A stretch of 64,000 bases of DNA, taken from positions 2,728,001 to 2,792,000 of the forward strand of contig NZ_CP034593.1 in the NCBI RefSeq assembly GCF_003971195.1, read 5' to 3'. This DNA comes from Flaviflexus ciconiae. GTDB taxonomy: Bacteria; Actinomycetota; Actinomycetes; Actinomycetales; Actinomycetaceae. The notes beneath the pieces were generated by a model. The model searched no databases. It saw only the letters and a list, made by a program, of their open reading frames with translations, and was not told the origin of the DNA. Position numbers and translations under genes: made by a program. Of the stretch, positions 1-64,000 are shown piece after piece (position 1 is the stretch's first letter; each line of letters opens with the position of its first letter).

Positions 1-1294
1 AAACGCTCACCCAGTTGCGAGCAAACGTTGACGTGCTATCCATGTCGGCAACCCCGATCCCGCGAACGTTGGAGATGGCGGTGACGGGAATCCGGGAAAT
101 GTCGACTCTGGCAACCCCACCCGAAGAACGTCACCCGATCCTCACCTACGTCGGCGCAGCAGAAGACAAGCAGATCACCGCCGCCATCCGGCGCGAACTG
201 CTCCGCGACGGCCAGGTCTTCTACGTCCACAACCGTGTCCAGTCGATCCGTGCCCAGGCCAAGAAAATTGAGGAACTTGTTCCCGAGGCAAAGGTCGGTG
301 TTGCTCACGGCAAAATGTCCGAACGCCAGCTCGAGACGATCATCCAGCAGTTCTGGGACCGCGAAATCGACGTGCTTGTCTGTACGACAATCATTGAAAC
401 CGGCCTCGACATCTCCAACGCCAACACGCTGATTGTCGATAATGCCGAAAAGCTTGGCCTGTCCCAGCTACACCAGCTGAGGGGCGCGTTGGTCGCGGTC
501 GCGAGCGCGCCTACGCCTACTTCCTGTACCCGCCGGACAAGGCAATGACAGAAACCGCGGTGGCGAGGCTCCGCACGATCGCCTCCCACACCCAGCTCGG
601 TTCGGGAATCCAGGTCGCCATGAAGGACCTTGAGATTCGCGGCGCAGGCAACCTGCTCGGTGGCGAACAATCCGGCCACATCGCAGGTGTTGGCTTCGAC
701 CTGTATGTTCGCATGATCTCCGAGCAGGTCGAGAACATGCAGGCAATGCTGACCGGCGGGAAAGTTGACGAGCCGGAACCGGCTCCCATCAAACTCGATA
801 TCCCTATCGAAGGTACCGTCCCCAACAACTATGTTCCGCAGGAAGGCCTGCGCCTCGATATCTACGCGAAGGTTGCGAACTCGACGAGCGAAGAGGAACG
901 AGACCAGATCCGCGAAGAACTCGTCGACCGCTACGGCCCGATCCCACCCGCGGTTGAGCGCATGTTCCTCATAGCCCGGATCCGGGAAGCAATGAGGGTA
1001 GCGAAGCTCGAAGACGCCGTTGTTCAGGGAGAATACCTGAGGCTCTATCCGGTTGCCCTGCCGGATTCCCGGGAGGCACGTCTCAAGCGCCTCCACCCGC
1101 GCACCGTTCACAAGCCTGCCGTTCGTTCTGTACTGGTACCTATGCCAGTCAAGGAACAGGCCCGCCTTGGCGCTGCGCCCGAGCCGGTTATGAACGAAGA
1201 ATTCGGTGAATGGTTCGGTGACCTGCTTCGCGCAGTGTTCCTACCCGATAGCGAAGGAAGCGGCGGTAACGACCCGGGTCTGCCGACCCGGTGA
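1..1294 (+). CDS. mfd: Transcription-repair coupling factor Mfd, C-terminal part, one-base frameshift
   Basis: Mfd is the ATP-dependent DNA translocase that removes stalled RNA polymerase and recruits nucleotide excision repair. The start lies outside the window. The first 484 bases encode the second RecA-like helicase lobe ([12 protein letters not shown], then [13 protein letters not shown] and the motif VI start QLRG). Reading then jumps frame at about 485: the codons for GRVGR need GGCCGC, but the sequence has GGCGC, one C short. The next frame continues the same protein ([15 protein letters not shown], then [16 protein letters not shown]) through the TRCF C-terminal domain to the stop at 1294. 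Function would be lost if the deletion is real. Because similar one-base losses recur through the window, a sequencing error is likely. The lipoprotein gene that follows is a common actinobacterial neighbour. Confidence 0.93.
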
Positions 1295-1344
1295 AATCCA
1301 GAAACAAGTCTTAAGATACTTATTAGTCAACACCTGGAGGAAAA

Positions 1345-1860
1345 GTGAAGAAGCTTGTCGCACTGGCTGGGGCAGGACTGCTCCTAGCCGCATGCTCGAA
1401 CGACCCGTCGGCGGCCGCAACCGTCAACGGCGAAGAGATCACGATCGAGGAACTGTCGGAAACACAGTCCTACCTTCGTGACTACGGCATCGACTGGGAG
1501 TCCGCAGATGTTCTCAACCTCCTCATCGTTGCTGAAGTGACGAGCGACGTGGCAGAGGCCGGAGAGTACGACGGGCTCGCCGATATTCAGGAGCAGACTG
1601 AAGTTCTTCTCGGTCGTGACGACAACCCGGAGTACTCGGAAACCATCGAAGAGGTCGCTACCTATATTGCCCTCGAGCAGGCTAACGCCAGCCTGCTCCT
1701 CACGATGGAAGAGCTCCAGGAGGTTTCAACTTCCCTCCTCGAAGCCGACGTTGATGTCAACCCGCGCTTCGGTGAATGGGATAGCGAGATTGGCTCCCTC
1801 GTGGGCACCGAATACGAGTGGCAGGTCCCCTCGACAGAACAAACACTCCCGGGACTCTGA
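1345..1860 (+). CDS. SurA-N-like lipoprotein
   Basis: Exported lipoprotein of 171 residues. The N-terminus MKKLVALAGAG-LLLAAC is a lipoprotein signal with the lipobox cysteine at about residue 16. After it comes an ATVNGEEIT segment typical of the N-terminal domain of SurA/PrsA-type peptidyl-prolyl isomerase chaperones. The protein ends without a recognisable parvulin catalytic domain, so a chaperone-like rather than an enzymatic role is inferred. The GTG start at 1345 is chosen because a GGAGG ribosome-binding site sits five bases upstream. Proteins of this kind regularly lie between mfd and eno in actinobacteria. The target of the chaperone is unknown. Confidence 0.8.
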   Translation: MKKLVALAGAGLLLAACSNDPSAAATVNGEEITIEELSETQSYLRDYGIDWESADVLNLLIVAEVTSDVAEAGEYDGLADIQEQTEVLLGRDDNPEYSETIEEVATYIALEQANASLLLTMEELQEVSTSLLEADVDVNPRFGEWDSEIGSLVGTEYEWQVPSTEQTLPGL

Positions 1861-1907
1861 ACAAACCCCATCAAGAATTTACTTCCTGAGAACCAATTCA
1901 GCAGAGC

Positions 1908-1933
1908 GTGGCCGTGCCTCTTGGCGCGGCCAC
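1908..1933 (+). terminator. Hairpin after the lipoprotein gene
   Basis: GTGGCCGTGCC pairs with GGCGCGGCCAC over an 11-base stem (one G-T pair) with a TCTT loop. No T-run follows, which is common for actinobacterial terminators. Position 50 bases after the lipoprotein stop supports the call. Confidence 0.5.
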
Positions 1934-2043
1934 AGCAGTATCCGAACGTCGTGCCAGTACCGAGCGGAAAACGAACCTCGGGCTGGTCGAGAGACCCCTT
2001 CTTCCGTTATCGAGGCGTTCGCTGACAGTTGGATAAACGCATA

Positions 2044-2080
2044 TGCCACCGAGTGCCCGGAAGCCGGTGGCAACTTTTGC
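2044..2080 (+). terminator. Possible second terminator
   Basis: TGCCACCG pairs with CGGTGGCA around a 13-base loop and is followed closely by CTTTTG. It is weaker than the hairpin upstream. Confidence 0.35.
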
Positions 2081-2298
2081 CAAGCGTGAACAGCATTCCT
2101 TACTTCCCGGAAGAATGCCGCCTGTCTGGCTTGAATGAAATCTCCGAGGGGCCCACGGGGCTGGGTGCTGGGGAGTGTTCGTGCTGGTAGGAGCGTCGAA
2201 CTGTCTTCGAAGGTGATACTGGGGCGGACTGGTTGGAGGATATTGCCACCGGGTGAGGCAGGCGCGATTGTGCACCGACGTTCATCTTTCCTTGATGA

Positions 2299-3678
<1,380 letters not shown>

Positions 3679-3722
3679 GCCCTGCTGGCATAAGTCAGTA
3701 AACGCGAAATAAGCGACACAGA

Positions 3723-3756
3723 GTCCGGCCCTGCGGGAAAACCCGCGGGGCCGGAC
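3723..3756 (+). terminator. Strong terminator after eno
   Basis: A 15-base stem (GTCCGGCCCTGCGGG with CCCGCGGGGCCGGAC, one G-T pair) closes on an AAAA loop and is followed by TTACTATT. It separates eno from the ftsB-like gene. Confidence 0.85.
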
Positions 3757-3770
3757 TTACTATTGGAACC

Positions 3771-4460
3771 ATGAGTTCACGACGCCCAGGAGCTTCGCGC
3801 GGCCCAACACGGCCGGGTGCATATCGCCGAACCACCGGGGCATCACCCTCAGGTCGACCAAGCCCCCGCCCACAAAAGCCCGGTAAGCCGGCCAAGACCA
3901 GTAAATCCACTGGGTCGGGCAAGGGCGAAGAGAACAAGCCGCGGCTCAAGCCGAAGGAACGCGTCAAGCGGTCCATTATTCTCGGTGGAGACTCCGGCAA
4001 GGCCCGGGCCGTTAGCCTGCGCCTCATGTCTGTGGTTCTCATGGCGGTGCTCGCCGTTATTATCGTCACGCCGACGCTGACGAACTATCTTGACCAGCAA
4101 CAGCAGATCCGCGAGCTCAACCGGTCCGTTGAGGAAGCCCGCGCACACATCGACTCCCTGGAGAATGAGCGTCGGCTCTGGAACGACGACGAGTACGTCC
4201 AGGCGCAGGCGCGGGAACGACTTGGCTACGTCAAACCGGGTGAGGTCCTCTACACGGTGGAAGACCCCGAAGAGGGTACTGCGGAGGACGAACGGAACGC
4301 TCTGGCGGTCGAACTCGAATACAACAGGCGTGCCGCGACCCCGTGGTTCACGACCATGTGGGATTCCGTGAGTGTTGCGGGATATAGTTCGGCAGGCGGA
4401 TCTGAAATCGTCGATCCGACAGATCCGGTCTCGCCCGGAGAAACAGGAGAAACCGAGTGA
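3771..4460 (+). CDS. FtsB/DivIC-family septum formation protein
   Basis: Single-pass membrane protein of the cell-division complex, where FtsB/DivIC proteins pair with FtsL and FtsQ. The first 80 or so residues are a basic, proline-rich cytoplasmic tail (SGRPSPRPQKPGKPAK). They are followed by one membrane helix at about residues 83-107 and a coiled coil (QQQQIRELNRSVEEARAHIDSLENERR). Next is the family signature WNDDEYVQAQARERLGYVKPGE. The 229-residue length and position right after eno match the actinobacterial arrangement eno-ftsB-DUF501-ppx. The stop overlaps the GTG of the next gene, so the two are probably translationally coupled. The acidic C-terminal tail is not conserved in the family. 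Confidence 0.9.
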   Translation: MSSRRPGASRGPTRPGAYRRTTGASPSGRPSPRPQKPGKPAKTSKSTGSGKGEENKPRLKPKERVKRSIILGGDSGKARAVSLRLMSVVLMAVLAVIIVTPTLTNYLDQQQQIRELNRSVEEARAHIDSLENERRLWNDDEYVQAQARERLGYVKPGEVLYTVEDPEEGTAEDERNALAVELEYNRRAATPWFTTMWDSVSVAGYSSAGGSEIVDPTDPVSPGETGETE

Positions 4461-4963
4461 GCGTATCCGAGAAAGACATTGAATCGCTTCGCAGGCAGCT
4501 TGAGCGCGTGCCACGCGGAGTCATCGGCGTCGCCGCCCGATGTGGATGTGGAGAACCCACCGTCGTTGAGACCGCTCCGCGACTCGAGGACGGATCCCCG
4601 TTCCCCACGCTCTTCTATCTCACTCACCCGCAGATCGTCCTCGAAGTTTCCCGCCTCGAGGGAAGCGGGCTCATGGCTGAACTGACTGCGCGCCTCGAAA
4701 CCGACGAGGAACTTGCCGAATCCTACCGGGCCGCCCACGAAGACTACCTCGAGCGCAGGAACCGCCACGGTGAAGTCGAGGAGATTGCCGGTATCTCCGC
4801 GGGCGGCATGCCGACCCGCGTCAAGTGCCTCCATGCTCTCGTTGGCCACAGCCTCGCCGTTGGCCCCGGTATCAACCCCATCGGCGATATTGCCCTGTCG
4901 ATGATCGAATGGACCGAAGATACCTGCACGTGTGCGGATGACGCAGAGTCTGACGAGAACTGA
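4457..4963 (+). CDS. DUF501 domain protein
   Basis: Conserved actinobacterial protein of 168 residues with no established function. It shows the usual DUF501 features: an N-terminal helix (EKDIESLRRQLERVPRGV), VAARCGCGEPTVVET with paired cysteines, FPTLFYLTHP, and GGMPTRVKCLHALVGHSLA, where further Cys and His residues suggest a metal site. The GTG start overlaps the TGA of the ftsB-like gene (GTGA), which is the coupling seen in relatives. A Ppx/GppA phosphatase follows, also the standard order. The Cys/His pattern is seen directly; metal binding is inference. Confidence 0.88.
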   Translation: MSVSEKDIESLRRQLERVPRGVIGVAARCGCGEPTVVETAPRLEDGSPFPTLFYLTHPQIVLEVSRLEGSGLMAELTARLETDEELAESYRAAHEDYLERRNRHGEVEEIAGISAGGMPTRVKCLHALVGHSLAVGPGINPIGDIALSMIEWTEDTCTCADDAESDEN

Positions 4964-5106
4964 CAGAGCAAGCCGAGCATGACCGGCGCGGCGCTCGAGC
5001 TGCACAGGGTGCGGCATAACGGGGCTGGGCGGATGTGCTGGTCGCAACGGAGGAACATCACGATTTCAGGCTCGAAACGGACCGGGGATCGTGGCACTCT
5101 TGAGGA

Positions 5107-6047
5107 GTGAAAGTTGCCGGTATTGATTGTGGAACCAACTCTATTCGCCTCCTGATTGCGGATGTGGAGCCAGGTAAGCCCCTTGTTGACGTTGTTCGTG
5201 CCATGGAGGTCGTTCGGCTCGGCCAGGGTGTCGATACGACCGGGAAGTTTGCCGAGGAGGCGCTGGAGCGTACCTTTGCGGCCACCGAACGTTATGCGGC
5301 ACTGTGCGAAGAGCACGGAGTTCAAGCAATCAAGTTCGTTGCCACCTCGGCAACCCGCGATGCTGAGAACCGCGAGCTCTTTATCGACGGCATCCGTTCC
5401 CGTCTTGGGGTCACCCCGGAAGTAGTTTCTGGTGACCGCGAGGCTCAGCTGTCGTTCTTCGGTGCTGCCTCCGTGATCGACATCTCTGCCCCCGTAGCCG
5501 TTGTTGATCTCGGGGAGGATCCACCGAGATCGTCCTTGGCTCGAAGGCAGAAGGCGTTATCGGCGCGTGGTCAATGAACGTTGGATGTGTCCGCATGCAG
5601 GAACGACACCTCCAAACCGACCCGCCCACGGAACAACAGATCGAGGCGGCACGCGTTGATATTCGGGCCGCACTTGATGAGGCCACCAAACATGTTGACC
5701 TGCGCCGCGCAACCCGCCTCATCGGCCTTGCTGGCACGGTAACGACGGTGACGGCACGTGCGCTCGGTCTTCCCGCCTATGATCCCGATGCAATCGATGG
5801 AACAGAGCTCACGGTCGACCAGGTCATTGAGGCCTGCACGTGGCTCATGACCGCAACCAGGGATGAACGTGCCGCCGAGGGCTACATGCACCCGGGCCGT
5901 GTTGACGTGATCGCCTCCGGTGCCCTCGTGTGGTCGGAAGTCGTCAAGAGGTGCCAGGAAGACATGGTGTCACTCCCGGTCGTCACCACCTCAGAGCACG
6001 ACATTCTGGACGGGATCGCCCTGTGGGCGGCAGGGGCACTCTCGTAG
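5107..6047 (+). CDS. Ppx/GppA family phosphatase (exopolyphosphatase), frameshifted
   Basis: Enzyme of the ASKHA fold that hydrolyses polyphosphate or pppGpp. The N-terminal half shows the phosphate-1 loop VAGIDCGTNSIRLLIADV and VATSATRDAENREL. Then the frame is lost at 5512-5515. The conserved DLGGGSTEI loop would need five G residues, but four are present, so the frame reads DLGEDPPR and stops at 5577. In the next frame the protein resumes with GGSTEIVLGSKAEGVIGAWSMNVG and runs through LIGLAGTVTTVTA and YMHPGRVDVIASGA to 6047. Taken together this is a full-length family member of about 313 residues. The one-base loss in a G-run may be a sequencing error. The GTG at 5107 lacks a clear ribosome-binding site, so the message may be leaderless. 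Choice between Ppx and GppA cannot be made. Confidence 0.88.
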
Positions 6048-6064
6048 GTTTTGCCGCAGAGTAG

Positions 6065-6082
6065 CCGGGGCTCTCTCCCCGG
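6065..6082 (+). terminator. Short hairpin after the phosphatase gene
   Basis: CCGGGG and CCCCGG pair around a CTCTCT loop shortly after the stop at 6047. The stem is only six base pairs, so the call is moderate. Confidence 0.45.
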
Positions 6083-6171
6083 TTGAACCTTGGGTGGTGG
6101 GGCTGTTCTCGGGAGTCTTGTCTTGTCTCCTTTCGTTATAAGCACGTGCGCTTGAATTGTTCCCCGGAGAT

Positions 6172-6225
6172 AAGGGCTCCCCGGCCCACACGAACCTTTT
6201 GGTTCGGTGACCCCGGGGAGCCCTT
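6172..6225. terminator. Nested inverted repeat between convergent genes
   Basis: AAGGGCTCCCCGG and CCGGGGAGCCCTT form a perfect 13-base outer stem. Inside it CGAACC and GGTTCG form a second stem around TTTT. It lies between the convergent phosphatase and metal ATPase genes and is likely a bidirectional terminator. Confidence 0.75.
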
Positions 6226-6257
6226 CTAGAAGCGATCAGCCTGGCTTTGCCTTGCTT

Positions 6258-8162
6258 CTAGGCGGTGATCTTCTCGCTTGTGACGTCAGCCGGTGCCGCG
6301 GTGACCGCGTCTTCCTTCAGGGTGGGGCGGAGGAGCATCATGGCGATGGCGATGACGAGAAGCACGGAGGCTTCGTGGACCAGCATGCCGATCGACATGG
6401 TCACTCCGCCGAGCAGTACTCCGAGAAGGAGCAGGGCAACAACAACGAGTGCGACTGTGATGTTGAGGCGCATGGTACCGACCGTTCGCTTGGCAAGGCC
6501 GAAGGCGTAGGGGAGGCGGGGCAGACGGTCTGCCATAAGAGCCAGGTCCGCCGTTTCGATCGCGGCGGGGGAGCCAGCTGCACCCATGGCCACACCAACA
6601 TTGGCCGTTGCCAGAGCCGGGGTGTCGTTCACACCGTCACCGACCATGGCCACCGTGCGTCCAGAGGCCTGGAGTTCCTTGACGATCGTGAGCTTGTCTT
6701 CCGGCATGAGCTCAGCACGTACCTCATCCACTCCGAGCTGCTTCGCCACGTTGTCGGCTACTCGCTGAGCATCGCCCGTTGCCATGACAACCCTGATGCC
6801 CTTGTCCTGCAGCTCCTTCACCGCAACCAGAGCGTCGTCCCTCACCGTGTCGGCAACTGCGACGATACCGATAGCGCGACCATCGAGGCCCACGAACATT
6901 GCGGTGCGGCCGCGCTCGTTCAGTTCCAGGATTCGTGACTGGTCCGCGACGTCGTTAAGAAGTTTTGCGGAGCCAACGGCAACGACTCGACCATCAACGT
7001 CGGCCCGGATACCCTGGCCGGCAATCGGCTCGGCCAGTTCAACCGGCTCGACGACCAGGCCGCGGTTCTTGGCGCCGCGGATAATTGCGTCGGCAAGGGG
7101 GTGCTCGGAGGCAGTTTCAGCGCGTGCCGCAAGGAGAAGAATGTCGTCTTGCGTGTAGGCAGGGTCCAGCGATTCAACATCCGTGAGCTCCGGCCTACCG
7201 TTCGTCAGGGTGCCCGTCTTATCAACAACAACGGTGTCGACCCTGGCAGCGGTCTCCAAGTATTCGCCGCCCTTGATGAGGACGCCGTCCTTTGCGGCGC
7301 GTCCGATGCCGGCAACGATCGAGACCGGGATCGAGATAACGAGAGCGCCGGGGCAACCGATGACAAGGAGGGTCAGAGCAAGCTCAACGTTCTGGGTGAC
7401 CAGACCGATGATGAGAGCGAAAATCATGACGCCCGGGGTGTACCAGGCGGAGAACTTCTCCATGAAGGTCTGCGTCTTTGCCTTGTCATCCTGAGCGTCC
7501 TCGACGCGGTGGATGATCTTTGCAAGCGTGGAGTCAGAACCAATGCCCACGGCTTCGATACGGAGCAGACCTGCCCTCAGCCAGGTTCCCGCAAACACCT
7601 GAGAACCGGCAGACTTCTCGGCAGGGACGGATTCACCCGTGATCTGCGCTTCGTCGACACCGCCGTTACCGCTAATAACCGTGCCATCAACCGGCACCTG
7701 CTCGCCGTTCTTGACGATCACCGTGTCGCCGGGCTCAAGCTCCCACAGCTCCACAGTTTCCGTGGTGCCATCGGCATTCAGCTTCGTTGCGGTTTCCGGG
7801 GCAGCATCAACCAGGTCGCTGAGCGCCTGCCTCGTCTTGTTGAGAGTGGCCTTCTCCAGTGCGTTACCGAGTGCGAACAGGAAGGTGACAGCGGCGGCTT
7901 CCCACCAGTTCTGCAGGATCATGGCGCCGATGGCGGCGACTGACACAAGCAGGTCAATGGACACCATCTTGATGCGGAGAGCCTGAATAGCGGACCAGGC
8001 GATCTGGTAGCCGGCAACAACCGTTGCCACAATCATGAGGATATCGGGCGTACCAAACGACTCGGTGTCCTGACCAGTAATATCGGCCCCCGCGATAAGA
8101 GCAACGATGATGAGGAGGCCAGATACGATGACCACTCCCCATGTCTTCCACAGTGATTTCAT
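6258..8162 (-). CDS. Heavy-metal P1B-type ATPase with a CPG membrane motif
   Basis: Membrane pump that drives a transition-metal ion out of the cell with ATP. The 634-residue protein has no N-terminal metal-binding domain. It shows about eight membrane helices, the actuator TGES loop (about residue 176), CPG in the transport helix (about 270-272), the phosphorylation site DKTGTLT (about 314), SEHPL, and GDGVNDTPAL. Most P1B pumps have CPC or SPC at the membrane site, so CPG is unusual and the metal cannot be named. A start at TTG 8174 is possible, but GAAGGA lies just before ATG 8162. The promoter carries an FNR-type palindrome, as does that of the HMA protein upstream, which probably delivers the same metal. 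Confidence 0.92.
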   Translation of the reverse strand: MKSLWKTWGVVIVSGLLIIVALIAGADITGQDTESFGTPDILMIVATVVAGYQIAWSAIQALRIKMVSIDLLVSVAAIGAMILQNWWEAAAVTFLFALGNALEKATLNKTRQALSDLVDAAPETATKLNADGTTETVELWELEPGDTVIVKNGEQVPVDGTVISGNGGVDEAQITGESVPAEKSAGSQVFAGTWLRAGLLRIEAVGIGSDSTLAKIIHRVEDAQDDKAKTQTFMEKFSAWYTPGVMIFALIIGLVTQNVELALTLLVIGCPGALVISIPVSIVAGIGRAAKDGVLIKGGEYLETAARVDTVVVDKTGTLTNGRPELTDVESLDPAYTQDDILLLAARAETASEHPLADAIIRGAKNRGLVVEPVELAEPIAGQGIRADVDGRVVAVGSAKLLNDVADQSRILELNERGRTAMFVGLDGRAIGIVAVADTVRDDALVAVKELQDKGIRVVMATGDAQRVADNVAKQLGVDEVRAELMPEDKLTIVKELQASGRTVAMVGDGVNDTPALATANVGVAMGAAGSPAAIETADLALMADRLPRLPYAFGLAKRTVGTMRLNITVALVVVALLLLGVLLGGVTMSIGMLVHEASVLLVIAIAMMLLRPTLKEDAVTAAPADVTSEKITA

Positions 8163-8202
8163 TGTGTCCTTCAATTCGTTCGAAACTGCCTTGTTACTAC
8201 CT

Positions 8203-8244
8203 AAGCTATGAGTTTCCGTTTCCCATCTCCTTGACCTGGATCAA
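8203..8244 (-). promoter_or_regulatory. FNR-type promoter of the metal ATPase
   Basis: The palindrome TTGACCTGGATCAA (8231-8244) fits the CRP/FNR half-site pattern TTGAT-N4-ATCAA at nine of ten positions. On the minus strand a -10 hexamer TAGCTT (8208 down to 8203) begins exactly 22 nt downstream. This puts the box centre near -41.5, the position of a class II activator. The same spacing is found at two other promoters in the window. Confidence 0.65.
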
Positions 8245-8361
8245 CCCGAGCATCGAGGACTTTTCACCCTAGATTGCAAGGAATTGTCCTGCTTGTGGCT
8301 ACCGGTGATATCACGGAGGGAGCGCTGCTTCTCGGTCCAATGACGCTTTGCTCAACAGAAG

Positions 8362-8390
8362 AGCGGGCCACCCGGTATGGGAGGCCCGCT
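8362..8390 (-). terminator. Terminator of the HMA-protein gene
   Basis: AGCGGGCC and GGCCCGCT form a perfect 8-base stem around a 13-base loop, 15 bases beyond the stop codon of the HMA gene. Confidence 0.65.
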
Positions 8391-8404
8391 TGGCGGTCTG
8401 TGGT

Positions 8405-8641
8405 TTAGATGGCAGAGGGCTTGGCCGTGTAGCCAATCTCGGCAACAGCATTGACGAGGTCGCGAACGCCAACGGCGTCCGGGTTGTGGTCGACAATGAT
8501 GCGGCCCGAGGAGAACTTGACCTCTGCCTTCGACACGCCTTCTAGTCCGTTGAGCTTCGTTTCGATCTTGCTCACGCAGGACGGGCATGAGAACTCGTCG
8601 GAGCGGAGAGTGGTGGTCTTGTTCTTAGCTGCGGTGGTCAT
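8405..8641 (-). CDS. HMA-domain metal-binding protein (CopZ-like)
   Basis: Small cytosolic metallochaperone of 78 residues. It consists of one heavy-metal-associated ferredoxin-like domain with the metal site FSCPSCVSKIE (CxxC, residues about 19-22). VEGVSKAEVKF-like and VNAVAEIGYTA segments follow, as expected for the fold. It lies just upstream of the P1B ATPase, which itself lacks such a domain, so the two probably form a carrier-and-pump pair. AAGGA precedes the ATG. Its own promoter carries the same FNR-type palindrome as the ATPase promoter, and the terminator at 8362-8390 separates the two transcripts. CPSC rather than the copper-typical CxGC motif leaves the metal open. Confidence 0.88.
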   Translation of the reverse strand: MTTAAKNKTTTLRSDEFSCPSCVSKIETKLNGLEGVSKAEVKFSSGRIIVDHNPDAVGVRDLVNAVAEIGYTAKPSAI

Positions 8642-8694
8642 GGTGTAATTTCCTTGTCTCCGGGCTGGGTTTCGACCCGGCTTGATTAACCATG

Positions 8695-8736
8695 ACTTTA
8701 TGGAAAGTGCAGGCTTCGTTCCTTGACCTGGATCAA
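8695..8736 (-). promoter_or_regulatory. FNR-type promoter of the HMA-protein gene
   Basis: The palindrome TTGACCTGGATCAA (8723-8736) is identical to the one before the ATPase. A -10 hexamer TAAAGT (8700 down to 8695) starts exactly 22 nt downstream on the minus strand, again placing the box at about -41.5. Confidence 0.65.
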
Positions 8737-8819
8737 GCGATGGACACGAAGCCGTGGTGGTATTCCTGGCCGGCGATCTAAGGGTGTCGTTGAGGAAAAA
8801 ACGCTGTTTGAGGAAAGAA

Positions 8820-8849
8820 GTAAGCCCCCGAGGTTCGTCGGGGGCTTAC
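8820..8849 (-). terminator. Terminator of nhaA
   Basis: GTAAGCCCCCGA and TCGGGGGCTTAC make a perfect 12-base stem around GGTTCG, about 30 bases beyond the nhaA stop. Confidence 0.8.
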
Positions 8850-8881
8850 GGCGTTGACGCTCAGAGGAGCGTTTGGGACCT

Positions 8882-10243
8882 CTACCGGGTCGGTTGTGAG
8901 CCGGTATCCGGGTCGGTGTTTGGCCTGCCGTCGAGGCGAATATCGTCGGATGTGGCATCGCGTTCGGTTGGGTCCGCCTGGGCGATTGGATCGAAGTTCG
9001 GCTTGCCATCAAGACGAATATTGTCCGAGGTTGCATCGTACTCGCTCGGCTCGTCGCCGCGGTGCGCCTTCGCCCTCATGCGCAGGGCGAAGCCACCAAG
9101 GATTGCGGAGATGACAGAGCCGATGATGACGGCAACGCGGGCGTAGCCGGCGGCCGGATGGTCGGGTGCGAACGACAGCTGTGCGATAAGGAGGGAGACG
9201 GTAAAGCCGACACCCGTAATGAGGGATACTGCGCCAACATCGGGAAGATGAAGTCCCTTGCCGAGGCGCAGTCTGAAGATCTTGGTGAGAAGTGCAGTGC
9301 CGCCCCAGATCCCGAGGAACTTACCGATTGGAAGTGCAAGATAGACGGCGATCGCAACCGGATGGGTGAACATGTCGAGGACACCACCGGAGTCGACCAC
9401 ATTCACGCCAGCCGCGAAGAACGCGAAAATGGGGAGAACAATGCCGGACGAGGTGAAGTCGATCTTTTCACCAAAGTACTCGGTCAGTGGCTTCTTCTCC
9501 GAGCCCTTTGCGAGTGCGGGAGCCGAGAGGCCGAGAAGGACGCCAGCAATGGTGGCGTGGACGCCCGAGGCGTGCATCGTGCCCCAGGCGATAAGAGCCA
9601 ACGGCCACAGCATCCACCAGTGGACGATCCGCTTGTTAACAAGAACCGCGAAGATCGCGATCGCCACAAAAGATACCGCCATCCACAAGAACGAGATCCC
9701 GCTCGTGAAGAAGACCGCGATGATGGTGATGCCAAGGAGATCGTCAACAACGGCAAGAGTAAGAAGGAAGGTGCGGGCTGCCGTGGGAAGCCCCTTACCG
9801 AACAGGCCAAGGACAGCGAGAGCGAAAGCAATATCGGTGGCGACGGGGATTGCCCATCCGTCATAAACGTCGCTTCCAGAAATGGTGATGACTGCGACGT
9901 AAACAAGGATCGGTCCGATCATGCCGCAGACTGCCGCGATTATGGGGACAAGAGCCTGCTTCATGTCCCGCAGGCTGCCGGTAATGAACTCGGTTTTTAG
10001 CTCGAGTCCAATGACAAAGAAGAAGATTGCGAGCAAACCGTCAGAAGCCCAGGCCGCGAGCGACAGGTCCAAGTGAAGCGCAGAGGGGCCCACCGTGGTG
10101 CTCGAGATCGTGGCATACGTTTCTCGCCACGGTGAGTTAGCCCAAATAAGAGCGATGACTGCGCCGAGCATAAGGACACTGCCGGCAAAGGTCTCGGAAT
10201 GCAGCTTCTTCTTGTACCAGCTGATCGGATTGGTGGTGGCCAC
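8882..10243 (-). CDS. nhaA: Na+/H+ antiporter NhaA
   Basis: Inner-membrane antiporter that expels Na+ in exchange for protons, giving salt and pH tolerance. The 453-residue protein has the NhaA signatures FFFVIGLELKTEF, IPVATDIAFALAV with Asp137, and LAVVDDLLGI with the ion-binding pair Asp167-Asp168 (Asp133 and Asp163/164 in E. coli). The GTG start at 10243 has GGAGA six bases upstream. The C-terminal tail of about 65 residues is hydrophilic and contains a duplicated unit (DATSDNIRLDGKPNFDP, then DATSDDIRLDGRPNTDP). Such a tail is not part of the core transporter and may be regulatory. The gene is transcribed alone, with its own terminator. Confidence 0.96.
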   Translation of the reverse strand: MATTNPISWYKKKLHSETFAGSVLMLGAVIALIWANSPWRETYATISSTTVGPSALHLDLSLAAWASDGLLAIFFFVIGLELKTEFITGSLRDMKQALVPIIAAVCGMIGPILVYVAVITISGSDVYDGWAIPVATDIAFALAVLGLFGKGLPTAARTFLLTLAVVDDLLGITIIAVFFTSGISFLWMAVSFVAIAIFAVLVNKRIVHWWMLWPLALIAWGTMHASGVHATIAGVLLGLSAPALAKGSEKKPLTEYFGEKIDFTSSGIVLPIFAFFAAGVNVVDSGGVLDMFTHPVAIAVYLALPIGKFLGIWGGTALLTKIFRLRLGKGLHLPDVGAVSLITGVGFTVSLLIAQLSFAPDHPAAGYARVAVIIGSVISAILGGFALRMRAKAHRGDEPSEYDATSDNIRLDGKPNFDPIAQADPTERDATSDDIRLDGRPNTDPDTGSQPTR

Positions 10244-10354
10244 GTTACTTCTCCAAACGGTGCTCCGCGTTGATCGTGTATAGGCCTAACTTTACCCCTC
10301 AGCGGTCCCTACGATTCTGAGAATATCGTCATGGTTCGGCATAATAAGGACGAG

Positions 10355-10428
10355 GCCCCCGTAGCCCAATCGGCAGAGGCAGTCGACTTAAAATCGATTC
10401 AGTATGGGTTCGAGTCCCATCGGGGGTA
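10355..10428 (+). tRNA. tRNA with UAA anticodon (predicted Leu), short variable arm
   Basis: A complete 74-base cloverleaf can be drawn. The acceptor stem is GCCCCCG with CGGGGGT (G-T at position 1-72), with a D arm GCCC...GAGGC and an anticodon stem GTCGA with TCGAT. The loop is CTTAAAA, so the anticodon is UAA. A five-base variable region and a T arm ATGGG-TTCGAGT-CCCAT complete it. The discriminator is A and CCA is not encoded. UAA would read the leucine codon UUA, but bacterial tRNA-Leu normally has a long variable arm, which is missing here. Confidence 0.85.
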
Positions 10429-10542
10429 CAGAAAACTGCGCGGAACCGGCAAAGTCTTAGAAATGGCCACGTGTTGCCAAGAATTACAAAGCATTGCAGT
10501 TATGCGGGACCAAGGGCCGAGAAATGCGTGTTGTTGAGCCAG

Positions 10543-11088
10543 TCACACCGTGGCAACGGGTTGGCAACCATGGCTCTGAGCGGAGTGTGCCGGTGGGTGC
10601 CACCTCTGGGCCAGTCCCGGGTGCAGTGCGTCTTCTCCGGTCTTGGGATCGGTAAGTTCCACGGTCGTGCCATCCGGGTCTTGAACGGGGAACGACCAGT
10701 AGCCCACCCAGCTGGGCTCGTCGAAGAGGTGGGGGAAGCCGGCGGCGGTTACTCGTTCGACCGCCTTGAGGAACTGGTCGGGTGAAAGTGCGATCGATGA
10801 GGAGCGCATGCGCGCTGTCTCCTGCTCGAGCGGGACCGGGCCATGACCCCAGCCGGGCTGGAACGCCCACCCCGTCGCACAATGCGCTACGTGACCGCGT
10901 GCCGTCTCGCCATGCTTGTCATCGTGAAATTGGGGGCCTGCTTGCGAGAAGAGAACCTGGACTGAGTCATGAATAAAGGCGAAAGAATCTTCTTCATCCC
11001 ACACTGCCTCCATGCCGATCAGATCAAGATAGAACGCACGGGAAGCCGTGATGTCATCGGTGAACTCGTACGCGAACCATGTGAGCAT
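10543..11088 (-). CDS. VOC-superfamily (glyoxalase/bleomycin-resistance-like) protein
   Basis: Soluble protein of 181 residues built from two VOC half-modules. ITASRAFYLDLIGMEAVW begins the first module, and a second shows ERVTAAGFPHLFDEPSW, VQDPDGTTVELTDP and a C-terminal acidic metal-type residue. VOC proteins bind a divalent metal and act as lyases, dioxygenases or drug-binding proteins, and the substrate cannot be named here. The ATG at 11088 is the first start that leaves a complete first beta strand (MLTWFAYEFTDDI). It stands alone between a tRNA gene and the DyP peroxidase gene. Confidence 0.75.
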   Translation of the reverse strand: MLTWFAYEFTDDITASRAFYLDLIGMEAVWDEEDSFAFIHDSVQVLFSQAGPQFHDDKHGETARGHVAHCATGWAFQPGWGHGPVPLEQETARMRSSSIALSPDQFLKAVERVTAAGFPHLFDEPSWVGYWSFPVQDPDGTTVELTDPKTGEDALHPGLAQRWHPPAHSAQSHGCQPVATV

Positions 11089-11320
11089 GATGTCCCCTCT
11101 GTTCGGATGGGGTGAACGCTACCAGGCAGGCCACGTCGGAGACAGTGATGCGGAGAAGCCAGCCCGGGCCAGTACTGTTGCGAGCAGCCATGCTCCTCCA
11201 CAGAAGGGCAGGGCGGCCGGAGTTGAGGATCCACGTGACCGGCACCGTGTCTTCAGGGTCTGCCCCGGCGCCTACCGGGCGATAGCGGGAAGCCGTTCAC
11301 TCTGCCTTACGGGCGCGCCC

Positions 11321-12535
11321 CTAATCGAGCAATGTTTCGCCAATGTAGCCACCTTCGGAGCATCCGGGTGGGATTGCGAAAACGGAGGAACCAACCGGCG
11401 TGGTCCAAAGGTTGAGCATGTCGAGCTCGTCGAGACGCTGCTGGATCGGGACGAACTGTTTGTCCACATCTGCTTGGAAGGCGGCAAAGACTTGCCCAGC
11501 GTTTGAAGCTGTGGCCGTATCCTGTTCTCCCTCATAGTTGTAGGCGCGGCGAAAAATGACCTCGTCGGGATTGTCGCTGCGGGCCCTGCGGACGTGGGCG
11601 TAGTCGGCGATGATGGGAAAACCGAACTCGTTCACGGCCTCGAAGTCCGGTTCGTCCAACTCCGCACCACCCGTGAGGGGAGCGCCCGTACCCATGGTGC
11701 GCCCGACCGACTGTTCCCTGCCGGGGCGATCTATCTCATCCCACCCCTCCAAATCCATGTCGATACGGCGGATAACAAGACCGGTTCCGCCCGTGAGCCA
11801 ACCATCCTGCGACCACACCACCCGGTCAAACTCTTCGGTTCCCGGAGCTGGATTAACCGTGCCATCGAGCTGGCCAAATAAGTTCCTCATTGTGAGCCCA
11901 ACCTTCTCGGAACCGTGGGCCCGCCGGAAACCCTTCTGCGTCCATCGCAGTGATGCGAAGGTGCGAACATCCTTGAGGAGCATCCTGGAAGCGTGCGAGA
12001 CAGTCAGGGGATCGTCAGCGGCAACTTGGATGAGGAAATCACCATCGGACCACGAGGGCTGGAGCCGGTCGATTGTGAACTCGGGAAGAGGCTTTAGCCA
12101 GGGCGGGACGGCGCTCGGATCGGCTCGGCGTACAAACTCGGGTCCGAATCCGAAGGTGATGGTGAGCCGTGCCGGGACTTCGGCGAGTTCCGGTTCTGAG
12201 TCCGCGAGAGCGGCCCTGCCCTGAGTCAGCCGCGCACCATCATCGGTCAGTAACCTCATCATTCGCCGCAGACCTTCCCGGTCCACGTCATCGAGCAGGT
12301 CGAATCCGTAGAACGTGGCATGCGCCTGCGGTGCGGTGGCAATGCCGGCCTGGTGGGTACCGTAGAACGGTTCCGTCTGTTCCCCGTGCGTAGCGGGTTG
12401 AGTCGATGATGGGCTGGTGCTGACGGCACGATCAATGCCGATAGCTGCCGCGGCCCCAAGACCGGCTGCGCCACCCAACAGTAGCCCGCGCCGAGAGAGG
12501 TTCCTTGGCTGATCAGTCAGTTCGTTATTCTTCAT
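11321..12535 (-). CDS. DyP-type haem peroxidase (EfeB-like), Tat-exported
   Basis: Haem peroxidase of the dye-decolourising family, predicted to act outside the membrane. The N-terminus carries a twin-arginine signal, LSRRGLLLGGAAGLGAAAAIG. The mature part of about 360 residues has the diagnostic GxxDG motif (GQLDGT), the haem-side segment MRNLFGQ, and the C-terminal RRAYNYEGEQ and FAAFQADVDKQFVPIQQRL segments. In EfeUOB systems such enzymes help release or import iron, but here efeU and efeO are absent. The start codon overlaps the stop of the PCuAC gene (ATGA), so both are made together, which suggests a link to copper handling. Substrate is unknown. Confidence 0.9.
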   Translation of the reverse strand: MKNNELTDQPRNLSRRGLLLGGAAGLGAAAAIGIDRAVSTSPSSTQPATHGEQTEPFYGTHQAGIATAPQAHATFYGFDLLDDVDREGLRRMMRLLTDDGARLTQGRAALADSEPELAEVPARLTITFGFGPEFVRRADPSAVPPWLKPLPEFTIDRLQPSWSDGDFLIQVAADDPLTVSHASRMLLKDVRTFASLRWTQKGFRRAHGSEKVGLTMRNLFGQLDGTVNPAPGTEEFDRVVWSQDGWLTGGTGLVIRRIDMDLEGWDEIDRPGREQSVGRTMGTGAPLTGGAELDEPDFEAVNEFGFPIIADYAHVRRARSDNPDEVIFRRAYNYEGEQDTATASNAGQVFAAFQADVDKQFVPIQQRLDELDMLNLWTTPVGSSVFAIPPGCSEGGYIGETLLD

Positions 12536-13029
12536 TGCGAGTCGTGATAGGTCTCGTTTGCTCCCGTGTATTCCTTACCGATTGCCTCAAACTCGAAGGT
12601 GGAACCATCGTCGAGCGTGACGACGAATGTCACGGCATCTCCGGCAATAACGGGCTCGGTCAATCCGACAAGCATGAGGTGATGACCGCCGGGCTCAAGG
12701 ACAAGCTCCTCTTCGGGCTCAATCGTGAAGCCGCCGGAAATCTCCTGCATGCTCATCGTGCCGTCAGTTCCCATCACCATCTCGTGCATCTCCACGGTCT
12801 CCGACTTGTCGGAAGTGACTGAGGTGATAACGATTGGTTCGCTCTGCGAATGGGAAATGATCCCAAAGGCACTCGTCATGTTCTCATCGCCGGCCTTCAC
12901 CCAGGCATCGACAACCTCGATCTGATCGGTAGCGCCCGCCGATGCTTCGGTGTCTGCGTCGCCGTTGGAGCAGGAAGTAAGAGCGAATGCGGCAGTGAGA
13001 GCCGCGGCGAACCTCAGCGTTCTTGACAT
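12532..13029 (-). CDS. PCuAC-type copper chaperone lipoprotein
   Basis: Extracytoplasmic copper chaperone of 165 residues, first gene of a two-gene unit with the DyP peroxidase. A lipoprotein signal ends in ALTSC (cysteine about residue 20). The PCuAC copper site is visible as VEMHEMVMG followed by M(S)MQEI and GGHHLMLVGL, matching the family pattern of one His-Met set and a second His-x-Met set. Family members hand Cu(I) to cytochrome oxidase or other cuproenzymes. GAAGGAG lies ten bases before the ATG. Nothing in the window shows which oxidase would be served. Confidence 0.88.
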   Translation of the reverse strand: MSRTLRFAAALTAAFALTSCSNGDADTEASAGATDQIEVVDAWVKAGDENMTSAFGIISHSQSEPIVITSVTSDKSETVEMHEMVMGTDGTMSMQEISGGFTIEPEEELVLEPGGHHLMLVGLTEPVIAGDAVTFVVTLDDGSTFEFEAIGKEYTGANETYHDSQ

Positions 13030-13438
13030 GGTTCAGTTAACTCCTTCTCGGGAAGTAGGAAAAGTACGAGGTTGGCCCACTGCCGGGCAACACTGTCTGC
13101 GGTGTCGTCGTGGCAATCTTCCTTCTCCTGGCTGAATTATATCGATATGCTGGGCGGACTCGAATCAGATATCTCGGAGTGAGGAAGGAAATACCCCCTC
13201 ATCACGAGTCCGGTATCCCTATCTCGTAAGTGGAGCGGATGTTCGCCCCAAGTTAACGAACCTTGGGTTGACGAGCGGGATTGGTTTCCTCAGTTTCCTC
13301 ACGAGTGCAACGCGATGCTGATGAGAGGCTGGATTGGGTAGTTCGCCCCTCAACGAAATGCTATGGACGTTCTGGGAATGACCAGGTGACTTGTATAGAC
13401 TGCTGGCAGTGCCAACTTAGATCTTGGAGGAATTGCAC
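13030..13438. other. Divergent promoter region
   Basis: About 400 bases between the divergent PCuAC and Bax-inhibitor-like genes. It holds no gene. A -10-like TATAGA at 13394-13399 with a weak -35 candidate may serve the gene on the plus strand. Confidence 0.4.
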
Positions 13439-14410
13439 ATGAGCAATCCGATTATGTCGCGCAACCCGTACTTCACGGAGCAGCGCACCCCCGCCGGGTA
13501 CCCGGCGATGCCGGGCTACCAGCCCGGCGGTGACCAGAACCAGCAGGGCTACGCCCCGCAGGCTGATCAGTCGTACGGCCAGTACAATCAGCAGTACGGC
13601 CAACAGCAGTACGCACAGCAGGGCTATGGTCAGCCGCAATACGACCAGCAGTACGAACAGACCGCCTTCGGCGGACAGGACGTCAACCGCGCCGCTAATG
13701 GCGAGCCGGCCCTGACCAACGAAGATGTCATGATGAAGGTCGGCATCCTCCTCGGTGTCACCGTCCTCACGGCTGTCCTTTCCTGGATGTTCTTCGTCCC
13801 CGCCGACATTAATGCCAGCGGTTACGGCCTCGCCATGGGCATCGCGGTCGGTTCGTCGCTCGCAGCATTTGCTCTCGGCATGGTCATGGCTTTCAAGCGT
13901 CAGCTTGGGCCGGGCCTCACCATTGGCTATGCGGCCCTCGAAGGCGTCTGCCTGGGAACGCTGACCGGTGTCATTGAACTCATGATTCCCGGAACTGCCA
14001 TTCAGGCCGTTCTTGCCACTGCCGCCGTTGTTGCGGTCTGCTGGTTCCTGCACTCGACGGGCCTCGTCAGGACCACCGCCAAGGGCATGAAGATCGCCAT
14101 CACGGTTGCGCTTGCTGGAATTGTCTTCTCGCTCGCCAACCTTGCCCTCTCCTGGACCGGCGTTGTCGACGCTCCCTGGGGTATGCGTTCCGCCGAAGTT
14201 ATGGGTATCCCGCTGGGTGTCATCCTCGGCGTTGTCATGATTCTCGTCGCCTCGTACATGCTGATCAATGACTTCGAGGTCGCCCAGATCGCCGTTGCCA
14301 ACCGTGCACCCCGCTCCTTCGCGTGGACCGCAGCCATCGGCATCGTTATGACGATCCTCTGGATCTACCTTGAGATCCTCCGCCTGATTGCCATCCTCAA
14401 CCAGGACTAA
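13439..14410 (+). CDS. Bax inhibitor-1/YccA-family membrane protein
   Basis: Integral membrane protein of 323 residues. A hydrophilic tail of about 85 residues rich in Gln, Tyr and Gly (QSYGQYNQQYGQQQYAQQ) precedes seven hydrophobic helices of the BI-1/YccA type. These include YAALEGVCLGTLTGVIELMIPG and a C-terminal LINDFEVAQIAVANRAP segment with acidic residues. Family members are pH-sensitive calcium-leak channels or protease modulators; the role here is unknown. The ATG at 13439 is preferred because TTGGAGG lies ten bases before it. The low-complexity tail is typical of actinobacterial members. A long perfect hairpin follows. Confidence 0.9.
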   Translation: MSNPIMSRNPYFTEQRTPAGYPAMPGYQPGGDQNQQGYAPQADQSYGQYNQQYGQQQYAQQGYGQPQYDQQYEQTAFGGQDVNRAANGEPALTNEDVMMKVGILLGVTVLTAVLSWMFFVPADINASGYGLAMGIAVGSSLAAFALGMVMAFKRQLGPGLTIGYAALEGVCLGTLTGVIELMIPGTAIQAVLATAAVVAVCWFLHSTGLVRTTAKGMKIAITVALAGIVFSLANLALSWTGVVDAPWGMRSAEVMGIPLGVILGVVMILVASYMLINDFEVAQIAVANRAPRSFAWTAAIGIVMTILWIYLEILRLIAILNQD

Positions 14411-14442
14411 CACTGAGCCGCGTGATGCGGACACAGCAGTAA

Positions 14443-14479
14443 ATGAGTGGGCCCCGGTTTCAAACCGGGGCCCACTCAT
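14443..14479. terminator. Perfect palindromic terminator
   Basis: ATGAGTGGGCCCCGGTTT and its exact complement form an 18-base stem around a single C (effective loop of a few bases). It lies between convergent genes and may work in both directions. Confidence 0.85.
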
Positions 14480-14581
14480 CAGTAGTTACGAGAGCCTACC
14501 TTATAGCTACCTGTTGGCTGGCGTCAGCGGACTCAGCAAAGGTGCCTTGGCCTAGTGGTAGCCGGTGTCAGCAGGTTCGTT

Positions 14582-14986
14582 CTATTTGACGCCGACGATG
14601 TCGACAACGAAGACGAGCGTGTCGGTGCCGCCAATACCTGCCTGGGGGACGCCACGGGCGCCGTAGCCCTTCTCCGGCGGGATCGAGACGATAAGGCGGG
14701 AGCCAACGGTCTTACCGACCAGCGTCTCGTCCCAGCCCTTGATAACCATGCCAACGCCGATCGGGAAGTTCGTGGTATCGCCACGCTTGTAGGAGGAGTC
14801 GAATAGTCCGCCGTTCCAAACCTGCCCGTGGTAGTTGACCTCGATCTCGCGACCGGGGTTCACGACGGGGCCGGTGCCCTCTTCAAGAACCTTGACGTGG
14901 AGTCCAGCGGGAGCCTGCTCGGTCGGGAACTCGAGGACGGGCTCTTCGCCAAACGAGCCGGAGGCGGCGGGAAGTTCAACAGCCAT
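14582..14986 (-). CDS. FKBP-type peptidyl-prolyl cis-trans isomerase
   Basis: Cytosolic folding catalyst of 134 residues. It shows the FKBP core: VKVLEEGTGPVVNPGREIEVNYHGQVWNGG, FDSSYKRGD, VIKGWDETLVG and the C-terminal LVFVVDIVGVK strand. The conserved active-site residues Tyr, Phe-Asp, Val-Ile and Trp are all in place. Upstream in-frame codons are excluded, because ATG 14986 has AAAGG before it and gives the normal family length. It is transcribed towards the Bax-inhibitor gene and ends before the shared palindrome. Confidence 0.94.
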   Translation of the reverse strand: MAVELPAASGSFGEEPVLEFPTEQAPAGLHVKVLEEGTGPVVNPGREIEVNYHGQVWNGGLFDSSYKRGDTTNFPIGVGMVIKGWDETLVGKTVGSRLIVSIPPEKGYGARGVPQAGIGGTDTLVFVVDIVGVK

Positions 14987-15067
14987 GGGTAACCTTTCGA
15001 TGGAAATGGATGAACGAAACAAGTCTGGCACACTTCACCAGACGGATCTGAGCGTGGCTAGTTGGCG

Positions 15068-15715
15068 TTACCTAGCGACGGGGCACGCTAAGCCTGTGCG
15101 GGCGTGGCAGTTGTAGCCGAACGGATTCTTGTCCAGGTACTGCTGGTGCTCATCCTCGGCCAGGAAGTACGTCTGGCCGGGCTTGTTGACCTCCGTGACA
15201 ATCGTGTCCCGACCGGCCCCGTCGAGGACCTCCTGGTAGAGCTCACGAGTACGCAGAGCAGTCTCATACTGCTCGTCGGTCGAAGCGAAGATCGCGGAAC
15301 GGTACTGGGTGCCGCGGTCATTACCCTGACGGTTCAGAGTCGTGGGGTCGTGGGATTCAAAGAATGCCTGGAGGATCTCGCCGTAGGAGATCTTGTTCGG
15401 ATCAAACACGACTCGAACGGTCTCGGTGTGCCCGGTCATCCCGGTGCACACCTCCATGTACGTCGGGTTCTCCGTGAATCCACCCATGAAACCAACGGAG
15501 GTGGTGTAGGCGCCGAGCTCCCAGAAGATCTTCTCCGCACCCCAGTAGCAACCGAGTGCGAGGAAAGTCTCTTCCATGCCGTCTGGAACCGGCCCATCAA
15601 TGGGGGTGCCAAGAACCGTGTGCGGCGCGGGATTGGGGAGTACAGGTACGCTACGCCCCGGCAGTGCGTTATCCGCCGTGATTGTTGGTGGCTGGCCAAA
15701 TTGAAGAAAACCCAT
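15068..15715 (-). CDS. msrA: Peptide methionine sulfoxide reductase A
   Basis: Repair enzyme that reduces methionine-S-sulfoxide in oxidised proteins, using thioredoxin-type recycling. The 215-residue protein has the catalytic motif LGCYWGAEKIFWEL (family GCFWG), VGFMGGFTENPTYMEVCTGMTGHTE, and the C-terminal KNPFGYNCH. The extended N-terminus of about 45 residues before the catalytic cysteine is typical of the longer actinobacterial MsrA type. The ATG at 15715 is preferred over the longer frame, because the upstream residues do not resemble the family. It lies next to an FKBP gene on the same strand, 81 bases apart. Confidence 0.95.
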   Translation of the reverse strand: MGFLQFGQPPTITADNALPGRSVPVLPNPAPHTVLGTPIDGPVPDGMEETFLALGCYWGAEKIFWELGAYTTSVGFMGGFTENPTYMEVCTGMTGHTETVRVVFDPNKISYGEILQAFFESHDPTTLNRQGNDRGTQYRSAIFASTDEQYETALRTRELYQEVLDGAGRDTIVTEVNKPGQTYFLAEDEHQQYLDKNPFGYNCHARTGLACPVAR

Positions 15716-15999
15716 GCCTGAATTGTCCACCCTCCGAAGGGCAGACTCAAGGAATCTCGCCCACAATGGAATGGCGGGTGGGAGACAATCTCCACGGAGC
15801 AACGAGGAGTGCCTATTGTTGGTCATCGGACCCGAGTACGGATACGGCAAGATGATGAGGCTGGAATATGGGGCTAGTCTGACAAGACCAACGGTCAGCT
15901 AGTAGAGCTAGGTCCCGTAATTGCCACTATCAGATGAATCCGCTGAGAAGAATGGAATGGTCGGCATTACAATGAGACGCAGTGAACTGAGAGGGAGCA

Positions 16000-17421
16000 A
16001 TGCCGCAATCAACCGGTGACGACAAGCGAACCATTAAGCAACGCGCCCTCGAGCGACGGAAGCGACTGTCACAGGGCCCCGTCCAGCGGACAGATACTGC
16101 TTTCCAGTCTCGTCAGGAGGTCCCGGAGGACCAAGAAGGCGGTAGCTCCGTGCCCTGGGCCCTCAAAGCTGCGGCCAGCTGGTCATGGCGGATCATCCTT
16201 GTTGCGCTTGCACTCGCGGTCATTGGCCGTGTTCTTACGTTCTTTAGCGTCATTCTCCTGGCGATCCTTATCGCGATCCTGCTCACGGTCCTCACGGAGC
16301 CAATCATGAGGTTCTGTAGGTCGAAGCTGCGTATGCCGAGAACATTGGCCGCAGTTGTTACTCTCATCTCGTTCCTTGTTATTGTTGGCACCCTCGTAGG
16401 CGGCGCAGGAGCATCGATCGCTTCGGGCTTCTCCGACCTGACCGACAAGGCCGCGGATGGCTTCAATGAACTGCTTGACTGGCTTGCCGAAAGCCCGCTC
16501 GGTCTCGACTCGACGGTGATCAACCAGTACGTCGATGAGATCCAGTCCCAGCTCTCCGAGAATGCCTCCGTTATCGCCGGCGGTGTCGTTAGCGCCACCG
16601 GATCGCTCGTCTCGTTCTTCACAGGCCTGATCCTTGCTCTCTTCACGATGTTCTTCTTCCTCAAAGACGGTCGCAAGATGTGGTTCTATGTCGTTCGTCT
16701 ATTCCCTGCACGGGCACGCAATGACGTGAACGAGGCCGGTATTCGGGCCTGGTACACAATCGGTGCGTACACGAGAACCCAGATCCAGGTGGCCTTTATC
16801 GACGCCGTCGGTATTGCCGCCGTTGCCGCAATACTCGGTGTTCCGCTCTGGTTCCCCATCGGCGTTCTTGTCTTCGTCGGTTCGTTTATCCCGATCGTTG
16901 GTGCTTTTGTCACCGGTGCGATTGCTACACTCGTGGCCCTCGTCGATCAGGGCGTTGCGGATGCGATCCTTATGCTTCTCGGTGTTCTCCTGGTGCAGCA
17001 AATCGAAGGCAATGTCCTCCAGCCGTTCCTGCAGGGCAGCAAGCTTTCCCTCCACCCCGTCGTGGTCGTCGTCGCAGTCGCTGCCGGATCGTCCGTCGCA
17101 GGTATCTTCGGTGCTCTCTTTGCGGTGCCGATCGTTGCCGTCGTCAATGTCGTCATCAACTATCTTGTGGGCCGTGACATGTATCCCGAACTCAACTACG
17201 ACCCGAACAGGCCGGGCGGACCGCCCGAAGCCCTCGACGAATATTTCGTTGCAAGCGACGCGAAGCTTGCGAAGAAGGCGCAGAAAGCTCAAGCCAGGAA
17301 CCGGGAGCGAGTCGCTGCCGAAATGGGCAACGGCAATAACTCGGATGATTCGTCATCCCATGTCGGCGAGGAAACCGGCCCCGATCACGATGAGGTTGAA
17401 CGCCAGAATGACGATGCTTAG
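16000..17421 (+). CDS. AI-2E family transporter
   Basis: Polytopic membrane protein of 473 residues of the AI-2E (YdiK/TqsA-like) family. These proteins export small molecules or ions; the quorum-signal role shown for one member cannot be assumed here. About eight helices are visible, with the diagnostic FFLKDGRKMWFYVVRLFP and VGSFIPIVGAFVTGAIATLVAL segments and GNVLQPFLQGSKLSLHP near the end of the core. The N-terminus is basic, and the last 60 residues are acidic and hydrophilic. GAGGGA precedes the ATG. Two hairpins follow. Confidence 0.9.
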   Translation: MPQSTGDDKRTIKQRALERRKRLSQGPVQRTDTAFQSRQEVPEDQEGGSSVPWALKAAASWSWRIILVALALAVIGRVLTFFSVILLAILIAILLTVLTEPIMRFCRSKLRMPRTLAAVVTLISFLVIVGTLVGGAGASIASGFSDLTDKAADGFNELLDWLAESPLGLDSTVINQYVDEIQSQLSENASVIAGGVVSATGSLVSFFTGLILALFTMFFFLKDGRKMWFYVVRLFPARARNDVNEAGIRAWYTIGAYTRTQIQVAFIDAVGIAAVAAILGVPLWFPIGVLVFVGSFIPIVGAFVTGAIATLVALVDQGVADAILMLLGVLLVQQIEGNVLQPFLQGSKLSLHPVVVVVAVAAGSSVAGIFGALFAVPIVAVVNVVINYLVGRDMYPELNYDPNRPGGPPEALDEYFVASDAKLAKKAQKAQARNRERVAAEMGNGNNSDDSSSHVGEETGPDHDEVERQNDDA

Positions 17422-17432
17422 GGGCGCCCCTT

Positions 17433-17454
17433 AAGCGGCTTAGCTAAGCCGCTT
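17433..17454 (+). terminator. Palindromic hairpin after the AI-2E gene
   Basis: AAGCGGCTTA and TAAGCCGCTT form a perfect 10-base stem 12 bases after the stop codon. Confidence 0.6.
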
Positions 17455-17479
17455 CGCCACCTCAAGAATCATCTACGTA

Positions 17480-17510
17480 TCTCCGCCCGTGTTTGCCACG
17501 CGGGCGGAGA
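17480..17510. terminator. Second hairpin between convergent genes
   Basis: TCTCCGCCCG and CGGGCGGAGA pair over ten bases. It lies between the AI-2E gene and the NIF3-like gene on the opposite strand and probably stops the latter. Confidence 0.55.
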
Positions 17511-17530
17511 CGTCTGTTGGGACTTGCGAG

Positions 17531-17854
17531 TTAATCGTGGTCGTGGGCCGCATTCCGGATCACGTGATAGGTGGGTTCCTCATAGGGGTGGCTTGCGTAA
17601 AGAGTTTCGAGGACGTGCTTTTGAATTTCGCGGGGGAAGCTGATTTCGACCCTGTTCTCGGGTACGTGCTCGAGCGCGCCAACAGAACCAATTGTCGGAT
17701 TCGCAGAGTCGACCGGACGGAACTGGCCCATCCCACGAGACACGAACGCGCATTCCCGGTACTCGCCAACAACTCCGGCGCCAGTCTCAAACAGGTCTCT
17801 GAGAACCGACTTGGTGTCGTCAATCGGCACGTAGAAAACAAGAACATCCAACAT
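17531..17854 (-). CDS. NIF3/YqfO-type CutA-like domain protein
   Basis: Stand-alone small protein of 107 residues. It begins MLDVLVFYVPIDDTKSVLRDLFETGAG and contains GQFRPVDSANPTIG, VPENRVEISFPREI and HPYEEPTYHVI. These are marks of the CutA-like insert domain of NIF3/YqfO (DUF34) proteins, which also occurs alone. The function is not known; metal binding by the insert domain is suspected in the family. AGGAGGG precedes the ATG. It stands alone between convergent hairpins. Confidence 0.75.
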   Translation of the reverse strand: MLDVLVFYVPIDDTKSVLRDLFETGAGVVGEYRECAFVSRGMGQFRPVDSANPTIGSVGALEHVPENRVEISFPREIQKHVLETLYASHPYEEPTYHVIRNAAHDHD

Positions 17855-17990
17855 GGAAACTTACCCTCCTTTTGCTCAGTGTGTCACGGACGGGGACTGC
17901 TGGGGAGGGAACCCCGCTGATTGTAGTCGGGCAGGATGCGTGACCACGTTATTCATACTTTCGAGGAAACTGAGTATTGTCCGGATACGA

Positions 17991-18027
17991 GAGTGCGGCG
18001 GCAACCGAAATGGTTACCGCCGCACTC
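17991..18027 (-). terminator. Terminator of greA
   Basis: GAGTGCGGCGG...AACC pairs with GGTTACCGCCGCACTC almost perfectly around GAAA, about 23 bases beyond the greA stop. Confidence 0.75.
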
Positions 18028-18050
18028 AAGAAGTCAGATAGCTACCCGTT

Positions 18051-18533
18051 TTAGCGGAGTGCTTCGAGGCTGATGATCTTGACCGTCATGTCCTTGCCGT
18101 TGGGTGCCTGGTAGGTGCGTTCGTCGCCTACCGATGCTCCCATGATTGCTACGCCCAGGGGAGCGGCCTCTGGGAAGACATTGATGTCAAGGTCCGCAGC
18201 AGCCTGGCGGGAGCCGAGAAGGAACTTCTGTTCCTTACCGTTGATCTCGGCGGTTACCACAACACCGGGGCCAACCTTCGACGTGTCGACGTTGCCTTCG
18301 CCGACCTGGGCGTCGCGGAGGAGGATCGTCAGCTCAACGATCCGCCCCTCCATCTTTGACTGCTCCTCACGAGCGGCCTGATATCCGCCGTTCTCCCGGA
18401 GGTCCCCTTCCGAGCGTGCCGACTCGATCCGTTCCGCGACTTCCTCGCGACCGCGAGTCTCGAGGTCGCGAAGCTCCGCGGAGAGGCGATCAAAGCTTTC
18501 CTGCGACAGCCACGTGGTCTGCGTTTCAGCCAT
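18051..18533 (-). CDS. greA: Transcription elongation factor GreA
   Basis: Factor that enters the RNA polymerase secondary channel and stimulates cleavage of backtracked transcripts. The 160-residue protein has the N-terminal coiled coil with LRENGGYQAAREEQSKMEGRI, where the acidic tip residues lie, and the C-terminal FKBP-like domain (FLLGSRQAAA, PLGVAIMGASVGDERTY). The ATG at 18533 has AAGGAGA upstream, so the longer frame is rejected. It resembles the shorter actinobacterial form of GreA. DUF4307 follows upstream and mca diverges, an order common in actinobacteria. Confidence 0.95.
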   Translation of the reverse strand: MAETQTTWLSQESFDRLSAELRDLETRGREEVAERIESARSEGDLRENGGYQAAREEQSKMEGRIVELTILLRDAQVGEGNVDTSKVGPGVVVTAEINGKEQKFLLGSRQAAADLDINVFPEAAPLGVAIMGASVGDERTYQAPNGKDMTVKIISLEALR

Positions 18534-18625
18534 CTTGTCTCCTTGGTGCGATAAGAATATAAAAAATATGCCGCTCTCTGCGGCATGCCTAAAGGCACAT
18601 GTTAGCAGGTGTAACCTGCAGACTC

Positions 18626-19024
18626 CTAGGGGACCCGGGAGCAGTATTCGATCGAGCCGGATGCTGCGCGCTCGGAGGTGGCCAGGGTAAGAGCCCGAGT
18701 TTCGGTATCCTTTTCCATTGTCCACGTCCATTCCTTGGCGCCGACTTCCGCGAAATCATCGTTGACTGCCGTTGCCGAGCATTCGAGTTCCACACCGGCT
18801 TCGCCGTGAACCGTGTACGTGATTAGAACCGCGGAGTTCGATTGAACTGTGTGTCCGGTGTTGTGTAACTCAATTGTGGGTCCGCGGCCAATGAACTGCA
18901 TGGCGATGGCGACAGCGGCAATGACGACGGCAAAAGCAACGAGCAGGTAACCGATGATCTTGGCGGGACTGCGGTTAAGACCGTAGCGGTCTTTCATCTC
19001 ATCAGGTAGGTCGGCCATCGTCAC
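18626..19024 (-). CDS. DUF4307 membrane protein
   Basis: Actinobacterial protein of about 132 residues with unknown function. The cytoplasmic N-terminus (LPDEMKDRYG) is the DUF4307 signature. One membrane helix follows (IIGYLLVAFAVVIAAVAIAM), then an external beta-rich domain with two cysteines. Its place between greA and the divergent mca gene is the standard one in actinobacteria. GTG at 19024 has AAAGG eight bases upstream; the ATG two codons later is an alternative. No catalytic motif is visible. Confidence 0.82.
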   Translation of the reverse strand: MTMADLPDEMKDRYGLNRSPAKIIGYLLVAFAVVIAAVAIAMQFIGRGPTIELHNTGHTVQSNSAVLITYTVHGEAGVELECSATAVNDDFAEVGAKEWTWTMEKDTETRALTLATSERAASGSIEYCSRVP

Positions 19025-19115
19025 GGCTTACGCCTTTCGGGAAGTAATTAGTCTTGACATCGATTATCTCAGTACTATCGGACAAGAACATAATTCTTGG
19101 AGGGACTGAGGACCA

Positions 19116-19979
19116 GTGTCGTTTGAACCGAGGCTCATGGCCGTTCACGCCCACCCCGATGACGAATCGTCAAAGGGTGCCGCAACAATGGCCCATTACG
19201 CCACTCTTGGCAGGGTGCGTGTCGTGACCTGTACGGGTGGCGAGCGAGGCTCCATACTCAACCCCCGCCTTGTGGGCCGTGCCGATATCGAAGAGAACAT
19301 GCACGAAGTGCGTGTCCAGGAAATGGCGAATGCTGCCGAAGCCCTTGGCGTCGAGCATCACTGGCTCGGCTTTATTGATTCGGGATTGCCCGAGGGTGAC
19401 CCGCTTCCGCCGCTTCCCGAAGGTTCGTTTGCCACCGTTCCGATTGAGGAACCGATCGAGCGCCTTGTTGCCCAGATCCGGGAATTCCGCCCCCAGGTTC
19501 TTACCACGTACAACGAGCTCGGCGGATATCCGCACCCGGACCACATTCGTACACACGAGATCTCAATCGCTGCTGTCAAGGCCGCGGCCGATCCTGAGCA
19601 GTTCCCGGAAGCTGGGGAGCCCTGGACAGTGTCCAAGGTCTACTACGACGTGGGGTTCAACCCTGAGCGGTTCAAGACGTTGCACGAAACGCTTGAGAGT
19701 GCCGGAATTGAGTCGCCGTACCGGGGCTGGCTGGATCGCCGGGGCCGGGCCCCGATGAGACGAGTGGATGCTCGTATCGAGATCGCCAAATACTTCCCCC
19801 AGCGCGATAGGGCGCTCCTTGCTCACGCCACCCAGATTGATCCTGAGGGGATGTTCATGGCGGTGCCGCGCGACATTGAAGCTGAAGTGTGGCCCTGGGA
19901 AGAGTTCGAGCTCGCCCACTCTGAGGTGGGTATGCCAGACGGGATCGAAACCGATCTGTTTGCAAGGATCGAGGAGTAA
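19116..19979 (+). CDS. mca: Mycothiol S-conjugate amidase
   Basis: Zinc hydrolase of the PIG-L/LmbE fold that cleaves mycothiol conjugates, releasing a mercapturic acid for export and so detoxifying electrophiles. The 287-residue protein has the metal motif VHAHPDDESSKGAATMAHYA, TCTGGERGSILNP, the loop TTYNELGGYPHPDHIRTHE with the third ligand, and the C-terminal HATQIDPEGMF. These set Mca apart from MshB. GTG at 19116 has TTGGAGG upstream. Presence of this gene implies that the cell makes mycothiol, although no mycothiol synthesis gene is in the window. The stop overlaps the start of the next small gene. Confidence 0.93.
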   Translation: MSFEPRLMAVHAHPDDESSKGAATMAHYATLGRVRVVTCTGGERGSILNPRLVGRADIEENMHEVRVQEMANAAEALGVEHHWLGFIDSGLPEGDPLPPLPEGSFATVPIEEPIERLVAQIREFRPQVLTTYNELGGYPHPDHIRTHEISIAAVKAAADPEQFPEAGEPWTVSKVYYDVGFNPERFKTLHETLESAGIESPYRGWLDRRGRAPMRRVDARIEIAKYFPQRDRALLAHATQIDPEGMFMAVPRDIEAEVWPWEEFELAHSEVGMPDGIETDLFARIEE

Positions 19980-20320
19980 TGCGCATCGACAGGCTCATTG
20001 AGCCCGAACCAACCAGCCCGGCAGATATTCCTACCGAACCGTGGGAAGCAACCCCGGGAGTTGAAGGCTTCCTTCTCGGGTTCTTCTTCATCGGAACTTT
20101 CCTCGCGTTCCTCATGTGGGCAATGAACCGTTCCCTGCGCCGTATCAAGCACAATGCGCAGAACGAAGATCGATCGGCGGCTCGCAACACCGAGGATTCA
20201 GCGGTGAAGAATGCAGCGAATGGCAGTTCTGCTCCGGATGCGACCAAGGAGCAGGATTCTGACAGTGTCGCCTCGAGCCCGTCCGGGACTGGAAATGGCA
20301 CTGAAAGCCCAACAGGTTAA
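19979..20320 (+). CDS. Small single-pass membrane protein downstream of mca
   Basis: Unrecognised protein of 113 residues. A short N-terminal part with LIEPEPTSP leads into one membrane helix (GFLLGFFFIGTFLAFLMWAM), a basic stretch (NRSLRRIKHN) and a long polar, low-complexity tail rich in Ser, Asp and Asn. The topology is therefore N-out, C-in. Its start overlaps the mca stop (TAATG), so it is probably co-translated, as similar small membrane proteins are after mca in other actinobacteria. No function can be given. Confidence 0.7.
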   Translation: MRIDRLIEPEPTSPADIPTEPWEATPGVEGFLLGFFFIGTFLAFLMWAMNRSLRRIKHNAQNEDRSAARNTEDSAVKNAANGSSAPDATKEQDSDSVASSPSGTGNGTESPTG

Positions 20321-20350
20321 CTGCGCCGGACGGTAACGAAACTACGACTG

Positions 20351-20394
20351 GTAGAGGGTGGGGCGGAGCCGTTGAGCTCCGCCCCACCCTCTAC
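20351..20394. terminator. Long terminator between convergent genes
   Basis: GTAGAGGGTGGGGCGGAGC and its exact complement form a 19-base perfect stem around CGTTGA. It lies between the mca unit and the convergent ppk2 gene. Confidence 0.88.
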
Positions 20395-20435
20395 TTGAAC
20401 GAGCTTTAATCGAGTTGCAGATAAACCCGAGTCAG

Positions 20436-21623
20436 CTAGTTCTTGGCGCCTTTACCCTTCTTCTTTTTCGACTTCTTATCCTTCTTCGACTTTTTGGACT
20501 TCTTGTCTTTCTTGGACTTCTTGGACTTGTTGTCCTTGTCTTGATCCTTGGCGCCTTTGCCGACACCGGTGGATGCGGCAGCCATCGTGCGGACGTTACT
20601 GAGCGCCTCGTCTTCCTCGGATTCTTCCACCGTCGGTGCCCTATCGCCATCATCGACAGTGGCGAGCTCCGCGACCTTCTCCTTGGTCTTCAGGTAGTCG
20701 CCGTGATCATCTTCGGCATCCGCCACCTGTTCGGCAACGGCCTGCTCGAGCTCGTCAACGATGTCCGGGTCAACGGTTTCAAAGAGACGCCGCTTTTGAA
20801 CATCGACGTGCCAGCGGGGCTTGGGCCACTGCGGATCAATGTCGATAAGGGCCTGCGTGAGAAGCTCCGTGACGGCGACGCGTGAGTACCATTTCTTGTC
20901 GGCCGGAACAACGTACCAGGGGGCGTAGTCGGTGGAGGTCAGGCGGAAAACGTCCTGGTAGGCCTCCTGATAGTCGTCCCACTCTGCGCGAGTATCAAGG
21001 TCGCCAGGATTGTGCTTCCACCTCTTGTCGGGACGTTCGATCCGCTCAAGTATCCGGCCAGCCTGCTCTTCCTTGGAGCACATGAGGGCAACCTTGATGA
21101 TTGTTGTTCCAGAGTCGACAATTTTCTGCTCGAACCTGTTGATCTCGTCGTAACGCTTGCGCCACACTTCTTCCTCAACGAGCTCGTCGACACGAGCCAC
21201 GAGAACATCCTCGTAGTGCGAACGGTCGAAGACACCGATTTTGCCGGGCTCGGGTAGTTCCCTTCGGACCCGCCACAGGTAATGGTGGGAGAGCTCTTCT
21301 TTGGTGGGTACTCCAAACGACGCCATGGCGACACCCTGCGGGTCAACCATGCCCATGACGTGGCGAACAATTCCGCCCTTCCCGGCGGTGTCGAGGCCCT
21401 GGATCACAAGAAGAACGGATTCTTTGGCGCCATGCTTGCCGGCCGCAAAGAGCCGCTCCTGGAGTTCGTTGAGCAGCTCCGCGCGCTCCTCCATGCGGTC
21501 CTTCCCATCATCCTTGTCGCCGTCGAACCCGGGCGTGCTTGACCGGTCAAGACCAGCAAGATCAAAGTTGGCACCCGCTCGCAGTGCCAGATGGGGTGCG
21601 GTTTCCCAAAGCTTCTTACTCAT
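20436..21623 (-). CDS. Polyphosphate kinase 2 family protein with Lys-rich tail
   Basis: Enzyme that uses polyphosphate to phosphorylate nucleotides (PPK2). The core of about 280 residues has the Walker A-like LLVIQGLDTAGKGGIVRHVMG, FGVPTKEEL-HHYLWR, GKIGVFDRSHYEDVLVARV, and the lid KRWKHNPGD. This is followed by an acidic stretch and a C-terminal tail of about 45 residues made almost only of Lys, Ser, Asp and Gly in repeats such as KKSKKDKKSK. The tail is not part of the enzyme and may bind polyphosphate or nucleic acid. GGAGG lies five bases before the ATG at 21623. Class I versus II or III (ADP or AMP preference) cannot be settled by eye. Confidence 0.92.
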   Translation of the reverse strand: MSKKLWETAPHLALRAGANFDLAGLDRSSTPGFDGDKDDGKDRMEERAELLNELQERLFAAGKHGAKESVLLVIQGLDTAGKGGIVRHVMGMVDPQGVAMASFGVPTKEELSHHYLWRVRRELPEPGKIGVFDRSHYEDVLVARVDELVEEEVWRKRYDEINRFEQKIVDSGTTIIKVALMCSKEEQAGRILERIERPDKRWKHNPGDLDTRAEWDDYQEAYQDVFRLTSTDYAPWYVVPADKKWYSRVAVTELLTQALIDIDPQWPKPRWHVDVQKRRLFETVDPDIVDELEQAVAEQVADAEDDHGDYLKTKEKVAELATVDDGDRAPTVEESEEDEALSNVRTMAAASTGVGKGAKDQDKDNKSKKSKKDKKSKKSKKDKKSKKKKGKGAKN

Positions 21624-21777
21624 GTCATCCTCCGTGATGTGGGACATAATTAGGATTTTCCGAGTCTATCGGACGAGTAAGCGCAAGGGAGAGCTCGCGG
21701 CATGACAAGGAGCCACTGGCGTAGAGAACCGAGCAGTGTTCGGCGTTGAGACGTGGGGTGCTTGGTAGAGAAAAACC

Positions 21778-21810
21778 TGTCCCGCCGACAAGGAGCTAGC
21801 CGGCGGGACA
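21778..21810 (-). terminator. Terminator of the hemolysin III gene
   Basis: TGTCCCGCCG and CGGCGGGACA form a perfect 10-base stem, 35 bases beyond the stop codon at 21845. Confidence 0.65.
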
Positions 21811-21844
21811 GAGTATGTGGCAGCGCGTGCGCGCTGATTATTCG

Positions 21845-22558
21845 TTAGGAGACGGCGTATGCGAGGGCAATGGCAACAGCATGGCACGCGTAGGCAAGCA
21901 CCGTGCACAGGTGGAAGAACTCGTGGAAACCAAAGTGGCGTGGCCACGGGTTCGGCCACTTGGTCGCATAGAAGACGGCACCGACCGTGTAGACGACACC
22001 GCCAGCAATGATAAGAAGAACGATTGCGGGGGTCCCTGCCTGCCAAATCTCCGGCAGGTACCAGATCGCCACCCAGCCCACGGCAATGTAGAGAAGCACG
22101 TAGAGCCAGCGGGGGAAGTCCACCCACGACATGTGCATGATCGAGCCAATGATGGCTCCACCCCACACGAGGCTCAGGCAGGTAACGAGGGAGCTCCCTT
22201 CGAGAAGCGAGATCGTAATCGGCGTATAGGTTCCGGCGATCAGAACAAAGATGTTGGCGTGGTCGATCTTCCGCAGGATCGCCAGGGCCTTTGGGGACCA
22301 GTTGCCCAGGTGATAGAGGGCGGAGAACCCGAACAGGACGAGTGAGGCAATGAGGAATACCACGGCACCGATAACTTCGGCGGCGGACTCCGCAAACACA
22401 ATGAGGACAACGCAGAAGGCAACAGCAAGGGGTGTGGCAACGAGGTGAAGAACACCGCGGGCAGCCGGCTTACCGGACTGCTGGCGTAACTCCCGGTAGC
22501 TGGGCCGCTCCGAAGATGTCTCGGGCTCGTGAGGGGGTACGTGATCAACCGACGTCAT
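21845..22558 (-). CDS. Hemolysin III family (PAQR/YqfA-like) membrane protein
   Basis: Seven-helix membrane protein of 237 residues. It carries the PAQR/HlyIII signatures FGFSALYHLG, RKIDHANIFVLIAGTYTPI and the C-terminal FHEFFHLCTVLAYACH, whose Ser, Asp and His residues form the predicted zinc site. Bacterial members are of unclear function despite the name; zinc-dependent amide hydrolysis is suspected from eukaryotic relatives. The N-terminal 35 residues are polar. It diverges from the uppS gene with only about 65 bases between the starts, so the promoters overlap. This pairing is common in actinobacteria. Confidence 0.9.
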   Translation of the reverse strand: MTSVDHVPPHEPETSSERPSYRELRQQSGKPAARGVLHLVATPLAVAFCVVLIVFAESAAEVIGAVVFLIASLVLFGFSALYHLGNWSPKALAILRKIDHANIFVLIAGTYTPITISLLEGSSLVTCLSLVWGGAIIGSIMHMSWVDFPRWLYVLLYIAVGWVAIWYLPEIWQAGTPAIVLLIIAGGVVYTVGAVFYATKWPNPWPRHFGFHEFFHLCTVLAYACHAVAIALAYAVS

Positions 22559-22623
22559 AACCTAAGCCTAACCTCATGAAGGCACGGTAACCTATGAATA
22601 GTTTCCGAAGGGAGCCGGCACAG

Positions 22624-23397
22624 GTGTCAGTTAAGGACTCAATTAAAGACATTCTCTATTCTGTCTACGAACAGAGGGTGTCCCATTCGCTTGAACGGAA
22701 CCGGCTGCCTCGCCACGTCGGCGTGATTCTTGACGGCAATCGCCGCTGGGCAAAAACCATTGGTGCGTCCGCTGCGCACGGCCACCGCAAGGGTGCCGAC
22801 AAGATCAGCGAATTCCTCAGCTGGTGCGACGAGGCAGGGATCGAACTCGTCACCCTCTGGCTCCTGTCAACGGAAAACATGAAGCGAGATGCCAAAGAAA
22901 TCGATGACCTTGTTGAGATCATCGTCTCCACCGTCGAGTCTCTCGCGCACGTCGGCCACTGGAGACTACACCACGTGGGTGACCTCAAGGTCCTGAGTGA
23001 GGAACACCAGGAGCGTCTCGTCACCGCAATCGAATCAACGACCGACAGCAATGGTGCCCTCGTCAATGTTGCGGTGGGGTATGGCGGGAGGAGTGAGATC
23101 ACCGAAGCCGTCAGGGAATTCATCCTCACGAAAGCCGAGGAAGGCCTCGAACCTGAACAGATCGCTGCCGCCGTCTCCGATGAGGAGATCGAAGCACACC
23201 TCTACACCCGTGGACAGCCCGACCCCGACCTGGTCATCAGAACATCCGGCGAACAGCGTCTATCGGGCTTCATGCCCTGGCAAACCGTCCACTCCGAATA
23301 TTACTTCTGCGAAGCCTACTGGCCGGATTTCCGCAGGACAGACTTCCTCCGTGCACTTCGCGACTACGAAGCACGCGACCGCAGACGCGGCAAGTAA
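22624..23397 (+). CDS. Z-isoprenyl diphosphate synthase (UppS family)
   Basis: Cis-prenyltransferase that extends allylic diphosphates with isopentenyl diphosphate to make the lipid carrier for cell-wall synthesis or its short precursor. The 257-residue protein has PRHVGVILDGNRRWAK with the catalytic Asp, SWCDEAGIELVTLWLLSTEN, NVAVGYGGRSEI and DLVIRTSGEQRLSGFMPWQ. These are all five conserved regions. The FMPWQ form resembles the mycobacterial short-chain Z-farnesyl synthase (Rv1086 type) more than the decaprenyl enzyme, but chain length is inference. GTG at 22624 with AAGGGAG nine bases upstream is preferred over the ATG at 22594. Confidence 0.9.
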   Translation: MSVKDSIKDILYSVYEQRVSHSLERNRLPRHVGVILDGNRRWAKTIGASAAHGHRKGADKISEFLSWCDEAGIELVTLWLLSTENMKRDAKEIDDLVEIIVSTVESLAHVGHWRLHHVGDLKVLSEEHQERLVTAIESTTDSNGALVNVAVGYGGRSEITEAVREFILTKAEEGLEPEQIAAAVSDEEIEAHLYTRGQPDPDLVIRTSGEQRLSGFMPWQTVHSEYYFCEAYWPDFRRTDFLRALRDYEARDRRRGK

Positions 23398-23598
23398 CCC
23401 CGTACGCGGCGGTGAATAGCACCATATACGGCGGTCAATAACCACCGACATGACGTGACCAGTAGCCCGTCGTATTAGCGGGGGGACTGCGCTCGCGGTC
23501 GTTAGCTCCGTGACCGGGCGCCGCGTTCCTGCCTGCCCGGCAGCTGATGACTCGTCACTCAGGCTATGAGTAACTCTGTACCGGCGCCGCTCTAATAG

Positions 23599-23637
23599 CT
23601 TTCCCCGCCGGGCAGAGATGAACCGAGGCGGGGAAAG
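23599..23637 (-). terminator. Terminator of the xseA-xseB-pfkB unit
   Basis: CTTTCCCCGCC and GGCGGGGAAAG form a perfect 11-base stem around a 17-base loop, about 35 bases beyond the pfkB stop. Confidence 0.65.
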
Positions 23638-23672
23638 GCTGAGAAGGTAGACCGGAGCTATCCGGGAGGGCC

Positions 23673-24629
23673 CTAGACGTCGACGATCGAGTAGGACGAG
23701 ACGAAGTCGAGAAGCTCGTCCCGCGTTGGTGCGACAGCTCCGCGGCGGCTGACAGCGATAGCGCCACCGGCGTTCGCATAGCCCGCAATTGTCTTGAGCT
23801 GGCGTTCTGACAGCAACCGCCTGGATTCGGCTGAGCCCGCTCCGAGCATGCTGGTCCGACCCAGAGCATCGATAAGGGCCGACATGAAAGCATCGCCTGC
23901 CCCAACCTTGTCCACGGCCTTAACCCTCGAGGCAGAAGATCTGATCCGGAGGTTCTCGGTAGCGAGAATGGCTCCATCCTTACCGCCGGTGATGGCAACA
24001 AGCTGGGGGCCCATATTCAGCCATTTTGTGATCACCGCCTGCTCGGAGAGTCCCGGATACAGGCCGGTAATGTCAGCCCGGGAAGCCTTGACAACGTCGG
24101 ACAGTCCAATGAACTCTTCGGTACGCGTAAGAACCTCGTCGTGGGGGCCCATGGATTCGCGGTAGTTCGGGTCATACGAGATCGTGGAGACCGCCGACAG
24201 CGCGTTGATCCAAGCCTTGATGGCTTCGGGCGCAAGATGAACTGCGAGCGAGCCGGTGTGGAGGATGTTGGGTGAGACCTTGACGAGCTCCGCTGCTTCC
24301 TCCGTGCCGCCCTGGGGCGGCGTGGGCGGGGTGAAGTGCAGATCGAATTCGTAGGTGGGGGAGCCATCCTCCGCGATCGTGGGGTAGGCAACGGATGTTG
24401 GGTTTGTGCTTCTGCTTCCGGGCCACAGTTTCGTCTTTGATGCTGCGAGAGTGGATGCAAGCAATTCGGCGCGGTCGCCGCTACCGAGATCGGTTGCCAG
24501 ATAGGCCCTTCGGCCAAGCATGCCGAGCCCGCGGGCCACGTTGTACGGTGCACCGCCGGGGAGTTCAACAACCCCTTCCTCAGTTGTGAAAACGTCGACG
24601 AGAGATTCGCCAACAACCAAGCACGTCAT
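23673..24629 (-). CDS. PfkB-family carbohydrate kinase (fructokinase-like)
   Basis: Cytosolic sugar kinase of 318 residues. The N-terminus CLVVGESLVDVF and ELPGGAPYNVARGLGMLGR are the PfkB sugar-binding region. Near the C-terminus KAVDKVGAGDAFMSALIDAL is the second PfkB signature, with the catalytic Asp and the anion hole. The pattern with GGAPYNVA resembles fructokinases, but the sugar is not certain. Its ATG overlaps the stop of xseB (ATGA), so it is the third gene of an xseA-xseB-pfkB unit. No sugar transporter lies nearby. Confidence 0.88.
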   Translation of the reverse strand: MTCLVVGESLVDVFTTEEGVVELPGGAPYNVARGLGMLGRRAYLATDLGSGDRAELLASTLAASKTKLWPGSRSTNPTSVAYPTIAEDGSPTYEFDLHFTPPTPPQGGTEEAAELVKVSPNILHTGSLAVHLAPEAIKAWINALSAVSTISYDPNYRESMGPHDEVLTRTEEFIGLSDVVKASRADITGLYPGLSEQAVITKWLNMGPQLVAITGGKDGAILATENLRIRSSASRVKAVDKVGAGDAFMSALIDALGRTSMLGAGSAESRRLLSERQLKTIAGYANAGGAIAVSRRGAVAPTRDELLDFVSSYSIVDV

Positions 24630-24880
24630 TCCTCATCTTCCTCTGCTGAGTCAGCCGGGACGCTCTTACCAACCTGAGCGGCCTGAAGGCGCGCCCGCGC
24701 CCCATCAAGCCACTGCTGGCAGCGTCTGGCGAGGGCCTCGCCCCGCTCCCAGGCCGTAATCGATTCCTCGAGCGAACCGGTTCCCTGTTCGAGCCGCGTC
24801 ACGATCTCAATGAGCTGCTGGCGAGCATCCTCATAGCTCAGTCCAGCAACGTCCTCATTAGACTTCTTCTCGGTCATCAC
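24626..24880 (-). CDS. xseB: Exodeoxyribonuclease VII small subunit
   Basis: Small helical subunit of exonuclease VII, which degrades single-stranded DNA. The 84-residue protein shows the XseB pattern LSYEDARQQLIEIVTRLEQGTGSLEESITAWERGEALARRCQ. It starts inside the 3' end of xseA with an overlap of about 20 bases, and AAGGAG lies before it. The acidic C-terminus is variable in the family. It is followed with an ATGA overlap by a PfkB kinase. Confidence 0.93.
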   Translation of the reverse strand: MMTEKKSNEDVAGLSYEDARQQLIEIVTRLEQGTGSLEESITAWERGEALARRCQQWLDGARARLQAAQVGKSVPADSAEEDEE

Positions 24881-26122
24881 CGCTCCTTTTCGCTATGACT
24901 TCGAGACCGAGACGACCCGAGGCCAACAGAGCCTCGAGCCGGTCGCCCGTCTCAACACTTTCGGTATCGCGCACCACCGCGTCCGGGGTGCGCAGGACCG
25001 CATATCCGCGGTCGAGAATGGACTGTGGTGACAGAGACCGAAGGTGCCTGCGTAGCGCGTCGAGCGCCGTGGCGGCATCGGTAATCTTCCTATCCATGAG
25101 TTCCGTCAGCCGTTCGGCGGCACGGTTGAGCTCATCTTCCCGCGTCTCAATGATTGATTGCGGATTCGCAAGAACCGGGCGGGTCATGATTGATTCCAGT
25201 TCGGACTGCGCAGTGGACAGTTGCCTATCGATTGCCATGCGGCCGCGACGCAGACCTTCCTGGAGGATCTTCCGTTCCTCCGCAACGTCGGGAACGATCC
25301 TTTTCGCGGCATCCGTCGGGGTGGATGCTCGATAGTCTGCAGCATCGTCAACGATGGGACGGTCACCCTCGTGACCGATTGCCGTGACAACGGGAGTGCG
25401 GGCAGCGACAACGGCGCGCACCAGCCCCTCATCGGAGAACGGCATGAGGTCCTCAACGGACCCGCCGCCGCGGGCAATGACAATAACGTCAACGCCTTCC
25501 ATAGCATCGAGCTCAGTCAGTGCTTCCCTGACCTGCCCAGGGCTCGATGGGCCCTGGACCTTTACCTCGCGGATCTCAAAGTCGACTTCGGGCCACCGTG
25601 CCTGAGCGTTGACGATGACGTCGTCCTTCGCCTTTGCGTTTGACCCACAAATAAGCCCGATACGCCTGGGCAGGAACGGGAGCGGAAGCTTCTTGTCGGA
25701 GAGAACAGACCCTCGCTCGCCAGCTTCTTCCGGAGCGCTTCGAGCCTCGCAAGGAGATCACCGACCCCGGCGAACCGGATCTCTGCGACCTGCAGGGACA
25801 GGGAGCCGTTGCCAACCCAGTAGTCGGGCTTCACCCGCAAAACAACCCGGGAGCCTTCCGCGAACTCGTCGGGAACAACGTTCGTCCACGCCTTGCAGTT
25901 AACAGAGACCTGCTCTTCAAGGTCACGGAGCGTAAAGAACTGCACGCGGGACGATCCACGTGGCGTGTACTGGAGGACTTCGCCCTCCACCCACATGGCA
26001 GACATCCGGGCAACGTACTCGGAAATTTTGGCTGAGAGCAGGGCAAGAGGCCACGGCCGGTCTGCAGTGGTTTCGGCAGCCAGCTGCGGCAAGTCAGATG
26101 GAATGACAACCTGCGAGCTCAT
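24858..26122 (-). CDS. xseA: Exodeoxyribonuclease VII large subunit, frameshifted
   Basis: Catalytic subunit of exonuclease VII. The N-terminal OB-fold part (26122 down to about 25700) reads ISEYVARMSAMWVEGEV, RVQFFTLRDLEEQVSVNC and VGDLLARLEALRKKLASEGLF. Then the frame shifts at about 25700, where one base is missing between SEGLFS and DKKLPLPFLPRRIG. The next frame gives IGLICGSNAKAKDD, IARGGGSVEDLMPFSDEGLVRAV and IGHEGDRP before the helical C-terminus that ends at 24858. Together the parts make a normal-length XseA of about 420 residues. The lesion is a one-base loss like others in the window and may be a sequencing error. Co-transcribed with xseB. Confidence 0.9.
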
Positions 26123-26324
26123 AACTAGTAGTTTCCCATGTCAAACAGGGAGATATTCAAATTTGGTCCCAGGCCACGTAACCAAAAGACGACAAAGTCG
26201 GACAGGAGTGAAAAGAGAAATTCTGGAATAACACTGATTAATGTGCGGATTCGGACAATTGAGCGGATTTCGGACCATGGCGAAGATCATGGCCGAAGGT
26301 CACATGCTCGCGTACCCTGGATGG

Positions 26325-27398
26325 GTGAGCACCTCCACTAATCCAACGTCGCTTGCCGGGATCTCCGCATTCCCCGGCGATGTTCCCTCGACGCCCAATG
26401 CGGAGGGCAAGAAGGTTCTGCTTGCTGCCCCACGTGGATATTGCGCCGGTGTTGACAGAGCGGTTGACGCTGTCGAGAAGGCACTCGAGCTGTACGGGGC
26501 CCCGGTCTATGTGCGCAAGGAGATCGTCCACAACAAGTTTGTTGTCGAAACTCTGAGCAAGCGCGGTGCGATCTTCGTAACGGAAACCGATGAGGTGCCC
26601 GAAGGTGCGCGCGTCGTCTTCTCGGCCCACGGTGTCTCGCCAGCCGTACACGCCGAAGCGGCCGTGCGTCAGCTCGACACGATCGATGCCACGTGCCCGC
26701 TGGTCACCAAGGTTCACAAGGAAGCGGTCCGTTTTGCGAACTCCGACTATGACATTCTCCTGATCGGCCACGACGGCCACGAAGAAGTTGAAGGTACGCA
26801 GGGAGAGGCTCCCGACCACATCCAGGTTGTCAACGGGCCGGAAGATGTCGACGCTGTTGAGGTGAGAGATCCAGACAGGGTGATCTGGCTGTCCCAGACC
26901 ACATTGTCTGTCGACGAGACGATGGAGACGGTGAACCTGCTTCGCAAGAAATTCCCGAACCTCCAGGACCCGCCGTCGGATGACATTTGCTACGCAACCC
27001 AGAACCGGCAGGGAGCCGTCAAGGAACTCAGCCCCAATGCCGATGTTGTCATCGTCGTTGGCTCCGCCAACTCCTCAAACTCCGTTCGTCTCGTCGAGGT
27101 AGCCCTCGAAGCCGGAGCCGGTGCCGCCTACCGCGTCGACAAGGCCGAGCAGGTTGACCTCGCCTGGCTGGAAGGCGCCTCCAACGTTGGCCTCACGTCG
27201 GGTGCTTCAGTTCCCGAGATCCTCGTCCGCGAGGTTCTCGAACTGCTCGCTGAGAATGGCTTCACCGATGTTGAGACTTTCAAGACCGCAACCGAGGACG
27301 TCTTCTTCACGTTGCCGAAGAACCTGCGTGCCGATCTCAAGGCCGCGGGCTACGAAGTGGACCGGCCCAAGAAGCCGCGTCCCGCCCGCCGCAAATAG
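26325..27398 (+). CDS. ispH: 4-hydroxy-3-methylbut-2-enyl diphosphate reductase
   Basis: Last enzyme of the MEP isoprenoid pathway, an iron-sulfur protein that makes IPP and DMAPP. The three cluster cysteines are in [24 protein letters not shown] and [21 protein letters not shown] and [15 protein letters not shown] complete the active site. The frame is open back to 26241, but GTG at 26325 gives the usual actinobacterial N-terminus (STSTNPT). A -10-like TACCCT ends a few bases before it, which suggests a leaderless message; ATG 26277 is the alternative. It supplies precursors for the prenyltransferase at 22.6 kb, although the two are not linked in one operon. Confidence 0.95.
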
Positions 27399-27581
27399 CG
27401 ACCCTGCCCGGGGTCAGTACCCGAGCACGTCATCGGGCACGGGTCCAGTGTTTTGCCAAGGCGCTGGTGAACCACGCACAGATCGTAGATCGACGCGGGG
27501 CTCGGTGCTGTGCTGAGCACATGATTGAGCGCCTTCTAGCCTCTGCATTCAAAGGTTGAGGGCTCGATACTTTGCACTGGC

Positions 27582-28790
27582 TCAGGCACCCGCACGGTGG
27601 TCGAACGGCTCGTGCCGATCATCACCGAGGTCATCGTCACCAAGGAGTTCACTGCGGGTGATTAACCTGATCTGATCGGAGTCCTTATCGAGCTGCGAAA
27701 CCTCGAGATGGTCGGAGGGGAGCGACTCGAAGTTCCGTGCCGTGACCAGAAGCCTACTCTCAAGTGTGCCGATAGACCGGTTGTAGGCGGTGACCGTTCG
27801 GGAAAGGTTTGTGCCGAGCGTACTCAGGTGCTTGCTCAGGTCACCGAGCCGGTTCACGAGGTCCTTCCCGAGAGCGAGAACCTCGGAAGCTTCCTCGGTC
27901 ACCCGAGATGATGACCAGGTGGCGGCGACAGAACGTAGCAGTGCCAGGAGCGACGAGGGTGAGGTGAGTGCAATGCCAAGACGTGCCGCCTCATCCAAAA
28001 GATTCGGATTCGCATGAACCGCTTCCGATAGTAGCGACTCGGTAGGCATAAACATGATCGTAATCTTTGGGGAATGCTCAAACTGGCTGGGGTAGTCCCG
28101 CTTGGAAAGAGCAAGAACGTGGGCACGAACCGCCTTCGCATGATCCTGGAGTAGTCGTTTGCGTTCCTCGCGTTCCGCAGGATCATCGTCGGAAAGCTCC
28201 GCTGCCCTGAGGTAAGCGCTAAGGGGTACCTTCGCGTCGACCGCAATCGTGCCATCGCCCGGGAGATAGATCAGCATGTCGGGACGCCGGCGGGTGCCGT
28301 TAGATTCGATAGAGGCCTGTGTATCAAAGTGGACGTGCGGGAGCATCCCGGCTGAGGAGACGATCCGCTCGAGCTCGGCCTCACCCCACACGCCGCGTGC
28401 GCTCGTCGATGTCAGAGCGCTCCGGAGTGATGAGGTGACGTTGAGCAGATCTTTGGAGGCCTCGCTGGTTGTGCTGAGTTGCTGGCCAAGCCTACTTGCA
28501 GCAGCAACCTGAGCTTTCTCAAGTTGCCCCACCTTGGTTGACATGTCGGCCAGCCGTGCAGAGATAGGGGAGAAGGCCTGGAGAAGGTTCTGGTCGCGGC
28601 CCGCCCTGTCAATCAGGCCGTTGTTCTCCTCCTCGAGCCGCTCGGCACGTGCGGTGAGCTGGGCAATCGTCACCCGATCATCGGCTGAACGCGAGGATGT
28701 ACGGGCAGCGCCAATAAGGTAGCCAAGCCCAACCCCGAGCGCGAGAACGACGAGGATCAGAACAAGTAGAAGGGGAACCGAGATCTCCAT
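27582..28790 (-). CDS. rmuC: DNA recombination protein RmuC
   Basis: Membrane-anchored protein of the RmuC family, thought to limit inversion at repeats through a nuclease-like fold. The 402-residue protein has one N-terminal membrane helix (VPLLLVLILVVLALGVGLGYLIG). A coiled coil of about 100 residues follows, and then the RmuC core: GVWGEAELERIVSSAGM, RRPDMLIYLPGDGTIAVDAKVPL with PD-(D/E)xK-like residues, and KITIMFMPTESLLSEA. ATG 28790 is chosen because the upstream codons do not resemble the family. It is divergent from the Pr6Pr-family gene. Confidence 0.92.
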   Translation of the reverse strand: MEISVPLLLVLILVVLALGVGLGYLIGAARTSSRSADDRVTIAQLTARAERLEEENNGLIDRAGRDQNLLQAFSPISARLADMSTKVGQLEKAQVAAASRLGQQLSTTSEASKDLLNVTSSLRSALTSTSARGVWGEAELERIVSSAGMLPHVHFDTQASIESNGTRRRPDMLIYLPGDGTIAVDAKVPLSAYLRAAELSDDDPAEREERKRLLQDHAKAVRAHVLALSKRDYPSQFEHSPKITIMFMPTESLLSEAVHANPNLLDEAARLGIALTSPSSLLALLRSVAATWSSSRVTEEASEVLALGKDLVNRLGDLSKHLSTLGTNLSRTVTAYNRSIGTLESRLLVTARNFESLPSDHLEVSQLDKDSDQIRLITRSELLGDDDLGDDRHEPFDHRAGA

Positions 28791-28932
28791 GCACCCAACT
28801 GTGCCAAAGCCACCGGGCAGAACCGCGAGCAAAACTCCGAAAGGAGCGCGCCGTTAGTGCGGTGGTGCAGAGTAAATTCGCTGGGTTGTATGGCGTCAAG
28901 GTGGGTACGCTGGCAGGCGGGAAGGAAGAAGC

Positions 28933-29904
28933 ATGTCGTACAGCAATACCCATCAGGACCCGAGGGACGTCCCCTCGTTTGGTCAGGAAGACCGGCCCGT
29001 TACGCTTGCTGCGCCGGTTTCCGAGTTCGATTCAATCCATGTTGCGACCTCGCCTCCGATCTTTGGCATGACGCTGATCCTGCGGATCGTCATTGCTGGC
29101 ATGGCGGGGTGGTCTGCCTACGCGATGGTGCACAATGCCTACAACCGTGGGGGAGGCTCGTGGGAATCCGCGTTTGATCAGGCCATCTACTTCACCACAT
29201 TCTCGGTGGTGATCGTTGCCCTTGCCTACGGGCTGTCGGTTCTAAGGGTTATCTTGCCGGGCTCCTTGAGAAGAAAGACCGAGGGCAACTACGGGTGGTT
29301 CCGGGGCCTCGCGGTTCTCATGTCCGTCATGACCGGCATCATCTTCGCGGCCCTACTTGATGGCACCTACCCGGATCTTCGAGGGCTCTTTGCGCATCTC
29401 CTTGTTCCCATCCTGGTCGCCATCGACTGGGTGTTTCTGGGCCGGAACCAAGAGAAACTTCATCCGGCCACTCCGTTCCTGTGGGCCGCGCTTATCCTTC
29501 CCTACCTCGCTGTCTACTGGTGGGATGCTGAACGCGAAGGTGGCGGTGGCCCCATGTACAACTTCCTCAAACCCGCCAGCTCCGATTTCCTCCAGACGGT
29601 CCTCATGCTCCTTGCCGGTTTCCTTATCGCAGGCTACGTTCTCTGGGGAATAGGTCGCCTCAAAGCACTGATGACCGGCACGAGCACAACGATCCCGTAC
29701 AGCCACGTTGCCTCCTACCAGGTTGTCCCGAACAGTCAGGCGGCACTCAACTACCACCGGTACGATCCGAATGCAGACCCTCGATTCGGTGTTCACGAGC
29801 AAACTGCGCAGGGGAGCCCAGGTCAGCGCCACCCGGGTCAGGAACACACTGCGAACGACCATCCCCCGCAAGGTACCCAGCACTATCCACATGACAGGTC
29901 TTAG
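28933..29904 (+). CDS. Pr6Pr (FAR-17a/AIG1-like) family membrane protein
   Basis: Membrane protein of 323 residues. The N-terminal 45 residues are polar. Six or so helices follow, with YFTTFSVVIVALAYGLSVL, LRGLFAHLLVPILVAIDWVFLG and PYLAVYWW, a layout known from actinobacterial Pr6Pr/FAR-17a-like proteins. Eukaryotic relatives are hydrolases of hydroxy fatty-acid esters with a Thr and a His in the membrane. A His (LFAHLLVP) is present here, but an enzymatic role is only inference. The last 60 residues are a His/Gln/Pro-rich tail (GQRHPGQEHTANDHPPQG), possibly metal binding. Stands alone before ychF. Confidence 0.75.
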   Translation: MSYSNTHQDPRDVPSFGQEDRPVTLAAPVSEFDSIHVATSPPIFGMTLILRIVIAGMAGWSAYAMVHNAYNRGGGSWESAFDQAIYFTTFSVVIVALAYGLSVLRVILPGSLRRKTEGNYGWFRGLAVLMSVMTGIIFAALLDGTYPDLRGLFAHLLVPILVAIDWVFLGRNQEKLHPATPFLWAALILPYLAVYWWDAEREGGGGPMYNFLKPASSDFLQTVLMLLAGFLIAGYVLWGIGRLKALMTGTSTTIPYSHVASYQVVPNSQAALNYHRYDPNADPRFGVHEQTAQGSPGQRHPGQEHTANDHPPQGTQHYPHDRS

Positions 29905-30035
29905 ACAAACACCGGTCGTAGCTCGGAGCAAGTAACGGGCTGGGTCGCCGGAAGGTCCTGCTTTGGCTACGACTGTGGGATGTGTGACGGGACCGCTACG
30001 GTGAGGAAGCGTCTCATCTACTAGAATGGTCAACC

Positions 30036-31115
30036 GTGGCACTAACAATTGGAATCGCCGGTCTCCCTAATGTCGGCAAGTCGACCCTGTTCAACGCGCT
30101 GACTCGCGCGACCGTTCTCGCGGCGAACTACCCGTTCGCGACGATCGAGCCCAACGTGGGAGTCGTTCCGCTCCCGGACCCGCGACTCAATGTTCTTTCC
30201 GAGATCTTCAATGCTCGTAAGATCATTCCTGCCACCGTCTCCTTCGTTGACATTGCCGGCATCGTCCGCGGAGCATCCGAAGGTGAAGGACTCGGCAACC
30301 AGTTCCTCGCAAACATTCGCGAAGCGGATGCTATCTGCCAGGTGACCCGCGCCTTCTCCGACCCCGATGTCACTCACGTCGATGGCAAGGTCGATCCGGC
30401 CTCCGACATCGAGACCATCACGACCGAGCTCCTGCTTGCGGACATGCAGACGCTGGAGAAGCAGATCCCTCGCCTCGACAAAGAAGTTAAGGGCAAGAAG
30501 ACCCCGAAGGAACACCTGGACACCGCCCAGGAGGCCCTCAAGGTTCTTGAAGAGGGCAAGACCATCAACTCGGTTATGGACCGTTTTGATCCCGAAATTA
30601 TCAAAAGCTTCCAGCTCATGACAGCCAAGCCCTTCATTTACGTCTTCAACACCGACGATGAAGGTCTGGCTGATGAGAAGATGCAGAAGGATCTCAGCGA
30701 TCTGGTTGCCCCCGCCGAAGCGATCTTCCTCGATGCGAAGTTCGAGTCCGAGCTTGTTGAACTTTCCGAAGAGGAAGCAGCAGAAATGCTCGAAGAAACC
30801 GGCCAGGAAGAAGCCGGTCTCGACAAGCTGGCCCGCGTCGGCTTCGAAACCCTTGGCCTTCAGACCTACCTGACGGCAGGCGAGAAAGAGACCAGGGCCT
30901 GGACGATCAAGAAGGGCTGGACCGCTCCCCAGGCCGCAGGCGTTATCCACACCGACTTCGAACGAGGCTTCATCAAGGCCGAAATCGTGTCCTACGACGA
31001 TCTCGTCGAGCTCGGATCCATGCAGGAAGCCAAGGCCGCAGGTAAGGTCCGCATGGAGGGCAAGGAATACGTTATGCAAGACGGCGACGTGGTGGAATTC
31101 CGCTTCAATAATTAG
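30036..31115 (+). CDS. ychF: Redox-regulated P-loop ATPase YchF
   Basis: Universally conserved Obg-related P-loop protein that prefers ATP and binds the ribosome. The 359-residue protein has G1 IAGLPNVGKSTLFNAL, G3 VDIAGIVRGASEGEGLGN, the NMxE-type region replaced by FIYVFNTDDEG, and the C-terminal TGS-like domain ending VMQDGDVVEFRFNN. A -10-like TAGAAT lies nine bases before the GTG, so the message may be nearly leaderless. Its last 30 bases recur, in altered form, at 33.3, 33.7 and 34.2 kb, which marks this 3' end as an insertion hotspot and the boundary between core and accessory DNA. Confidence 0.96.
   Translation: MALTIGIAGLPNVGKSTLFNALTRATVLAANYPFATIEPNVGVVPLPDPRLNVLSEIFNARKIIPATVSFVDIAGIVRGASEGEGLGNQFLANIREADAICQVTRAFSDPDVTHVDGKVDPASDIETITTELLLADMQTLEKQIPRLDKEVKGKKTPKEHLDTAQEALKVLEEGKTINSVMDRFDPEIIKSFQLMTAKPFIYVFNTDDEGLADEKMQKDLSDLVAPAEAIFLDAKFESELVELSEEEAAEMLEETGQEEAGLDKLARVGFETLGLQTYLTAGEKETRAWTIKKGWTAPQAAGVIHTDFERGFIKAEIVSYDDLVELGSMQEAKAAGKVRMEGKEYVMQDGDVVEFRFNN
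31084..31115 (+). repeat. ychF 3'-end repeat, copy A (native)
   Basis: The native end of ychF encodes GDVVEFRFNN-stop, with the core GGTGGAATTCCGCTTCAA. The same core returns in copies B, C and D downstream. Confidence 0.7.
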
Positions 31116-31149
31116 TTGACTAGGGATTTCAGATGCCTATCGTTGTCTC

Positions 31150-31668
31150 GTGGACCATCTGAACTTCGTCGAGTCGACGCTGCCGCTGGACGGGAATCGG
31201 CCTCGTTCCCAGTATCTCGACCTCGTCGTGAACGGCTCATCCCTGCGCGCTTCGATCGGTGAAGATTTGCTGGGGTGGACTTCCACTCCGTTGCGGTCTG
31301 GATGGGATCTGGAAGCCGGGATTGGCTGGATAGCGTCCTTGTCCCTAGGGCTACAGGACAGTCTTCCTGGTGGCCGGGTGGAGCTGTACGTGTGTCGCGA
31401 GTGCGGCGACCTGGGCTGTGGGGCGCTGACGGTCAACATCGAACGATCCGGGTCAGTGGTGCGATGGAGCGAGTTCGGATGGGATGACAGCCTCAGTGAT
31501 GAGCCGTACGACGCCATCGGGGACCCCTTGGAATTCACCTTCCAAGCGGCGTCCTATGACGAGACACTCCGCGCCGTGGGGGAGCGGCTGCTCGCGAGGC
31601 AACGTCCGCCAGCTCCGACCGGGCCTCAGTGGCGGCGTGACCCAGGCTTCGTTGCGATCGATCTGTGA
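31150..31668 (+). CDS. Conserved hypothetical protein with Cys-rich knuckle
   Basis: Unrecognised soluble protein of 172 residues, start GTG 31150. Its clearest feature is VELYVCRECGDLGCGALTV, a short CxxC...C knuckle that could bind zinc, followed by WSEFGWDD and an FTFQAASYDETLRAV segment. Similar proteins of unknown role are widespread in actinobacteria. It is the first gene after ychF and lies between copies A and B of the ychF tail repeat. It therefore appears to belong to an inserted cassette. No operon partner on the same strand. Confidence 0.65.
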   Translation: MDHLNFVESTLPLDGNRPRSQYLDLVVNGSSLRASIGEDLLGWTSTPLRSGWDLEAGIGWIASLSLGLQDSLPGGRVELYVCRECGDLGCGALTVNIERSGSVVRWSEFGWDDSLSDEPYDAIGDPLEFTFQAASYDETLRAVGERLLARQRPPAPTGPQWRRDPGFVAIDL

Positions 31669-31773
31669 CGCCTATTCCCAACGCAATGAGGTCGAATGGA
31701 GATTCAATTTGTAGAAGAGCTGGTCAGAGCTGTTGGGCGCGAGCTGGTCGGGCGGCATGGGGGAGTGTTCGCG

Positions 31774-32646
31774 TCAACAACTGGCCTCGCGCTTGGGTTG
31801 GGGCATGACGCCGGACTCCGGGGTGCGGAAGATCTGCCCTGTCGCGGGGAGACCCTCGACCGTCTCTGCGACAGGTTTCTTCGGAGCCCAGTGGGGATCG
31901 GGATCCGGCTCGATCGTGAGCGGGGACCACCGGAACGGCAGGCCGGCGGCCATGGCCGCTTGGGGCCGGTCCATCAGCTGGAAGTGGAGATGGGGTTCGC
32001 TGGTATTCCCGGTGTTCCCGACCGCTCCCAGGACATCGCCGGCCCGGACTTTCTGCCCGACGCACACGGCTGCAGATCCGTGCTTGAGGTGGGCGTACAT
32101 GCTGAACGTGCCGTCGCTATGGTCGAGGATCACGTGATTGCCGATGATGGAGCGGTGCCCGGCCAACTCTCGACCGAAGGCCTCGAGCGACATCATGTAG
32201 ATCAGGCCGGGCCAGGTGTTCCGGGCGCGATGGTCACGCTTGCCGTCATGGGCAGCGATCACGGTGCCGGAGCCCGCTGCCAGGACAGGCTCCCCGAAGC
32301 TTGGGAACTCCTGGGGCTCGGCCTGTCTCCATTGCCAGCCGGGGGCGCTTTCGCGGGGAGAGTCTGATGCCTGCAGGATGTCGACTGCGAATGCCTGACC
32401 GAGCGTGCGAACGCCGTGGCTGGGGACCTTCGTCGCCGGGCTGTTGATGGCGACCCAGCGGCCCGTCACGGGAGCATGCATGGTCTGGGGAGACTCGTCG
32501 TCTGCACGTGGAGAAGGGACTGCGATCGCCAGGCCCAGCGGCGCGAACACGAGCCACACGGGGACCTCGATGACGAAGCTCAGCGCCACGAGCAGGACGA
32601 AGGCTCGAAGGAGCCAGGGGGAAGCCGCCTTGAGCATGCGCATCAT
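31774..32646 (-). CDS. Membrane-anchored M23-family metallopeptidase
   Basis: Predicted cell-wall endopeptidase of 290 residues. Two closely spaced hydrophobic segments near the N-terminus (WLLRAFVLLVALSFVIEVPVWLVF) anchor the protein. The external domain has the lysostaphin/LytM zinc motifs: the first His-x3-Asp region around GQAFAVDILQASD, ILDHSDGTFSMYAHL, and GNTGNTSEPHLHFQLMD with the HxH pair. It therefore looks catalytically intact, though the first His of the canonical HxxxD reads Gln-Ala-Phe-Ala-Val-Asp. Its start overlaps the stop of an ArsR-type regulator gene (ATGA), so the pair is co-translated, implying control of the enzyme by that regulator. Confidence 0.85.
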   Translation of the reverse strand: MMRMLKAASPWLLRAFVLLVALSFVIEVPVWLVFAPLGLAIAVPSPRADDESPQTMHAPVTGRWVAINSPATKVPSHGVRTLGQAFAVDILQASDSPRESAPGWQWRQAEPQEFPSFGEPVLAAGSGTVIAAHDGKRDHRARNTWPGLIYMMSLEAFGRELAGHRSIIGNHVILDHSDGTFSMYAHLKHGSAAVCVGQKVRAGDVLGAVGNTGNTSEPHLHFQLMDRPQAAMAAGLPFRWSPLTIEPDPDPHWAPKKPVAETVEGLPATGQIFRTPESGVMPQPKREASC

Positions 32647-33200
32647 CGGCGCGCCCCCAGAAGGGTGGTGAGCAGGGGGACGACTCGTTCGGCCGGCACC
32701 GTGTGTCTGCCCCCGGAGCCCGGCCTCAACCACCCGGCCGAGGTGAGGGCGCGAAGGTGGTGATACACCTGCCCGGTCGACCCCATGGACTCCAGTTCTG
32801 CAAGTTCGCGTGCGGTGCTGTTCTCCCCGGTGAGCACCTCTTTGAGGATGCGCAGGCGGATGGGGTGCGCCAGTGCGTCCAGCACAGCAGTGACCGTGTC
32901 CCACTCGTCGGAAAGGAGCTCGTCGGCGTGCGCTCCGATCTGCCAGGAGACGGGGCCGCTGCCCGGAAGCTCGACGGAGCCCACGAGCATGACGGTGCCG
33001 CCCTCGCTGTCATCCTCGTACTGCTTCAGGCCGCGAAGGGCCCAGAGGTGATCTTGTGTGCTTGGTGAACTGCCTTGCGCGCCGTTCGTATTTCCAGTGT
33101 CACCAGCGGCGGGGGTGGCGTGTGCCTCGACCGCGACCATCCGCTTCTCGAGTGCAGCTACTCGACTGGCCAGTGAGTCAGGTGCGTCCGGTGTCGTCAT
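32643..33200 (-). CDS. ArsR-type winged-helix regulator
   Basis: DNA-binding regulator of 185 residues. An N-terminal helix (LASRVAALEKRMVAVEA) and a Gly/Ser linker are followed by a middle domain (GGTVMLVGSVELPGSGPVSWQ). The C-terminal winged helix then shows the ArsR-like pattern VLDALAHPIRLRILKEVLTGENSTARELAELESMGSTGQVYHHLRALTSAGWL. No metal-binding cysteines are visible, so the signal is not arsenic or a similar metal. It is the first gene of a two-gene unit with the M23 peptidase. The pair looks like a mobile cassette lying between ychF tail copies A and B. Confidence 0.85.
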   Translation of the reverse strand: MTTPDAPDSLASRVAALEKRMVAVEAHATPAAGDTGNTNGAQGSSPSTQDHLWALRGLKQYEDDSEGGTVMLVGSVELPGSGPVSWQIGAHADELLSDEWDTVTAVLDALAHPIRLRILKEVLTGENSTARELAELESMGSTGQVYHHLRALTSAGWLRPGSGGRHTVPAERVVPLLTTLLGARR

Positions 33201-33284
33201 GGATACATAGTTCCAGAATTACGGAATACTGTAAAATCGCACTACGGACCTGCCGCGGGGGCGAGTAGGCGACCTCTGGGTGAC

Positions 33285-33312
33285 GGATTTCGGTGGAGTC
33301 CGCTTCAACGTG
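33285..33312 (+). repeat. ychF 3'-end repeat, copy B (degenerate)
   Basis: GGTGGAGTCCGCTTCAACGT at 33292-33311 matches copy C with one T missing. It no longer ends in a stop codon. No coding frame for ychF precedes it. Confidence 0.55.
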
Positions 33313-33463
33313 CGAAGGTCCCTCTGCGCCCCAGGGCGGGCATGAAGGGCGAGGACGTTCTCGTAGGCAGTGCTTGACCGGGATTTCGCTCCCGCGCATT
33401 GCTGGCCTGGGTCATGGCGGTGATCCACAGGGGGTCTGTCGGGTCGGCCTTGCGGGCGGCGGG

Positions 33464-33560
33464 GAAACTCGTGAAGAGCTGCGAACCGCGATCATCACCT
33501 GGATCGAGCGGACCTACCGACGCCGCCGGCGGGCCTTCCTGGGTCGGTTGGCCCATCGAT
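33464..33560 (+). pseudogene. IS3-family transposase C-terminal remnant
   Basis: The frame encodes TREELRTAIITWIERTYRRRRR and LGRL, which is the end of the integrase core of IS3-type OrfB proteins (usually followed by TPIEYE). The rest of the transposase is missing on both sides. It lies between ychF tail copies B and C and shows that insertion sequences have been active here. No terminal repeats were recognised. Confidence 0.6.
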
Positions 33561-33676
33561 TGCGAGCCCCTCATGAACCCGAGCCTCAACCTAGTGGCCT
33601 AGACCCAGCTGCGCTTGCCCGTTCATTGGTCCCGTCGCGCCGATGTGCACCCAGATGGTTCTATCCATCGGAACGC

Positions 33677-33701
33677 GGTGGAGTTCCGCTTCAACGTCTA
33701 G
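33677..33701 (+). repeat. ychF 3'-end repeat, copy C
   Basis: GGTGGAGTTCCGCTTCAACG followed by TCTAG encodes VEFRFNV-stop, the standard end of YchF proteins. The sequence upstream of it does not encode YchF, so it is a detached tail. Confidence 0.7.
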
Positions 33702-33801
33702 TCGCGTTTCGAATTGACTTCCAGTGAGGCTGATTCGATGAGCGGGTTGGGTGCGGTGCTTCGGTGCCGGATCCAGCCCGCTTTTTTGCTAGTTTGGGGT
33801 G

Positions 33802-34209
33802 ATGGCCACTCTTTCGTTCGCTGAACAAACGGCATGGTTGCATTCGATGCGACCCAAAACCGCGTGCATCGAGTTCGTCTTCAATGATGGAGACAAGGAG
33901 CACCCGTTACTTGAACTACTGCCGCACCTCGATTCGGTTAGAACGATCGGTGTGGGGCCTGGAAACGGCTACTATGGGAGGGCTCGTCCGACCGTGGTCA
34001 AACGCAGCTACGACTACAATCGTGACATAATTCTCGCGATCGAAAGGCTTGGTTGTTTCTTCCCAGAAACTGCGAGCAAAAAGCAGTGGACGGAGCTGGG
34101 AGATGTCGATGTTATTTTCCTCGATAGGCGCGGCAAGATGCTCGGGGCGACTGTGACCCACGAGCGCATGATCATCACGCCAGAGCACGAAGAACGTTCG
34201 ATTCGTTAG
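33802..34209 (+). CDS. Hypothetical protein between ychF tail copies
   Basis: Unrecognised soluble protein of 135 residues. It starts with ATLSFAEQTAWLHSMRPKTACIEF, and contains GVGPGNGYYGRARPTVVKRSYDYN and a C-terminal VDVIFLDRRGKMLGATVTHERMI. No signal peptide, membrane segment or known catalytic motif is visible. The ATG at 33802 is preferred over the GTG just before it, without a strong ribosome-binding site. The gene sits exactly between tail copies C and D, so it is the sole cargo of one small cassette. Base composition is lower in GC than the neighbouring M23 and ArsR genes, which hints at a separate origin. Confidence 0.6.
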   Translation: MATLSFAEQTAWLHSMRPKTACIEFVFNDGDKEHPLLELLPHLDSVRTIGVGPGNGYYGRARPTVVKRSYDYNRDIILAIERLGCFFPETASKKQWTELGDVDVIFLDRRGKMLGATVTHERMIITPEHEERSIR

Positions 34210-34228
34210 CGATGCGGTTGGTATCTGC

Positions 34229-34261
34229 GGCGACGTGGTGGACTTCAAGTTCAACGTCTAG
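34229..34261 (+). repeat. ychF 3'-end repeat, copy D
   Basis: CGACGTGGTGGACTTCAAGT continuing to TTCAACGTCTAG reads GDVVDFKFNV-stop, again a YchF tail, but with a Lys in place of Arg and different codons. It is not preceded by the rest of ychF. Confidence 0.7.
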
Positions 34262-34536
34262 GTCCGTGGCAAGTCGGTAGCACGTTTTTCGATTCGACGC
34301 TTTGGGGCACTACTGGGGTTCCCGGTAGTCTTCTTAGGTTGAGCGGTTCAGTTTTCCTAACCTAAAACTCGTTTGAGCGTGCTATCCGCTGGTGTGCCTC
34401 CGATGCTGCTGCTCATAAGGGGCGGGCGCTTCATGAATACAAGGCGTAGGTCGCGCCTGAGGTCAGGTCGAGGAGGATGCCGTGGCTGACTGAGGCGTAG
34501 TCCGAGTTTCCGCACCCCTGGCCTCTGGTGTACGCG

Positions 34537-35079
34537 CTAGCCCCGCTCGGGGTAGCTCACGAGGAGATCGTTGCCGATGACTGCGCCGTCGTTGAGCGTT
34601 GCCTCGCTCACCTTCGCCCCGGCTGCCCCCAAGCCCATGATGTGGCCAACCTCGTCACCGTGGGCGATGAGATGGTCGGCGATGATACGCCGGTGGCAAC
34701 GCCACCACACCGCCTCGGAGCACATGATCGCGGTGGGGGTTTCGGCGGCGTTCACCCGTAGCTGCGAGAGCGCGTCCGAGAACTCCTCGCCCAGCGCATG
34801 GTCGGCGTAATTGTGGAAACTGCGGTTACGCCAGTTGCCGTTAACTTCAAACGGCACCGAGTGGGACACGTTGCGCCGCCCGGTGAGGCCCTCGCTTCTG
34901 CTGTAAGTGATGCCACATGTAGGAAGGTGTTCGGCAAGGTGGTCGCTGTTGAACCACGGGTACTTCCTGGACCCGGGCAGCTTGCGCACATCCACGATGG
35001 ATGCCACACCGGCAGCCTTCATCATTTCAGCGAAGTCCTCGAACTCGAGGTTGGAGTGGCCCACGGTGAAAATGCGCAT
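34537..35079 (-). CDS. DUF488 domain protein
   Basis: Protein of 180 residues of the DUF488 family. MRIFTVGHSNLEFEDFAEMM is the typical start, followed by VASIVDVRKLPGSRKYPWFNSDHL, GITYSRSEGLTGRR, and IMCSEAVWWRCHRRIIADHLIAHG, where the CxE...CHR motif is the family mark. Members are suspected RNA- or DNA-associated enzymes, but no activity is established. ATG 35079 is preferred because it gives the exact family N-terminus. It stands alone in the accessory region after ychF tail copy D. Confidence 0.88.
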   Translation of the reverse strand: MRIFTVGHSNLEFEDFAEMMKAAGVASIVDVRKLPGSRKYPWFNSDHLAEHLPTCGITYSRSEGLTGRRNVSHSVPFEVNGNWRNRSFHNYADHALGEEFSDALSQLRVNAAETPTAIMCSEAVWWRCHRRIIADHLIAHGDEVGHIMGLGAAGAKVSEATLNDGAVIGNDLLVSYPERG

Positions 35080-35322
35080 GTCGCCAATGCTACGCGCCAA
35101 GCGGGTACACCCGCATCGGCGTCCGGGTATCGTGCATCGGCAGGTGGTCGGACCGGTAGAACGGGGGGTGCCGAGTCCCTAATAAGCGATCACATGCTGC
35201 CAACCGACCCTGGTGGCAACACCCCCCGGATCATTAAATAGACAGGGGCAAGACACCATGCCAGGGCGGCTGACCGACAGTCCCAATCAACACCCGCCAA
35301 TCAGAACCTGTCAACAAGGTAA

Positions 35323-36477
35323 CGGGGGAAGGCGCCGAGCTACGCCGAACTAGACGAGAGCACGAAACAGAGGATTAGGACCCCGGGTACATCAGGTGAG
35401 GCTGTTGACCCGGTCCACGGCAAGTACAGCTGGTATTCCATTGAGGTAGCCCACCCCGATGAAACCGGTGCCATTGCACTTGTCTACTTCCACCGGGATG
35501 CTGAAGATCGGCTCAACACAGAGCTACTTGTCCTGCTCGCCATCGCGGTAGCGGTACTCATCGCCGTTGGTGTTGTCGCCTACTGGGCATCCGGCCGCAT
35601 CCTTGGGCACACGACCCGGTTCGCCGAAGAAGCAAACAAAGCCCTGCATTCACCGAACCTACGGCTACCTGAAGAAGGAACGGAAGAGTACGAGGCGCTC
35701 GCGAAGAGCGCCAACAAGCTCCTCGACAAAGCCGATGAGAAACTCGACGACGAGAAACGCTTCAACGAAGACATCACGTTCGCTCTCCGCACACCCCTTG
35801 CCATGATCCAAGGTGGGCTCGAGGGACCAGGACAGACCGGTGAGTGGTCCAAGGGCGATAGTGGGAAGCTCCTTGGCGAAATCCAGCATCTGCGCGACAT
35901 GGTCGACAACCTTGCGGTGATTGCCCGGGTGAGCCGGGGTGACTACATCGGGCAGGGTGTGGCAATGGACTCCACCATGATCGCCCACGATGCTGTCATC
36001 GACTGGCGCGAACGCATGGAAGAACGCGAGCTTCCCGTCGTCATCGAACTTGACGCTTCACCCAAAGACGCCCATGTCGTGGTTGACCAGGCACGCCTGC
36101 GACAAGCCGTTGATGAAATCATTGAAAATGCTGTTGATGCTGTGCTGCATGCCCCGGACGAGCCGGCGGAAAACAACGTCATCACAGTACGGACCGCCTT
36201 CCACAGCGATGGTCATGAACGACGGGTGGCACTCGAGGTCATCGACCGCGGCCGGGGAATCCCCGAAGAAGACTTCTCTGTCGTACAAAAAAGATTTGGG
36301 AGGACTTCCAACGACCCCCACCCCTCAGGAGGACTGGGACTGGCAGTCGCAAAGAACATCGTTGCTGCCATGCGAGGCCAGATCGAAATCCGTAACAATC
36401 AGCCAGGGCCGGGCGTAACAGTCGCCATCAGCCTTCCCTACGTAGAAGACCCGAACGAAGAAGTGGGAAGCGAGTAG
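35323..36477 (+). pseudogene. Truncated sensor histidine kinase lacking the phospho-acceptor His
   Basis: Remnant of a two-component sensor. The frame opens at 35323 without a start codon. It reads the end of an external domain (HGKYSWYSIEVAHPDETG), a membrane helix (LLVLLAIAVAVLIAVGVVAYW), a HAMP-like linker and a dimerisation helix. The usual SHELRTPL there reads TFALRTPL, so the phosphorylated His is Phe. The ATPase domain looks whole: IIENAVDAVLHA (N box), VIDRGRGIPEED (G1) and GGLGLAVAKNI (G2), ending at 36477. Both the missing 5' end and the lost His argue that it is non-functional. An internal ATG at 35803 could still make the ATPase domain alone. Confidence 0.7.
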
Positions 36478-36656
36478 ATGCCGTGCATACCTGATCTATA
36501 TGGTTCATGACAATGACATACCAGTATGACGTTCTGAAGCCGTTGCCATGCCGAGTTCTTATGTTGGGTGGAGCCCAGTGCGATATGTAGTCGTCAGATG
36601 ACGCACGAGTAGAGAAGACTCTTGTGAGCAACTAGTACAAGTTGTGCAATGGTGGC

Positions 36657-36902
36657 ATGACTTCCGTGACCCTCTCCCAGTTTCGTAACCGCCAAAGCGA
36701 CTATATTGCAGCGGCCCAGCGTGAACCCATTGAGATTACTTCTCGTGGTGCGGGTCGTCGCGCCGTGGTGGTCTCTCCCGACTTTTATGATCGTGCTGTG
36801 CGGGCACTTGAGGACCAGGCAGATATAGAGGCTGCTGCGCAAGCGCGGCGCGAAGAGGGTCGGATCTCGCACGAAGAACTTCTTCGGAGCCTTGACGACT
36901 GA
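36657..36902 (+). CDS. Phd/YefM-type antitoxin
   Basis: Antitoxin of 81 residues. MTSVTLSQFRNRQSDYIAAAQREPIEITSRGAGRRAVVVSPDFYDRA is the Phd/YefM DNA-binding fold. The C-terminal helix (QADIEAAAQARREEGRISHEELL) is the toxin-wrapping part. ATG 36657 is chosen over the ORF start at 36642 because it gives the family N-terminus. A RelE/ParE-type toxin gene starts 10 bases downstream but is broken, so the antitoxin appears to be left without an active partner. Confidence 0.85.
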   Translation: MTSVTLSQFRNRQSDYIAAAQREPIEITSRGAGRRAVVVSPDFYDRAVRALEDQADIEAAAQARREEGRISHEELLRSLDD

Positions 36903-36912
36903 CATTTAACAA

Positions 36913-37169
36913 TGCCGTACGAGATTATCTACGCTCCGTCGGCCGCTAAGACGATTCGTAAACTGGACCGGAATGTTGCCAGGCGGTTGCTGGTGGCCAT
37001 CGGAAAGCTCGCTGAGGAACCGCGGCCTCCTGGATGTATTCAACTCAAGGGTGGCAACGGTGAACTGTGAATGCGCGTGGGGGACTACCGAGTGATCTAC
37101 GTGCTGAACGATGGAGAGTTGGTGGTGCTAGTTCTTCGAGTTGGACACCGTCGCGAAGTCTACCGCTAG
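36913..37169 (+). pseudogene. RelE/ParE-type toxin, broken by frameshift and stop
   Basis: Toxin partner of the Phd/YefM gene, normally an mRNA-cleaving or gyrase-poisoning protein. It begins MPYEIIYAPSAAKTIR. At about 36960 one A is missing from an AAA run. In the next frame LDRNVARRLLVAIGKLAEEPRPPG and LKGGNGEL follow. A TGA at 37068 then interrupts just where the family has Trp-Arg (LWRVRVGDYR). Beyond it [32 protein letters not shown] completes the fold. Two independent lesions make this a genuine pseudogene rather than a single reading error. Too short in any one frame to show as a long reading frame. Confidence 0.75.
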
Positions 37170-37372
37170 AGGAGATGCGCGAGGTTGTGTTGCTAGGCGG
37201 CACGGCCATAACAATGCGCTCTGTCGAGCATTGCGTTCGGGGTTTTATTGCGCCCAGTTGATCGAGGTGGATTATTCAGGTGAGCCTTGTTTGGAAACGT
37301 TGCACAATTTTGTCTGGTCCCTGAGGTCTCGTGACCGGCTGGAACTATTGAACTGCTTCACTGCGGATCCTA

Positions 37373-37398
37373 GGGGCTCGCTGGAGACTGCGAGCCCC
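37373..37398. terminator. Hairpin in the gap between the two toxin-antitoxin units
   Basis: GGGGCTCGC and GCGAGCCCC form a perfect 9-base stem around an 8-base loop. The surrounding 37170-37500 holds no recognisable gene. Confidence 0.5.
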
Positions 37399-37500
37399 GT
37401 GCTGGGAAACGTGTCGAGTGCCGATACTTCTCATGTGTGGCGATTGAGGGCTCGTCGTCACAATGGCGGTATACGACTTGGCATGCTCGAGTGCATGAGT

Positions 37501-37725
37501 ATGACAACCATCAAAGTCTCAACGGAGCTGAGGGATCGCATCAATCGTGATGCTAAAGAGCGGGGTCTGACTGCCGCAAGCCTTATTGAGAAGCTGCTTG
37601 ATGCATATGAACGGAATTGCCGCATGGAAGCATTTGGGCAAGCGTTTAAAGGTGCCGACGCTGAGTACTGGGATGAGTTTTCGGCATGGGACATTGCCTT
37701 AGAGCTTGCGGCAGATGAAAACTGA
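37501..37725 (+). CDS. Ribbon-helix-helix antitoxin (MazE-like)
   Basis: Antitoxin of 74 residues. TIKVSTELRDRINRDAKERGLTAASLIEKLLDAYER is a ribbon-helix-helix DNA-binding fold of the CopG/MazE9 type. A short toxin-binding tail follows (DAEYWDEFSAWD). The longer frame upstream is rejected because only this part resembles a known family. The mazF-like gene starts inside its last codons (11-base overlap), which ensures coupled synthesis. Confidence 0.8.
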   Translation: MTTIKVSTELRDRINRDAKERGLTAASLIEKLLDAYERNCRMEAFGQAFKGADAEYWDEFSAWDIALELAADEN

Positions 37726-38073
37726 ACTTCGCCAAGGCACGGTTGCCTGGGTGGATCTCGATCCGGGTCGGGGAGAGAGCAACCTGGTCGCCGGCCCGTC
37801 CTCGTGGTTGCGAGCGAGCTCTATGTGAAGCAGACAGACACCCTTGCCGTCACTCTTCCGTGCACGACGCGTGACCGAGGGTGGCCGAACCACGTGAAGC
37901 TCGCTGGGAAGGATCTGAAACTGCCCAGCGATATGTATGCCATGACGGAGCAGCCGCGGACCATTGCTCGGGAACGACTGACAGGTGTTGCCGTGATGAT
38001 CGATGTCGCGGTGATGCGAGAGGTTGACATGTGGCTACGTGACTTCACTGCGTTGCCACAGTTCTCACGGTAA
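37715..38073 (+). CDS. MazF/PemK-type toxin, frameshifted
   Basis: Ribosome-independent mRNA interferase paired with the upstream antitoxin. It begins MKTELRQGTVAWVDLDPGRG, the MazF start. At 37770-37773 one G is missing from a G-run, so the first frame runs into a stop. The next frame continues with RRPVLVVASELYVKQTDTLAVTLPCTTRDRGWPNHVKL and MTEQPRTIARERL, which carries the conserved EQ-R-I site. Apart from the one-base loss the protein is complete at about 119 residues. It may be intact in the real genome if this is a homopolymer reading error. Confidence 0.8.
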
Positions 38074-38141
38074 GAAATGTGGAGGCGGTTCGATAAAGCC
38101 TGAACTGCTTGCTGATTGTGCTGGATTGCCAGTTAAGAAGA

Positions 38142-38179
38142 TGGCGCCTACCTGGTGTTTGACCGCCAGGTAGGCGCCA
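38142..38179. terminator. Perfect hairpin between convergent genes
   Basis: TGGCGCCTACCTGG and its exact complement form a 14-base stem around TGTTTGACCG. It lies between the mazF-like gene and the RIC-like gene and may end both. Confidence 0.8.
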
Positions 38180-38198
38180 GTATTGCTAGCGGCCGAAA

Positions 38199-38459
38199 CT
38201 AGAGAGCTCTCGTGTTTTCTTGGTCGGCTGCCTTGAGTGAGGCGTACGTGCCCTGGTATGCCTCGCAACCATCGGCGGGAACCGTGTAATTGTTGGTGAC
38301 CGTGCGAAGCTCCGCAAAGAAGGCGTCTTTGTCGGAGGGGCTCTCGGCGCCTGCAATGGCTTCGGTTAGTTCACGGACCCGTGTGAGCTCGGGGTGGTTC
38401 GCGCCGTGAACGCGCTCAATAAGTGGTGCAAGCTTGGTTGCTTCGTCAAGGGCAGGCAT
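38199..38459 (-). CDS. Degenerate RIC/ScdA-like (hemerythrin-fold) protein
   Basis: Small protein of 86 residues. LAPLIERVHGANHPELTRVREL and YTVPADGCEAYQGTYASL resemble two parts of the hemerythrin-like domain of di-iron RIC (ScdA/YtfE) proteins, which repair nitric-oxide-damaged iron-sulfur clusters. The His and Glu residues that hold the two irons are mostly absent, and the protein stops soon after the second block. It may therefore be a regulatory or decayed version. ATG 38459 follows GGAGA by five bases. The promoter carries an FNR-type palindrome, as do known nitrosative-stress genes. The family assignment is tentative. Confidence 0.5.
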   Translation of the reverse strand: MPALDEATKLAPLIERVHGANHPELTRVRELTEAIAGAESPSDKDAFFAELRTVTNNYTVPADGCEAYQGTYASLKAADQENTRAL

Positions 38460-38497
38460 TTCTATCTCCATTATCGTTGGGGCTGTTAAACACTCTG

Positions 38498-38539
38498 AGA
38501 ATATGAGCTCCTCCCATAGGAGTCATTGACCTGCATCAA
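38498..38539 (-). promoter_or_regulatory. FNR-type promoter of the RIC-like gene
   Basis: The palindrome TTGACCTGCATCAA (38526-38539) differs at one base from the boxes at 8.2 and 8.7 kb. A -10 hexamer TATTCT (38503 down to 38498) begins exactly 22 nt downstream on the minus strand, the same spacing as at the other two promoters. Confidence 0.65.
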
Positions 38540-38685
38540 GTCCGTAAGCGCGGAGACAGCTCGATCTGCGTGAGGCGCTATAGAGCTCTTTGGCTGGGAG
38601 GTTGTGACCTGGGTGTGCATGGCCTGGGGTGGTTGTGGAGCGGTTCCCAGCATCTCGATCTTTTGTTGATATTCCATGGATCTTG

Positions 38686-38712
38686 AGGGGGTGTCAAATA
38701 GATTGTGTACGG
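38686..38712 (+). mobile_element. Left end of an IS256-family element
   Basis: GGGGGTGTCAAATAGATTGT followed by GTACGG resembles the terminal inverted repeat of actinobacterial IS256 elements and lies 20 bases before the transposase start. The right end is missing. Confidence 0.55.
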
Positions 38713-38729
38713 GTCACCGATGAAAGGAC

Positions 38730-39148
38730 ATGATGGTGACTGTGACTGATACGCAACCAAACCCGAGACGGGCTGAAGAGATCGTTGATCGGCTCAAGGT
38801 ATCTGGAGCTCTGGACGAGCTGTTCGCGAAGATTGATTCTGGTGAGGTTGAGCTGACCGGTGATGGTGGACTCGTGCCTGCCCTGATCAAGGAAACTCTC
38901 GAGCGTGGCCTGCAGGCTGAGATGACTTCGCATCTGGGTTATGCCGCGGGCGATCGTGAAGCGAAGACCACGACAAACGTACGCAATGGTTCGTACCCGA
39001 AGACGGTAGCCTCAGATGTCGGCGACCTTGAGATCATGGTGCCCCGCGACCGGGATGGGTTGTTCACACCGCGGCTGGTGCCCAAAGGCAACCGGCGGCT
39101 GGGCGGGCTTGATGACATGATCATCAGTTTGTATGCGGGCGGGATGAC
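38730..39148 (+). pseudogene. IS256-family (Mutator) transposase, 3' truncated
   Basis: N-terminal third of a Mutator-type transposase. The sequence includes GDGGLVPALIKETLERGLQAEMTSHLGYAAGDREAK, NGSYPKTVASDVGDLEIMVPRDRDGLFTPRLVPK and DDMIISLYAGGMT. These precede the catalytic DDE region in intact proteins of about 400 residues. At about 39148 the reading leaves the transposase and enters a flavoprotein gene on the opposite strand. The element thus lost its catalytic part and its right end, so it cannot move by itself. GAAAGGA lies near the ATG. Confidence 0.85.
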
Positions 39149-39363
39149 GGGTCGATGCCCTTTCCCTGCATGAGGCGCGCCCCGTCGACGATCTCTGCCC
39201 CGCGGCGGAGGATCTTCTTCGGGTCACAGCCTCGAAGCACGCACGTCCCGCCATAGGACAGGCTGTCGACGATGGCGACTCGCCATCCCTCCTTCGCGCA
39301 TGCAGTTGCTGCAGTGGATCCGGCAGTGCCGGTGCCGATGACGATGAGGTGGGAGTCCGTCAC
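39149..39363 (-). pseudogene. N-terminal fragment of a mercuric-reductase-like flavoprotein
   Basis: Fragment of a pyridine-nucleotide disulfide oxidoreductase. LIVIGTGTAGSTAATACAKEGWRVAIVD is the FAD-binding Rossmann motif, and GGTCVLRGCDPKKIL carries the redox-active disulfide in the form seen in mercuric-reductase-like enzymes. The GTG start at 39363 is intact. After about 70 residues the gene is cut where the IS256 remnant begins (39148). About 85 percent of the expected protein is absent from the window. Confidence 0.75.
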
Positions 39364-39584
39364 TGTGCACTCCTCTCGGATGTGCTAGTCGTCGGGTTAA
39401 GGCGGAGCCGGGTCGGAGGTGCCGTTGACGACGTGTGCTGCGGGTTCGGCTCGGCCGATGCACCTCGCATGATGGTGTGATCCAGACTATATACGGTGCT
39501 ATTCTTCAGGTTCACCGGAGGATCGGAAGCTTTCAGCTTCGCTGTCCGTGACGAGCCTGGCCGCGCAGGCAGGAAGGTCATCAA

Positions 39585-39938
39585 ATGAACGAACATCACA
39601 GAATCTCCTACATCGAGCTCGGCGTCACCGATCTAGCAAAAACCCGCAACTTCTACGAAACGGCGTTCGGATGGGAGTTCAACGAGTACGGCCCCTCGTA
39701 CTGCGGGATCAGGTCGTCCGATGGGGACGGGGAGATCGGTGGACTGGACGCTGGTTCGGCTCCGAGAGACGGAGGGCCGCTCATCCTCATTTTCTCCAAC
39801 GATCTGGAGGCGTCTGTTGAGGCAGTGGAAAACGTCGGCGGAACCCTCGCAGTGCCGCCCTACGCCTACCCGGGCGGGCGCAGGTTCGAGTTCCTCGATC
39901 CCAGCGGCAACCGGCTAGGGGTCTTCTCAAACGAATGA
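39585..39938 (+). CDS. VOC-family protein
   Basis: Small metal-dependent-type VOC protein of 117 residues. ISYIELGVTDLAKTRNFYETAFGWEFNEYG is a classic first module, and FSNDLEASVEAVENVGGTLAVPPYAYPGGRRFEFLDPSGNRLGVF the second, with the conserved metal Glu in the last strand. The substrate cannot be predicted. AGGAAGG lies eight bases before the ATG. It is the first complete gene after the truncated flavoprotein and starts the block that includes the heliorhodopsin. Confidence 0.85.
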   Translation: MNEHHRISYIELGVTDLAKTRNFYETAFGWEFNEYGPSYCGIRSSDGDGEIGGLDAGSAPRDGGPLILIFSNDLEASVEAVENVGGTLAVPPYAYPGGRRFEFLDPSGNRLGVFSNE

Positions 39939-40059
39939 GCCGGCGGCCAGTCCGCTCAGCTGCGGCCGGTGAAGGCCGGAGCGGTCGTGCTGGCGGTCAA
40001 GGTCTTCATGAGCGTAGCGCACTGTGTCGATGGTCGGCAGCGTATGAAAGGATCTCCCT

Positions 40060-40590
40060 ATGTTTTTCGACTCCTGGTCAGATCTCAGCCGCATCCTCAT
40101 CATCGGCGTCCTCACCTACGGCGCCGTCGTCGTCGCACTCCGGCTGACAGGCAAGAGGACGCTGTCGCAGCTCAACGCCTTCGACTTCATCGTCACCGTT
40201 GCGCTCGGCTCCGTCATGGCGACGATCATGCTGTCATCCGACGTCTCGCTCAGCGAGGGCGTCCTCGCCTTCGGGCTCTTGGCCGGGCTGCAGTTCGTCG
40301 TCGCTTTCGTCAGCTCCCGAGTGCCCTGGGCTCGCAAGCTCCTCACGTCCCGCTCGGCGCTCCTGGTGCACCAAGGGAACGTCCTTAGCGAGGCGCTCGT
40401 CGAGCATCGGCTGAGCGAATCGGCGCTCCGACAGGCGGTCCGCATGAAGGGATTCGGCGGACTCGACCAGGTCGGGGCTGTCATCCTCGAGACGAACGGA
40501 ACGCTGAGCGTCATCTCCGTTGACAACATGGGGGACCGGTGGGCGCTCGCGGATGTCGAGGGCGCCACGGACCTGACCGAGCGAGACTGA
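40060..40590 (+). CDS. DUF421 (YetF-type) membrane protein
   Basis: Membrane protein of 176 residues. Three N-terminal helices (ILIIGVLTYGAVVVALRL, FDFIVTVALGSVMATIML, LAFGLLAGLQFVVAFVSS) with the family signature GKRTLSQLNAFDFIVTVALGS precede a cytoplasmic alpha/beta domain (LVHQGNVLSEALVEHRLSESALRQAVR, GAVILETNGTLSVI). Members of the YetF family are poorly understood; some act in spore or envelope stress. AAAGGA precedes the ATG. It lies 107 bases upstream of the heliorhodopsin gene on the same strand and may be co-transcribed with it. Confidence 0.88.
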   Translation: MFFDSWSDLSRILIIGVLTYGAVVVALRLTGKRTLSQLNAFDFIVTVALGSVMATIMLSSDVSLSEGVLAFGLLAGLQFVVAFVSSRVPWARKLLTSRSALLVHQGNVLSEALVEHRLSESALRQAVRMKGFGGLDQVGAVILETNGTLSVISVDNMGDRWALADVEGATDLTERD

Positions 40591-40697
40591 CAGGCCCGCT
40601 CCGTCGAGTGAAGCGAGGAGCGTGCGACCGTTGCGATGACCGGGAGCGAGGCGGACCTGTATCTTGACAGCATTAGACATCCACTGATCGGAGAACC

Positions 40698-41468
40698 GTG
40701 AGCACAGAAATTGATGCAGGCCGGTATGCCGGCCTGCGCAGGTACAACATCATTGCCGCGGTCATGCATGCGGCCCAAGCAGTTGCCGTGGTGTTACTCG
40801 CAACTGACTTCACGCTGCCGGTCACGGCCAGCTACCTCGCAGGCCCTCCGGGAAGCCCTCCCGGTGAGGCGGTCACGTTGTGGGACGTGCCAATTCCGAT
40901 GGCGATCGCTGCGTTCCTTGCGCTGTCCTCGCTATTTCACATCATCGTGTCGATTCCGCCGTTCTTCCAGCGCTACCGAGATGGTCTGGCGCAGGGCCAC
41001 AACTACTTCCGCTGGGTCGAGTACGCACTGTCAGCCTCGCTCATGATCGTCATCATCGCCCAGCTCGTCGGTATCTCCGACGTCGTTGCCCTCGTTGCAA
41101 TCTTCGGTGTCAATGCCTCAATGATCCTCTTCGGCTGGCTGCAGGAGCGCTATCATCGGCCGGGCGATGGCGGGTGGCTGCCCTTCATCTTCGGATGTTT
41201 TGCAGGCGTCGTCCCCTGGATCGGCATCGTCATCTACACGATCGCCCCGGGCTCGACCACGGGAGCAGAGCCTCCCGGCTTCGTCTACGGAATCATCGTC
41301 TCCCTCTTTCTCTTCTTCAATGTCTTCGCGATTGTCCAGTGGCTTCAATACCGCCCCGTCGGAAAGTTCCGCGACTACCTCCTGGGAGAGCGCCTCTACA
41401 TCACCCTCAGCCTCACGGCGAAGTCCGCTCTGGCATGGCAGATCTTCGCAGGAACCCTCGCCGCCTGA
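40698..41468 (+). CDS. Heliorhodopsin
   Basis: Light-sensing seven-helix retinal protein of the heliorhodopsin family, with the N-terminus inside the cell. The 256-residue protein aligns with the known type protein 48C12 with a one-residue offset. It shows His24 and Gln27 (YNIIAAVMHAAQAVAVV), His81 (ALSSLFHIIVS), the counterion Glu108 (FRWVEYALSASLMIVIIA), Asn139 (AIFGVNASMILFGW) and the retinal-binding Lys242 (LSLTAKSALAWQIFAGTL). All the key residues are present, so it should bind retinal if that is available. The GTG start has GGAGA just upstream. No carotenoid or retinal synthesis gene is visible in the window. Heliorhodopsins are thought to signal rather than pump ions; the partner here is unknown. 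Confidence 0.95.
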   Translation: MSTEIDAGRYAGLRRYNIIAAVMHAAQAVAVVLLATDFTLPVTASYLAGPPGSPPGEAVTLWDVPIPMAIAAFLALSSLFHIIVSIPPFFQRYRDGLAQGHNYFRWVEYALSASLMIVIIAQLVGISDVVALVAIFGVNASMILFGWLQERYHRPGDGGWLPFIFGCFAGVVPWIGIVIYTIAPGSTTGAEPPGFVYGIIVSLFLFFNVFAIVQWLQYRPVGKFRDYLLGERLYITLSLTAKSALAWQIFAGTLAA

Positions 41469-41548
41469 CAGTTGAGCCACACCGGCCCGAGTTCGCTGCC
41501 CCTGAAGAAGGGATGCCCATGCGGACCAGCCGCGTAGGCTAATCCCCC

Positions 41549-42031
41549 ATGAAGCGAACGGGGCTGGAGATGACGGAGGACGGTCGGTACATCGTCGTCA
41601 AAGGGCGGCGGTGGCGAGCATCTGATCCGAGCATTCCGGAAGAGTTGAAGGATGAGCTGGTGCGGGAGCTCATGCGGGCTCGTCGAGCCATCAAAGGCGG
41701 AGATATGTCAGCCCGCGCGCGGGTTCACGCTGCCAAGACGGCCCTTGGGGAGCGCGGAGAGCCGTGGTGGGAGCAGACTGCCGACGGGAGGCGCTCGCGA
41801 GCAGTGGCAACTGTGTCAGCTTTGCTGAGCGGCCGCGATGGGGAGCCTGTCCACTCGCGTGAGGTCGCGCAGGTCGTCGGCGGCGAGCAGTGGCAGAATA
41901 TCGTCGAGATCGCCATGCGGGAGGCCGTCGGAAAACAGTGGGCCCTGCGAGAGCACGATGGTGGGCTTGCGGTCTCTCAAAAGCCAGTGGCCAGAGGCGG
42001 CGCAACGACGCCAGAGCCCAAGGAGAGCTGA
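41549..42031 (+). CDS. DUF3253-type protein with basic N-terminal motif
   Basis: Soluble protein of 160 residues in two parts. Residues about 8-50 (DGRYIVVKGRRWRASDPSIPEELKDELVRELMRARRAI) form a motif found in a widespread family sometimes misnamed as a biopolymer transporter. The C-terminal part (VHSREVAQVVGGEQWQNIVEIAMREAVGKQWALREHDGGLAV) is a winged-helix-like DUF3253 fold that could bind DNA. The gene begins 80 bases after the heliorhodopsin stop on the same strand, so it may be the output partner of the photoreceptor; that is inference from position only. No membrane segment. Confidence 0.7.
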   Translation: MKRTGLEMTEDGRYIVVKGRRWRASDPSIPEELKDELVRELMRARRAIKGGDMSARARVHAAKTALGERGEPWWEQTADGRRSRAVATVSALLSGRDGEPVHSREVAQVVGGEQWQNIVEIAMREAVGKQWALREHDGGLAVSQKPVARGGATTPEPKES

Positions 42032-42036
42032 ACGGA

Positions 42037-42700
42037 TCACCGCCTGAGCCAGACGAGATGCTCCTCGTCTCCCTGGAGCTCCAGCCGGCGCCAGAGGACA
42101 CTGCCGGGAACGGCTTGCGAGGCGTGGTGAGCGATGGCGCGGCGCTGTGCAGAGCGGTCGACCGTGAGGACGAGGTCTCCGACCGTCTCGCATCCAGCGA
42201 AGGGTGCTCCCGTCTCTTCCATCAGAGCCTGGGCGACGTTGTTCGACAGCGTCCACGCCAGTACAGGAAGATCAAGCTCGTCTGCTGCAGCCACGGCCGC
42301 CTCGGAGGCTGCGATGTGGTCGGGGTGAGCGGTAATGCCGGTGAGATCGAAGACGAGCATGCCATCCGCATCAGTGCCTCGTGCGGCGTCTTCGACCCTT
42401 GTTCTCAGATCTTCGAAGTCCCAGGCGCCCAGTCCGCCGTCGGGCAGGTCGAGCAGCCTCGTTGACGCGGCGCCGATCTCTTGCGCCGCAGCATGGAGCT
42501 CGTCGGCCCGAATCTCAGCGAGGTTCGGCGCTGCGCCCAGCGTTGAGGCTTCTCCCTGGGTGAAGCACAGCACGTCGACCTCCGCGCCATTCTGCGCGAA
42601 AGCATCGATGATCGCTCCAAGTCCGAACGACTCATCGTCAGGGTGTGCAACAACAACGAGGACGCTCTTCCAATCGGGCAGACGTGGTGAAGTGGCCATG
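42037..42700 (-). CDS. PIG-L (LmbE-like) deacetylase
   Basis: Zinc-dependent N-deacetylase of 220 residues. It shows SVLVVVAHPDDESFGLGAIIDAF with the HPDD metal motif, CFTQGEASTLGAAPNLAEIRADEL, and GITAHPDHIAASEAAVAAA with the second His motif. The substrate class (GlcNAc-type sugars or related) is not resolved. ATG 42700 is preferred; the reading frame continues upstream without resemblance to the family. It converges on the DUF3253 gene with five bases between the stops. A second PIG-L protein in the window is Mca. Confidence 0.9.
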
Positions 42701-42727
42701 CACCCAATATACCCCCAGGGGTACCGT

Positions 42728-43030
42728 GAATGCGCGGAGAATTCTGAATTCGCCGTGTCGGCCGATCTGGTGGGCATGATCGCCGAGGCTGCAGAGCAGA
42801 TGATGCGTCTCAGCGGCGGCTCAGCGGTCTGTGCGATGACGAAGGCGGGGACGTCTGTTCCCGGGATCAAGTATGCGGAACGCTGATGGGCAGGGCTGCG
42901 AGAAGTCGAACGTGCGATAGCGGGCGATTCGAACGCCGATGTTGCTGTGCACGCTGTGGCCGCACGGTGGCGTAAAGGGCTCGACACGGCGATTGAAAGG
43001 GATGCGGGACGCGATTGGGCGGCGTATTAG
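42728..43030 (+). pseudogene. Possible decayed small gene
   Basis: One frame reads NSEFAVSADLVGMIAEAAEQMMRLSGGSAV, is broken by TGA at 42884-42886, and continues in frame as LREVERAIAGDSNADVAVHAVAARWRKGLDTAIERDAGRDWAAY to a stop at 43028. Both halves have protein-like helix patterns and coding-type codon use, and no start codon is seen. The family is not recognised. It is otherwise unexplained sequence between the PIG-L gene and the ABC1 kinase. Confidence 0.35.
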
Positions 43031-43173
43031 CACGGCGGAGTCGATGCGGTGGCCGACTTCGCTGATCGCCTGCGGTGAATGGCCGAGAAGGGAAATGTCC
43101 CGAGCAGCGGCGAAGCGTCGCAGATGCTGTCGTTCAGCGCTTGCTGCGGAGCATCCTCCGGTAATGTGTGGGC

Positions 43174-44820
43174 ATGGCAAGCCACCTCAATCGATACCGT
43201 GAGATCGCAAACGTTCTGACCCGCAATGGACTTCGTGCCCTGGCGCTCCAAGCGGGGCTGGGGAGGTGGCTTCCCGCCGAAAGCGAGACGGTCGAGGCGG
43301 GAGATGACGACGCTCTGCCCGAGCTTCTCGTCTCCGCCTTCGAAGAGCTGGGGACAGCTTTCGTCAAGCTCGGCCAGCTCATCTCCATGCGACCCGACAT
43401 CTTCCCTGAAGCGTATTGCACAGCGTTCGGCCGGCTCACCGATGACACGAATCCGATCCCCTTCGACGAGCTCGCTGAGGTCGTTCACGAAGACCTCGGT
43501 GCGACGGTGGATGAACTGTTCGAGTCGTTCGACCGCACCCCGCTCGCCTCGGCATCGATCGGCCAGGTCTACGCGGCGCGCCTGCACGACGGTCGTGAGG
43601 CCGTCGTCAAGATCCGCAAACCCGGAGTGGTGGAAGAGGTCAACATCGACCTTGAGATCCTCCACAATCTTGCTCGTCGCATGACCCGCAGCTCGGACAT
43701 GCTCGTCGACATGGACTTCCCAAGCGTCGTCGAAGAATTCTCAGACGCTCTGCGAGCAGAGCTCGACTATCTCGTCGAAGCTCGCGCGTGCGAAGAGATC
43801 GGTGAGAATTTCAAAGATGTCGATGGTGTCCACGTCCCGTGGATTGACTGGGAGACGACGACCTCGAGAGTGATGACGATGGAAGGGCTGTCTGGCATCC
43901 GCATCGACGATGTCGACGCCCTCGATGAGGCAGGGATTGACCGCTCCGATCTCGCCTACCGGGCAGCCGAGATCTTCATTCGGATGATTTTCGAGGACGG
44001 AGTCTTCCATGCGGACCCGCATGCGGGGAATCTCTTCGTTGAGCGCGACGGCACCATCGGCATATTCGACTTCGGGTCCGTCGGCCGCATCAGTGAAGAC
44101 CTCCGTCGCCGTTTCGCCAGCATGATGATGGCCTTTGTTGAGGGCGACACCGATGGCCTGGCCAGCTCTCTCCTCCGCATCGCCCCACCCCGGGGCCCGC
44201 TCGATCGGCGCCTCCTGCGAAGTGACGTCGCACGCATCACCGAGCGCATGGACGGCCAAACGCTTGCCGAGATCGACATCGACAGGCTCGCCAGCCAGAT
44301 ATTCTCGATCGTCCGCACGCACCGTCTCTCGCTCCCACCCAACGTTGTGCAGCTCTTCCGCATGCTTATGATCGCTGACGGGCTTGGTCGAACAATCCAT
44401 CCCGATTTCGACATCAACGAGGCACTTACCCCTTACACGAATCGCCTAGTCGAGGAGAAGCTTGATCCTAAGTGGCTCGCAGAACGTCTACGGGCTGCGG
44501 CCATGACCGCTGCAGAGTTCAGCACCGAGCTGCCCAGCTACATCCGCACAATCATGGAGCAGATCGAGCGAGGTGGGGTCGACATCAACATCCGCGCAAG
44601 CGAGATCGAGCCGCTTGTGGAGCGCATGGAGCGGACGGGCGACAGGATGGTCGCCGCCCTCATCGTCGCCGCCATGATCACCGGCGGAACGAACCTCCTC
44701 GCGGCATACAAAGACAGCCTCGGCCGCTTCATCGGCCCCATCGCCGCGGCCGGTGGAGCGGCTCTCACCGGTGGCAGTGCCTACATCGCTTGGAGCTCGC
44801 GACCGCGTCGCCTGAGGTAG
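43174..44820 (+). CDS. ABC1/UbiB-family atypical kinase
   Basis: Protein of 548 residues of the ABC1/AarF/UbiB family, which act as ATPases or kinases supporting isoprenoid-lipid or quinone metabolism. It carries the KxGQ motif (AFVKLGQLISMRPDIFP), the A-rich loop ASASIGQVYAARLHDGREAVVKIRKPGV, ELDYLVEARACEEI, HADPHAGNLFVERDGTIGIFDFGSVG with the catalytic and metal residues, and two C-terminal membrane-like segments (MVAALIVAAMITGGTNLL). It appears complete. GTG 43168 is an alternative start two codons upstream. It stands alone between a decayed gene and a broken MetE-like gene. Confidence 0.92.
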   Translation: MASHLNRYREIANVLTRNGLRALALQAGLGRWLPAESETVEAGDDDALPELLVSAFEELGTAFVKLGQLISMRPDIFPEAYCTAFGRLTDDTNPIPFDELAEVVHEDLGATVDELFESFDRTPLASASIGQVYAARLHDGREAVVKIRKPGVVEEVNIDLEILHNLARRMTRSSDMLVDMDFPSVVEEFSDALRAELDYLVEARACEEIGENFKDVDGVHVPWIDWETTTSRVMTMEGLSGIRIDDVDALDEAGIDRSDLAYRAAEIFIRMIFEDGVFHADPHAGNLFVERDGTIGIFDFGSVGRISEDLRRRFASMMMAFVEGDTDGLASSLLRIAPPRGPLDRRLLRSDVARITERMDGQTLAEIDIDRLASQIFSIVRTHRLSLPPNVVQLFRMLMIADGLGRTIHPDFDINEALTPYTNRLVEEKLDPKWLAERLRAAAMTAAEFSTELPSYIRTIMEQIERGGVDINIRASEIEPLVERMERTGDRMVAALIVAAMITGGTNLLAAYKDSLGRFIGPIAAAGGAALTGGSAYIAWSSRPRRLR

Positions 44821-44934
44821 GTCGATCGAGCGGGGCAGGACAGACCTGTTATGCCCGCCAGTTGGACTGCCCGAGTATTCATGGGCAGCCCGCCTATGCT
44901 TGACGTCAACGCATTGATCGAATGGGAGACAAGA

Positions 44935-46073
44935 ATGGCCGAGACAATCCGTACGACGCACGTCGGCTCGCTGCCGCGTCCAACCGCCCTCATCAACGAG
45001 AACGTCGCGCTCTAGAAGGGCGAACTAAGCCGCGCTGACTTTGACGAGCGCCTCCAGACGCACATCAACGACGTTGTTGCCCGCCAGCTCGACGCCGGCA
45101 TCGACCTCGTCAACGACGGCGAATTCGGCAAGCCGGTCACCGAAGAGATCGAGCCGACCGCATGGGTCTACTACGCTTGGCATCGCTTCAACGGTCTCGG
45201 GTTTGCCGAGCACAATGATGGTGTCATGCCGAACGTGAACGAGGTGCCGGGCAAGTATGACGAGCCAGACGTGACGACCTACGCGAACAGGCGCGACTAT
45301 TCGGCTTTTAAGGAGGCGTACCTCTCCGATCCGTACAATGCGGGAATCATGGCGGCTCTCGACAGCCCAACCGCCCCGGCGATCATTGAGGACGTCGCGT
45401 ACGTCGGTCAGGATGCAGTTCGTGCCGACGCGGAAGGGCTCCGCGCAGCTCTCCGCTCTGCGGGCGCAGAGGGCCGAGGATTCATTTCCTCCATCTCGCC
45501 CGGCATGCTCTCTTCCATGGGCAACGCCCACTACGAGTCGCGCCACGATGCGGGCATGGCGCTCGCGGCCGAGCTCAACAAGGAGTACCGCGCCATCGTC
45601 GATGTTGGGCACACGCTGCAGATCGATGCGCCGGACCTCGCCGACTCGTGGGATCAGATGAATCCCGAGCCGACCGTCGAGGAGTACCTCAAGTACGTGC
45701 GCCACTCGGTGGAGGAGATCAACGAGTCGATCAGGGGAATCGACCGTGACAAGGTCCGCATCCATGTCTGCTGGGGCTCGTGGCACGGCCCGCACACCAC
45801 TGACATCCCGTTCGACGACATCGTCGACACGATCTTCGAGGCGAACGCCGGCGCGTTCGCCTTCGAGGCCGCCAACCCCCGTCACGCGTGGGAGTGGAAG
45901 ATCTGGAAGGATCGCACGCTCCCGGAGGGCACCAAGCTCATTCCCGGAGTCATCTCCCACAACACGAACATCGTGGAGCACCCGGAAACGGTGGCACAGT
46001 CGATCATCCGCTTCGCCGAGCTCGTCGGCCCCGAGAACGTCATCGCCTCGCCGAGAAGTACATGGGGCTGTAG
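44935..46073 (+). pseudogene. MetE-type (cobalamin-independent methionine synthase II) protein, amber stop and 3' deletion
   Basis: Gene of the short MetE-C family, which transfers methyl groups with a zinc site. It starts AETIRTTHVGSLPRPTALINENVAL, then has TAG at 45013-45015, and continues in frame with KGELSRADFDERL, DIVNDGEFGK-like (DLVNDGEFGKPV) and so on to FAELVGPENVIAS near 46050. There the expected region with the zinc cysteine (TDCGLGG...) is missing, and the reading joins, in another frame, LAEKYMGL-stop, which looks like the normal end. So about 30 codons have been deleted internally. Two lesions mark it as non-functional. A GTG or ATG after the amber codon (45226) could restart a shorter product. 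Confidence 0.8.
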
Positions 46074-46266
46074 GGCAGCGGGTCAGCCCGCGCGCGACGG
46101 TGCTCGGGGCAGCATAAGCAAGCTGGCCCTGTGCGAGGAAGGAATGCTCTGCTTCGCGCGCTGATACTGTCCGACCCCTTCGGAGGCGGCATCTCGTAAC
46201 TCCCGGCCTCGTCGACCTGGTCCGAATGCGGCTGAGGTAGTCGGCGTTGCGCATCTCTCTCGATTC

Positions 46267-46305
46267 GGTGGTGGCCCCGGGCTGCGTCAGTCCGGGGCCA
46301 CCACC
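46267..46305 (+). terminator. Terminator between the MetE-like and permease genes
   Basis: GGTGGTGGCCCCGG and its exact complement form a 14-base stem around an 11-base loop. The rest of 46074-46530 holds no gene I can recognise and probably includes the permease promoter. Confidence 0.8.
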
Positions 46306-46530
46306 CGCGCCTGCATGCTGCCGAGACGACGGACGAAGTCGATTTCTGCGGGCATGGGACTGGAGAGAATCTGTCAGCGGTGACGTTCATCCAGTGCTTT
46401 GGAGTTCGAGTTCTCGCACGGGCTGGCCGCAAGGGATGAATTCCGGTCGAACTCCTGAGATGAAATTGAGATCCATGTTACTCTTTGTCTACAAAAAGAG
46501 TCTTCCACAATGCCAGCGAGAGGAATCACC

Positions 46531-48042
46531 GTGTCCCACGCCTCGTCAGAAAAGGGTCGGCGCCAGAGACAGGCGCCGCACGACTCGACAGATTATGCGG
46601 CTGTACAAGGCGGCCTTGCCCCCGATGGGGCCGCGGTCGGCGAGATTGACCCCCACGATCACGAAGAGTTCATGCTGGAGCCCGTACCCCGGTTAGCGCG
46701 ACGTTCGTGGTTTGCAATGTTCGCCATTTGGGTTGGATTCGGCTATGTCCCTACGGGATTGATCGTCGGTGGTCAGCTGGCTGGTCAGGGCGGCACGGAT
46801 GGTATGCCCTTCGGTGAGGCAGTGCTCGCAATTCTCGTGGGAGAAGGCCTTCTCCTCGTTCTGACATTCCTGCTCGGCTTTGCCGCCATGAAGACGGGGC
46901 TCAACCTGTCCCTCATCTCGCGGATCTCGTATGGCAAACAGGGAATGATCGTCCCCATGCTCATCATGGCGTTGTTGACCCTGGGTTGGTTCGCCTCGAT
47001 CGTCGGAATGGTGGGAGAGATTTTCGACGCTGCCGTCGGCGACATCACCGGCATCACGATCATCAACGATCTATCGCTTGAGTACGTTCTGTTCTGCCTC
47101 TTCTGGGGCGCCGTCTTCACCTATTCCGCTTGGCGCGGCATTACAGCCATCGAGAAGATCTCGGCCGCTGCCGCCCCGTTCGTGTTGATCATCGCCGTTA
47201 TCGTCGCCTTTCTGATGGTCAACGAGTTCGGCGGATTTGGGAATGTCCTCGATGAAGCGGCTACACGCGATGGCATGAGCCAAGGAACGGCAGTCACCCT
47301 GCTGATCGGCGCCTGGATCGCTGGAGTTATCATGGGTGTCGATATCTTCCGATATGCCAAGAACCCCGTACATGTCTTCATCGGCGCGGCTGCCTGCTTC
47401 ATTCTCACGAACCCGCTTCTCAACATCATCGGGTACACCGGATCCATTGCAACGGGTGACTCCAACTTCATCGCATGGATGGCGGAGAACGGCGTGCTCT
47501 TGACGATTCTCGGAGCCGTCCTGTGGGTCCTCGCGCTGTGGACGACCAATATGTCAGAGCTTTACTGCAACGCTCTCTACGTCGGTCCTGCTGCCGAATC
47601 GAGCGGCTTCAGGATCAAACGGGGAAAGATTGTCATCGTCGTCGGCACGATCGGAACGATCATGGGAGCAATGGGCTTCTACGCGTACTTCTTCGCGGAC
47701 TTCATCACCGTGCTCGGCGCCGCATTCGTTCCGCTGGCAGGCCCGATTCTGGCTGACTTCTACATCGTCCGCCGGGCCGAATATGCCACAGCTGATCCCA
47801 ACCGGATGCCCGCGGTGCGATGGCCCGCCATCGTCTCCTTCGTGGTCGGCGCCATCGCCGGCATCACGTTCCAGTATTGGCTGCCGCTGCCTTTCGATTT
47901 CCCAGCCGGGATCGCAGCACTGGCTATAACGTTTGTCCTCCATCTGCTCCTGTCGAAGGCGCTCGCATCGCGTCCTGAACAGCAGCAGGTGGTGACCGAA
48001 GGGTTCGTCAGCCCCAGCGCAGGCGCAGCGCGCGTCATCTAG
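46531..48042 (+). CDS. NCS1-family permease (cytosine/purine/amide-type)
   Basis: Inner-membrane transporter of 503 residues. Twelve helices are visible, with NCS1 features PRLARRSWFAMFAIWVGFGYVPTGLIVGGQLA, FLLGFAAMKTGLNLSLISRISYGKQG, IGAWIAGVIMGVDIFRYAK and LWTTNMSELYCNALYVGP. It is closest in pattern to the cytosine permease (CodB) branch, but the substrate is better guessed from the two hydrolases that follow it on the same strand. GTG 46531 is preferred because GAGAGGA sits five bases upstream. It is the first gene of a permease-asparaginase-deacetylase unit. Confidence 0.88.
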   Translation: MSHASSEKGRRQRQAPHDSTDYAAVQGGLAPDGAAVGEIDPHDHEEFMLEPVPRLARRSWFAMFAIWVGFGYVPTGLIVGGQLAGQGGTDGMPFGEAVLAILVGEGLLLVLTFLLGFAAMKTGLNLSLISRISYGKQGMIVPMLIMALLTLGWFASIVGMVGEIFDAAVGDITGITIINDLSLEYVLFCLFWGAVFTYSAWRGITAIEKISAAAAPFVLIIAVIVAFLMVNEFGGFGNVLDEAATRDGMSQGTAVTLLIGAWIAGVIMGVDIFRYAKNPVHVFIGAAACFILTNPLLNIIGYTGSIATGDSNFIAWMAENGVLLTILGAVLWVLALWTTNMSELYCNALYVGPAAESSGFRIKRGKIVIVVGTIGTIMGAMGFYAYFFADFITVLGAAFVPLAGPILADFYIVRRAEYATADPNRMPAVRWPAIVSFVVGAIAGITFQYWLPLPFDFPAGIAALAITFVLHLLLSKALASRPEQQQVVTEGFVSPSAGAARVI

Positions 48043-48181
48043 AACTCGAGTCGCGCAGCGACCGGGCTGTTCCACCATTCTCTCGTGTCCCGGTGATCGG
48101 CGGCTGTCCTCAGGTGCCGACGGGCGGGAGCTGAGGCGGACATCGGGACGGGAACCAAGAATGCAGAAGGGGACGGATGAT

Positions 48182-49213
48182 ATGACGCTTCCGCGGATCA
48201 GCATTGGAGCTCTGGGCGGCACCATCGGGATGACGGCAGGACCAGACGGCACGGTCACTCCGCAGCTCGACGGCGACGACCTGGTCGCGGGGGTGCCGGA
48301 ACTCGCGGCGCTCGCACAGCTCCGCACCCACACCGTCACCACGAAGCCGTCACCGTCCATCACCTTGGCCGACCTCGGATCCGCGCTGGAATGGGCTCAC
48401 GCAGAAGTCGAAGGAGGAGCTCAGGGCATTGTCCTCACCCACGGCACTGACACCCTGGAGGAGACGGCATTCATCCTGGATCTCGTGTGGGGCCGACCTC
48501 AGCCGATCGTGCTGACGGGCGCCATGCGATCTGGGAGCCGATTCAGCTCTGACGGCCCCGCAAACCTCGCCTCCGCAGTCGTGGCAGCGGCGAGCCCAGA
48601 CGCTCGCGACGCCGGTGTTCTCGTCTGCATGAACGAAGAGGTCCATCTCGCGAGACTCGTCACGAAGGCAGATTCCCAGGCGCTTGAATCGTTTCAATCT
48701 CCCGGTGCGGGGCCTCTCGGATATGTGAGGGAAGGCGTCTTCCGACGTCAATGGCACGCACAGCGCACTGCCATCGACGCGGTGGAAGGTTCTGGGTCTG
48801 CGCCGGAAGACACGTGGAGGGACCGCCCCATGGTCAATATTCCGATCATCGAGGCAGGACTGGCGGACGACGGAGCGCTTTTCCGAGCCCTGATAGATCA
48901 CGGCGTCGGCGCGGTGGTAATCAATGGATCCGGCGTCGGGCATACATCGGCGTCGGCGGCTGAGCAGGTCCGGAACGCAGTCGATCACGGCGCGGCCATA
49001 GTCGTCGCCTCCAGGACTCATCAATCCGGCACAGCCCGAAAAATATACGGCTACGCCGGATCCGAGTCAGATCTGATGAGCGCCGGTGCGATTCTCGCTG
49101 GCCGGCTCAGTGCCCGGAAGGCTCGGTTGGCGCTTCGCGTCCTGCAGGATGTCGGGCTGAGCATTGAGGAGATGAGGGACGTTTTCGAACGTCATTGGGG
49201 TGGGCAGGCCTGA
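48182..49213 (+). CDS. Asparaginase (type I/II-like)
   Basis: Cytosolic amidohydrolase of 343 residues related to L-asparaginase. Both catalytic threonine loops are present: IGALGGTIGMTAG at the N-terminus and IVLTHGTDTLEETAF. VLTGAMRSGSRFSSDGPANL and GSGVGHTSASAAEQV form the rest of the active site and the dimer partner loop. No signal peptide, so it acts inside. AAGGGG lies before the ATG at 48182. It sits between the NCS1 permease and a deacetylase-type hydrolase, so the natural substrate may be a half-amide rather than asparagine. Confidence 0.9.
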   Translation: MTLPRISIGALGGTIGMTAGPDGTVTPQLDGDDLVAGVPELAALAQLRTHTVTTKPSPSITLADLGSALEWAHAEVEGGAQGIVLTHGTDTLEETAFILDLVWGRPQPIVLTGAMRSGSRFSSDGPANLASAVVAAASPDARDAGVLVCMNEEVHLARLVTKADSQALESFQSPGAGPLGYVREGVFRRQWHAQRTAIDAVEGSGSAPEDTWRDRPMVNIPIIEAGLADDGALFRALIDHGVGAVVINGSGVGHTSASAAEQVRNAVDHGAAIVVASRTHQSGTARKIYGYAGSESDLMSAGAILAGRLSARKARLALRVLQDVGLSIEEMRDVFERHWGGQA

Positions 49214-49275
49214 ATCGGAAGAGCCCTTAGAGCAATGAACAAATTTTGCCGATAAACTGAAAGGTAGCAAAGGAA

Positions 49276-50160
49276 ATGACGGAGAAGAACATCAAAGTAT
49301 GCATCGGCGTTCACGTCGACGCGGTCGGCGGCTGGCTCGGCTCCTATGAGGGAGAAGATTCGCCGAATGACATCCAGCGCGGAATGTTTGCCGGCGAGGT
49401 CGGTATGCCGAGGCTGAACCAGCTGCTGTCCCGGCGAGGACTCCCCGCCACATGGTTCATCCCGGGACACTCCATGGAAACCTTCCCGAAGGAGACAGAA
49501 GCCGTCGTCGAGGCCGGCTTCGAAATCGGACTCCACGGCTATTCGCATGAGAACCCAGTCTTCATGACGAAACAGCAGGAAGCGGATGTCCTGGGGAAGT
49601 GCATCGAACTATCTGAGAACCTGACGGGCAAGAAGCCTGTCGGCTACGTGGCGCCCTGGTGGGAGATGAGCGAGAGCACCGCTCAGCTGCTCGCGGATAA
49701 CGGCTTCAGCTACGACAACTCGCAGAGCTATCACGACTTCCTGCCGTTCTATGCGCGGGTAGGCGATTCCTGGACCAAGATCGACTACTCGAAGCCGGCG
49801 AAAGAGTGGATGAAGCCGCTGCAGCGCGGCAAGGAGGTTGACCTCGTTGAGATTGCGGCAAACTGGTACGTCGACGACCTCCCGCCCATGATGTACATCA
49901 AGGGGTATCCGAATTCGCACGGCTACGTGGCCCCACAGGTCATTGAAAAGCTGTGGACCGACCAGTTCGATTGGATCTACCGGGAGATGGATTATGCTGT
50001 CTTCCCGTTCACCATTCATCCAGATGTCTCAGGCCGTCCGCAGGTGCTCCTCATGCTTGAGCGCGTCTTCGACCATATCTCCCGCTATCCGGGGGTCGAG
50101 TGGTGCACGTTCGAAGACGTCGCAGCAGATTTCCGTGAGCGTTTCCCGTTTCAGGGCTGA
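49276..50160 (+). CDS. Polysaccharide-deacetylase-family hydrolase (PuuE/cyclic-imidase-like)
   Basis: Cytosolic protein of 294 residues with the NodB-type fold. Seen are [73 protein letters not shown] with the His-x3-His metal pair, [14 protein letters not shown], and [26 protein letters not shown]. The lack of a signal peptide and the pattern match the branch that includes allantoinase PuuE and cyclic imide hydrolases, not chitin deacetylases. It is the third gene of the permease-asparaginase unit. Substrate is inference. Confidence 0.88.
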
Positions 50161-50247
50161 GGAGTAACCTCGACGACTCCAGCCAGCGCAGCGGATGCCG
50201 TAAGGCTCCTCCTGCCGCCGGAGATATCCGGGGCTCACAGGTGCCGC

Positions 50248-50279
50248 AATTCGGGCGGCCGCGCCACGCCGCCCGAATT
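50248..50279 (+). terminator. Terminator of the permease-hydrolase unit
   Basis: AATTCGGGCGGC and GCCGCCCGAATT form a perfect 12-base stem around an 8-base loop. The rest of the stretch 50161-50722 holds no recognisable gene. Confidence 0.75.
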
Positions 50280-50722
50280 TCGGCAAACGGGAAATGCGGC
50301 GTGGCAGGCACCTTCGAATCCGGAGGATCAGCTGAGGGCTCGAAAATTGGCGGTCGGCAGGGCCCGCGTCTCATCTGAGAGTGTAGCCCCGCGGTTCTTC
50401 CTCACCCCGACACGAGACCTCGGACGGATCAAGGAGAGTTACCTGCTCTCCGACATCATGCCCGACTGGCAGAGGTGGGGCGGCTCGTCACGCGGACTCT
50501 GAGTCTGCTTCCGACTGCCGATCGCTCGAAGCGATCACTCCAGGCGCTCGCGGATCTCATGTCAGCCTCAAACAGCATCTGAGCGCTGCTCAAGTCGGCT
50601 GCTCGATTCTCGTCCCAACCGAGCCTCGCTGCTCCTGACAGGGGACGGGCGTCAGTCAAGTGAGGTGGATACGGGCGGCTCAGCCGCGCTCCTGAGTCGG
50701 TGAGCGCCGAAGAATCCGCGTT

Positions 50723-51813
50723 CTAGAACAGCGTCGTCGACGGTTCCGCGAAACAGAGGACGGAGTCGACCGAAGTCTCGCCGATGATGGGGATGCCGTA
50801 GCTACGCGCCTTCTCGGCCTTTCCCGACTGTGAGTCGGGATCGCCGGCGATAACAACCTTCGTCGATCGTGCAATGCCCGCGACCTGCACCTCCTGGGCC
50901 GCGAAGAACTCCTCCCAATACTGCTGGGTCTTCTCGACCGGCCCGGTCACTGTCACTCGGTCGCCTGGCTGCAGCGTGATTGCCAGCGGAGAATGGCCAT
51001 CCTGCGGCCGCGAATCGCACGGCGCAGAAGCCTGCGGGATGTCGGCTCTGATCCCGAGGAGCTCCGACACTGAGGAGATGGTGCTCTGCTCCTGCTCGGT
51101 GATGATGCCGTCAGCTTCGGTCGCCCGGATGAGGAGGTGAACGTAGTCGAGGTGGAGACGTCGAAGATCTGCCGGGGACAGGCCGCTCTCCTCGGCGAAG
51201 CGGAGCAACTGGATCTGTTCTGTCTGGGACAGATATGGTCAAGCAGAACAGCGTCGAGAAGGGTGAAGTATCGCGCTTGTGTGACATCGTCGGGAATGTC
51301 GCGCGAGCCGATCGCGCGGTTCATCCACGCACCGTTCGCCAGGGTCTCCGGCGCTGCGGCCGCAGCGCCGCGATTGCGCAGCCGCTCCCGGGTGCAGTGG
51401 GGGTCGTGGATCGTGTATCCGCGGAAATCCAGCGATGCGCTGACGATCTTCTGCCAGTCGGGCGAGGTGCAGGCATCCTCGCGGATGAACGCCTGAAGGA
51501 TTTCAGCGGTCGCATAGGCATCGGTCAGGGCGCTGTGCGCATTGCTGTTCTGGATTCCCAGTGCTGCGCAGACCTGCCCCAGTTTGAAGTTCGGCAGGTG
51601 CAGTATCCGTCTGGCGATCGCCATGGTGTCGAGGAACGGGATCCGGCTGCCGTCGAGACGTCGAGCGGCGGTGAGCTCCCCCCTGCGCAAAATCCGCATC
51701 GAACCGCGCGTTGTGGTCGACGAAGACGCTCCCCGAGAGTTCAGCCGCGAAGAGGTCGGCAATGTCCTCGAACGTCGGGGCTCCGATGACGTCGCGTGCG
51801 GAGATTCCGTGGA
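50723..51813 (-). pseudogene. DnaQ-type exonuclease with C-terminal BRCT domain, truncated and frameshifted
   Basis: Remnant of a 3'-5' exonuclease. From 51813 downward one frame reads IHGISARDVIGAPTFEDIADLFAAELSGSVFVDHNARFDADF (exo II region), which lacks the exo I region that should precede it. A frame change at 51676-51681 (six Cs where five fit) leads to LTAARRLDGSRIPFLDTMAI and HSALTDAYATAEILQAF (exo III). A second change at about 51226 leads to LLRFAEESGLSPADLRRLHLDYVHLLIRA and a C-terminal BRCT-like domain (GDRVTVTGPVEKTQQYWEEFFAAQ, VVIAGDPDSQSGKAEKARSYG). The 5' end is cut where glpK begins on the other strand. Confidence 0.75.
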
Positions 51814-53276
51814 TACACCACCGGCATTCGTGCCCTCGTCTACGACCGGAACGCCGCCATTGTGTCGTCCGCCTACACCGATTTTCCCGTCTACCACCCC
51901 AGCCAGGACAGGGTGGAGCAGGACGCGTCAGAGATCTGGAGCGCGGGGCTCGCCATGATCCAGAAGGCGCTGGCCGGCGCGCAGCTCCAGCCCGAGGATG
52001 TGACCGCAATCGGCATCACCAACCAGCGCGCTACCACCGTCATGTGGAACCGAGACACCGGTGAGCCGATCTCCCGTGCCATCGTCTGGCAGGACACCCG
52101 CACCTCCGACCGTGCCGCCGAGCTTCTGCCCGAGTGGGGAGAGAAGGCATACTCCCGCCCCGGCTGGTCGCTGGCTCCCATCTACTCCTCGCTCAGCATC
52201 GAATGGATCCTCGACAACGTCGAGGGTGCGAGGGAGGAGGCTCAAGCGGGGAAGCTCGCCTTCGGCACCGTCGACTCGTGGCTCATCTACAAGCTCACCG
52301 GCGGAAGGGTTCATGCGATCTCCGCCTCGAACGCAACTGTTGCCGGCTGCTATGACCTCCTGGCGGATGAATGGTACGAGGAGTTCCTCACGGCCCTCGA
52401 CATCCCCATGAGCCTCTTCCCGAGGTGAAGGACGACTCGGGAATCTTCGGCACGACCGACCGGGACGTCCTCGGTGCAGAGATCCCCATCGGCGCCGCCA
52501 TCGCCGACCAGCACTCTGCGCTCTTCGCTCAGGGCTGCATCGAAGCGGGCACGGTCAAGTGCACGCATGGCACAGGAACGTTCCTCGACATGACAGTCGG
52601 AGACAAGCCGGTCATCGACACGACAAGTGGGCTCACATCTCAGATCGCGTGGCGGATGAACGGAAAGACCACGTATGTCATCGAGGGATACGCAGGCACG
52701 ACAGGAGCGGCCGGTCAATGGCTGCGCGACGGTGCCGGAATCATCTCCACCTCGGCAGAATCTGAAGAGGTTGCGAGATCGGTTCCAGACTCGGGCGGCG
52801 TCTATGTCGTCCCCGCCCTCACGGGGCTGTCCGCCCCGTACTGGGACCCGTACGCACGAGGCGCAATTCTGGGAATCACGCCCGGAACAACGCGCGGCCA
52901 CCTCGTGCGTGCGACCCTGGAGGGCATCGTCTTCTCCGTTCGTGACTTCATGGATGTCATGAGCGAGATGTCGGGGTATCCGATTACGAAGATCGCCGTC
53001 GATGGCGGTGCCTCGCAGAATGATCTGCTGGTGCAGATGCAGGCGGACCAGCTCAATGCGACGGTCACCCGCCCCGCAAACACCGAGGCAACAAGCCTCG
53101 GCGCGGCCTTCATGGCGGGTCTTGCGACCGGCGTCTGGGATTCCGTCGAGGATGTCCTCAAGCTCGTCGAGCTCGACGCGACCTTCGAGCCGCAGATCTC
53201 CGACGAGGAGCGCCAGGCCGCCTACATGGTCTGGAAGCGGGCAGTCGAGCGCAGTCAGGGCTGGGCTCGGAAGTAG
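51813..53276 (+). CDS. glpK: Glycerol kinase, 5' truncated and frameshifted
   Basis: Kinase that makes glycerol-3-phosphate. The frame begins at about 51813 with GYTTGIRALVYDRN; the true start and the first 15 or so residues with the phosphate-1 loop are missing and replaced by the exonuclease gene. It continues ITNQRATTVMWNRDTGEPISRAIVWQDTRT and FGTVDSWLIYKLTGG. At about 52424 one G is missing (CCGAGG where CCGGAGG is expected), so the frame stops at 52428. The next frame runs IPIGAAIADQHSALFAQ, CTHGTGTFLDM, VPALTGLSAPYWDPYARG and DGGASQNDLLVQMQADQL to 53276. glpD follows 24 bases later. Confidence 0.88.
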
Positions 53277-53300
53277 GGCGGCGAGGAGAGAGGTGAGGAG

Positions 53301-54275
53301 ATGAAACGGCTGACGATCCCCGAGGCGCAGGGGCAGGATTTCGACCTCATCGTCATAGGCGGCGGAATCACCGGCGCCTCAACCGCCCGCGAGGCCGCGC
53401 TCCGCGGACTCTCCGTCCTCCTTGTCGAGAAGAACGACCTCGCATCCGGCACATCCAGCAAATCATCGAAACTCGTCCACGGGGGCCTTCGATATCTGCA
53501 GACCTACCAGTTCCATATGGTTGCGGAGTCGCTGCGGGAGCGCGAAAAGCTGGTTAAGACGGCGCCGCACCTGGTGAAGATGAGGCCCTTCCTCTACCTC
53601 GTGTACGAGGGGGACGATTACGGGAAGGGCATGCTCAACCTCGGCCTCACCTTCTACGACGTCGCGTCGGGGGAGTGGCGCAAGCGCCGCCACTCGATGC
53701 TGTCGAAGGACGAGGTGCTCAAGCTCGAACCCCACATCAGTCAGGAGGGGCTCCTCGGTGCGGGGAAATACTATGACGCGCTCACGGATGATGCTCGGCT
53801 GACGATCGACACGGTGAAGAGCGCCTACGAGTACGGAGCGCAGCTCATCAACCACGCCGAGGTCACCGATCTCATCCTGGAATCGGGGCGGGCCCGGGGA
53901 GTGCAGGTGACAGACACGATCACCGGAGAGTCGGCGGAGATCCGCGGACGCCAGGTGATGAGCGCCGTCGGTCCGTGGACCGACCGGGTCCGGCAATTCG
54001 AGCACAGCACACAGAAAGGGCCCGGGCTCCGTCCCTCGAAGGGCATCCACATCGTCGTCAAGAAGTCGGATTTCCCCCTCAACAACGCGATCTTCCTGAC
54101 CTCGCCCGACGACGGCCGAACGGTGTGGCCGATCCCCTCGCTCGAGGAGGACCTCGTCTACATCGGGACGACCGATACGGACTACACGGGCGATCTCAAC
54201 CATGTCGTTCCGGAGCCCGAGGAGATCCAGTACCTCCTCAACGTAGCGAACAAGGCGATCCCCACGGCGAACCTG
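53301..54275 (+). pseudogene. glpD: Glycerol-3-phosphate dehydrogenase, 3' truncated
   Basis: Flavoprotein that oxidises glycerol-3-phosphate to dihydroxyacetone phosphate at the membrane. It starts at ATG 53301 with DFDLIVIGGGITGASTAREAALRG (FAD-binding), then SGTSSKSSKLVHGGLRYLQ, EVTDLILESGRARGVQV, GPWTDRVRQF and [22 protein letters not shown]. At about 54275, after KAIPTANL, the sequence joins a helicase gene that runs on the opposite strand. About 40 percent of the protein (C-terminal part) is missing. GAGGAGAGAGG precedes the ATG. With glpK it formed a glycerol-use operon that is now cut at both ends. Confidence 0.85.
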
Positions 54276-54834
54276 CTCCACAGCTCCTGCTGGAACTGCT
54301 CCATGATGTGGCGCGGGGTGACGACGAGGATGCGTTCGCCCCTGCCGCGCCTGATGAGCTCCGCCAGCGTCATCCCGATCTCGAGGGTCTTGCCCAGCCC
54401 GACCGCGTCAGCTATGAGAACACGACGCCGGGGTTGTCCGTGGAGAGCGCCTTGCGGACCGCGCTGATCTGATAGTCGAGCGGGTCCGGGAGCATCTGAT
54501 GGGAGACGGACAGCTCCTCCTGGTAGAGAGGGACCGGCGTCTGGCGCAGCGTGGTCTCCAGCCACAGTCGCGTCTGGCGGTAGCCGGGGGACCGGTCAGC
54601 CACAACCTCGACCTTCGTCGGGTCGAGGACCTCGATGTGATCGAGTGCGGTATAGAAGGTCGCTTCCTCATCGCGGACGTATTCCGACAGTCCGCGGACC
54701 TTGAGCCGATAGCCGTCGACCGAGCGGGCCACGTTGGTGATCATCCACATCTCGTCCCGCACAGCGACGACCGCGCCGGGCGCATAGTTGTGCTGAGAAA
54801 TCTGCGTCGTTGCAGATGTTTGTGTTTCACCCAT
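54270..54834 (-). pseudogene. SNF2/DEAD-type helicase, N-terminal part only, frameshifted
   Basis: First 185 or so residues of a Snf2-like ATPase. From ATG 54834 it reads [68 protein letters not shown] and [16 protein letters not shown]. At about 54430 one C is missing, and the next frame gives [54 protein letters not shown], with Walker A and the motif Ia region. It is then cut at about 54270 by the glpD fragment. The remaining helicase domains are absent. Confidence 0.75.
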
Positions 54835-54993
54835 AGAGCCATCCTATACAAACCTGAAAGCCGATCAGCCATCGAGGCCGACGATGTCCCCGCCTGTTCA
54901 CATCAGTAGCGCGCTTACACTTGTCCACTATGCACGTGCGGTGCGACAGAATGAGTCCTTGTATTCGACAACGGTCGATGACTAAATGAACAT

Positions 54994-55725
54994 GTGCATC
55001 TCCCTTCCGAACTCAGGGCCTTCATCCGAGCATCGCTTGTCGACCGGGTGCAGGGTCGCCGCGAAAAGAGCCCAACGCAGGTCCGCAGACGCCGGATCGT
55101 CGTCACCATCACCCTCCTTCTCGGGGCCGCCGGGCTCGGAGCCGCACTGGACGTGGCTCCGGGAGAGCCCCTCTTCTATGTCGCCTCTCTCGGCGTTGCC
55201 GCTATCTGGACCATCGGCGCCTTTGCCTCAGGGCCGCTGTCGCGCGGGCGCTCGTGGACTAGAGAGGGCGAGCCGGGCGGGCGCGCGGTCGTCCAGGGTC
55301 TCATCCTCGGAGGATCGCTCCTCGCCGTGTTTCTTCTCGGGGCTATGGTCGTCGGCCAGGTCGATTTCCTCAGAGGCCCGGTCGATGATCTTCTGGAGCA
55401 TGCGCACTTCGGCAATATCGCGATTGTCGCTGCCGTGACTGCGATCAGCGGCATCGGCGAAGAGCTGTTCTTTCGCGGCGCTGTTTTCGCGGCGATGCCA
55501 CGCCGCTGGGAAATCATTGGCTCGGCACTGATCTACACCCTTTCGACCGTGCTTTCTGGCGTCCCGCTCCTGAGCTTCGCCGCGCTATGCCTGGGACTCT
55601 TGACGGGCGCGCAGAGGCGTGTCACCGGCGGAGTGCTCGGCCCAATTGTGTCGCACCTAACATGGTCGCTAGGTATGCTGTTCCTTCTACCGTCCGCACT
55701 ATCGATTGGAGATCTCCTATGGTGA
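54994..55725 (+). CDS. CPBP-family intramembrane metalloprotease
   Basis: Membrane protein of 243 residues of the CPBP (Abi/Rce1-like) family. About six to seven helices are present, with the active-site motif ISGIGEELFFRGAVFAAMPRR (EExxxR) and the second motif LGPIVSHLTWSLGML with the metal His. Such proteases cut membrane substrates, and some protect against bacteriocins. GTG 54994 is chosen as the earliest plausible start. Its last codons overlap the ATG of the SDR-TspO gene by seven bases, so the two are translationally coupled. Confidence 0.87.
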   Translation: MHLPSELRAFIRASLVDRVQGRREKSPTQVRRRRIVVTITLLLGAAGLGAALDVAPGEPLFYVASLGVAAIWTIGAFASGPLSRGRSWTREGEPGGRAVVQGLILGGSLLAVFLLGAMVVGQVDFLRGPVDDLLEHAHFGNIAIVAAVTAISGIGEELFFRGAVFAAMPRRWEIIGSALIYTLSTVLSGVPLLSFAALCLGLLTGAQRRVTGGVLGPIVSHLTWSLGMLFLLPSALSIGDLLW

Positions 55726-57137
55726 GCGAGAATAATGGGGCGCGGCGTGCCCTGGTCACTGGAGCCAGTGGTTTCATTGGATCGCGGCTCGTACCGGCCC
55801 TGTTGTCGGACGGGTGGAAGGTGCGCGTCCTGGCGCGGACGCCCGACAAACTCGATGTTGCCTGGAGGGATGATGTCGACGTCTTCCAGGGCGATGCGAC
55901 TGATGATGAGGACCTGAGTCAAGCTCTCGACGGCATCGATGTCGCCTACTATCTCCTGCATTCAATGGACGGCAAGGGCGACTTCATTGAGCGCGACAAG
56001 AAGCTTGCCCAGGGCTTTGCCAAGGCCGCCGAGCGGCATTCCGTCGGCAGAATCGTTTATATGGGCGGCCTGCACAACGACGAGGCGGAGCTAGCTCCGC
56101 ACATGGCATCTCGCGCCGAGGTTGGGCGGATACTCGAGGAAAGCGGCGTGCCGACCACAATCCTCCAGGCCGGAATCGTGCTCGGCGAGGACTCGGCCTC
56201 GTTCCAGATGCTGCGCCACCTCTCAGAACGGCTACCGATCGCGATCGCCCCCAAGTGGGTGACAAACCAAGTCCAGCCCATCGATATCGACGACGTCATC
56301 CACTTCCTGGTGCGCGCCGCGGACCTTCCGAGCGAGGAATCGGGCGCACTCGATGTCGGCATGGAGCAGACCTTGAGCTACCGGGAGATGATACGCCGCT
56401 ACGCGGAGGTGACTGGGCTGTCGAAGCGGTTCATGGCGACAGTTCCGGTGCTCACCCCAGCACTGGCGAGCAGGTGGGTTGGGCTCGTCACCCCCGTCGG
56501 CGCCGGCGTAGCCCGACCCCTGGTCGGTAGCCTCATCGACGATGCGGTAAAGGGACAGGGTAGCGCGCGCGACGCATCCGAGGTCCTGGGGGACCCTGAA
56601 CGCGGGCTCATGAACTTTGAGAAGTCTATCGAGACCCGGACGAAGGATGTGGACACGAAACGCTTCTGGCGGGTCGGACGCAGAGTCATCGCCGCCGTCG
56701 GAGCCGCGGCAGTCACCGGGAGCATCATGACCAAACCCGACGGAACCTGGTATCAGTCGCTGAAGAAGCCGTCCTGGCAGCCCCCCGCTGCAGTGTTTCC
56801 CATCGTCTGGACAGGACTCTACGCAACGATTGCGGCAGCATCGACGATGACGATCGCGGAGCGGATCGAGAATGGCGACGAGAAAGAGGCGCGCGACTAC
56901 GCGACCGCGTTGGGCGCGAACCTCGTGCTCAACGCTGGCTGGTCGGGTGCGTTCTTCCGTGGGCATTCGCTCCTGCTCAGCGTCGCAACTGCCGGACTCC
57001 TCACGGCCAGCAGCGCCGACCTTGCACGGAGAGGCGGGCGGACTCGCCCGCAGATCGGCGCGCTCCTCAGCCCCTATGCCCTATGGTGTGGCTTCGCGAC
57101 AGCACTGAGCGCTGCGATAGCGCGCCAGAACGCGTGA
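55719..57137 (+). CDS. SDR-type NAD(P)-binding domain fused to TspO
   Basis: Two-domain protein of 472 residues. Residues 1-300 are an atypical short-chain dehydrogenase or NmrA-like domain: ALVTGASGFIGSRLVPALL (dinucleotide loop at 15-22), GDATDDEDLSQALDGIDVAYYLLHSM, and IVYMGGLHND. Residues about 335-472 are a complete TspO/MBR domain with five helices: KPDGTWYQSLKKPSWQPP, FPIVWTGLYATIAAAS, NAGWSGAFFRGHS, LLSPYALWCGFATALSAAI and the end Asn-Ala. TspO proteins bind porphyrins and respond to oxygen or light in some bacteria. The fusion links a redox cofactor to a tetrapyrrole-binding membrane module. It is coupled with the CPBP protease. Confidence 0.9.
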   Translation: MVSENNGARRALVTGASGFIGSRLVPALLSDGWKVRVLARTPDKLDVAWRDDVDVFQGDATDDEDLSQALDGIDVAYYLLHSMDGKGDFIERDKKLAQGFAKAAERHSVGRIVYMGGLHNDEAELAPHMASRAEVGRILEESGVPTTILQAGIVLGEDSASFQMLRHLSERLPIAIAPKWVTNQVQPIDIDDVIHFLVRAADLPSEESGALDVGMEQTLSYREMIRRYAEVTGLSKRFMATVPVLTPALASRWVGLVTPVGAGVARPLVGSLIDDAVKGQGSARDASEVLGDPERGLMNFEKSIETRTKDVDTKRFWRVGRRVIAAVGAAAVTGSIMTKPDGTWYQSLKKPSWQPPAAVFPIVWTGLYATIAAASTMTIAERIENGDEKEARDYATALGANLVLNAGWSGAFFRGHSLLLSVATAGLLTASSADLARRGGRTRPQIGALLSPYALWCGFATALSAAIARQNA

Positions 57138-57199
57138 GCGGAAGATGACGACGCTGGTCGCGAGTCGTGCCAAGACGGACGGCGGCAGACGCGCAATAG

Positions 57200-57552
57200 T
57201 CTGAGACTGCCGAGGAGACGACGCGTTCGCGGTCCGCGACCTTCAAGAACGGCGATCTGAAGTGGCTTCGGCAGTCGTGGCTTGAATCCACGCGTCGGGC
57301 AGATTTCGATCTTGCTCAAAACCCGGCCTGGCGCGGGCTCCAGATCCTCGACGCGGTCCACGGCGGTCCGAACGACACATTCGATATCGTCGAGTCTTGG
57401 GCTACCTGCCTGGACGACCGTGGCGGGTTCGGTGTCCTCCACGAGAGCTTCCGATTTCTGAGGTAGGTCGCTTGTACTGCCTCGATGGAGAGGTGCGCCA
57501 GCCCTGTGACGCGCGGCAAAGCGGCTTGCTGTCTCTCGCTCCTGTCTGCTGA
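57200..57552 (+). pseudogene. YchJ/UPF0225-family remnant
   Basis: From 57200 one frame reads TAEETTRSRSATFKNGDLKWLRQSWLESTRRADFDL, NPAWRGLQILDAVHGG and GFGVLHESFRFLR. This matches the central part of YchJ-type proteins (RSRY-AF, SWHPSTR, LHERSRF). After 57463 a one-base loss (GG where GGG fits) gives a stop. The next frame continues VGRLYCLDGEV, the expected GRWYYVDG end, to 57552. An in-frame TAG at 57197 and the lack of the N-terminal CxCGSG motif show that the 5' part is gone. Confidence 0.6.
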
Positions 57553-58081
57553 GCGGTCGCTATGCTCGCGGCAGCCCTTGACGCGGTAGGACCGTGAAAT
57601 GAGAACCGGGGGGAGTGCAACACGAAGGCGTTCCGTGCTCAACTTCTCATAGCTATGATCGCCTCCCCGTCCGATTGCCCTGCGGTGTCGAAATGAGAAC
57701 CGTGTTGCGACAGCGGCCTGTTAGCGAACGCGCTCCCCGACCGGACCGATCTCGGCCCGGTCGGACACCAGCTACCGACACGATGAAAGCCGGGGCTATG
57801 AGCCGCACCTTCGCAGAGCCCCAGGAGTTCGCGCAGAATGTCTGTGAGATGCAGAGCTAGTTCAACGACACGTATCCATAGTCGAGGCTCGTGAAGTCGA
57901 TGTTGCGTTGATTGGAACGATCCGTCGAAACCGAAAGGCCGAGGGTAGAGATTCGGCGGTTGAGTATGTAAACGGTGATCAGAGAGTCAAGGTTTCCTCG
58001 TCTCACTCTCCTGTGCCGGGCAACCTGACGTAGTGTTCCCTACTTTTGAGCATATTGTAAGGGTCGTCTCATTCGGGAAAC
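57553..58081. other. Non-coding stretch before the arsenic unit
   Basis: No gene recognised. A 13-base direct repeat, GAAATGAGAACCG, occurs at 57596-57608 and 57690-57702 (82 bases apart); its meaning is unclear. The stretch separates the accessory block from the ars genes. Confidence 0.4.
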
Positions 58082-58507
58082 TCATGTGGATGCAAGCTCT
58101 CCGGCAAGCCGATGCACTTTCTCGTTAATCTCGTCGCGAACCAGGCGCATGCGTTCTTCACCTTCGATTCCACGTTCGGATGGTTCATCAATGGTCCACG
58201 TTTCGATCGTACCGACCATGTCACTAACGGGCTCAACCTTCGCCTCGTTTCCGATAATGACGATGCGGTTCACCGTTCGTAGCAGAGCGGGGTCCATCGG
58301 CTTGGGGTATTCGCCATCCATGCTGGCCCCTACCTCCTCGATTGCTGAGGCGGACATGGCGTTAAGTGAGGTTCCGGGAACAGTGCCGACGGAATGAACG
58401 TCAATGGCGCTACCGGCATGGTGACGCATGAGAGCCGCCGCCATCTGCGACTTACCGCCATTCTTTACGCAAATGAACAGAACGGAGGGTTTCTGTATTT
58501 CAGTCAT
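58082..58507 (-). CDS. Low-molecular-weight phosphatase-type arsenate reductase
   Basis: Enzyme of 141 residues of the LMW protein-tyrosine-phosphatase/ArsC fold. VLFICVKNGGKSQMAAALMRHHAG is the P-loop, in which the catalytic Cys of CxxNxxxS is followed by a Lys and a Gly-Gly instead of the usual His-Ala-Gly. KPMDPALLRTVNRIVIIGNEAKVEP and IETWTIDEPSERGIEGEERMRLVRDEI supply the general-acid Asp region. With mca present, coupling to mycothiol (as in ArsC1/2) is possible. It lies downstream of arsM on the same strand. Confidence 0.82.
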   Translation of the reverse strand: MTEIQKPSVLFICVKNGGKSQMAAALMRHHAGSAIDVHSVGTVPGTSLNAMSASAIEEVGASMDGEYPKPMDPALLRTVNRIVIIGNEAKVEPVSDMVGTIETWTIDEPSERGIEGEERMRLVRDEINEKVHRLAGELAST

Positions 58508-58604
58508 GATGGGCTCCTCTGAGAATGGTCGATGGTCAATGAAATCTGGGGAGCGGGTATTGAGGTCGGCACGAGAGGTTGACGTGCCGAGGTCTGTTGC
58601 TGAG

Positions 58605-59525
58605 TTAAGCGTTCTCCCCAGTCTTGGTCGCGCGAATAATTGCCCCGTGTATACCCTCTGCAACCTCGTGGGTAAAGAGCACCTCGGCGTCGGTGAAGCC
58701 AGCTTGCTTGAGTCCTTCAAGGTATTCGGACTTGGAGAGCGCACCTGCAATGCAGCCGACGAACGATCCTCGTTCGGCGCGTTCGGTGGGATTGAGGCGA
58801 TCCTCGGCGACAATGTCGGTTATGCCGATTCGGCCGCCAGGATTAAGCACGCGAAACATCTCTGTCATGACGGTGTTCTTGTCGATCGACAGGTTGATGA
58901 CGCAGTTCGAAATCACAATATCCACCGAGCTGCCAGGTAAGGGTATGTCTTCGATTGTGCCCTTGAGGAATTCTACATTTGTGGCACCGGCCTTTGCTCT
59001 GTTCTGTTCGGCAAGCTCAAGCATTTCGTCCGTCATGTCCACGCCGTAGGCAAAGCCGGTCTTGCCAACACGGCGTGCTGATAGGAGCACGTCAATTCCG
59101 CCACCGGAGCCAAGGTCGAGAACAGTTTCGCCCTCACGGAGTTCAGCGACAGCTGTCGGATTCCCGCACCCGAAGGAAGCGGCAAGAGCTTCCGCGGGGA
59201 TAGCGCCCTGCTCTCCGGCGGGGTAAAGGGCGGAGCCGAAGCCCTCCATGGTCGTTGCGTCGCTATCACAGCAGGAACTGGTCTTGGTAGGGGTGCAACA
59301 GGAAATGTTCCCGGCGGGCGCGCAACATGTGTCCTCGGTGGAGGTGCAACAGGAACCGTCGCTACTGGAAGTGTTGTGTGGGATCTCTTGGGCGGGCGCG
59401 CAACACGATTGGCCCGTGTCTGTGGCAGGTAGGCTCGTGCGATTGTCTAGGCCAGCGGCAACAGCCAGTTGGCCATATGCGTCGCGCACCTGCTCGCGAG
59501 TAATGCCGGTGCCTGGCTCCGTCAC
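58605..59525 (-). CDS. arsM: Arsenite S-adenosylmethionine methyltransferase with Cys-pair-rich N-terminus
   Basis: Enzyme that methylates arsenite for detoxification. Residues from about 90 on show the ArsM core: GAIPAEALAASFGCGNP, ETVLDLGSGGGIDVLLSARRVG (SAM site), GVDMTDEMLELA, VISNCVINLSIDK with a conserved active-site Cys, and FRVLNPGGRIGITDI. Between residues 40 and 86 are five Cys-Cys pairs (41-42, 59-60, 67-68, 76-77, 85-86) in repeats such as SCCAPA and SCCTPT. This region may bind As(III), which is inference. GTG 59525 has AGGAGG six bases upstream. It is divergent from an ArsR gene. Confidence 0.93.
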   Translation of the reverse strand: MTEPGTGITREQVRDAYGQLAVAAGLDNRTSLPATDTGQSCCAPAQEIPHNTSSSDGSCCTSTEDTCCAPAGNISCCTPTKTSSCCDSDATTMEGFGSALYPAGEQGAIPAEALAASFGCGNPTAVAELREGETVLDLGSGGGIDVLLSARRVGKTGFAYGVDMTDEMLELAEQNRAKAGATNVEFLKGTIEDIPLPGSSVDIVISNCVINLSIDKNTVMTEMFRVLNPGGRIGITDIVAEDRLNPTERAERGSFVGCIAGALSKSEYLEGLKQAGFTDAEVLFTHEVAEGIHGAIIRATKTGENA

Positions 59526-59569
59526 TATGAGCCTCCTATCGAAAAGCTTTAATGTATTAATCCTGCAGA

Positions 59570-59593
59570 ACGTATCGAAGATTTTCAATACGT
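59570..59593. promoter_or_regulatory. Probable ArsR operator
   Basis: An imperfect 24-base palindrome, starting ACGTATCGAA and ending TTTCAATACGT, matches its own complement at most positions. It lies between the divergent arsM and arsR starts, where a repressor could block both. Confidence 0.5.
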
Positions 59594-59609
59594 GATTTAG
59601 CATGGGGTC

Positions 59610-59981
59610 ATGACTGTGAGGATCGAGCTGCCGATTGCACATATCGATTCGGGGGAGTGCTGTACTCCGGCGACCAGCAGCGTTGGCGACGATGCTGACA
59701 TTGACCGGCTAACCCGCGTATTTAAAGCCCTCGGTGATTCCACCCGGCTGAAGCTGCTCCTCATGATTGCGGAGTCGGATCCGTCCGAGCTCTGTATTTG
59801 CGATCTGACAGAACCGGTTGGGCTTGGCCAACCGACGGTTTCTTACCACATGAAGCGTCTGGTGGATGCTGGGCTTGTCACGCGGGAAAAGCGTGGAAAG
59901 TGGGCGTACTTTCAACTGATTGATGGGGCATTGGAGTCGGCGGTCCGGGTATTGGGCTTGGAGTTATTCCAGACAAAATGA
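59610..59981 (+). CDS. arsR: ArsR-family arsenic-responsive repressor
   Basis: Winged-helix repressor of 123 residues. LTRVFKALGDSTRLKLLLMIAESD and LCICDLTEPVGLGQPTVSYHMKRLVDAGLVTREKRGKWAYF form the DNA-binding fold. The CxC of ELCICDLTE lies where ArsR proteins place their arsenic-binding cysteines in helix alpha-3. A further Cys pair is near the N-terminus (GECCTPA), echoing the pairs in ArsM. It diverges from arsM with a palindrome between them, so it most likely controls both. ATG 59610. Confidence 0.92.
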   Translation: MTVRIELPIAHIDSGECCTPATSSVGDDADIDRLTRVFKALGDSTRLKLLLMIAESDPSELCICDLTEPVGLGQPTVSYHMKRLVDAGLVTREKRGKWAYFQLIDGALESAVRVLGLELFQTK

Positions 59982-60122
59982 CGTTCCGTGATTCCGATTG
60001 AGTAATGATGAGCGTCGAGGCTTAGCGGGCGGCTGAGAGGGTGGTGTCTCTTTTTCTTATCTATAGGATGGTTGAAGAAGGACGAACAATTCCGTTCAAA
60101 GCTACTGAGGGGAGTGTCTGTC

Positions 60123-60563
60123 ATGACTTTCAACGTGTACCTTTCCGGTGAAATCCACAGTGACTGGCGTGAGGAAGTCCGCCGGGGTGCGGAAGAGGCA
60201 GGACTCGATGTTGTCTTCACTGCACCGGTGACCGACCATCCTGCGAGCGATGCGGCGGGTGATCATCTCGGTGATACCCCCAGTGACTTCTGGCGTGACC
60301 ACCAGTCTGCGAAGGTTAATGCGATCCGCACCCGTACCTTGATTGAAAAGGCTGATCTTGTTGTCGTCCGATTCGGTGACAAGTACAAGCAGTGGAATGC
60401 GGCATTCGATGCTGGCTACTGCGCCGCTCTCGGCACCCCCTACATCACGCTCCATGATGAAGATATTGTGCATGCGCTCAAGGAAGTTGATGGTGGCGCG
60501 CAAGCCTGGTGCAAGACCACTGATCAAGTTGTGGAGACCCTCCGCTACGTCCTCGAAGATTAA
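60123..60563 (+). CDS. YtoQ-family protein
   Basis: Cytosolic protein of 146 residues of the YtoQ family. FNVYLSGEIHSDWREEVRRGAEEAGLDVVF, APVTDHPASDAAGDHLG, FWRDHQSAKVNAIRTRTLIEKADLVVVRFGDKYKQWNAAFDAGYCAALGTPYITLHD are the family hallmarks. They recall nucleoside 2-deoxyribosyltransferase folds, so a nucleotide ligand is likely. The role is unknown. ATG 60123 is chosen because GAGGGGAG lies upstream. It follows the arsR gene on the same strand, but with 140 bases between, so not clearly in the ars unit. Confidence 0.88.
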   Translation: MTFNVYLSGEIHSDWREEVRRGAEEAGLDVVFTAPVTDHPASDAAGDHLGDTPSDFWRDHQSAKVNAIRTRTLIEKADLVVVRFGDKYKQWNAAFDAGYCAALGTPYITLHDEDIVHALKEVDGGAQAWCKTTDQVVETLRYVLED

Positions 60564-61002
60564 GTTTCGGCGGGCACGAGTCCGCTTGCTTGGCTTGACG
60601 CGTCAGTGATTCGAGAAAACAGTTCTGAGGTGCCATCCGTTGGCGAACTCTGCGCGCACAGCGTTGGCGCGCAGCAACTTTGCCTTCCTGATGCGTGACG
60701 GCCAGTCCCAATGGAATGTGACGTTAACGGTCTGAGTCTTCTGGGGACGAAGCGGTCAATTGTATCCTGGACTGTCAGATCAGCGTGCCCTCGGTGGTAG
60801 AGGCTATGGCTCTGCGGTGCTCGATGCCTTTGTGTGCGGTTACATCCCACGAGAAATCGTGCTCAGTACCTTTGGGCTTGAGGGCAATACCGATGCTCTC
60901 GCGGCCGAAATAGACTCCCCGGCTACCCCTCGTATTGCTGAACTTGCTTAGCACGATCACGTTACTTGCTGATCTGAAGCTCGATCTTCCCTCCGGTTTT
61001 GC
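60564..61002. other. Unexplained stretch before the IS3 remnant
   Basis: About 440 bases with only short frames on both strands. No frame resembles a known protein. It probably contains decayed mobile DNA, since a transposase remnant follows. Confidence 0.35.
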
Positions 61003-61315
61003 CGAGCGTCAGTTTGTTGCTGGTCCAGCCAGTCCTACGTCTGTGACAACTACGCCGCGACCTGGTCCGGGTTTACGTGCATGTCGTTCATCAACGAAGT
61101 CTTCGCGCGCCATATTGCCGGTTGGATTGTCGCCTCGACACTTAAACTGGAGTGTCGCCTCGACAGTTAAAGCCGAGATCCTTCCTCTCCAGGCCCTGGG
61201 AATGGCTGCCTGGCATATGGAACAACAAACGACTCCACGGCGAGTTCGCATACCAAACACCCCTCGAAGTTGAAGTGGCCCACTCTGCTGAACAGAATCA
61301 CTTCTGGCGCCAACC
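61003..61315 (+). pseudogene. IS3-family OrfB transposase remnant
   Basis: Parts of an IS3 OrfB integrase core can be read across frames: RQFVAGPASP, CDNYAATWSGFTCMSFINEVFARHIAGWIVASTLK, then ILPLQALGMAAWHME, then WNNKRLHGEFAYQTPLEVEVA. At least two frame changes separate them. A 13-base direct repeat TGTCGCCTCGACA (61128-61140 and 61153-61165) marks a short duplication at one of the breaks. The N-terminal DDE half and OrfA are absent. Confidence 0.7.
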
Positions 61316-61365
61316 CAGTGGCAGGGCGACTGGTCGGAACCAAACGCAGGTCAAATCATTTCCGG

Positions 61366-62112
61366 TTAGCGGAGCTTCTGTTCCCTTATGCGACCGTGCC
61401 AGCGCCACACCCGCCGCCCATCAGCTGTCTCGTGGAGGGACAGGCCGCTCGGGCGGTCGCCCTGGAAACCGTCAATGTAAAGGGTGCCGGGGACGTCGAG
61501 AGGAATCTGATATTCGCCTTCGGGCTTGTAAAGGACACGGATCCAGTCGGATACTCGGTTGCGGTTTGGGCGGGGCGGATTCATTCGGAAATTCCTGGCG
61601 CCAGGCAAACCGATTGTTGAATAGACCTGCGGTTGCCACGTCCCGTTCAGAGCGCTCTCGGCGGCTTTTTTGATTTTCTTGCGGCCCCGCCAAGCAAGCC
61701 AGCCAGTTACCCCTAGGGCAGTGGTTAGGAGAACGATCATGGAGCGCATCACCCATGGGCTTTCGGTGTAGGGCTCAGCCTCAGTGGACCAGACGGTCAG
61801 TTTGTCTCCGACGTCCCACGGGTCCCCACATCTCCCAACCGTCTCGGTCCTGCTCATTCCATCCTCTTGCCACGTCAGGGTGTATTGATCCCGGTTGCGA
61901 CGAGTACAGAAATCAACTTTCTGAATGTTTGTGACGGTTGCGGTGGCCTTGGTGCTTTGCCCCATGATGTGCTGGACGTTGCCCGGATATCCAGCCACCC
62001 CGCCAAGCAGAACAATGACGAGGGCTATGACACCGACGAGGCCAACAGTAAACAGCACGCCGTTCCACATCTTGTGCGCACGCTCCAGGGCTTTCTGTTC
62101 TTCAAAAGACAC
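61366..62112 (-). CDS. Two-helix membrane protein (DUF3592-like)
   Basis: Membrane protein of 248 residues. After a short helix (EEQKALERAHKMWNGVLF) comes a first membrane segment (LFTVGLVGVIALVIVLLGGVAGY). An external domain with ATATVTNIQKVDFCTRR, YTLTWQEDG and VGRCGDPWDVGDKLTVW follows, in the DUF3592 pattern with two cysteines that may pair. A second segment (MIVLLTTALGVTGWLAWRG) leads into a basic cytoplasmic tail of about 100 residues. No enzyme motif is seen, and the function is unknown. Confidence 0.7.
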   Translation of the reverse strand: MSFEEQKALERAHKMWNGVLFTVGLVGVIALVIVLLGGVAGYPGNVQHIMGQSTKATATVTNIQKVDFCTRRNRDQYTLTWQEDGMSRTETVGRCGDPWDVGDKLTVWSTEAEPYTESPWVMRSMIVLLTTALGVTGWLAWRGRKKIKKAAESALNGTWQPQVYSTIGLPGARNFRMNPPRPNRNRVSDWIRVLYKPEGEYQIPLDVPGTLYIDGFQGDRPSGLSLHETADGRRVWRWHGRIREQKLR

Positions 62113-62345
62113 AAACCATTTTTACCGAAAACGAGGAGCGTGTGGGTGAGATTCAATGGAGAGAGCAATCCAATGAAGAAGGGAAGTAAAGATCGATCCA
62201 CCCGGTGCAGGCTGCCAATGACATCGAGAGTGAGTTGTAAAAGATGAGAACAAAGCAAGCAAAGTGCGAACGGTGCAGCGGCTGGGCGAGAGAAGCGACT
62301 GTTAGCATGGCGGGGACTTAATGAGCCGTATTCCAGGAGGAAACA

Positions 62346-62717
62346 GTGGAACTAAGTATGGATAAGGGCAACCAGTTTGTTGCCGAGACTCAGACACCCG
62401 AAGGCGCAGAAACCTGGAAGAAGCAACTGGATGAGTTCGCTCCCGGATCGTCCGACTGGGTTGTTGGAGCCGTCTTTGGTGGCACCTACCAGCGTGAAGG
62501 ACTGGAGCTACGTGACCGGCAGATGTTGAACATGGCAGCGCTTGCCGCCATGGGAGGCGTCGAACCGCAGCTTACCGGCCACATCAAGACCGCTGTTGAT
62601 GTTGCCGGAATGAGCAAGGAAGAGGTTGCCGAGTGCTTCGTCCACCTCATGCCCTACATCGGCGTACCCAAGACGCTTGCCGCAATGCGCTGCATGAAAG
62701 CGGCGTTCGGGGACTGA
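62346..62717 (+). CDS. Carboxymuconolactone decarboxylase-family protein
   Basis: Protein of 123 residues with the AhpD/CMD helical fold. WVVGAVFGGTYQREGLELRDRQMLNMAALAAMGGVEPQLTGHIKTAVDVAGMSKEEVAECFVHLMPYIGVPKTLAAM is the PcaC-type pattern. The Cys-x-x-Cys of peroxidase-type AhpD proteins is absent, so it is not an AhpD thiol enzyme. A gene for aromatic ring cleavage is not nearby, so the true role may differ. GTG 62346 has GGAGGA just before it. Confidence 0.88.
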   Translation: MELSMDKGNQFVAETQTPEGAETWKKQLDEFAPGSSDWVVGAVFGGTYQREGLELRDRQMLNMAALAAMGGVEPQLTGHIKTAVDVAGMSKEEVAECFVHLMPYIGVPKTLAAMRCMKAAFGD

Positions 62718-62759
62718 TGCAACTGCGTCAGTGTTGAGCTGACCATTAAATTGCAACAG

Positions 62760-62798
62760 AGCCCCGGATGCGGAACAGCATGATTCCGTCCCGGGGCT
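62760..62798 (+). terminator. Terminator after the CMD-family gene
   Basis: AGCCCCGG and CCGGGGCT form a perfect 8-base stem around a 23-base loop, about 40 bases after the stop. Confidence 0.5.
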
Positions 62799-62943
62799 TC
62801 GTGATGCTGGAGAAAGCGGTCGGTGCCTGGGTGTGTCGGTGCCGGTACGTCGTGAAACCGAGCGCCGATTCGGAAAGCACGGGCTAAGGTATGACAGCTG
62901 CCCGCTGCTCCATAATCTGCCAGGTTAGTTCTGATGAGTCTGG

Positions 62944-63522
62944 TTATCCCATGTAAACAACGGCCCGGGAGAGAGTTGCGAATGGGGCTTTCTGACTGCT
63001 GGGTTTCTCCCCAGCCATGACCCAATTGATCTGAGCATCAAGAATGTGGAGTACGTGATCTAAAGTGAAGATCTTAACGTTCAATGAGAACCGGAGAGGG
63101 CTGATGGATCCGGGAGGCGGTAGGGGCTTCGTTTTGGGGCGGTTTATCCGTGCTGAGGCCGCGGCCCGCACCACGTGACGTAGTGCTATCCACTGTTCGG
63201 TCGTTGCGGTGGCGAAAACGGTTCTCGTCAGAGCGACGGTGGCTAGCCTCTTTCCGTCATCCCTAAAAAACTCAGCTGAGTGCCCGGTGCGCGACCAGTG
63301 AATGAACCGGACCTCCGCTATGGCGGAGAACGGGAAGGTCCCCTTCTTGCTCCGGACCGTTCCTTCGGCGATAGAGATGGTCACGCGAGGTGGGAGTGCG
63401 TAACACGGAAGGATGAGGGCGGCCGTGGCTCCCGAGGTGATGAGAACAGCATCGATGGGAGCTTCGCTGCCGATAAGGCCGATGATGACCACGGCAACGA
63501 CAGTTCCGAAAAGTAACCACAT
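62944..63522 (-). CDS. Hypothetical membrane protein
   Basis: Unrecognised protein of 192 residues. Two membrane segments at the N-terminus (LLFGTVVAVVIIGLIG and VLITSGATAALILPCYAL) are followed by a PH-like beta domain (TISIAEGTVRSKKGTFPFSAIAEVRFIHWSR) of the sort used in bacterial PH and DUF3093-type proteins. The tail is basic and contains KPLPPPG. Nothing shows its role. It stands alone, with no clear operon partner. Confidence 0.6.
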   Translation of the reverse strand: MWLLFGTVVAVVIIGLIGSEAPIDAVLITSGATAALILPCYALPPRVTISIAEGTVRSKKGTFPFSAIAEVRFIHWSRTGHSAEFFRDDGKRLATVALTRTVFATATTEQWIALRHVVRAAASARINRPKTKPLPPPGSISPLRFSLNVKIFTLDHVLHILDAQINWVMAGEKPSSQKAPFATLSRAVVYMG

Positions 63523-63664
63523 TTAAAGGCCGAGTCCCCGGTTACAGCGGACCGTGTGTGGAAGCGATGCAGGTGTCGTCACCCTGCCACTGTGACGACA
63601 CGTAAGGCGTGGTGGTGATTGATAGTGGGGGAGGCAGACCCTGATTGTGGCGCTAAGAAAGGAA

Positions 63665-63700
63665 TGTCCCCGGGTGCCTGTGAGAGGCTACCCGGGGACA
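63665..63700 (-). terminator. Terminator of the gene at the window edge
   Basis: TGTCCCCGGGT and ACCCGGGGACA form a perfect 11-base stem around a 14-base loop, directly beyond the stop codon at 63714. Confidence 0.75.
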
Positions 63701-63713
63701 GCGGTGAGTGAAC

Positions 63714-64000
63714 CTAGTCCTTCTGCGTAGACCGTTCGGGGTTGGTCTCGGATTCCAACTCGGGATCGGTGTCCGATTCGGAGTCGGTTTCGGGACCTTC
63801 CCAGGTCTCGTCGATCTCGCCGCCGACTGCTAGGTCGCCAGCAACCTTGATGTCACCTTCGAGTAACCAGGCACCATCCTCATGTTGCCAGGTTGGCTCG
63901 GGGAGCGGATTGCCGTCCTCGTCGTATCCGGGTGCTGGCCTGCTAGCGCCCTCTTCGAGAGCGTCAGCGTCGAACGTTCGATCCCACTGCCTTGTCTTGA
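63714..64000 (-). CDS. C-terminal part of an unidentified protein, cut by the window edge
   Basis: An open frame enters from beyond 64000 and ends at TAG 63714-63716. It reads TRQWDRTFDADALEEGAS, GYDEDGNPLPEPTWQHEDGAWLLEGDIKVAGDLAVGGEIDETWEG and a highly acidic tail (ETDSESDTDPELESE). The terminator right behind the stop and the even codon use support a real gene. The visible 94 residues do not identify a family. Confidence 0.65.
   Translation of the reverse strand, partial: KTRQWDRTFDADALEEGASRPAPGYDEDGNPLPEPTWQHEDGAWLLEGDIKVAGDLAVGGEIDETWEGPETDSESDTDPELESETNPERSTQKD

Follow-up and report, generated by a model that had tools for sequence, protein, structure and literature searches.

Predicted class II FNR-type promoters of a P1B metal ATPase and its HMA carrier in Flaviflexus ciconiae, and an FLP-like candidate regulator encoded elsewhere in the genome

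Identical FNR-type palindromes precede the genes of a heavy-metal ATPase and of an HMA metal-carrier protein in Flaviflexus ciconiae, and a related one precedes a small RIC-like gene. These boxes are very probably class II (-41.5) sites of a single FLP-like activator of the CRP/FNR family, here called REG, which is encoded outside the window, that is, the whole stretch of 64,000 nucleotides that was analysed (bases 2728001-2792000 of the single contig, 2.83 Mb long, that makes up the genome). The evidence observed for this reading consists of the layout and conservation of the sites, gene linkage, the family of the regulator and the conservation of its cysteines. The features of the window are the following, all on the - strand.

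6258..8162, - strand: CPG-type P1B heavy-metal ATPase, 634 aa (TIGR01525 556.9 bits and TIGR01512 479.5 bits, above cut-off)
8203..8208, - strand: -10 hexamer TAGCTT of the putative ATPase promoter, starting exactly 22 nt past the box; position kept in relatives
8231..8244, - strand: FNR-type box of the putative ATPase promoter, reading TTGATCCAGGTCAA on this strand
8362..8390, - strand: terminator-like hairpin between the HMA and ATPase genes (8350-8396 folds at -23.9 kcal/mol, z -2.82, 4/200 shuffles as good)
8405..8641, - strand: HMA metal-carrier protein, 78 aa, with FSCPSC (PF00403 7.6e-13; NF041115 56.8 bits, below the cut-off of 95)
8695..8700, - strand: -10 hexamer TAAAGT of the putative HMA promoter, starting exactly 22 nt past the box
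8723..8736, - strand: FNR-type box of the putative HMA promoter, matching both the box pattern and the composite pattern
38199..38459, - strand: protein related to the end of RIC/ScdA, 86 aa (TIGR03652 2.9e-9, 37.1 bits against a cut-off of 204.7)
38498..38503, - strand: -10 hexamer TATTCT of the putative RIC-like promoter, exactly 22 nt past the box
38526..38539, - strand: FNR-type box of the putative RIC-like promoter, TTGACCTGCATCAA, reading TTGATGCAGGTCAA on this strand

The initial annotation described identical 14-bp palindromes upstream of the ATPase and HMA genes, and TTGACCTGGATCAA was indeed found at 8231-8244 and 8723-8736; both genes lie on the - strand, on which its sequence is TTGATCCAGGTCAA. 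The TANNNT hexamers claimed exactly 22 nt downstream were recovered on the same strand (TAGCTT and TAAAGT), and nine of the ten half-site positions fit TTGAT-N4-ATCAA as had been stated. A third box (38526-38539) has the same layout in front of the 86-aa RIC-like gene. In class II promoters of E. coli FNR the box is centred at -41.5, and the arrangement found here is like theirs, with a TTGAT-N4-ATCAA-type box and a -10 hexamer 22 nt downstream; counted from the predicted transcript start, the box centre would also fall at -41.5. A sigma-70 scan of 8100-8800 gave no promoter against 0.2 expected, which has little weight either way, and the absence of a -35/-10 pair from both promoters would be in keeping with dependence on an activator. 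A tRNA was the sole match in an Rfam search of the window.

Taken without the hexamer, the box is weak evidence in the window, where it occurs five times with up to one mismatch against 2.7 expected, a number reached in 9 of 100 shuffles. Across the genome TTGAY-N4-RTCAA had 11 occurrences and the reversed pattern 3. The whole-genome search for the box with TANNNT that had been proposed as a check was carried out, and the exact composite pattern (box, 22 nt, TANNNT) gave four matches with none in the reversed control. These four are the promoters of the ATPase, HMA and RIC-like genes and of REG, with no others in the genome, the remaining seven of the 11 palindromes (L004-L007, L009-L011) being without TANNNT at 22 nt on either strand. 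When one mismatch was allowed in the composite pattern, six matches were obtained against five in the control, so that the extra two sites are chance-like and no convincing further site emerged. Across 151 genomes of the family the composite pattern matched 26 times against 11 in the reversed control.

As far as it was searched, the window holds no CRP/FNR regulator, in agreement with the initial annotation, and both Crp-type HTH matches over cut-off lie outside it. The search of the whole genome for regulators of this family identified REG (G000:C1:2227172-2227870), which is unlinked to its putative targets, the distance to the ATPase and HMA genes being about 508 kb. With 67.4 bits for PF00027 and 63.9 bits for PF13545, both above cut-off, it belongs to the CRP/FNR family. 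The genome encodes three cNMP_binding proteins and two Crp-type HTH proteins over cut-off, the second of the latter being GlxR-like (SRETVNKSL helix), and REG is the sole FNR-type regulator found there. In its AlphaFold2 model (mean pLDDT 83.7) the recognition helix spans residues 195-207 and C111 lies in a strand. The helix contains PESLSRQL, i.e. E..SR, which at the start of a recognition helix is the FNR pattern; among 18 REG sequences S199 and R200 are invariant and E196 is nearly so. Helix and TTGAT-like half-sites together predict a DNA specificity of FNR type. The promoter region of REG contains TTGATCTGGATCAA followed after 22 nt by TAGTGT, and this fourth and last composite site, lying before REG, would belong to the regulator's own promoter. 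The box is about 40 nt before the open frame and 195 nt before the likely start of the 233-aa protein. An in-frame extension of 52 codons was also noticed before REG (L128, 7017-7172), with an ATG a few bases past the predicted transcription start, and REG may also exist in a longer, leaderless form that has three additional cysteines.

In the 233-aa form C13 and C111 are the only cysteines, and REG is thus without the four-cysteine 4Fe-4S motif of FNR. Both are invariant in the 18 sequences and kept in seven aligned plasmid regulators. In the FLP subfamily, one N-terminal and one beta-roll cysteine form a disulfide switch (L. casei FLP). The plasmid regulators of Bacilli that were examined have, in addition, histidine-rich N-termini.

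Orthologues of REG were found in 18 of the 151 family genomes, the source genome included, with at least 167 bits against 128 bits for the next match. The 17 other genomes were taken solely for having REG, regardless of box or hexamer. In all of them HMA, ATPase and REG genes lie on one fetched stretch with TTGAY-N4-RTCAA upstream of HMA, and T....T is found 22 nt past the box in 17/17, against 0-3 of 17 for other spacings from 14 to 30. The stricter TA...T occurs at 22 nt in only 6/17 of these relatives; the spacing to the -10 hexamer is kept as TANNNT at the four own sites and as T....T in the relatives. An alignment of 25 promoters displayed the two T's, together with a G two bases past the box, in 25/25, and low signal over most of the spacer; this set includes the four own sites and four chosen by the composite pattern, in which the T's are present by construction. 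The claim that a CRP/FNR regulator acts at -41.5 is thereby supported from three sides, namely the REG gene, the box at its own promoter and the footprinting in relatives.

Of the 44 ATPase matches in the family, REG genomes together with G033, G082 and G099 account for 20, and the other 24 lie elsewhere. Upstream DNA of 18 of these 24 loci without REG (1500 nt, 777 nt in one case) contained TTGA-N6-TCAA in 0/18, a control that is imperfect as HMA was found upstream of the ATPase in only 10/18 and, at the other eight loci, an HMA promoter may lie elsewhere. At the ten loci with HMA the DNA examined before it measured 98 nt (L087), 217 nt (L086) and 938-1275 nt (the other eight). The same-genus genomes G093, G106 and G051 have the ATPase, lack REG and have no box in the 1500 nt upstream, so that control of the ATPase by REG would not be universal. 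In G093 and G106 the RIC-like genes are preceded by a box though REG is absent; a second FNR-type regulator is present there. Composite sites were found in 9/18 REG genomes against 12/133 others (Fisher p 8e-5, ignoring relatedness). Four of these 12 (G033, G082, G099, G133) have the box before HMA-ATPase, and in G033, G082 and G133, but not in G099, the cassette has next to it another CRP/FNR protein, of about 30% identity, whose helix is ESxSR. 

Another CRP/FNR subfamily, marked by H..C at the N-terminus, was seen adjoining HMA-ATPase at L125 (6519-7160), L126 (5728-6300) and L129 (5352-6011), and further at L102 (69-950), L103 (3833-4714) and L081 (1-753). The helix is ESxSR in the four that were read whole (L125, L126, L129, L102), and an FNR-type box is present at L125, L126 and L129 and was not found at L102, L103 and L081 in the DNA examined. 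An internal TGA suspected in the ATPase match of G052 was dismissed, since this stop terminates the protein close to where the match runs out; a second ATPase match, at G015:514563, was also flagged with an internal stop.

Outside the family, relatives of REG were found at 61 loci when named genomes were scanned, in genera that include Microbacterium, Leucobacter, Brevibacterium, Nesterenkonia and Ornithinimicrobium as well as Tessaracoccus, Cryobacterium, Actinotalea and Actinomadura. An HMA match was found at 40 of them, the other 21 having none in the DNA examined, and TTGA-N6-TCAA lies at most 330 nt upstream in 39/40, L192 being the exception. Removal by hand of 16 of the 39 (13 near-copies and the family repeats L172, L173 and L185) left 23 less redundant loci; T....T is present at 22 nt in 21 of these hand-chosen loci and missing in L152 and L153, the nearer of two boxes having been taken for the count at L179. 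In Actinomadura bangladeshensis (L191) HMA and ATPase are boxed separately, as in the window. On a Microbacterium plasmid (L130) the box has one mismatch and is followed at 22 nt by TATCGT.

Relatives of a Micrococcales homologue of REG (P0091), used as the plasmid query, were found in 405 plasmid records, mostly of Enterococcus (226) and Lactococcus (60), most of the matches listed being 30-36% identical. Seven Bacilli loci were picked by hand from the 405; L195, L196 and L218 have nearly the same boxes and are not independent. ATPase and HMA are preceded by a box in 7/7. The Dps and FLP genes are separately boxed in 3/7 and immediately follow HMA in the other four. Among the boxes before ATPase, HMA, Dps or FLP, T....T was found at 22 nt in 20/20. 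No exact box was found within 250 nt of FetA and cupin near the Listeria cassette or of lgt near that of E. faecium, which gives no ground for placing these genes in the regulon.

Few neighbours besides regulator, ATPase and HMA recur at the actinobacterial loci, with a cupin at 18 of them. In the Microbacterium-type island a gene for an oxidoreductase and one for a CsoR-like protein recur, and a ZIP transporter adjoins the Microbacterium cassette. Dps lies beside the Bacilli cassettes, L131 having only a below-cut-off ferritin-like match; FetB is near the Listeria cassette and a VIT1/CCC1 gene near that of Leuconostoc. These neighbours point to metals, among which iron could be, with low confidence, the simplest common factor. 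The E. faecium cassette adjoins cadmium genes and that of S. equorum is near copper genes, which makes other metals possible.

As for the putative targets, the ATPase starts with an ATG at 8162, a TTG at 8174 overlapping the likely ribosome-binding site; the profiles were run from the TTG frame. It has CPG and HEAS motifs. ATPases beside an HMA of this kind carried CPG in every case in which the motif could be located, and most of those matched by a simple pattern had HEAS or HEGS towards the end. P1B-4 ATPases have SPC in one membrane helix and a HEGGT-like motif in another. The best solved relative by sequence is 7qbz (373 bits), which together with 7qc0 we take to represent the P1B-4 subgroup. 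In the alignment HEAS falls on the HEGS of 7qbz and CPG on its SPC, and the window ATPase departs from P1B-4 in having CPG in place of SPC. Nearly all of the actinobacterial HMA proteins carry F(S/T)CPSC, and those of the six Bacilli loci that were checked carry L(S/T)CPSC. Between the two genes, the terminator-like hairpin would fit separate transcripts, which would explain a box before each gene, and the carrier is probably transcribed separately in this genome. A scan of 8100-8800 for the terminator pattern gave one site (8373-8361) against 0.8 expected, hence no excess, and the tail of the hairpin is only moderately T-rich.

The 86-aa protein is matched by 98 proteins at E <= 0.001, and with 37.1 bits against 204.7 it is no full-length RIC/ScdA, a family that acts in the repair of iron-sulfur centres. 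In five relatives its gene is preceded by the box in 4/5 and by the exact TANNNT at 22 nt in 0/5, which makes it a less secure target than ATPase and HMA. A RIC-like gene was also observed directly upstream of a CPG-ATPase relative, physically linked to it (L203, G055:C1:126992-127219, with the ATPase at 127367-129097); that ATPase match contains one in-frame TAA.

REG resembles, by description, FLP of Lactobacillus casei, FlpA and FlpB of Lactococcus lactis and FlpS of Streptococcus suis, which are of the CRP/FNR family too, and the Bacilli plasmid relatives share its cysteine pair and its HMA and ATPase neighbours. It is unlike the FLP regulators in being actinobacterial, unlinked to its putative targets and provided with an extra, RIC-like one. 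E. coli FNR differs by its four-cysteine iron-sulfur motif and its respiration targets, whereas here no such motif is found and the targets are metal-related. According to the accessible part of a study on S. suis, Gram-positive FNR-like proteins often have two cysteines, and FlpS is presented there as an oxygen-sensing activator with two cysteines, with L. casei FLP and L. lactis FlpA discussed beside it (PMC5039431). The same part reports that the C129S substitution in FlpS left arcABC expression unaltered (PMC5039431), which argues against a simple cysteine switch in FlpS. The available sections of a survey of lactic acid bacteria list FlpA among metal-homeostasis regulons (PMC3616900), and according to those of a transcriptome study flpB has no copy of the proposed FlpA motif in its upstream region (PMC3547956). 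The cassette genes figure in a table of a paper on the Listeria plasmid pLM58, and the text of it that was available does not link them (PMC5663981). PmtA of Streptococcus suis, described in the accessible text as a ferrous iron and cobalt efflux pump (PMC7012047), can be set beside the window ATPase by this description as a metal-efflux pump of a Gram-positive. In the openly licensed literature, to the extent that its text was available, no description was found of the actinobacterial cassette or of its fixed spacing.

The same promoters and the same regulator could instead belong to a sensor of oxygen or anaerobiosis like FNR, metal export being then part of an anaerobic programme. FlpS, as an oxygen-sensing activator of arc genes in the accessible part of its study (PMC5039431), is a precedent for this, and the box and the recognition helix of REG are FNR-like. 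Such a role is nevertheless rather unlikely, given that REG has two cysteines and not the four of FNR, that the only four composite sites concern ATPase, HMA, RIC-like gene and REG, which are not anaerobic-metabolism genes, and that the recurrent partners in the relatives examined are a metal pump and a carrier, joined by Dps in Bacilli.

Assignment of the boxes to the CRP-type GlxR in place of REG would draw on the presence of a GlxR-like protein in the genome and on the fact that both are CRP/FNR proteins that bind related palindromes. This is highly improbable and was ruled out by helix and distribution: the GlxR-like helix is without the E..SR pattern, 145/151 genomes match REG at E <= 1e-20 and those examined below the 167-to-128-bit gap are GlxR-like, whereas the boxes track REG, as the unequal share of composite sites between REG genomes and others indicates. 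Least credible of all is that the palindromes are due to chance or are sites for a metal regulator of MerR, ArsR or CsoR type. The near-chance frequency of the box alone in the window would be in line with it. However, four composite matches against none in the control rule out chance for the composite site, and the spacing is kept in 17/17 relatives while the spacers are otherwise largely unconserved. MerR sites, moreover, lie between -35 and -10 and are not centred at -41.5.

The mechanism that follows, in which REG binds the boxes directly and activates instead of repressing, is an inference, as are its signal and its metal. By analogy with known class II promoters, a REG dimer would sit directly upstream of RNA polymerase and contact it, and REG would activate three genes (CPG-type P1B ATPase, CPSC HMA carrier, small RIC-like protein) and its own; conservation of a site would in principle also be compatible with repression. 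In the proposal that such a regulator switches on metal export, the regulator and the geometry are supported, activation is suggested by the geometry and export by the families of the ATPase and the HMA protein; the signals named there, oxygen, nitric oxide or a metal, may each be the right one, as may thiol redox. Conserved from actinobacteria to Bacilli, C13 and C111 would be the likeliest sensing site, either by binding metal or by a change in thiol redox state. When a metal, perhaps ferrous iron, or oxidative stress rises, the module would serve to remove that metal. Dps on the Bacilli plasmids and the RIC-like protein here suggest as a hypothesis that the signal is ferrous iron, or iron plus peroxide.

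CRP/FNR proteins are, to our knowledge, not usually counted among metal-efflux regulators. It is conceivable, if somewhat doubtful, that REG-type proteins are direct metal sensors of this family that activate a CPG-type P1B ATPase and a CPSC carrier; the two cysteines, plus the histidine-rich N-terminus of the Bacilli forms examined, would be in keeping with it. If true, this would be a class of direct metal sensors common to Actinomycetota and Bacillota and outside ArsR, MerR, CsoR, Fur and DtxR. A widespread metal-pump cassette thereby gains a candidate regulator, a site and a promoter geometry.

Some other features were observed in the window. Genes for a DyP-type peroxidase and a PCu(A)C copper chaperone are neighbours at 11321-13029, about 2.6 kb from the HMA promoter, and no match to TTGAC-N4-ATCAA with up to one mismatch was found in this region. 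By reading, an mfd-like frame at 15-1294 is seemingly split over two overlapping ORFs (15-548 and 545-1294), and so is a Ppx/GppA-like gene at 5107-6047 (5107-5577 and 5574-6047), the latter by a real frameshift or a sequencing error. Finally, just past the RIC-like promoter, a frame at about 38731-39157 resembles, by eye, a cut-off IS256-type transposase.
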